A DNA stretch of 20,596 bases from the IMG/VR virus record IMGVR_UViG_3300028025_001298, positions 1 to 20,596 of that record; one strand, 5' to 3'. Positions 1 to 20,596 of the stretch are shown here, piece after piece. The notes under the pieces were generated by a model, which worked only from the letters and a program-made list of their open reading frames with translations, searched no databases and was not told the DNA's origin. A program made the position numbers and the translations under genes. Source of the stretch: a virus. How positions within the stretch are numbered: the stretch's first letter is position 1; the number at the start of each line of letters is the position of its first letter.

Positions 1-92
1 GTTGCAAGCAACTCGTCAAACACATCAAGCATGTCCATTGTTGATAGGGCAAATGCTTCCTTGATTTTAAGTAGTTCTTGTTCTGTTCTCAT
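1..92 (-). CDS. Partial second copy of the small protein encoded at 1613-1777
   Basis: Read on the minus strand from an ATG at 92-90, this gives about 30 residues beginning MRTEQELLKIKEAF and then leaves the window. Every base is identical to the start of the gene at 1613-1777. A GGAGAGG ribosome site precedes the ATG; the other copy has GGAAAGG at the same place, the first difference between the copies. The gene is cut by the window edge, so it is unknown whether it continues as the same protein. The product is a short acidic, probably helical protein of unknown function. If genuine, it would be divergently transcribed from the SSB-like gene across the control region 93-414. It could instead be an assembly or amplification artefact (see the inverted repeat). 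Confidence 0.45.
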   Translation of the reverse strand, partial: MRTEQELLKIKEAFALSTMDMLDVFDELLA

Positions 93-111
93 TGCTATCT
101 ACCTCTCCATT
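1..111. repeat. Left arm of a long inverted repeat
   Basis: Positions 1-104 are the exact reverse complement of 1601-1704. Position 105 mismatches 1600, and 106-111 again match 1594-1599. The match continues up to the edge of the window, so its full length is unknown. The arm carries a ribosome site and the start of a small gene. The two arms enclose about 1.5 kb with the control region, the SSB-like gene, the cysteine-rich gene and two mini-genes. Confidence 0.9.
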
Positions 112-121
112 AAGCATACTG

Positions 122-141
122 GGGTCAATACGCGTTGACCC
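122..141. promoter_or_regulatory. Perfect inverted repeat, possible operator
   Basis: GGGTCAA, six bases, TTGACCC. The right half contains a -35-like TTGACC, and TATCAT lies 19 bases downstream at 160-165. There is no T-run after it, so it is not an intrinsic terminator. The length and symmetry suit a dimeric repressor site, but no regulator is identified. Confidence 0.35.
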
Positions 142-271
142 TAGACCGTTACAGCCACCTATCATACAGTATAGAAGCGTGCTGGACGGAGTACAGTCTT
201 CGGCGCAGGCCCTTACATATCTGGCGCCTCAGTTAAGTTTAGTTTTCCGTGCCGTAGTTGGCATTCATTCC

Positions 272-298
272 TTGTCAAACGGAAAGGCTGTTTGACAA
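272..298. promoter_or_regulatory. 9-bp inverted repeat overlapping a consensus -35 box
   Basis: TTGTCAAAC, nine bases, GTTTGACAA: a perfect 9+9 inverted repeat. The right arm contains TTGACA (292-297), an exact -35 consensus, with a weak TATGTG 17 bases further on (315-320). No T-run follows, so a terminator is unlikely. It shares the GTCAA/TTGAC core with the repeat at 122-141, which suggests a common DNA-binding protein. Confidence 0.4.
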
Positions 299-354
299 TT
301 CCCTTCTGCCAACTTATGTGGTTCTTGTAATTAAGATTAAGTCTTAGTTACCGT

Positions 355-398
355 AGGGGATTTACCCCTGCGCGAGTGCTAGGGGAAAAGTCCCCTAG
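355..398 (+). promoter_or_regulatory. Two leader hairpins that can refold into each other
   Basis: Hairpin 1 pairs AGGGG (355-359) with CCCCT (365-369). Hairpin 2 pairs CTAGGGGA (379-386) with TCCCCTAG (391-398) around a four-base loop. The repeated AGGGG/CCCCT units also allow an alternative nested fold: 355-360 with 391-396 outside, and 365-369 with 381-385 inside. Hairpin 2 ends four bases before the AAGGAG ribosome site of the SSB-like gene. It could control or stabilise that message; autoregulation of SSB-type proteins is known in T4 gp32, but here it is only a guess. Confidence 0.5.
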
Positions 399-414
399 TG
401 AAAAGGAGATAACC

Positions 415-717
415 ATGAATACATTCTCATTCGAGAGTGCTCGTGTCAATAAAGTATGGGATAACAAGAACCGTTTCAATCTTGGTATCCAAGATAGCAG
501 AGCAGTTGCTCAACCAGACGGTTCCTTCAAGTCCGTCTTCGTTGCTTCACGCATAGTCACCACATCTGACCCAGACCACCTGGAGTTCATCCGCAAAAAT
601 CTTGTGGACTCAGATGACTGCGTGGTTAACATCCGTGGCTACATGGAAACCAAGGCTGGCAAAAAGCCTGGCACTTGGTATGACAACATGGTAATCACAG
701 AACTCACTCTGGCCTAA
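415..717 (+). CDS. Small OB-fold-like protein, candidate single-stranded DNA-binding protein
   Basis: 100 residues starting MNTFSFESARVNKVW. I chose the ATG at 415 because AAAAGGAG (400-407) lies just ahead of it; a longer reading from 376 would run through the leader hairpin. The protein alternates short beta-like segments (FNLGIQDS, FKSVFVASRIV, CVVNIRGYMETK, NMVITELTLA) in the manner of a compact OB fold. The run from DDCVVNIRGYME to WYDNMVITEL resembles the end of SSB-type domains, where a partner DNA strand is bound and a final strand closes the barrel. There is no acidic C-terminal tail of the kind bacterial SSB uses to recruit partners. Its place at the head of the replication arm supports an SSB role, but sequence similarity alone is weak. 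Another OB-fold nucleic-acid binder is possible. Confidence 0.5.
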   Translation: MNTFSFESARVNKVWDNKNRFNLGIQDSRAVAQPDGSFKSVFVASRIVTTSDPDHLEFIRKNLVDSDDCVVNIRGYMETKAGKKPGTWYDNMVITELTLA

Positions 718-729
718 CAAACCAGCCTG

Positions 730-1212
730 ATGACATCATTTGCCTTGTCATCTTCTACGCAATCCTTCTCATGCTCACACGAGAATCCAGCGACCCAGTT
801 GGATACTCGTGATGAGTATTGCGCAGAATGTAACTTACTTCAAGAAGGTTCTAGTGTGGAACACGCACTAAACTTTCAAGAGATTAATAGGAGTGAGCAG
901 GAGTCAGAACCTGCTCAGTCTTCGGATATACCAGATGAGAAAGGGTTCAACCATCAATGGACTAACCGTGATGGAGAATACCTCGAAGGTGTATACGATA
1001 TAACCAATCGTCTTCCCAGTTGGTTATACCTCGGCAAACATGTCTTCCCTATGTTCAAGCAAGATGAACTCAATGCTTATCTTGCTTTACCATCAACTGA
1101 CACAATATGTATGGTGTGTCACTTACAAGTCAATAGATTTGTAGGTTGCCAACAATGTATAACACCATCTCAATCTCTATACAATGAGATAAGAAGGGTT
1201 ATGCTGCTCTAG
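730..1212 (+). CDS. Cysteine-rich hypothetical protein with two putative zinc sites
   Basis: 160 residues from an ATG 12 bases after the SSB-like gene, with no good ribosome site, so it may be translated by coupling. The N-terminus has C15, H17, C31 and C34 (CSH...CAEC). The C-terminus has C127, C130, C140 and C143 (CMVC...CQQC). Both sets fit zinc knuckles. A Ser/Glu-rich linker lies at about 40-72. The middle contains WTNRDGEYLEGVYD and NRLPSWLYLG, a conserved-looking segment I do not recognise. No catalytic motif is visible. A role in nucleic-acid binding or host interference is plausible but unproven. An intrinsic terminator follows directly, so this is the last gene of the first early unit. 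Confidence 0.7.
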   Translation: MTSFALSSSTQSFSCSHENPATQLDTRDEYCAECNLLQEGSSVEHALNFQEINRSEQESEPAQSSDIPDEKGFNHQWTNRDGEYLEGVYDITNRLPSWLYLGKHVFPMFKQDELNAYLALPSTDTICMVCHLQVNRFVGCQQCITPSQSLYNEIRRVMLL

Positions 1213-1218
1213 CACAAG

Positions 1219-1266
1219 GCAAGGTGGGGTTGTTGCCTCACCTTGCTACCAAAAATTTTTTTATTT
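1219..1266 (+). terminator. Rho-independent terminator after the first early unit
   Basis: GCAAGGTG (1219-1226) pairs with CACCTTGC (1239-1246). GGG (1227-1229) and CCT (1236-1238) extend the stem with one G-U pair, leaving a six-base loop. A T-rich tail (AAAAATTTTTTTATTTT) follows. A second small inverted repeat, TTTGCGG/CCGCAAA, lies at 1265-1280. Confidence 0.75.
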
Positions 1267-1281
1267 TGCGGCCCCGCAAAG

Positions 1282-1287
1282 TATATT
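1282..1287 (+). promoter_or_regulatory. Possible -10 box for the mini-gene cluster
   Basis: TATATT lies just after the terminator and 33 bases ahead of the next start codon. A new promoter is expected here because transcription should end at 1219-1266, but no good -35 box is seen at the right spacing. Weak call. Confidence 0.25.
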
Positions 1288-1319
1288 CATTGGAGCACTA
1301 CGAGTCGAACGGAGATAGC

Positions 1320-1451
1320 ATGGCAAGCAATGATAGAAAGAACGGTAAGGCTTACAAGAAAAAGCCTAAAGTTCAAAAGAAAACAGGCAAGACCATTGGT
1401 GGATATAGCCCAGCCAAGTTGGCTATCCGCGCCAAGAAAAGAGGAATGTAA
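1320..1451 (+). CDS. Very basic 43-residue protein
   Basis: Starts at the ATG at 1320, preceded by CGGAGATAGC, a good ribosome site. The same frame open further upstream runs through the terminator and is not credible. The product, beginning MASNDRKNGKAY, is dominated by Lys and Arg (KKKPKVQKKTGK and IRAKKRGM), with a short GGYSPAKLA segment. It has no membrane segment or cysteine. Such a charge suggests nucleic-acid or ribosome binding; no family is recognised. It ends in an ATGTAATG junction so that the next gene starts on the last base of its stop codon. Confidence 0.65.
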   Translation: MASNDRKNGKAYKKKPKVQKKTGKTIGGYSPAKLAIRAKKRGM

Positions 1452-1606
1452 TGTATCTAGATACAGGTACGATGATAGGTATTATGATAGCCCTTATTGC
1501 TAGCATCTTGACCATTGGATATAGCATCTATATAATCAAGACACAGAACGAAATCATTCAGCGCATGAGTGATGTATCTGCAACCAGACGCAAAATGGAA
1601 AGGTAG
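1451..1606 (+). CDS. Small single-pass membrane protein, 51 residues
   Basis: ATG at 1451 shares one base with the previous stop codon and has GAGGA five bases upstream. A hydrophobic stretch of about 20 residues (roughly 8-29, MIGIMIALIASILTIGYSIY) is followed by a polar, basic helix (IIKTQNEIIQRMSDVSATRR). This is one transmembrane helix with a charged cytoplasmic tail, in a chain of coupled mini-genes. Function is unknown. Short phage membrane proteins of this kind can act in membrane targeting, superinfection exclusion or lysis, but nothing here decides between these. Confidence 0.65.
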   Translation: MYLDTGTMIGIMIALIASILTIGYSIYIIKTQNEIIQRMSDVSATRRKMER

Positions 1607-1704
1607 ATAGCAATGAGAACAGAACAAGAACTACTTAAAATCAAGGAAGCATTTGCCCTATCAACAATGGACATGCTTGATGTGTTTGACGAGTTGCTTG
1701 CAAC
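1594..1704. repeat. Right arm of the long inverted repeat
   Basis: Reverse complement of 1-111: exact over 1601-1704, one mismatch at 1600, exact again at 1594-1599. It starts in the last codons of the membrane mini-gene and covers the first 92 bases of the gene at 1613. Identity is lost abruptly on its left side; on the right side the comparison stops only because the window begins there. Confidence 0.9.
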
Positions 1705-1777
1705 AGGCAGGCTATATGTAAACGATGAGCCAACCGTTAATGACCTCGCCAAAATTCAGGATGAATCTAATGCCTAA
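1613..1777 (+). CDS. Small acidic helical protein, 54 residues
   Basis: ATG at 1613 with GGAAAGG upstream. The product begins MRTEQELLKIKEAF and ends ...NDLAKIQDESNA. It looks like two amphipathic helices with acidic patches and has no cysteine or membrane segment. The family is not recognised. Its first 92 bases are duplicated in inverted orientation at the left edge of the window. Its stop overlaps the start of the next gene (ATGCCTAA), so the two are probably translated together. Confidence 0.65.
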   Translation: MRTEQELLKIKEAFALSTMDMLDVFDELLATGRLYVNDEPTVNDLAKIQDESNA

Positions 1778-1928
1778 ATTAGATAGGTTAATTATACTTA
1801 AAGATGAGTTCCATAGAGCATTAACAAATCCATTGTTTGATGAACCAGAAAACTACTCAGTATTACTAGATGTAATACAAGATGCTATAGACAAAGAGGA
1901 AAGAGAGATAGAGGCAGCCAATGCTTGA
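1770..1928 (+). CDS. Small acidic hypothetical protein, 52 residues
   Basis: I take the ATG at 1770 (MPKLDRLIILKDEF), which overlaps the previous stop by eight bases and has CAGGA about seven bases upstream. The frame is open to 1725, but the ATG at 1761 would sit on the ribosome site. The C-terminus is strongly charged (DKEEREIEAANA). It is predicted helical, with no recognised domain, and lies in the middle of the coupled mini-gene chain. Function unknown. Confidence 0.6.
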   Translation: MPKLDRLIILKDEFHRALTNPLFDEPENYSVLLDVIQDAIDKEEREIEAANA

Positions 1929-2004
1929 TATCAGTAGAAAATGTCCTACTTGTAAAACAGATTGTGAAGTTTGTTCATTAGCAGGAGAGGAACAAAATGC
2001 TTAA
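1921..2004 (+). CDS. 27-residue zinc-knuckle mini-protein
   Basis: ATG at 1921 overlaps the preceding gene by eight bases, and the stop overlaps the next start by eight bases. The peptide begins MLDISRKCPTCKTDCEVC and ends LAGEEQNA. Four cysteines in a CxxC...CxxC pattern could hold one zinc ion. Its size would normally exclude it from gene calls. The tight overlaps on both sides and the regular metal-binding pattern argue that it is real. Confidence 0.5.
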   Translation: MLDISRKCPTCKTDCEVCSLAGEEQNA

Positions 2005-2182
2005 TGAAGATATCCCAGTATGGGAGCACACCGTGTGGATACTAGCCAAAGTTAGATGCCGAACCACACATATAAATATAGATACAGCAGGTGATGAAGC
2101 CCTTGATGACCCATCAGAGTGGCATGTGTTAGAGTTTGATAAGGGTGTTAAGCACAGTCAAGAGATTGTTAGGGTGAAATGA
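1997..2182 (+). CDS. 61-residue hypothetical protein
   Basis: ATG at 1997 with GGAGAGG seven to eight bases upstream, a strong site placed inside the previous mini-gene. The product starts MLNEDIPVWEHTVWILAKVRC and contains beta-like alternation (VWILAKVRCRTTHINID, EWHVLEFDKGV). There is no membrane segment and only one cysteine. The pattern suggests a small beta-rich protein; the family is not recognised. It ends in ATGA, coupling it to the membrane mini-gene at 2179. Confidence 0.6.
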   Translation: MLNEDIPVWEHTVWILAKVRCRTTHINIDTAGDEALDDPSEWHVLEFDKGVKHSQEIVRVK

Positions 2183-2277
2183 TTGAACAACTCATTACAA
2201 GTTCATACCTCACAACGACACAGTCCTGGACATTCTTATTACTCTTTGGATATATCACATGGAGGTTTATTAAATGA
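2179..2277 (+). CDS. 32-residue membrane mini-protein before the transglycosylase
   Basis: Starts in an ATGA overlap with the gene before and ends in an ATGA overlap with the transglycosylase after. The peptide begins MIEQLITSSYLTTTQSW and carries a short hydrophobic helix (WTFLLLFGYITWRFIK). AGGGTG precedes the start. Being coupled to a secreted cell-wall enzyme, it could be a pinholin-like or targeting partner; this rests only on position and hydrophobicity. Confidence 0.5.
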   Translation: MIEQLITSSYLTTTQSWTFLLLFGYITWRFIK

Positions 2278-2693
2278 AGAGATTGTTAGCAGGGTATTTA
2301 AGTTGGTTGCTAGCATTACTATCAATACCATTCTTTCCCAGTCCAGCATACGCAGTAGCAGTAGCAACACAATTGCAAGACAACTGCATAGACATATCTA
2401 TCTGGACACCACGAATGGCGAAAGCATACGCCAGGGAATTAATGAAGTGGCATTACCCACAATGGAACAAGTCTGAATACTCAGCACTTGCCAAACTTTG
2501 GGGAAAAGAATCAGCATGGAATCACGAGGCAGTAAATGACAAGTCTACTGCAGCGGGTATCCCTCAGATTCTAGGCCTTGACCCTAACACCCCAGCCCCG
2601 CGTCAAATTGAACGGGGGCTGGAGTATATCCAACACCGCTATAAAAAACCATCAGTTGCATGGGCACATTGGCGTGCAAATGGGTGGTACTAA
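2274..2693 (+). CDS. Secreted lytic transglycosylase of the APF/SLT-like type
   Basis: 139 residues with a clear signal peptide: a basic start (MKRLL), a hydrophobic core to about residue 22, and a likely AYA cleavage site at 25-27. The C-terminal half has the lysozyme-like transglycosylase pattern of actinobacterial aggregation-promoting-factor proteins: LWGKESAWN with the presumed catalytic E79, then STAAGIPQ (91-98), YIQHRY (118-123) and AWAHWRANGWY at the end. The enzyme would cleave the glycan strand of peptidoglycan outside the membrane. It starts by ATGA overlap with a membrane mini-gene, with GGAGG upstream. It lies in the early arm, far from the holin/endolysin cluster, so it may act in something other than final lysis, or supply a second, timed wall activity. 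Confidence 0.85.
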   Translation: MKRLLAGYLSWLLALLSIPFFPSPAYAVAVATQLQDNCIDISIWTPRMAKAYARELMKWHYPQWNKSEYSALAKLWGKESAWNHEAVNDKSTAAGIPQILGLDPNTPAPRQIERGLEYIQHRYKKPSVAWAHWRANGWY

Positions 2694-2696
2694 ATT

Positions 2697-2755
2697 TCTA
2701 CGAGAGATGCAGGTCTAACCAGCGTAATCGTAGACAATGCCCTGAGTATGGCATT
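2697..2755 (+). promoter_or_regulatory. Structured leader between transglycosylase and next gene
   Basis: TCTACGA (2697-2703) is the reverse complement of TCGTAGA (2728-2734), and AATGCC (2736-2741) pairs with GGCATT (2750-2755). No T-run follows, so this is not an intrinsic terminator. It sits ahead of a strong AAAGGAG site, like the leaders at 379-398, 3225-3253 and 5701-5743. Confidence 0.4.
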
Positions 2756-2789
2756 AAACTGCTCACTAACCAACAACTAAAGGAGATAT

Positions 2790-3218
2790 ATGGCACGAGG
2801 TAATGGCAGGACAATCAATGTAAAATTACCCACAGCAAAGGTAATTACTGCATTGCAACAAGCACTAGCCAAGTTAGAACTTGACTACGCATCACAAGAT
2901 GAAGCCGAAGCACAGTATCAAAAGGCTGCAGATAAATGGAAAAAAGATATTCAGAAATGGGCGATTGATAACTTCTCTAAAGCAGAGAACATTAGAACTA
3001 ACTATCGTTCATGGAGTAATACTCTTAATGTTGATTTCGATATCATGACGGAGGAAAAAAACTTTCCACAAGAACCATCTCGTGATTACGAAACAATGAA
3101 CATTCATGCTTATCGTGATACGAAGGAAGAGATAAGTAATGCCATCCGTATCCTTCAACTTACTGATGAAGAGACGGTGTCAACATCTACTTACAATTCA
3201 ATAGCAAAATATCTATAG
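2790..3218 (+). CDS. Hypothetical protein, 142 residues, helical
   Basis: ATG with the strong site AAAGGAGATAT directly upstream. The protein begins MARGNGRTINVKLPTAKVITALQ, a short basic strand-like start. A long charged helical region follows (about 20-75, rich in Ala, Glu, Lys and Gln, probably coiled coil), and then a Trp-containing stretch (KKDIQKWAIDNFSKAENIR). The C-terminal third is acidic with another helix (KEEISNAIRILQLTDEE). No cysteines, catalytic motifs or membrane segments are seen. It is flanked on both sides by leader-type hairpins, so it may be expressed as its own unit. I do not recognise the family. Confidence 0.75.
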   Translation: MARGNGRTINVKLPTAKVITALQQALAKLELDYASQDEAEAQYQKAADKWKKDIQKWAIDNFSKAENIRTNYRSWSNTLNVDFDIMTEEKNFPQEPSRDYETMNIHAYRDTKEEISNAIRILQLTDEETVSTSTYNSIAKYL

Positions 3219-3224
3219 CAAGTC

Positions 3225-3253
3225 GGGCGTCTGCCAATAGGGGCAGGACGCCC
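3225..3253 (+). promoter_or_regulatory. GC-rich leader hairpin before the DUF4192 gene
   Basis: GGGCGTC (3225-3231) pairs with GACGCCC (3247-3253), and TGCC (3232-3235) with GGCA (3242-3245), with one bulged G and a six-base loop. This is the strongest short stem in the early arm. No T-run follows; instead the AAAGGAG site comes eight bases later. Likely a message-stabilising, processing or translation-control element rather than a terminator. Confidence 0.55.
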
Positions 3254-3271
3254 TCTAACAAAGGAGATACC

Positions 3272-3820
3272 GTGATAGATACAGACTATGACTTACTTCG
3301 CAATGAAGTTAAGTCCGAGTTAATTAATCAAGAAGGTCAGTACAATCCAAGTGACCGTGATACTAATGTTCGTATTGTTGAGGACATTCGTAAAGCAATT
3401 GATGCAGTAGCAGATGGTGTTGTACCATCAGCCACACACATAGCAGAGGTAGCCATTGCAACCAATGCTAACCTACAAATCCGTGACTTTATTATGGGTA
3501 TTCATTTAGAAAAAGACATTGATTATATAGGCCAATACATATCATTACTTGGTAATGTTATTGTTAAAGATAAAGCAGTACCATTAGCCACAGTATTTTG
3601 TGGATACTTATATCAAACTGAAGAGATAGAGCAAGCCAAAACTATGTTGCTTGAAGTACTAACTCTTAACCCAGACTATGCATTGGCTAAGTTACTTGCC
3701 AGAGTATTTGCTGCTGAATGGGCACCATCTGAGTTTGGTAAAATGGCACAACAACTACACCCTAAAGTTGTTGATACTATTTACGCAATAGATACTGATG
3801 AAGTAAACAATGACAACTGA
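3272..3820 (+). CDS. DUF4192-type protein
   Basis: 182 residues from a GTG start placed six bases after AAAGGAGAT. The second half has the layout of actinobacterial DUF4192 proteins: a stretch ending KDKAVPLATVFCGYL, a TPR-like helical repeat (EEIEQAKTMLLEVLTLNPDY), then ALAKLLARVFAAEWAP. Full-length cellular members are longer, so this is a shortened phage form. The biochemical role of the family is unknown to me. It overlaps the start of the DUF932 gene by 11 bases, so the two are cotranslated. The domain is typical of Actinobacteria and supports that host range. Confidence 0.7.
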   Translation: MIDTDYDLLRNEVKSELINQEGQYNPSDRDTNVRIVEDIRKAIDAVADGVVPSATHIAEVAIATNANLQIRDFIMGIHLEKDIDYIGQYISLLGNVIVKDKAVPLATVFCGYLYQTEEIEQAKTMLLEVLTLNPDYALAKLLARVFAAEWAPSEFGKMAQQLHPKVVDTIYAIDTDEVNNDN

Positions 3821-4796
3821 AACCCTTATACACGGAGCCATACGCAAAAGTGCATGGCACAAGGCAGGCGTAGCAGTAGAGGCTACATCAGCCAGTGAGG
3901 TAGCCAGTCAAGCAGGATTAGATTGGTCAGTATCATTGCATGATATCGAGGCTAACTATCAAGTGCCAGGTAACGAATCAGTTAATCGTATACCAATTGA
4001 TAATAAGAAAGCGGTTATTAAAACTATGCCAACGGGTGAGACATCAGCCATTGGTGTAGTAGGTAATCGTTATAAAGTATTTCAGAATGCAGAAATCTTT
4101 GGTGCATTAGATAACTTAATTGATTCTAGTGGACTTAGATACGCAGCAGCAGGTGAGTATGATGGTGGTGCAAAGGTATGGATGTTAATGGAAACTCCAA
4201 TGGAGATGACCATTGCTGATGACCCACACTCAGCCTTCTTACTAGCCAGGACTAGCCACGATGGCAGCAGTTCAGTCATAATTAAACCAGTGATTGAGCG
4301 TTTGTTTTGTATGAATCAAATCAATAAGATATATAAGAACAACAACAAGTATACTTATACATTAAGTCATACAACTAATGCAATGCTATCAGTATCAGAG
4401 ATTGCTAACATTATACGATTAACTTATGATATGGCTAATGATTACACAGCACTAGCAGATACATTACTTGATAGAAAAGCAAGTCATGAACATGCTAAAA
4501 ATTATTTCAAGCGTGTGTTTCCACTACCTAGTAAGATAGAGGAAGCACCGTATCATTTGTTATCAACAGGTGAGAAGAAACAATTTACCAATGCAATCAA
4601 TGCTAGAACTAAATCATTTGATATCTATGCTACCTCTCCTACACAGGAGAACATACGGAACACAGAGTTTGGTATGTGGCATGCAGTTATAGAGTGGGCT
4701 GACTACAATGCTAAGGGTAAGAACCTAGCAGTTAGCACAATGGCTGGTCGTAATGATGGTGTTAAAACCAGAGCATTAGAATTGTTAGGTGTATGA
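3810..4796 (+). CDS. DUF932 (TIGR03299-like) phage/plasmid protein
   Basis: 328 residues with the hallmarks of the DUF932 family common on phages and plasmids. An N-terminal WHKAGVAVEATSASEVASQAGLDW segment is split by an insertion typical of the family. Next come GVVGNRYKVFQNAEIFGALD (about 82-101), GGAKVWMLMETP and RLFCMNQI (about 164-171). The helical C-terminus contains NYFKRVFPLP and ends with NAKGKNLAVSTMAGRNDGVKTRALELLGV-type residues. The domain's function is not established; it is often found near replication and recombination genes. The length is normal for the family. The start overlaps the DUF4192 gene and the stop overlaps the next start (ATGA), so it belongs to one translational unit running to 5223. 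Confidence 0.85.
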   Translation: MTTETLIHGAIRKSAWHKAGVAVEATSASEVASQAGLDWSVSLHDIEANYQVPGNESVNRIPIDNKKAVIKTMPTGETSAIGVVGNRYKVFQNAEIFGALDNLIDSSGLRYAAAGEYDGGAKVWMLMETPMEMTIADDPHSAFLLARTSHDGSSSVIIKPVIERLFCMNQINKIYKNNNKYTYTLSHTTNAMLSVSEIANIIRLTYDMANDYTALADTLLDRKASHEHAKNYFKRVFPLPSKIEEAPYHLLSTGEKKQFTNAINARTKSFDIYATSPTQENIRNTEFGMWHAVIEWADYNAKGKNLAVSTMAGRNDGVKTRALELLGV

Positions 4797-4957
4797 TGGG
4801 TAGAATATCAAACTATAAAGAATGTAATGTATGCAGACAAAATAAAATAGTAGTATCCGAATCATTATTTGCTAATGGTTTGTATGGCTATTGGTGTGAT
4901 GACTGCGACAAAGCAGAAGGTGCTACTCATTCACAAACATCTATAAAGGTTAAGTAA
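4793..4957 (+). CDS. 54-residue zinc-ribbon protein
   Basis: ATG at 4793 forms an ATGA overlap with the DUF932 stop; a second ATG at 4796 is also usable. The protein begins MMGRISNYKECNVC and has CNVC (11-14) and CDDC (35-38) around a short beta-like region ending YGYW. This spacing suits a small zinc ribbon. The stop codon overlaps the next start by one base. The short length hides it from usual gene finding, but overlaps on both sides and the regular cysteine spacing support it. Probably nucleic-acid or protein binding; no further assignment. Confidence 0.65.
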   Translation: MMGRISNYKECNVCRQNKIVVSESLFANGLYGYWCDDCDKAEGATHSQTSIKVK

Positions 4958-5223
4958 TGGGTAGAAATTTTGCTACAGAACTAGCCAGTTCTAATACAGA
5001 TTTAGAGTGGCAAATAAAACTACACCTACAACAGAACCATTACCCAATGGTTCCAGTATCTATGGTAAACCCTTGTATATATGCTATTGAAGCATGTAAT
5101 GAAGAGTGCTACAATAGAATGATAGAACTTCCAGAAGGTGTTCTCTGGCGTGGCCAGAGTTCAGCGCCTGCCCACGCCATCGTGGAAGGGCACCACCTTC
5201 AACCGTGGTTACTACAAGAATAG
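4957..5223 (+). CDS. Hypothetical protein, 88 residues
   Basis: ATG at 4957 with AAAGG eight bases upstream, overlapping the previous stop by one base. Distinct features are an N-terminal helix (EWQIKLHLQQNHYP), the segment MVPVSMVNPCIYAIEACNE, and an end with LPEGVLWRGQSSAPAHAIVE and HHLQPWL. The last block looks like a conserved core of actinophage hypothetical proteins I have seen, but I cannot name a function. It has three cysteines, not in zinc spacing, and no membrane segment. It is the last gene of the coupled unit that starts at 3272. Confidence 0.7.
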   Translation: MGRNFATELASSNTDLEWQIKLHLQQNHYPMVPVSMVNPCIYAIEACNEECYNRMIELPEGVLWRGQSSAPAHAIVEGHHLQPWLLQE

Positions 5224-5231
5224 GAGATAGA

Positions 5232-5684
5232 ATGACAATGTACTATACAGAAGTAGATGGTGCTGAACCAACAGTATCTACTCAAGTAGGTGGTATCAAG
5301 TATACCTTTACTAATGAATCACTTACTAAACTGATAGAAGAAAAAGAACATCTTAAAATAGAACTAGCACAAGTTGAACGCAAGTTCAAAAGTGCACAGT
5401 TTGATGTAAGAGAACTCTTTCAATCTAACTATGACACAGACCAAACAGAAATCTTATGTGATGTAGATGATGTTAATAATCTACTCATCAACATAGGTGC
5501 TGAAGCATTAACTAAATCATGGTCAGCAACAGTAACTATTACAGCCACAGTTACAGGTATAGAAGCACCTAACAAAGATACAGCCGAAGATATTATTCGA
5601 GACAACATTGAACTTAGCCTAACCACAGATGGCGACATCTGGTTAGATGATGTGTCGATGAACTCAGCATATCCTGAAGCCTAA
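5232..5684 (+). CDS. Hypothetical protein, 150 residues
   Basis: I use the ATG at 5232, which follows TAGGAGATAG; the frame is open to 5205, but those codons lie inside the previous gene and lack a ribosome site. The product begins MTMYYTEVDGAEPTVS. It has a coiled-coil-like segment (about 35-60: KLIEEKEHLKIELAQVERKF), then a beta-rich part (WSATVTITATVTGIEAP) and an acidic end (DGDIWLDDVSMNS). The last part resembles a small ferredoxin-like or beta-sandwich fold. No catalytic residues are recognised. A promoter and leader structure follow directly, so it probably closes a unit. Confidence 0.7.
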   Translation: MTMYYTEVDGAEPTVSTQVGGIKYTFTNESLTKLIEEKEHLKIELAQVERKFKSAQFDVRELFQSNYDTDQTEILCDVDDVNNLLINIGAEALTKSWSATVTITATVTGIEAPNKDTAEDIIRDNIELSLTTDGDIWLDDVSMNSAYPEA

Positions 5685-5686
5685 TG

Positions 5687-5695
5687 TGATATACT
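5687..5695 (+). promoter_or_regulatory. Extended -10 promoter for the replication cassette
   Basis: TGATATACT matches TGnTATAAT at all but one position. The -35 position (about 5667-5672, GCATAT) is poor, as is common for extended -10 promoters. Initiation would be expected near 5702, at the foot of the leader hairpin, giving a leader of about 58 bases before the nuclease gene. Confidence 0.5.
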
Positions 5696-5700
5696 AATCT

Positions 5701-5756
5701 TGAGTGCCCTGATTTCGGCTATCTCCTTTCTCAGGGCAACTCATAAATAAAGGAGA
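5701..5756 (+). promoter_or_regulatory. Leader with two competing folds, one masking the ribosome site
   Basis: Fold 1 pairs TGAGTGCCCTGA (5701-5712) with 5731-5743 (TCAGGGCA, one bulged A, CTCA), a 12-bp stem that leaves the ribosome site free. Its 18-base loop holds TCTCCTTT (5722-5729), an exact complement of AAAGGAGA (5749-5756), the ribosome site of the nuclease gene. Fold 2 pairs these eight bases and would block translation. The five bases between the stem and the ribosome site look too few for both helices to form together as a pseudoknot, so the folds probably compete. Confidence 0.5.
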
Positions 5757-5759
5757 GCA

Positions 5760-6539
5760 ATGGCACAGTTAGTAATAGAACGAGACAGATACGGCAGACC
5801 ACTAGTAGTCCCGCCAACAGGCGGCAAACCAGTAGCCTATACACGAGCAACAACAATTGCTAACTCATTAGATGATGCATCAGCATTAGTAGCATGGAAG
5901 ATGCGGATGGCAGCAATAGGTTTAACTACACGACCAGACATATTGTTATCTATTAGCGCAGCACAAGAAGATAAAATGGCAGTTAACTCTTTGATTGAAT
6001 CGGCTATGGAAGTAGCAGGTGCAAACAAAGCAGCCAACATAGGCACAGCCATACACTCACTAGCAGAACGATTAGATTTAGGACAAGACTTAGGTGTCGT
6101 ACCACCACAGTGGATACCAGACATCAAGGCGTATGAAGAAACAACTAAGATTCTCAACAATAAGTTCATTGAACAGTTTAGTGTGCTAGATAAATACAAG
6201 ATTGCTGGTACACCAGACAGACTTGTTGAGTATAACGGTGAGTTATTTATTGCTGATATTAAGACTGGTCGTATAGACCACCCTAATAACATAGCAATAC
6301 AGTTAGCAATCTATGCTAACGGCTTGCCGTATGATGGTGCTACGGCAACCCGTAGTACATGGGGAGATGTAAACAAAGACAAAGCAATCATTATCCATTT
6401 ACCTGCAGGAACAGGCACGTGCAAGTTAGTGTGGGTAGATATTAAAGAAGGCTTTAAGGGTTTACAATTGTCCATGAAAGCAAGAAAATGGAGAGACCAA
6501 AAAGGTCTTTCTTATTCATTCGAACAGGAGAACAAATAG
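5760..6539 (+). CDS. Cas4/RecB-like PD-(D/E)XK exonuclease
   Basis: 259 residues from an ATG behind AAAGGAGAGCA. The nuclease motifs appear in order: GTAIHSLAE with H99 (95-103), AGTPDRLVEY with D153 (149-158), FIADIKTG with D166 and K168 (163-170), and IQLAIYANG with Q181 and Y185 (180-188). This is the pattern of RecB/Cas4-like nucleases with a metal-dependent active site. No cysteine cluster for an iron-sulfur centre is present, unlike Cas4 itself. The enzyme probably degrades DNA ends in recombination, replication or host DNA breakdown. It heads a cassette with a zinc protein, a RecA/DnaB-like ATPase and a resolvase, which suggests a recombination/replication role. Its start may be controlled by the leader at 5701-5756. 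Confidence 0.85.
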   Translation: MAQLVIERDRYGRPLVVPPTGGKPVAYTRATTIANSLDDASALVAWKMRMAAIGLTTRPDILLSISAAQEDKMAVNSLIESAMEVAGANKAANIGTAIHSLAERLDLGQDLGVVPPQWIPDIKAYEETTKILNNKFIEQFSVLDKYKIAGTPDRLVEYNGELFIADIKTGRIDHPNNIAIQLAIYANGLPYDGATATRSTWGDVNKDKAIIIHLPAGTGTCKLVWVDIKEGFKGLQLSMKARKWRDQKGLSYSFEQENK

Positions 6540-6967
6540 TGTCTCATTCAGAAGCACCAATCAGTATCACAATCAAGACAGCATCAGGTAGTTTAGTAAC
6601 AGTCCGTGCAAGTAGCGGAGAGGAACTAGACGCAGTGGTTGCAACAGGATTAGCAGCCATTACATCAGCCACAACAGAACTAGAGCAAGCAATTCGTGGC
6701 ACAGTACCAACACCTATGACAGTAGGAGCAATTGCATCAGCACTAGGCGCAAGCATTTCACCAATGGATAATTCAACTGCCTCGCTTAGTGGACGTAACT
6801 GCCCACATGGACACATGACTGCAATACAAGGTACTGGTAAAGATGGCTCAACATATCGTGGTTACTTTTGTGCTGCTCCTAAAGGTGCATTCGATAAATG
6901 CAAGAATGTTTATCTTAAGACAACAGACGCAGCATGGAGTACATTTGTAGCAGAACAGGTTAAGTGA
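6539..6967 (+). CDS. Hypothetical protein with a C-terminal zinc-finger-like motif
   Basis: 142 residues from a GTG at 6539, chosen because CAGGAGAA lies eight bases upstream and the GTG shares one base with the nuclease stop. The N-terminus is a small beta-rich piece (ISITIKTASGSLVTVRASSGEEL), followed by Ala/Thr-rich helices. The C-terminus has C88, H90, H92, C111 and C121 in NCPHGHM...GYFCAAPKG...KCKNVYL, a pattern seen in actinophage proteins coded next to such nucleases. It could bind single-stranded DNA or be a nuclease/helicase partner; that is inference from position. It overlaps the ATPase start by four bases, so the products are probably made in similar amounts. Confidence 0.7.
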   Translation: MSHSEAPISITIKTASGSLVTVRASSGEELDAVVATGLAAITSATTELEQAIRGTVPTPMTVGAIASALGASISPMDNSTASLSGRNCPHGHMTAIQGTGKDGSTYRGYFCAAPKGAFDKCKNVYLKTTDAAWSTFVAEQVK

Positions 6968-7779
6968 AAACCCTTAGACGCTCTATCAGTAAAGCAGAGG
7001 TGGGGGGCGAACCATTGCCCCCTGCTTTTCAAGCATTTGAAAGAGCGGGAATCATACTACGCAGAGCAGAGGTAACAGTAATAGCAGGCACTCCAGGTGC
7101 AGGCAAGTCATCAATTGCATTAGCAATTGCTGCCAGAACTAAACTACCAACGCTTTACTTCAGTGCAGATACTAATGCACACACCATGGCTATGCGTTTA
7201 ATAGCAATGGCTGGCAACATGAGCCAACAATCAGCAGAACAATTACTAAAGAAAGACCCAGACAAAGCAAATGAAATACTATTACTAAACAATCATTTGT
7301 TCTGGTCATTTGAATCTACACCTACACTAAAAGATTTAGATGAAGAAGTATCTGCATTCGAAACAGTATGGGGCAGAAGCCCTACACTTATAGTTGTAGA
7401 TAATCTTATGGACATAGCAATGGATGGACATGAAGAGTTCCAAGGTATGCGTGCTGCAATGAAAGAACTTAAGTATCTAGCCAGAGATACCAATGCTGCC
7501 GTGTTAGTACTACACCATACTAAAGAAGGATTCGAAGGTTATCCTTGCCAATCACGTTCATCTATTCAAGGATTAGTTAATCAGATACCAGCAATGGTAT
7601 TAACTATTGGTCAGATGAAACAAGGAGATGACAACTTCTTATGTGTAGCCCCAGTTAAGAATCGTTATGGTAAAGCAGACCAAACAGGTAGCAACTATGT
7701 TACTCTCTCATTTAATCCTGAGTCTATGCATCTAGATGATGTTATGATTAGATACACAGCACAACAGGAATTACTATGA
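6964..7779 (+). CDS. RecA/DnaB-like ATPase, probable replicative helicase
   Basis: 271 residues from a GTG overlapping the previous stop. Walker A is GTPGAGKS (42-49), followed by the strand PTLYFSAD (62-69). Walker B is TLIVVDN (141-147), and AAVLVLHHTKEG (178-189) is the sensor strand. This is the order of DnaB-family helicase C-terminal domains and related RecA-like ATPases. The N-terminal DnaB domain is missing, so it is a single-domain form, like several phage helicases of about 250-300 residues. It would form hexamers and unwind DNA at the fork, or act as a recombinase-type motor. The primase genes lie just downstream, which favours helicase. It ends in ATGA overlap with the resolvase-like gene. 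Confidence 0.8.
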   Translation: MKTLRRSISKAEVGGEPLPPAFQAFERAGIILRRAEVTVIAGTPGAGKSSIALAIAARTKLPTLYFSADTNAHTMAMRLIAMAGNMSQQSAEQLLKKDPDKANEILLLNNHLFWSFESTPTLKDLDEEVSAFETVWGRSPTLIVVDNLMDIAMDGHEEFQGMRAAMKELKYLARDTNAAVLVLHHTKEGFEGYPCQSRSSIQGLVNQIPAMVLTIGQMKQGDDNFLCVAPVKNRYGKADQTGSNYVTLSFNPESMHLDDVMIRYTAQQELL

Positions 7780-8123
7780 GTAATCCAGCCAAGGCTAAGG
7801 GCAGTAGAGCCGAGGCAGATGTCGTAAAGTGGCTTAAAATCAATGGTTTTCCCTATGCAGACAGGCGAATCGCAGGTGCCCAACTAGATAAGGGAGACAT
7901 CAGTGGTGTTAATGGAGTAACAATAGAAGTTAAAGACCACTACCGTTTAGATTTATCTACATGGGTAAAAGAGTTAGAAATAGAAATAAAGAATGACAAA
8001 GCATGGACAGGCACAGTACTACACAAACGCAAAGGTAAAGGAGATGTTGGAGAATGGTATGCAACAATGCCAGCAAAAATATGGATAGAGTTAATAAGGA
8101 AAATAATAAATGAAACCAAATGA
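7776..8123 (+). CDS. Hjc-like Holliday junction resolvase / PD-(D/E)XK nuclease
   Basis: 115 residues starting in an ATGA overlap with the ATPase, with AGGA upstream. The motif order fits Hjc-type resolvases: KGSRAEADVVKWL with E13, then RRIAGAQLDKGDISG with D41, and VTIEVKDH with E51 and K53 (the ExK half of the active site). The size matches small archaeal and phage resolvases. Such dimers cut four-way junctions made during recombination and replication, and can also cleave other branched DNA before packaging. Two other PD-(D/E)XK-type genes are in the window (5760 and 10979); this one is closest to a junction resolvase. Confidence 0.75.
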   Translation: MSNPAKAKGSRAEADVVKWLKINGFPYADRRIAGAQLDKGDISGVNGVTIEVKDHYRLDLSTWVKELEIEIKNDKAWTGTVLHKRKGKGDVGEWYATMPAKIWIELIRKIINETK

Positions 8124-8250
8124 ATTAGAAGATGCAGTAATGTGGACCAATATGGATTACTTTGGTATACTATGTAAAGCAATATTATTAAACAAAGTAT
8201 CTATTGTTGATGGACGCATTCTTGTTAAAGCACTTAAAGAATATGAGTGA
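8110..8250 (+). CDS. Small hypothetical protein, 46 residues
   Basis: ATG at 8110 lies inside the end of the resolvase gene (14-base overlap), with AAGGA about ten bases upstream. The stop overlaps the primase zinc-domain start by eight bases. The peptide begins MKPNELEDAVMWTNMDYFG and continues with a helical run (LCKAILLNKVSIVDGRILVKALKEYE). No motif is recognised. The compact overlaps on both sides support it as a real link in the translation chain; it may act with the primase. Confidence 0.55.
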   Translation: MKPNELEDAVMWTNMDYFGILCKAILLNKVSIVDGRILVKALKEYE

Positions 8251-8632
8251 CAAGCACGACATCACTGCCTATCTAAGTTATATAGGCGCCACCCTGCCAA
8301 CGGAGGGGCATGGTTGGCGCAAGATGCGTTGTCCTTTTCACGGAGATAAACACGCATCAGCAGCGTTAAATTTTGAAGATAAAAGATTCAAATGTTTTGG
8401 TTGTGAAGTACAAGGTGATGTGTATGATTTAATTATATATAAACAAGGAGGTAATTACAGTGAGGCTATCAAATTCGCAGAGAGCATTTCTCTTGCAGGC
8501 AACAGAACAATACGCTCAACACATTCATCTAGCGGAGGAATACCTTTCAAGCCGTCATCTCTCGGTAGACGAAGCGAAAAAGTTTCATCTGGGGATAGTG
8601 AAGGACGCTCTTCCAGGACACGAGAGTTATAA
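8243..8632 (+). CDS. Primase zinc-binding (CHC2) domain protein
   Basis: 129 residues from the ATG at 8243; a longer reading from 8204 would overlap the previous small gene and has no ribosome site. Residues 28-62 form a DnaG-type CHC2 zinc domain: CPFHGDKHASAALNF...FKCFGCEVQGDVYDLI, with C30, H33, C51 and C54 as ligands. It would recognise the template sequence for primer synthesis. Helix NYSEAIKFAESI (71-82) continues the normal primase pattern. After it the sequence degenerates into a Ser/Gly/Arg-rich tail (about 83-129), exactly where the next gene overlaps in another frame. The catalytic TOPRIM part is encoded by that overlapping gene, so the primase is split into two proteins, or joined by a frameshift. 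Confidence 0.85.
   Translation: MSDKHDITAYLSYIGATLPTEGHGWRKMRCPFHGDKHASAALNFEDKRFKCFGCEVQGDVYDLIIYKQGGNYSEAIKFAESISLAGNRTIRSTHSSSGGIPFKPSSLGRRSEKVSSGDSEGRSSRTREL
8445..8451 (+). promoter_or_regulatory. Strong internal ribosome site inside the primase zinc-domain gene
   Basis: AAGGAGG lies eight bases before the GTG at 8460, within the upstream coding frame. It is one of the best Shine-Dalgarno matches in the window and argues for independent initiation of the TOPRIM protein. Confidence 0.7.
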
Positions 8633-9095
8633 AAATAGATTAGCAATACCATACATCACACCATCAGGTGTGGTGGATATAAGATTTAGAACTCTTAATA
8701 ACAATCCAGATGAACCCAAGTATATGGGTATACCTGGGGCTAAGACTACAATGTTTAATGCACAAACAGTACTAACTGCTGGCAATTACATATGTGTAAC
8801 CGAAGGTGAGTTAGATACAATAATCTTAGAAGCCAAGACAACACACTCATCTATAGGTATACCTGGAGTTAACAATTGGAAACCTTACTATAGTAAAATA
8901 CTAGATGACTTTGAAACAGTAATTGTTCTAGCAGACGGAGACAATGCTGGCTTAGAGTTTGGTAAGAAACTAAGTAGAGAACTACCCAATGTTAATCTAA
9001 TGCAAATGCCAGAAGGACATGATGTTAATAGCATCATAGTACAAGAAGGAAAGGAGTGGATAGATGAGCGAATCAGAAAATGTTTGGGAAAGTGA
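8460..9095 (+). CDS. Primase catalytic (TOPRIM) subunit
   Basis: 211 residues from a GTG behind AAGGAGG; no other start is possible in this frame because a stop lies at 8430-8432. The N-terminus (LAEEYLSSRHLSVDEAKKFHLGIV) is the usual linker between zinc and catalytic domains of DnaG-type phage primases. The TOPRIM core follows: ICVTEGELDTI with E115 (111-121), IVLADGDNAG with D159 and D161 (155-164), and PEGHDVNSII (184-193). It would make RNA primers with the helicase encoded at 6964. It lacks a zinc domain, which is supplied by the preceding gene; the two overlap for 173 bases in a +1 relation. It overlaps the next gene by 32 bases. Confidence 0.85.
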   Translation: MRLSNSQRAFLLQATEQYAQHIHLAEEYLSSRHLSVDEAKKFHLGIVKDALPGHESYKNRLAIPYITPSGVVDIRFRTLNNNPDEPKYMGIPGAKTTMFNAQTVLTAGNYICVTEGELDTIILEAKTTHSSIGIPGVNNWKPYYSKILDDFETVIVLADGDNAGLEFGKKLSRELPNVNLMQMPEGHDVNSIIVQEGKEWIDERIRKCLGK

Positions 9096-9375
9096 TGAAG
9101 AGTTATGGGATTTCATAGGAGAAAATAAAAGATTAGTTGGCCTACAAATATCTAATGGGCAGGGATTAGATATACTTAATGCATTAAGAGATATATATTT
9201 AACAATAGATGATGACCCAAAGAGTGCTATGAAAATGCTTTCACTATTAGCCACAGTTATATATGCAAGCAGCATAGGAGAAGGTCAGCAATTTACTGAC
9301 GAGATACAAGTAGCAGCAGCAATGGAACAATTCGACTCTAGTATGAAGGATATATTCAATGAAGAATCCAAGTGA
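9064..9375 (+). CDS. Acidic hypothetical protein, 103 residues
   Basis: ATG at 9064 has AAAGGAG about eight bases upstream, inside the end of the primase gene. The protein begins MSESENVWESDEELWDFIG, very acidic, and continues with helices (LDILNALRDIYLTIDDDP, MKMLSLLATVIYASS). No cysteines and no catalytic motif are visible. Its second half shows hydrophobic helices too short and mixed for membrane insertion. It sits between primase and DUF1599 genes and overlaps the latter by 17 bases. Unknown function. Confidence 0.7.
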   Translation: MSESENVWESDEELWDFIGENKRLVGLQISNGQGLDILNALRDIYLTIDDDPKSAMKMLSLLATVIYASSIGEGQQFTDEIQVAAAMEQFDSSMKDIFNEESK

Positions 9376-9640
9376 TGTAGATACAATTCTTAATGAATTG
9401 CGTAGTATTATGATGAAGAAACAAGAGGATTACGGGCCGTTGAATATTGCCCTCGCTCCTGGCGGGGCAATGAATGGGCTGCGTGTTAGGATGTATGACA
9501 AACTAGCCCGTCTGAATAACATGGCTGGTAAGGACGCCACGCCGAACTATGAGTCTATTGAGGATACACTTATAGACCTGGCTAACTATGCCATAATAGG
9601 ACTATTGGTACAAAGAGGACAGTGGGAAGGCATAGAATAA
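9359..9640 (+). CDS. DUF1599 (nucleotide modification associated domain 1) protein
   Basis: 93 residues with the full short DUF1599 pattern: KKQEDYGPLNIALAPGG (20-36), then GLRVRMYDKLARLNNM (40-55), and ESIEDTLIDLANYAIIGLL (65-83). The domain has been grouped with nucleotide-modification systems and resembles all-alpha MazG-like nucleotide pyrophosphatases, with acidic residues (E23, E65, E68, D69, D73) as likely metal ligands; biochemical function is not settled. The phage could use it to adjust the dNTP pool or handle a modified nucleotide. It starts inside the previous gene, with AAGGA nine bases upstream. Confidence 0.8.
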   Translation: MKNPSDVDTILNELRSIMMKKQEDYGPLNIALAPGGAMNGLRVRMYDKLARLNNMAGKDATPNYESIEDTLIDLANYAIIGLLVQRGQWEGIE

Positions 9641-9643
9641 AAT

Positions 9644-10300
9644 ATGACAGATGCATGGGTAGATGAATACAAGTTACTTGTTTCTACTCTTGCGTCTGAA
9701 TATTACAGGAAGTATCCAGTTACAGAAGCAGAAGATATAAGACAGGTACTATGGGTATGGTTTCTTACACATCCAGTTAAATATACAGAGTGGTCTAAGT
9801 TACCACCTAAAGATAAAGAAAGATTAATTGCTAGGTCATTACGCAATGCAGCACTTAAATATTGTGAACAAGAAAAAGCCCGCAAGGTTGGCTATGACAT
9901 ATCAGATTTATATTACTACGACCCATCAGTTATAGAAGCATTTCTTCCATCCATCATAGATAATACATATGAGATACCTAGTAAAATCAAAGACCTTAAC
10001 TTTAAGTTTGGTAAATCAGGTGAAGTAACAGACGGTAACAACTGGCTAGTTCTACGGTCAGACATAGAAAAAGCATTCAACAGATTAGCAGAGGCTAAAC
10101 AAAATATTTTAAGAATACGATTTAGTGTAGAGAACTACGAGTGGAGTGACTTAGGTAAGGAACTTAATACCTCAGCCGATGGTGCACGTATGAAGGTTAA
10201 TCGTGCACTATCTTCTTTAATAAAAATACTGGGTGGTTGGCGCACACACAGCGACTTAGATGTTATAGAAACTAAAGAAGAAGTTGAAGAGCATGAGTAA
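9644..10300 (+). CDS. Phage sigma-70-like (ECF-type) factor
   Basis: 218 residues. The N-terminal part (about 10-85) resembles sigma region 2: an acidic helix TEAEDIRQVLWVWFLTHP followed by KERLIARSLRNAALKYCEQEKARK. A variable stretch (85-140) follows. The C-terminal part (about 141-197) has the region-4 layout: AFNRLAEAKQNILRIRF, then a helix-turn-helix WSDLGKELNTSADGARMKVNRAL. The encoded protein could direct host RNA polymerase to phage promoters, for example those of the left-reading late genes. A DNA-binding regulator of related fold that is not a true sigma factor is the main alternative. The start is four bases after the DUF1599 stop, and the stop overlaps the next gene by eight bases. 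Confidence 0.7.
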   Translation: MTDAWVDEYKLLVSTLASEYYRKYPVTEAEDIRQVLWVWFLTHPVKYTEWSKLPPKDKERLIARSLRNAALKYCEQEKARKVGYDISDLYYYDPSVIEAFLPSIIDNTYEIPSKIKDLNFKFGKSGEVTDGNNWLVLRSDIEKAFNRLAEAKQNILRIRFSVENYEWSDLGKELNTSADGARMKVNRALSSLIKILGGWRTHSDLDVIETKEEVEEHE

Positions 10301-10532
10301 AGAACCTAAAGAAATAAAAGATTTGTTTAAGAAAGATTACACCAATGCTATAGACTTACGTGGCCATCCTATTGGAGATATCTGTATGTGTGGTTCACAA
10401 TTGTTTACAGCCATAGTAGCCTTTGAAGAAGGCGAGATAGCATTTTACTTTTTAGATGGTGAATGTGTAGACTGTGGCTCACTAGTAACCCTACCTACAC
10501 CAATAGATAATATCGGAATGGATTGTGACTGA
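10293..10532 (+). CDS. 79-residue protein with CxC...CxxC zinc site
   Basis: I take the ATG at 10293, which overlaps the sigma-like gene by eight bases; an upstream TTG is in frame but unnecessary. The product has a charged start (MSKEPKEIKDLFKK) and then C31 and C33 (CMCG) and C58 and C61 (CVDCG) around beta strands (LFTAIVAFEEGEIAFYFLDGE). This is a small zinc ribbon of the double-psi or rubredoxin-like knuckle type. No enzyme motif is seen. Its stop shares one base with the next start, so it is coupled to the FmdB-like protein. Possible transcription co-factor, by context only. Confidence 0.65.
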   Translation: MSKEPKEIKDLFKKDYTNAIDLRGHPIGDICMCGSQLFTAIVAFEEGEIAFYFLDGECVDCGSLVTLPTPIDNIGMDCD

Positions 10533-10693
10533 TGCCTTACTATGACTTTGAATGTAAAGTATGTACTAAAATTATAGAAACCAATGACCCTACTCCACCA
10601 CCTTGTGCTTCTTGCGGTAACATGATGCTTCGTGTATGGTCTCCTATACCAACCCACTTTAAGACAGGTGGATTTTATTCTACAGGGGGTTAA
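10532..10693 (+). CDS. FmdB-like zinc-ribbon protein, 53 residues
   Basis: ATG overlaps the previous stop by one base. The short protein matches the FmdB family along its length: MPYYDFECKVC at the start, a second knuckle PCASCGNMMLRVWSPI, and the characteristic ending FKTGGFYST. C8, C11, C25 and C28 would bind zinc. FmdB-type proteins are small putative regulators common in Actinobacteria and their phages. It is only 53 residues, slightly shorter than cellular members, and would be missed by length cut-offs. It lies directly before WhiB, giving a small block of likely regulatory zinc/iron proteins. Confidence 0.75.
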   Translation: MPYYDFECKVCTKIIETNDPTPPPCASCGNMMLRVWSPIPTHFKTGGFYSTGG

Positions 10694-10698
10694 AAGTT

Positions 10699-10986
10699 TT
10701 GATTGATTATCCAGTATGGAAAGACATACCGTCATGTACTGGTATTGATGTAGAAGTATTTTTTACTGAAGAAAAAGGTAACTATCCCCATCTTAATTAT
10801 ATTAAAAAACTATGCAGTACTTGCCCAGTACAAGTCCAATGTTTCAACTATGCAATTGAAAATTTAGTTGAAGGAATTTGGGGTGGTACTACTAAAAAAG
10901 AAAGGGATAAGTATAGAGGTAAACGTGGGATAGTTGGTAAGACAGTTGTTCCTGCTTCTGTATTTAGTGGTATAAATTATGAGTAA
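10699..10986 (+). CDS. whiB: WhiB-family iron-sulfur transcription regulator
   Basis: 95 residues, apparently starting at a TTG five bases after the FmdB-like gene; AGGGGG lies about twelve bases upstream. The four cluster-binding cysteines are C13, C39, C42 and C48 (SCTG...LCSTCPVQVQC). The GIWGG turn (59-63) and the basic stretch KKERDKYRGKRG follow, which is the DNA-contacting C-terminus. WhiB proteins hold a 4Fe-4S cluster, bind the host principal sigma factor and alter transcription; they are confined to Actinobacteria and their phages. The phage copy could redirect host transcription, or exclude other phages as reported for mycobacteriophage TM4 WhiB. It overlaps the next gene by eight bases. 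Confidence 0.93.
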   Translation: MIDYPVWKDIPSCTGIDVEVFFTEEKGNYPHLNYIKKLCSTCPVQVQCFNYAIENLVEGIWGGTTKKERDKYRGKRGIVGKTVVPASVFSGINYE

Positions 10987-11362
10987 ACTATCTGACTTTG
11001 ATTTAGATTTGTCAGTTGGTCATGAAGGTGAAGCATTGGTTAATGAACTATTAACTGGTGGCAAAACCATTGAAGTTAAGACAGACCTTAAGTGGAAGAA
11101 CACTGGCAACCTGTATATAGAAACAGTATGCTGGTCACACAACAATGAAGAGTGGTATCCGTCAGGACTATCTGTAACTAAAGCAGAATACTGGGCCTTC
11201 GTACTAGAAGGAGCAACCTTTATTGTCCCTATAAACGCACTCCGTCATGCGGTTACTTTGTGGGGACATCCTATTACGTGTAACATAGAGCCTAACCCTA
11301 GCAAGGGTTACTTAATTAAACCTGAACTAATACTTCAGGCAATCAGAGAGTTGGCTAGGTAG
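10979..11362 (+). CDS. PD-(D/E)XK-like endonuclease
   Basis: 127 residues; ATG overlaps the WhiB gene by eight bases, without a clear ribosome site. The core is DLDLSVGHEGEALVNELL with E16/E18 (8-25), TIEVKTDLKWK with E32 and K34 (30-40), and GNLYIETVCW (43-52). This is the order of small restriction-like nucleases found in phages. The rest has Trp-rich beta strands (YWAFVLEGATFIVP). No DNA-recognition domain is added, so its target cannot be predicted; roles in recombination or in host DNA degradation are possible. It is the last gene of the right-reading arm and is followed by the convergent terminator. Confidence 0.7.
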   Translation: MSKLSDFDLDLSVGHEGEALVNELLTGGKTIEVKTDLKWKNTGNLYIETVCWSHNNEEWYPSGLSVTKAEYWAFVLEGATFIVPINALRHAVTLWGHPITCNIEPNPSKGYLIKPELILQAIRELAR

Positions 11363-11377
11363 AGGGGAACTACTTAG

Positions 11378-11431
11378 AAAACAAAAAAGACCCCCGCTCC
11401 AGTAGTAATACTGGGCGGGGGATTCTTTTAT
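11378..11431. terminator. Bidirectional terminator between the convergent arms
   Basis: CCCCCGC (11391-11397) pairs with GCGGGGG (11415-11421), and CCAGTA with TACTGG inside, around a GTAA loop with one bulged T. On the minus strand the stem is followed by TCTTTTTTGTTTT, a strong T-run; on the plus strand it is followed by ATTCTTTTATTT. It stops both the early arm and the late arm. Confidence 0.9.
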
Positions 11432-11437
11432 TTATAA

Positions 11438-11626
11438 CTACTCGCTACCACGGCCAAACTGTGTGGCTGATGGGTCTAACCATTTAAGAACTGGGCCTGC
11501 AAGTCCTGCTAGTGCGGCTGCACCTAGTTGCTTAGGGTCTGTAATTCCAGTTACATACAGTGCAACTACCGCTGCTGCTGCTGCTCGGAACCAACTTATT
11601 ACTACTTGCTTGAACTGTTCGTTCAT
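11438..11626 (-). CDS. Holin
   Basis: 62 residues, starting MNEQFKQVVISWFRAAAAAVV with AAAGGAG upstream on the minus strand. It has one hydrophobic helix (about 8-27), a turn with TDPKQL, and a second Ala/Leu-rich helix (35-48), then LDPSATQFGRGSE. The order helix - TGITDPKQ - AALAGLAGPVLKWLDP is typical of r1t-type and related actinophage holins. It would form lesions in the cytoplasmic membrane that release the endolysin encoded just before it in the message. It is the last gene of the left-reading unit, ending just before the terminator. Confidence 0.85.
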   Translation of the reverse strand: MNEQFKQVVISWFRAAAAAVVALYVTGITDPKQLGAAALAGLAGPVLKWLDPSATQFGRGSE

Positions 11627-11637
11627 TTATTGCTCCT

Positions 11638-12144
11638 TTATTTGGTATTACTATGCACCTTACAACAGGTACAAACTAGGGGTTTTACTACTGGATAAGG
11701 TTTCTTTGCTGGTATTGATGTAACAGATGCAACCAATGTTGCCAATGGATTAGGTTGATTCATCCACCAAAACCAAGGTGATGTGTCATTTCCTGACCCA
11801 TCATTAATAGAAATATGTAAATGTTTATTATGTTGATTACTGCCAGTGTATTTACGGTTGCCTTCTTTAGCCTTTTCTTTAGACCAAATCTTTCCCTGAA
11901 ATATTAGGTACTTAACCCTTGCATCTTCTTTTAACTTCTCAAATATTTCAACACAGTCAATGCCATTCTTAGGGTCATGAGTTAAATCAACTGCATACCC
12001 TGTGTTATGGTCAGAGGTTGGGCTTGCTTTGAGATGAGCAGCAGATGGTAGTAAACCATCTGATAGTTTATTTCTTGTTGGTTTAATTGCTGTTGCTTGA
12101 CGTAGTACTGCTATTGCAGCAGGTGTTGCTTTCTTTGCATTCAT
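11638..12144 (-). CDS. Endolysin with M15-like zinc peptidase domain
   Basis: 168 residues from the ATG at 12144, which overlaps the previous stop as ATGA; a start four codons earlier at 12156 is also open. The zinc-peptidase pattern is SDHNTGYAVDLTHD (H46, D53) and NKHLHISI (H108, H110). These are the ligands and catalytic His of LAS/M15-type D-Ala-D-Ala peptidases. It would cut the peptide cross-links of peptidoglycan. There is no signal peptide, consistent with export through the holin. The C-terminus has a Pro/Lys linker and a cysteine group CTCCKVH (C158, C160, C161), unusual for such enzymes. Adjacent holin and membrane genes support a lysis role. Confidence 0.8.
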   Translation of the reverse strand: MNAKKATPAAIAVLRQATAIKPTRNKLSDGLLPSAAHLKASPTSDHNTGYAVDLTHDPKNGIDCVEIFEKLKEDARVKYLIFQGKIWSKEKAKEGNRKYTGSNQHNKHLHISINDGSGNDTSPWFWWMNQPNPLATLVASVTSIPAKKPYPVVKPLVCTCCKVHSNTK

Positions 12145-12239
12145 ATTGACATCCATCCCTGATATTCAGCCTCTGGATTATCCATTAGCCATTGTTGTCT
12201 TAATTTATTCTGGTGTTCCCAATCAATATCATTACTCAT
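12141..12239 (-). CDS. 32-residue mini-protein ahead of the endolysin
   Basis: Minus-strand ATG at 12239 overlaps the preceding membrane gene by eight bases, and the stop overlaps the endolysin start as ATGA. The peptide starts MSNDIDWEHQNKLRQQWLMD and ends with NPEAEYQGWMSI. It is polar and helical, with no membrane segment. The double overlap suggests it couples translation of its neighbours. Function unknown; chance open frame is the alternative. Confidence 0.5.
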   Translation of the reverse strand: MSNDIDWEHQNKLRQQWLMDNPEAEYQGWMSI

Positions 12240-12399
12240 CGTTAGAGTTACGTAATGGATAAGTGATAGCCCAGACTATTAAGGTTAATATAATTGCATA
12301 ACCAACTACAGTCTTAGCAGAGCCAGTCAATACAACCCAAGCAATAAACATACCTAGCAAGGTCCATAGTTGTTGGACCATATCTTTTAGTACTTTCAA
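12232..12399 (-). CDS. Membrane mini-protein of the lysis cluster, 55 residues
   Basis: Starts at a TTG (12399) in a TTGA overlap with the previous stop, with AAAGGAG seven bases upstream; the later ATG at 12381 lacks a ribosome site. Two hydrophobic segments, LLGMFIAWVVLTGSA (about 14-28) and VVGYAIILTLIVWAITYPL (30-48), form a helical hairpin, with a polar end (RNSNDE). This is the shape of a second holin or holin-modulating (antiholin) protein; the neighbouring endolysin and holin support that, but sequence similarity is not recognised. Confidence 0.65.
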   Translation of the reverse strand: MKVLKDMVQQLWTLLGMFIAWVVLTGSAKTVVGYAIILTLIVWAITYPLRNSNDE

Positions 12400-13667
12400 G
12401 GTTTTCTCCTTTTGTATAACTTAATGTTGTCATTTGATGGCAGGCTAGTACCTCCACTTATAGGTGTAGGTGTGGCTGTTCTAGCAGCGGAGGTTACGGC
12501 TACTGCATTAACAGCAGCCTGAGTAGCAATAACGGAAGCAATGATTGTATTCTCTGATTCTGTTCTTTCTTCTTCAGACATATCAGCACCAATGTTTGAG
12601 ATAGCAGTAAGTACCTCTGCTGGATTATCAAAGATTGCAGAGATTAACTCTGCTGGACTTTCTAATAACTGTAGGGCCACTACTGTGCCAGCCTCAAGCA
12701 CTACACCATTGTCTAATTGAACAGGTGTATCAGCAGGTAGGTCAGCAAGGGTAATGCCAGCCTCTTCCATATCCTCTGTAGTAATAGCCTCACCGTTAGC
12801 CTCAGCCTCAGCAATTATGTCTGCTACTGCCTCTTCAATGGTAATTGGTTCTTCATCTATTACAACTTCTTCTATAGGTAAATCTTCTATTACTTCAATA
12901 ATTTCTTCAGGTATATCTGGAAGGTCTTCTATCACAGGTATATCTTCAATAACTTCCACTGGGGAAAGTTCTTCTGGTATAATCTCTTCAACAACAATAA
13001 TTTCTTGGGGGATATCAAATGGAGGCATTATTAGAATTGGCCCAGTTTCTGGCAGCGGTGGCTGAACTGGAGATGTGGGTTCTGGAATATTGGTTGGGAC
13101 TGTGGATGTATCTACCGTTGCAGTAGTTCCATCAACTGTTGAAGTGTTGGTATCAACTACAACAGTACCTGTATCTACTACTACTGTACTTGTATCAACC
13201 ACAACAGTAGAAGTATCTCTAGGTGGTATCAAGTTGCTGCTTAAAGTATAAGTTCCTATTGGTCTTTGACCACCAACCACATAGTCATAAGAGGTAGCAC
13301 GGATTGTATAAGTATCAGGGTTTAATGTTCCACTAAGTGCAGATGCAAAATAATTATTCTGAGCATTATGGTTGCTATCATCATCACCCCTTATGGGGTT
13401 GGCAGTAGTGCTATCAGCAACACCACGATATAACCATAGCCAAGAATCTACCCAAGCCACACGCTCTACTGTTTGAGAATCAACCACTTCGGTTCGTGGT
13501 CCAGTAGTAGTAGTAATTGTATAGGCTGTTGTTGTATCTACTTGAACTACTACATCTACATAGGCAGTTGTAGCATCAAGATTAATGATTACATCTTCTG
13601 CACTAGCAGGAGTTGGTATAAAGAGTAGGCTAATCCCTATTACTAAGGAGTAAATAAATTTGGTCAA
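12396..13667 (-). CDS. Secreted protein with Thr/Val repeats and acidic stalk
   Basis: 423 residues. The start is a TTG with GGAA seven bases upstream, preferred because it gives a proper signal peptide (MTKFIYSLVIGISLLFIPTPASA, cleavage after about residue 23). Residues 24-148 are beta-rich and Thr-rich with a Trp cluster (AWVDSWLWLYRG), DDDSNHNAQNN and PDTYTIRATSYDY; the fold resembles calcium-binding PPC-like beta-sandwiches. Residues 151-190 are DTSTVVV-type repeats. About 213-300 is a highly acidic, Ile/Pro/Glu-rich stalk. The last 120 residues are Ala/Glu helices ending in a basic KLYKRRKP. The protein has no enzyme motif. It lies inside the lysis cluster, but its composition is that of a cell-surface or envelope-spanning protein. 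The family is not recognised. Confidence 0.75.
   Translation of the reverse strand: MTKFIYSLVIGISLLFIPTPASAEDVIINLDATTAYVDVVVQVDTTTAYTITTTTGPRTEVVDSQTVERVAWVDSWLWLYRGVADSTTANPIRGDDDSNHNAQNNYFASALSGTLNPDTYTIRATSYDYVVGGQRPIGTYTLSSNLIPPRDTSTVVVDTSTVVVDTGTVVVDTNTSTVDGTTATVDTSTVPTNIPEPTSPVQPPLPETGPILIMPPFDIPQEIIVVEEIIPEELSPVEVIEDIPVIEDLPDIPEEIIEVIEDLPIEEVVIDEEPITIEEAVADIIAEAEANGEAITTEDMEEAGITLADLPADTPVQLDNGVVLEAGTVVALQLLESPAELISAIFDNPAEVLTAISNIGADMSEEERTESENTIIASVIATQAAVNAVAVTSAARTATPTPISGGTSLPSNDNIKLYKRRKP
13098..13217 (-). repeat. In-frame repeats coding for DTSTVVV units
   Basis: About five to six related 7-8-codon units code for residues 151-190 of the secreted protein (DTSTVVV, DTSTVVV, DTGTVVV, DTNTSTV, DGTTATV, DTSTV). 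The array is coding and the units have drifted in third positions, so it is an old coding repeat rather than a fresh slippage product. Spacing and lack of spacers exclude a CRISPR array. Confidence 0.7.
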
Positions 13668-13833
13668 TACGGGTTTCCAATCGGGTAATGCGTCCCTCTA
13701 GGTTATGTCCCCCGTTGCCATCAGGCTTAAGTTCTGATAGATAATGATTAACTAGCCACCTTACCATCAAGGCAAAGGAACCAATCAAAGTGCTTATTGC
13801 TACTGCTAATGCAGCCCAGTCAGTAGGTGTCAT
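13630..13833 (-). CDS. Membrane-anchored coiled-coil protein, 67 residues
   Basis: ATG at 13833, four bases after the tail gene stop and with no clear ribosome site, so probably coupled. The N-terminus (MTPTDWAALAVAISTLIGSFALMVRWLV) is one transmembrane helix. It is followed by a polar linker (SELKPDGNGGHN) and a short coiled coil (LEGRITRLETRIDQIYLLL). Proteins of this shape are common between tail and lysis genes of actinophages. A holin-like, spanin-like or tail-anchoring role is possible. It overlaps the secreted protein gene by 38 bases. Confidence 0.7.
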   Translation of the reverse strand: MTPTDWAALAVAISTLIGSFALMVRWLVNHYLSELKPDGNGGHNLEGRITRLETRIDQIYLLLSNRD

Positions 13834-13837
13834 GTCA

Positions 13838-15799
13838 TCATACCGTTCTAATCGTAATCTCTATGATGCCACCAAAGCCATCAAATCGTCTATCTGGTGG
13901 AGTCATACGAGTAAAAGAAACTTCTTCTATTACCGCCTGTTGTGACTCACCAATGCTTAGGTCTTGCCAGGTAATAACATCTCCTGTTTTTTCTATATCT
14001 TCTAACAATCTAATACGGTCAAAGGCTCTGCCTTCATAACCTACAAGCGTATTGTACTTATCTGTTTCTGTATCAAAGCAATATACAGGGAACTTAATAA
14101 GCCTTACACGAGGTGTAGCAATAGTTGATTTAATCTGGTAGCCCTTGAAGGTAGGTCCAAGAGTAGTATCAGTAGCATCACGGCTAAGTGTAAACTTATA
14201 TGCCAAAAATTCTTGTGCATCTTCTGGCTGGTTAGTAATAACTTCTACTGGGTTTACATCTGAAGAGTATCCAATGTGGTCAAACTCTGTCTCAGTTCCA
14301 CCAGAATTGGTAACAACAGAAGATAGTAGTGTTTGCCCAACAGTAAAGGAACCTCTAGCAATTAAACGCTTAAAGTTTTTAGGCTCTAATGTGCCATAGC
14401 GAATCTTGCCTGTCTTTATATATCCAGTTTCGGCTAAGACTGTAGTTGATTGGATAGCAATACCATTGCTACCAGATGTAGTAAATGCTATCTGGTCTGA
14501 GTTACCCACAAAGTCTACGCTAGTAGCATAGCCACTTACTCCACTAAGGAAAGTATCGGGAGCATAGGCAAAACGTAATGTTTCAAGTTCGTTACCTAAA
14601 TCAATTCTGTATAGTCCAGGGCAACCACCAATAGAGCCAGTTGCATAAACAAATCTATCTCTAAATGCAAAGTCTAATCCTGTGTTGGCTGCTTCAATAA
14701 TTAATGGACCGTATGATAGGTCTCCATTAGTATCTGATATAGATGCTACACGCACACCCTTATTAGTGCCAATCACTAAATAGCCTAGATAGGATTCAAT
14801 CTTAAGTGGATACTCACCACTAGGTAATTGTGCTGCAATAATACCTGAGGTAAGAGTTGGCATAACACCAGCAGTATTTAAAGTAAATTTATAGATAGCA
14901 CCACTAGTACCAGCATAGCCAGAAGTATAGATGGCAGAGCCACCCTCTGATATAGATGTCCAAGTCCAGTCAGCATTAGGATGGGTATATGTAGCAGCAG
15001 GCAATGAGTGAGTAGTGCCTTTAGCATTAGTTAATTCATAAATAGATGCACCAATGCCAGCAACAAGACGTTGTTTAACCCAACCAAGTACTACCTTTTC
15101 ACTACCAGTATTGTAATAGCGAGAGTAACCTGCAGTAGGTGTAGCAATAGGACCTGTGTAGATATGGTCATTATCTGCTATAAATAAGTTAATACCATCT
15201 GAAACAATTGCTAAGATAGCAGTATCTAATGGTGTTCCTATAGTAGTTACATCTGTATAAGTAACTGCAGTACCAGCAGGAGTATAATTTTTTATTGTTG
15301 TACTTGCTGGAATCCAGCCTAATATTTTATCTGTTGAGCCATCTACTATAGATATAAGTTTATATATACCACTAGTAACACCACTTAAATTGGCTGTTTC
15401 TTTAAGTAAAGTTACTTCTCCCTTAGTCCATACATCTACATTGGAAGAGTCAGCAAACCTATGCGCTGTTGTCTCACCACCAGATGGGTCATAGAATTTA
15501 ATACCTATACCAGAATGAAAAGATGATTGACTTCTAATCCACCAGCCAGTAAGTGATTGCTCACCTGGCTCTTGGTTGTTATCAAACTGAGGCTTATTAA
15601 ATGGGGCAGTCTGTCTAATGTATGGCCGCTCATCTGATACTGCATAGATAAATGGCATACCACCAAGGGCTACATCGTAGGCTATATCTGTATTTGTCCA
15701 GACAGAACTGCTTGATGTAATACCAAGGTCAACGGCAATAGCACGACCAATACTGGCAGTTGCCGAGCCTCGTCCTTCGGTTATATCACGACTGACCAC
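13838..15799 (-). CDS. Large minor tail protein, beta-propeller-like
   Basis: 653 residues from a GTG with AAAGGAG four to five bases upstream. The protein is almost entirely beta-rich, with recurring short blades such as LFIADNDHIYTGP, RLVAGIGASIYELT, YLVIGTNKGVRVASI and RFVYATGSIGGCPGLYRID, a pattern of beta-propeller sensor or scaffold proteins. The last 150 residues (FKRLIARGSF, PVEVITNQPEDAQEF, RVRLIKFPVYCFDTE, EEVSFTRMTPPDRRFDGFGG) form a separate domain like those of tail-tip proteins that contact receptors. The whole is not signal-peptided and has no enzyme motif. Position between adhesin-like genes and lysis genes supports a distal-tail role. Exact function is inferred. Confidence 0.65.
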   Translation of the reverse strand: MVSRDITEGRGSATASIGRAIAVDLGITSSSSVWTNTDIAYDVALGGMPFIYAVSDERPYIRQTAPFNKPQFDNNQEPGEQSLTGWWIRSQSSFHSGIGIKFYDPSGGETTAHRFADSSNVDVWTKGEVTLLKETANLSGVTSGIYKLISIVDGSTDKILGWIPASTTIKNYTPAGTAVTYTDVTTIGTPLDTAILAIVSDGINLFIADNDHIYTGPIATPTAGYSRYYNTGSEKVVLGWVKQRLVAGIGASIYELTNAKGTTHSLPAATYTHPNADWTWTSISEGGSAIYTSGYAGTSGAIYKFTLNTAGVMPTLTSGIIAAQLPSGEYPLKIESYLGYLVIGTNKGVRVASISDTNGDLSYGPLIIEAANTGLDFAFRDRFVYATGSIGGCPGLYRIDLGNELETLRFAYAPDTFLSGVSGYATSVDFVGNSDQIAFTTSGSNGIAIQSTTVLAETGYIKTGKIRYGTLEPKNFKRLIARGSFTVGQTLLSSVVTNSGGTETEFDHIGYSSDVNPVEVITNQPEDAQEFLAYKFTLSRDATDTTLGPTFKGYQIKSTIATPRVRLIKFPVYCFDTETDKYNTLVGYEGRAFDRIRLLEDIEKTGDVITWQDLSIGESQQAVIEEVSFTRMTPPDRRFDGFGGIIEITIRTV

Positions 15800-15825
15800 A
15801 GTGCTCCTTTAAATAGTTACGAGTA

Positions 15826-16044
15826 TTACAGTGCAGCGATTTCGTCAGCAGACAAACCTAGTGCTGCTAACTTTGCCTCTGCTGATGCTTTGGCTGCAGC
15901 CTTGGCTGCCTCTGCTGCATCTTGCTCTGCTTTTTGAGCAGCGTATGCTGCTGCATCTGCTTCTCTTTGGGCAACCTCTGCATCGGTAAGTTCTACCTCA
16001 GTAGATATTCCTGTGGAACAATCCACAATTAGTTTAGTTGGCAT
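15826..16044 (-). CDS. Alanine-rich coiled-coil tail-associated protein, 72 residues
   Basis: ATG with AAGGAG upstream. A short N-terminal strand part (MPTKLIVDCSTGISTEVELTD) leads to a long Ala/Glu/Lys helix (about 22-60) and the ending AKLAALGLSADEIAAL. This architecture is common next to tail-fibre genes of marine and freshwater phages, where it may assist fibre assembly or be part of the tail tip. It is low in complexity, so similarity searches would hit many unrelated coiled coils. Confidence 0.7.
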   Translation of the reverse strand: MPTKLIVDCSTGISTEVELTDAEVAQREADAAAYAAQKAEQDAAEAAKAAAKASAEAKLAALGLSADEIAAL

Positions 16045-16059
16045 TGTTTTTCTCCTTAG

Positions 16060-16572
16060 TTAGTTTTTCTTGATTCCGTATAGGTAGAAGGTTGAATATG
16101 GAACAAAACTACCAGTAGCACCAAATACTTGTATAGATGTAATTGCGGCAGTATTACTCCAAAGACCAGTAACCATTTTTATATAAGCAGTTGTAACATT
16201 ATCTTCTTGTGTTGAGTCTATAGAAACAGATTTGTAATTACTACTTGCATAACCTGGAATATAAATAGAATTAACTGAAAAAGTTGATGCAGTAGCATTG
16301 TTGCCAGGCATTTGGATACCAGGAATTTCTGGGTCTGATGCATCGTTTGCTCCAAACGCTCCAGAGCCTGAAGAGTAAAGCATTTTCCAAGAATAAGATG
16401 AAGTGTTGTTGTTAAAAGTTATTCTTGCTTCATCACTTGTTATACCTGCGTTAGTTCTACTTGATATAAAAACCAATAAATCAGTAAAAGTTGCGGGTAT
16501 GCTAGTAAAACTAATACTTGCAGTATCGCTACTTAAAGTCTTAGCCTCTATTAAACTATATGTATTTGCCAT
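16060..16572 (-). CDS. Adhesin-like tail protein, array member 4
   Basis: 170 residues from an ATG that shares one base with the previous stop. It is the last in transcription order of four tandem related proteins. Shared features are an opening of the type SLIEAKTLSSDTASISFTSIP, FTDLLVFISSRTN, an NNNTSSYSWKML segment, a variable middle, TGLWSNTAAITSIQVFGATG, and the ending STFYLYGIKKN. The pattern suggests a beta-sandwich receptor-binding domain. No signal peptide or enzyme motif. The central part (GAFGANDASDPEIPGIQMPGNN) differs most from its sisters and may bear the binding surface. Confidence 0.7.
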   Translation of the reverse strand: MANTYSLIEAKTLSSDTASISFTSIPATFTDLLVFISSRTNAGITSDEARITFNNNTSSYSWKMLYSSGSGAFGANDASDPEIPGIQMPGNNATASTFSVNSIYIPGYASSNYKSVSIDSTQEDNVTTAYIKMVTGLWSNTAAITSIQVFGATGSFVPYSTFYLYGIKKN

Positions 16573-17060
16573 TATGCCGCCGCTATTCCGTAGAGTGTGA
16601 AGGTTGAGCCTGTGCTGTAATTACCTGAAGCCTGAGTTAGTGTAATTGAAGTTATTGCGGAAGTTGAACGCCACAAACCAACCGAAGCACCTACTGTATC
16701 GGCAGTATCATTCCATCTTGTTAATGCTGTTTTGTAAGTTGTTGAATTTGAATAATTCATAATTTGATAGATATGACCTACTTGTGATGATGCGGTATTA
16801 TATCCTGTTTGCATATAAGTAAGACCAGTAGTACGACTAGTTCCAGCAGCGCCGCTGCCAGCATAAAATTGAGTATTGGAATAATTACTACCAGTATCAG
16901 AATTAAAAGTAATTTGAGTATAACCGCCCGCACTACTTTGTGAGTCTTGAATAATTATTAAATCTGTATAACTGCCACTTATTGAACTAAAGGTAACGCT
17001 TGAAGCAGCACTACCTAATGTATTAGTTGCTATAGGTTCGTATGTTGCGCCTGCGGCCAT
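16572..17060 (-). CDS. Adhesin-like tail protein, array member 3
   Basis: 162 residues from an ATG behind AAAGGAG. It shows the same plan as its neighbours: YEPIATNTLGSAASSVTFSSI, YTDLIIIQDSQS, ITFNSDTGSNYSNTQFY, GLWRSTSAITSITLTQASG and the ending STFTLYGIAAA. The segment HIYQIMNYSNSTTYKTAL matches the DYANTNKYKSV region of member 2. Conserved ends around a variable centre indicate gene duplication followed by change of the receptor-binding surface. It lacks the FN3 domain of member 2. Confidence 0.7.
   Translation of the reverse strand: MAAGATYEPIATNTLGSAASSVTFSSISGSYTDLIIIQDSQSSAGGYTQITFNSDTGSNYSNTQFYAGSGAAGTSRTTGLTYMQTGYNTASSQVGHIYQIMNYSNSTTYKTALTRWNDTADTVGASVGLWRSTSAITSITLTQASGNYSTGSTFTLYGIAAA
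16585..16611 (-). repeat. 27-base repeat shared by the 3' ends of adjacent tail genes
   Basis: The 3' ends of members 3 and 2 carry nearly the same 27 bases (16585-16611 and 17077-17103), with three mismatches. The part ATTCCGTA also occurs near the 3' ends of the other two array genes (with one change in member 4). It codes for the shared STFxLYGI ending and could serve as a recombination point. Confidence 0.7.
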
Positions 17061-17063
17061 TGT

Positions 17064-17897
17064 CTATGCTCCTTTTATTCCGTAGAGGGCAAAGGTTGAG
17101 CCTACTGCCCAATCATTTACATTTGGTAATATTGTTATTGAAGTTATTGCATTTGTGTTTCTCCAAGAACCCGAAGTCACACCCACAGAACCAGTATCAC
17201 TTGTTCTATTGTTATCCATTCCCGCCAACACTTTAACTGATTTATATTTGTTGGTATTGGCATAGTCTAAAATATCCCAAATTGCTGCGCCAAATAAGCC
17301 TGCTGTATTTAAGTCAGTAGCCATTCCAATTGCATACATCAGGGATTGTGTTGCGCCTGAGTCTGCGCCAGCACTACCCCCATCTCCATAACTTCTGTGC
17401 CAAGAATAATTAGTTCCTGTATCACCATTAAACCTCATAACAGGACTTCCAGCACGGTCAGAAGTTCTAGTATTACGAAGTATTGCTCTAACTTGCAAAT
17501 GTTTATAGGTTGCTGGTATTGAACTAAAAGTTATAGATGAAGTAGCAGAACCTACTGTAACTGTTGAAATAGATTCGTATGAAGTACTTACTGTAGGTGT
17601 AACGGAATTACTTGCAGAACTATACTCACTGCTACCAGTAGCGTTATTGCCACGCACAGTAAATGTGTAAGCAGTTCCAGCAGTTAATCCAGATACAGTG
17701 ACGGGACTACTTGTTCCGCTTCCAGTAACTGAACCAGGGTTTGATAAGGCTGTATAGGTAGAAACAGGACCACCTTTAGTTGCTGCAGTAAACGTAACAG
17801 AGGCTGACACTGGACCAGCAGTAGCCGTACCAATGGTAGGCACCGTAGGTATATCTAATACCTTACCTTTAACTCTAGATAGACGACCTGATGCCAT
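17064..17897 (-). CDS. Adhesin-like tail protein with FN3 domain, array member 2
   Basis: 277 residues. Residues about 17-102 form a fibronectin type III domain: VPTIGTATAGPVSASVTFTA, YTALSNPGS, PVTVSGLTAGTAYTFTVRGNN, SEYSSASNSVTP. Phage structural proteins often carry FN3 domains that bind surface sugars. Residues 104-277 are the array domain: ISTVTVGSATSSITFSSIPATYKHL, MRFNGDTGTNYSWHRSYGDGG, ILDYANTNKYKSVKVLAG, SGSWRNTNAITSITILPN and STFALYGIKGA. The start ATG is three bases after the previous stop without a strong ribosome site. It is the only array member with an added domain. Confidence 0.75.
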   Translation of the reverse strand: MASGRLSRVKGKVLDIPTVPTIGTATAGPVSASVTFTAATKGGPVSTYTALSNPGSVTGSGTSSPVTVSGLTAGTAYTFTVRGNNATGSSEYSSASNSVTPTVSTSYESISTVTVGSATSSITFSSIPATYKHLQVRAILRNTRTSDRAGSPVMRFNGDTGTNYSWHRSYGDGGSAGADSGATQSLMYAIGMATDLNTAGLFGAAIWDILDYANTNKYKSVKVLAGMDNNRTSDTGSVGVTSGSWRNTNAITSITILPNVNDWAVGSTFALYGIKGA

Positions 17898-17900
17898 AGT

Positions 17901-18362
17901 TTACGCCACGATTCCGTATAGGCGGAAAGTTCCGCCAGTAAATGTGCTAGTGCCATTATAACAAGATACTGCAAGGCTTGTTACTGCAACAGTATCAACA
18001 AATGCATCTTGGTCATTTTGGGGAACGGCATTATTATAAGTAGTAGCAACACGCTTTGGTGTAGTTTTATCTACATCAAAAATTTGAAAACTTGCTGCAC
18101 AAGAAGCAGCAGTATTGTCTTGCATAAGAAATTCAGGGTCTGTACCAGCACTTCTTACTGTTGCATAATTACCTGCTGTTGAATTATTATTAGGTCTAAC
18201 AGCAATGTGGGTTGCACCGCTCTTAGTTATAGCCTGACCAGTTAACCATAAATGTTTATAACCAGAAAAAGCATTAAATGTTAGAGTTGTACCAGTAGCA
18301 GACTTGCTTTCAATTAGTTGCCATTCTTCTCTGTCTATTGCACTTACGTTACTTGTAGCCAT
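17901..18362 (-). CDS. Adhesin-like tail protein, array member 1
   Basis: 153 residues; ATG shares one base with the previous stop. It starts MATSNVSAIDREEWQLIESK, then a beta-rich body (GTTLTFNAFSGYKHLWLTGQ, NNNSTAGNYATVRSAG, FQIFDVDKTTPKRVATTYN) and the same type of end (VTSLAVSCYNGTSTFTGGTFRLYGIVA). It is the most diverged of the four, but the order of segments and the TFRLYGI ending match. It carries three cysteines, more than its sisters. Probable tail-tip or fibre accessory protein. Confidence 0.65.
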   Translation of the reverse strand: MATSNVSAIDREEWQLIESKSATGTTLTFNAFSGYKHLWLTGQAITKSGATHIAVRPNNNSTAGNYATVRSAGTDPEFLMQDNTAASCAASFQIFDVDKTTPKRVATTYNNAVPQNDQDAFVDTVAVTSLAVSCYNGTSTFTGGTFRLYGIVA

Positions 18363-18691
18363 TATGCAATCTCGCTTCCAAATGCGTTGAATGATAGGTT
18401 AGCAGATGAGGCATACACTGTAAGTACATCTGTTGCACCAAGTGTTACGCCTACTGTAATGAATGTTGAATCAGATGCAGCCACTGTTGCTCCGTACACA
18501 ATGTACTCTTCTGCAGATAATGCAGAGCCAGCCACACGTACTGCAATACGGTATGTAGCAGCAGTAGAGGCTTGGTTACATACTGAGATTGTTGATACTA
18601 CTGTCTGTGTAGCAGAGGGTACTGTATATAGAGTTGTTGCTGTTGTTGCGCTTGGGTTTACTTGACCAAGCACCTTGTATGTTGTTGGCAT
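18362..18691 (-). CDS. Small tail-associated beta protein, 109 residues
   Basis: ATG behind AAGGAG. The sequence MPTTYKVLGQVNPSATTATTLYTVPSATQTVVSTISVCNQ...YRIAVRVAGSALSAEEYIVY...DVLTVYASSANLSFNAFGSEIA is, as I recall, a widespread small structural protein encoded next to tail fibres in cyanophages and other aquatic phages. It is a compact beta-sandwich of the type that caps or decorates the tail or capsid. Its very conserved ending (ASSANLSFNAFGSEI) makes this identification fairly safe, but the exact place in the virion is unknown. Confidence 0.75.
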   Translation of the reverse strand: MPTTYKVLGQVNPSATTATTLYTVPSATQTVVSTISVCNQASTAATYRIAVRVAGSALSAEEYIVYGATVAASDSTFITVGVTLGATDVLTVYASSANLSFNAFGSEIA

Positions 18692-18711
18692 TTATTTCTC
18701 CTTAGTGTTGG

Positions 18712-20466
18712 TTAAGCACCCATTAGCATTAACGGGTTGAATGTTTCGCCTTGTGCAGTTCCTGATGAGATGGCAGTAATTCTACCATTTGAATCTACGG
18801 TAACTGTGGTAAGTGTATATGTTCCAGCAGATGCTCCAGTAGGAGGCGTCCAAGAAGAAACAGTTCCATTTGTAGTTAAATATTTTCCTGAGTTACCAGT
18901 CTGACTTGGTACTACGTATGTAGTTGAGTCAGTAGCAACTAGAGTCTTGCTTGATGGAATTGTAGTTCCATTGATGCTTGTAGCAGTAGCCACGCCAAGC
19001 ACTGGAGTAACAAGTGTTGGGCTGGTATCCACTACAAATTTAGTTCCAGTACCAGTCTGAGAAGCAATAGATGTTGCATTTCCAACAGATGTAATTGGTC
19101 CAGTAAGGTTAGATGGAGCAAGGATTACGTTATCAATGTAATACTTTGTTGCCGCATCCTGTGCGCTAGTAGGGTCTCCAAGACCTGTAATCTTATTGGT
19201 ACCCATAGCAAGGGCGCCAGACATTGTAGAGCCTGATTTAAGAACTACTGTATCTGAGAAGTTTCCTGTGTCAGCAATGGCTGCAGCAATCTCATCAAGA
19301 GTATCAAGAGTAGTTGGTGCGCCAGCAACAAGGTTAGATATTGCAGTTCCTACATACGCTGTAGTTGCAATCTGAGTAGTATTAGTTCCAGCAGTAGCAG
19401 TAGGTGCTGTTGGTGTGCCAGTCAATGCTGGACTAGCCAATGGAGCATATGTACTTGCTGCTGTAGCAGTAGCCAATTTGGAATCTAATTGAGTTTGAAC
19501 TGCAGAGGTTACACCATCTAGGTAGCCAAGTTCAGTTGTAGATACTGTTGCTGATGGGGCAATCTTTGTCCAAGCAATAGCAGCGGATGCATTAATGTCT
19601 GCATCTACAATGCTGTTTGTAAGGTTAGTCTTACCATATGCAATCTGAGCAGAGGTATTAATATCAGCATTAACAATAGTTCCATCAAGAATCATTGTGC
19701 TAGTTACCGTGCCAGTATCACTTGTCTTAACAAGAGTAGCACTCGAAGGAATAGTTGTTCCATTGATAGAGGTTGCTGTTGCTACACCCAATACTGGAGT
19801 TACAAGAGTTGGACTAGTAGCAAATACTACTGAGCCAGTTCCAGTCTCATCTGTAAGGGCAGCAGCAAGGTTTGCGCTAGATGGAGTTCCAAGGAATGTG
19901 GCTACGCCAGTTCCAAGTGAAGTGATACCAGTACCACCATTGGCTACTGGTAAAGTTCCAGTTACACCTGTAGTTAAAGGTAAGCCAGTTGCATTAGTTA
20001 ATGTTCCTGATGTAGGAGTTCCAAGGATAGGTGTTACCAAGGTTGGGCTAGTAGCAAATACTAAAGAGCCAGTTCCTGTTTCATCTGATATAACTCCACG
20101 AAGTTCTGCAGATGTTGTTGCTGCGTGTTGAGCAAGAGTTCCATCAATGTGGTCATTGGCTTCTCTTAAATCACGGCCAGTAACCATATGTCTAACTACC
20201 GCACCAGCAGAGTGGGCTACACCAGTACCGCTATTTTCTACACCTCTAGTAATGGTAAGTGTATTACCACTTCGGGCGGTTACATCTACAATTTCTTCAA
20301 GGGCTGTATCTGGGTCAATCACCACTGTAAATGTTCCAGCAGGACTAAAGGTTACGGATGCTAAAAGGTTTGCACCAGAAACTACCGTTGCTGTTGCATC
20401 ACTAGATGTGATACCACTGGATAGCGTGGTCTGTTGAGAGCGGGATGAGTATTTTCTAGTTGTCAT
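18712..20466 (-). CDS. Tail fibre protein with repeated shaft
   Basis: 584 residues from an ATG preceded by AGGAACCTAA. Residues 1-110 are the virion-attaching start seen in aquatic phage fibres (SSGITSSDATATVV, FTVVIDPDTALEEIVDVT, TRGVENSGTGVAHSAGAVVRHMVTGRDL). The shaft is built from repeats: TSPTLVTPILG (139-149), TSPTLVTPVLGVATATSING (218-237 and 481-500), the VANGGTG fibre signature (174-180), and LTGTPTAPTATAGTNTTQIATTAYV-like T4 fibre repeats (348-372). MSGALAMGTNKITGLGDPT (415-433) is another fibre repeat. No chaperone or peptidase domain is seen at the end. It would form a trimeric fibre that reaches the host surface; the downstream adhesin-like proteins may bind its tip. Confidence 0.85.
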   Translation of the reverse strand: MTTRKYSSRSQQTTLSSGITSSDATATVVSGANLLASVTFSPAGTFTVVIDPDTALEEIVDVTARSGNTLTITRGVENSGTGVAHSAGAVVRHMVTGRDLREANDHIDGTLAQHAATTSAELRGVISDETGTGSLVFATSPTLVTPILGTPTSGTLTNATGLPLTTGVTGTLPVANGGTGITSLGTGVATFLGTPSSANLAAALTDETGTGSVVFATSPTLVTPVLGVATATSINGTTIPSSATLVKTSDTGTVTSTMILDGTIVNADINTSAQIAYGKTNLTNSIVDADINASAAIAWTKIAPSATVSTTELGYLDGVTSAVQTQLDSKLATATAASTYAPLASPALTGTPTAPTATAGTNTTQIATTAYVGTAISNLVAGAPTTLDTLDEIAAAIADTGNFSDTVVLKSGSTMSGALAMGTNKITGLGDPTSAQDAATKYYIDNVILAPSNLTGPITSVGNATSIASQTGTGTKFVVDTSPTLVTPVLGVATATSINGTTIPSSKTLVATDSTTYVVPSQTGNSGKYLTTNGTVSSWTPPTGASAGTYTLTTVTVDSNGRITAISSGTAQGETFNPLMLMGA

Positions 20467-20478
20467 TTAGGTTCCTAT

Positions 20479-20596
20479 TTAGAGGGAGTAGTGGACACGG
20501 ATAGGATATTTGTTTTGTTGACTCTTAACCTCTTCGGCTAATCGTTGAGTATACAAAGCATAAATTTGTCTTGTTAGAGATTGAGATGAACCGTAT
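20479..20596 (-). CDS. C-terminal end of a further structural protein (partial)
   Basis: Only the last 39 codons are in the window; the gene continues beyond the right edge. The end is helical and basic, then strand-like: SLTRQIYALYTQRLAEEVKSQ followed by KYPIRVHYSL. This fits the tail or head-tail region, but the fragment is too short to name. The stop lies 12 bases before the tail fibre start, so the two belong to the same left-reading unit. Confidence 0.6.
   Translation of the reverse strand, partial: YGSSQSLTRQIYALYTQRLAEEVKSQQNKYPIRVHYSL

Follow-up and report, generated by a model that had tools for sequence, protein, structure and literature searches.

Our analysis of a 20.6 kb stretch of an actinophage record (hereafter the window) centres on four co-directional genes at the end of its early arm, which encode a protein that we take to be an ECF-like sigma factor (SIG), two small zinc-ribbon-like proteins and a WhiB-like protein. 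We tentatively favour the reading that SIG is the sigma factor of the late genes, and that WhiB acts separately, on the host sigma-A. SIG is pointed to as the late sigma by the promoter-like geometry of a conserved element upstream of the terminase genes of relatives, by its own presence wherever its position is visible, and by the dispensability of WhiB.

According to this reading, the block would be the regulatory end of an actinophage early operon. SIG, as its predicted fold and its conserved clamp-contact residues suggest, would take the host core RNA polymerase and guide it to a single late promoter before the terminase operon. The site proposed in relatives is GTTCG-N16/17-GGRTTA, placed 7-8 nt before a TAGAG-like start region, its spacer holding a further half-site, GAAC. 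In phages that have it, WhiB may dock separately on region 4 of the host sigma-A, judging from its conserved contact residues, and once docked would dampen or redirect host and early transcription, akin to the split between AsiA and gp55 in phage T4.

Organization of the window and of the four-gene block

In the ORF list of the window, the early arm reads rightward up to position 11362, and an arm of big tail-like ORFs reads leftward from 20466 to 11438. The four genes of the block (9644-10986) overlap or nearly adjoin one another, and the features of the region are as follows.

9359..9640, + strand: DUF1599-type protein (nucleotide modification associated domain 1; PF07659, E 2.7e-06)
9644..10300, + strand: SIG, putative two-domain ECF-like sigma factor, 218 aa (phrog_354, E 1.2e-16; AF2 model; PDB matches)
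10293..10532, + strand: CXC, small zinc-ribbon-like protein (C-x-C-G ... C-x-x-C-G; invariant Cys, no family)
10532..10693, + strand: FmdB-like zinc ribbon, 53 aa (TIGR02605 and PF09723, each below cut-off; Cys kept)
10699..10986, + strand: WhiB-like (Wbl) protein with four Cys, FF pair and GIWGG turn (PF02467, 58.6 bits)
10979..11362, + strand: downstream neighbour (phrog_13596, E 4.6e-45)
11385..11429, no strand: GC-rich hairpin between the convergent arms, preceded by an A run and followed by a T run (RNA fold)

The DUF1599-type gene also precedes SIG in relatives that have sequence there. The CXC ORF is listed from a TTG at 10284, and its start is more likely the ATG at 10293, which would give an overlap of 8 nt with the SIG stop (ATGAGTAA). 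The junction of CXC with the FmdB-like gene is a TGATG overlap; whiB begins with TTG after a 5-nt gap, and the phrog_13596 gene overlaps the whiB stop by 8 nt. The hairpin that follows (-29.5 kcal/mol, z -6.95, with 0 of 200 shuffles equally good) is probably a two-way terminator between the arms, and it is absent from the list produced by a simple terminator scan.

Close relatives of the window are common in IMG/VR contigs. We divided the relatives by the search that fetched them and by SIG identity, not by a tree, into branch A (close relatives), branch B, which holds the cultured Planktophila phages LanE43AprE7 (OX376640) and LanE43AprF5 (OX376641), hereafter E7 and F5, and a third branch, C.

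A conserved element upstream of the terminase genes

Since the late operon starts outside the window, relatives were used to look for its promoter. Upstream of terminase, genomes of branches A and C have in common a CGTTCG (or CGTCCG) ... GAACG (or GGACA) GATTAATACTATATAGAGG-like sequence, and those of branch B, whose SIG is about 35% identical, have GTTCGGTTTTGG ... TTGAACGGGTTATCTTATAT. The pattern GT[TC]CG-N9..14-TG[AG]AC[AG]G[AG]TTA, which allows mixed half-site forms, was searched for in 19 genomes (eight of branch A, eight of branch B, and G001, G017 and G018 of branch C). It occurs once each in 18 of them, in all three branches, against 0.05 expected for the set from shuffles that permute two-base blocks and are an approximate dinucleotide control. 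Each of the 18 elements sits upstream of TerL, and F5 and the WhiB-less genome G001 are among the carriers; the window itself holds no match to the pattern. GTTCG and GGRTTA are separated by 16 or 17 nt, the normal spacing of a sigma promoter, and in many sites a TAGAG-like start region can be seen by eye 7-8 nt after the element. A relaxed search, with one mismatch and without the GAAC half, gave 37 matches against 33 in shuffles, and we therefore claim no wider regulon.

The two half-sites change together. Among the complete or near-complete relatives, GTTC is paired with GAAC and GTCC with GGAC, and mixed pairs occur in 0 of 18. The collection was also scanned for each of the four forms, and five TerL proteins from this group of phages served as queries for TerL nearby. 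Among the matches listed, TerL follows closely in 105 of the 120 of form GTTCG..TGAAC and in 91 of the 120 of form GTCCG..TGGAC (196 of 240 for the two concerted forms), against 0 of 120 listed for the mixed form GTTCG..TGGAC and 0 of 20, a complete list, for GTCCG..TGAAC. As 110 of the 120 GTTCG..TGGAC matches listed have a 12-nt gap, most of them in isolate-genome records, it is not very informative on mixed late elements if these are rare. On a tree of 162 distinct TerL proteins, the half-site state changes 16 times, with lower bounds of 14 and 9 changes when nodes with support below 0.8 and below 0.95 are collapsed, and none of the 180 sites in this set is mixed.

Such strict coupling would fit a symmetric dimer better than a monomeric sigma, and the coupled half-sites point to a symmetric binder acting instead of, or besides, SIG. 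It is quite possible, if somewhat less probable to us, that the late element is an operator for a symmetric dimer, of phage or host origin, which would activate or repress host sigma-A polymerase at an ordinary TATA-like -10 (ACTATATAG); SIG would then have another job, for example at middle genes or host genes. The concerted switches speak for such an operator. Against it, the dimer is hypothetical, and in the nineteenth genome, G026, the GAAC half is gone, yet GTTCG and AGGTTA persist with 17 nt between them, as does SIG (L232).

We looked for SIG in the 33 element loci that lie in records of at least 15 kb, from 120 element matches listed, and found it in 17. Fourteen of the 16 records without SIG end before its position is reached: 12 shorter ones hold terminase and stop short of the SIG region, G057 ends just past the gene that precedes SIG, and G032 begins just past SIG. 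In the other two (G053 and G059), the element match is not followed by terminase and is probably fortuitous. Thus every record in which the SIG position is covered has SIG. Because SIG and the element are inherited together, this co-occurrence is no proof of recognition, and shared ancestry would predict it just as well as function. In the Streptomyces phage FlowerPower, which bears a distant SIG homologue and is the sole genome of that kind checked, no element was found in 640 nt around the terminase start.

Other sequences surround the late element. A stem-loop, GCAAGTCC-loop-GGACTTGC, lies downstream of it in the leader of some relatives (L252-L253, L270-L289), with paired changes between branch A and branch C genomes (GCAAGGTC/GACCTTGC and GCAAGTTC/GAACTTGC), and may be an RNA control element. 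Another block, TGTCCTATTTTGTA, some 50 nt upstream of the late element, hardly varies among 11 branch A and branch C genomes. An enrichment search for 9-mers in intergenic DNA returned mostly ribosome-binding sites in branches A and C and AT-rich repeats in branch B; TGTGATATACT, before the RecB-like gene, looks like an ordinary extended -10 and was set aside.

SIG as a probable ECF-like sigma factor

The match of SIG to phrog_354, a PHROG family labelled 'sigma-K factor', extends over residues 7-197. Matches to TIGR02937 (sigma70-ECF, E 1.1e-06) and to Pfam Sigma70_r4 (PF04545, E 0.0036) fall below the curated cut-off and the cut-off, respectively; Sigma70_r4 is detected at E <= 0.1 in 26 of 45 SIG members, at best with 5.9e-07. 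An AF2 model built with 45 relatives (mean pLDDT 74.9, pTM 0.48) places helices within residues 4-82 and 133-196 in a sigma2 plus sigma4 arrangement, with two more helices (94-105 and 113-118) between them. All of the PDB matches listed for this model are sigma factors by title. The sigma2 part superposes over 75 residues at 2.6 A on SigW and at 2.9 A on RpoE, and the sigma4 part over 74 residues at 3.1 A on SigL; over the whole chain the rmsd rises to about 22 A, since the model does not fix how the two domains lie relative to each other. The VIA Z values for SIG, at most 8, are modest for helical proteins and can reflect just a common helical arrangement. A Foldseek search against the PDB gave no match at E 0.001, and five predicted viral proteins reach that value, one of them named sigma-70 region 4 and another being the FlowerPower homologue. 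Compared as a sequence profile with solved structures, SIG finds SigA at E 0.002 and mannosidases at E 0.011.

Among 45 diverse members, D31 and Q34 are invariant, with the D-x-x-Q spacing that we take to be the clamp-helix contact motif of sigma-70 region 2.2. The same members have 34 invariant columns in all (D31, Q34, L36, W39, R67, N68, K78 and 27 others). By fold and motif, we take SIG to be an ECF-like sigma factor. The original prediction had called it sigma-like and named a lack of conserved polymerase-contact residues as grounds for giving up that idea; the call survives, as these residues are kept in all 45 members and both domains match solved sigmas. A pattern scan of genome contigs returned 111 matching stretches, none of them SIG-related at E <= 1e-3.

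It seems to us quite unlikely that SIG is a former sigma, now a plain DNA-binding or anti-host protein that starts no transcription. Such a history would agree with the sequence scores below the cut-offs, with the conserved motif GY..DLYYY in the linker, which we do not know from ECF sigmas, and with the Streptomyces homologues, which keep the clamp D and have G in place of Q. Both domains are nevertheless under strong constraint, as the invariant columns attest.

Gene order in relatives and the possible role of WhiB

Gene order was counted on distinct loci with enough sequence. In branch A, the SIG-fetched loci L002-L081 and L132-L149 (98 loci) left 60 after removal of 25 short ones, counting needing at least 1,300 nt downstream of SIG, and 13 duplicates. 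All 60 have the order SIG-CXC-FmdB-WhiB on one strand, and with WhiB-fetched loci included the order holds in 72 of 73, the exception, L105, having no FmdB gene. In branch B (L129 and L172-L251), 50 loci remained once 26 short ones and 5 duplicates had been set aside. In 48 of the 50, SIG converges on the FmdB, CXC and WhiB genes of the other strand; L212 has no WhiB match, and L217 has no FmdB match and a CXC match that is a false, HNH-like one. In branch C (L150-L171; SIG 62-67% identical; 16 counted, 4 short and 2 duplicates dropped), CXC and FmdB stay, and 9 of 16 loci have no WhiB beside SIG; a Pfam search of 13 branch C records, mostly short, found no WhiB. One WhiB is present in 18 of the 19 records of at least 37 kb that were scanned, and WhiB occurs in 14 of the 17 element records that have SIG. 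G001 (41,024 bases) has SIG, the late operon and the late element, and its whole record holds no WhiB match.

The original prediction placed four consecutive genes (sigma-like, CxC/CxxC, FmdB-like, WhiB) at 9644-10986, and in this it was right, both in the coordinates and in an order that recurs in every close relative counted. The conservation of gene order that it looked for in related phages extends to the close relatives but fails in branches B and C and in the 41-kb record; a SIG-WhiB operon with the same order and strand throughout the family was not found. Given the strand flip in branch B, the absences of WhiB and the common co-occurrence, the proximity of the SIG/WhiB block is old, a single transcript is not, and WhiB is its least stable member. 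CXC and the FmdB-like ribbon are the steadiest neighbours of SIG. In the WhiB-less records L166 (7235-7531) and L161, the position expected of WhiB, after the FmdB gene and ahead of the one that follows, is taken by an ORF that looks HNH-like by eye.

The WhiB of the window has the marks of a Wbl protein: four Cys, an aromatic pair (F21, F22), the Trp (W61) of a GxWGG turn, and a PF02467 score well above the cut-off of 23.6 bits. In a sequence search it matches solved WhiB1, WhiB3 and WhiB chains. In sigma-A, the last sigma4 helix is followed by a His-Pro, its His being H516, on which Wbl proteins dock; of 238 SIG sequences, counted with duplicates, none has a His-Pro beyond residue 170. Binding of WhiB3 to sigma-A4 needs each of the two Phe, the turn Trp and, on the sigma-A side, H516 (PMC10245118). 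Because the contact residues are kept and SIG lacks the His-Pro, the window WhiB looks built for region 4 of the host sigma-A. Of the 63 distinct motif segments of branch A, 60 have FF and all have the turn Trp. Branch B mostly has W-H instead of FF (LWH in 48 of 54 segments), and FF is present in 3 of 8 in branch C, and binding to sigma-A is therefore less certain in these two branches.

That SIG and WhiB bind each other as a two-part late-gene controller, the physical pair of the original prediction, is most improbable: their co-directional adjacency in branch A and their frequent presence in the same records would agree with it, but the genes are on opposite strands in branch B, WhiB is often not beside SIG in branch C, G001 has SIG and the element without WhiB, and WhiB keeps the aromatics for sigma-A4, with the docked His-Pro missing from SIG. 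A late-gene role, as proposed for the pair, stays plausible, given the conserved element before the late operon of relatives, but the element is kept where WhiB is missing.

Comparison with known systems

E7 and F5, with genomes of 39 kb and a SIG of 37% identity, are the nearest named relatives of the window; they are phages of Ca. Planktophila, bacteria that are common in fresh water. In F5, the CXC, FmdB-like and WhiB genes are close to SIG, as in the window, where the four are co-directional; in F5, however, SIG faces the other three, and an extra gene lies between CXC and WhiB, by eye resembling the product of window positions 2274-2693 (phrog transglycosylase). The part of PMC10202952 (2023) available to us reports that both cultured Planktophila phages encode a whiB-like factor and a sigma-70 factor, which might help control the host. 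The combination had been presented in the original prediction as not described, which was mistaken as to co-occurrence. The same part of that paper states that every member of its phage family encodes whiB, against which the WhiB-less G001 stands only if it belongs to that family, and it does not mention the adjacency of the SIG and whiB genes. Beyond this remark, we found no published account of how such phages take over transcription, and none of their late promoter, for which a literature search listed nothing but a review of jumbo phages.

More distant SIG homologues (22-27% identity, also in phrog_354) are found in the Streptomyces Beephvirinae JXY1, Immanuel3 and FlowerPower, where they are annotated as sigma-K factor, DNA-binding protein or similar and, as in the window, have similar replication genes nearby. 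In FlowerPower, a gene annotated as WhiB is three genes from the homologue, on the opposite strand, and the homologue is beside a phosphoesterase gene; for JXY1 and Immanuel3, the 10.5 kb covered contain no annotated WhiB.

Phage proteins that disarm the host sigma or supply a late sigma are exemplified by AsiA and gp55 of T4 and by gp28, gp33 and gp34 of SPO1. The system described here would resemble these in role, and differs in that WhiB is missing in some members. WhiB1, WhiB3 and WhiB7, as bound to sigma-A region 4 (PMC10245118), have the four Cys, the FF pair and the G[I/V]W[G/A]G turn in common with the window protein, which is a phage copy and a putative binder of sigma-A.

Rather unlikely is a wider reading, in which a single promoter of a novel form serves the late genes throughout this family of actinophages. 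It would be recognized by the family's ECF-like sigma together with a pair of half-sites in two-fold symmetry, with WhiB independently silencing or redirecting the host sigma-A. If true, actinobacterial parts would have been assembled into a way of sharing the work that recalls AsiA and gp55 in T4. A sigma candidate, and one conserved late element that the cultured F5 also carries, make the question of takeover experimentally tractable, and the same system bears on whether phage Wbl proteins act on the host sigma-A or on a phage sigma.

Zinc ribbons and other features of the window

In CXC, C34, C36, C61 and C64 are invariant among 23 diverse members from the three branches; family searches gave no match of weight, and the AF2 model is of low confidence (mean pLDDT 66.1). 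The FmdB-like protein matches TIGR02605 with E 2.1e-06 (27.7 bits, the cut-off being 31.3) and Zn_ribbon_8 (PF09723) with E 5.1e-05, and its four Cys, in CxxC ... CxxC pairs, are kept in at least 95% of 54 distinct members. Both ribbons may act as accessory factors.

Elsewhere in the window, positions 1-111 are an inverted copy of 1594-1704 (111 nt, 99%) at the contig end, probably an artefact of assembly. TGTGATATACT is found at 5683-5700, before a RecB-like gene; it is of the extended -10 type, recurs in relatives and is likely a host-sigma promoter. The DNA primase (8204-9095) is split into two overlapping genes, one for the zinc-finger half and one for the Toprim half, in relatives too.
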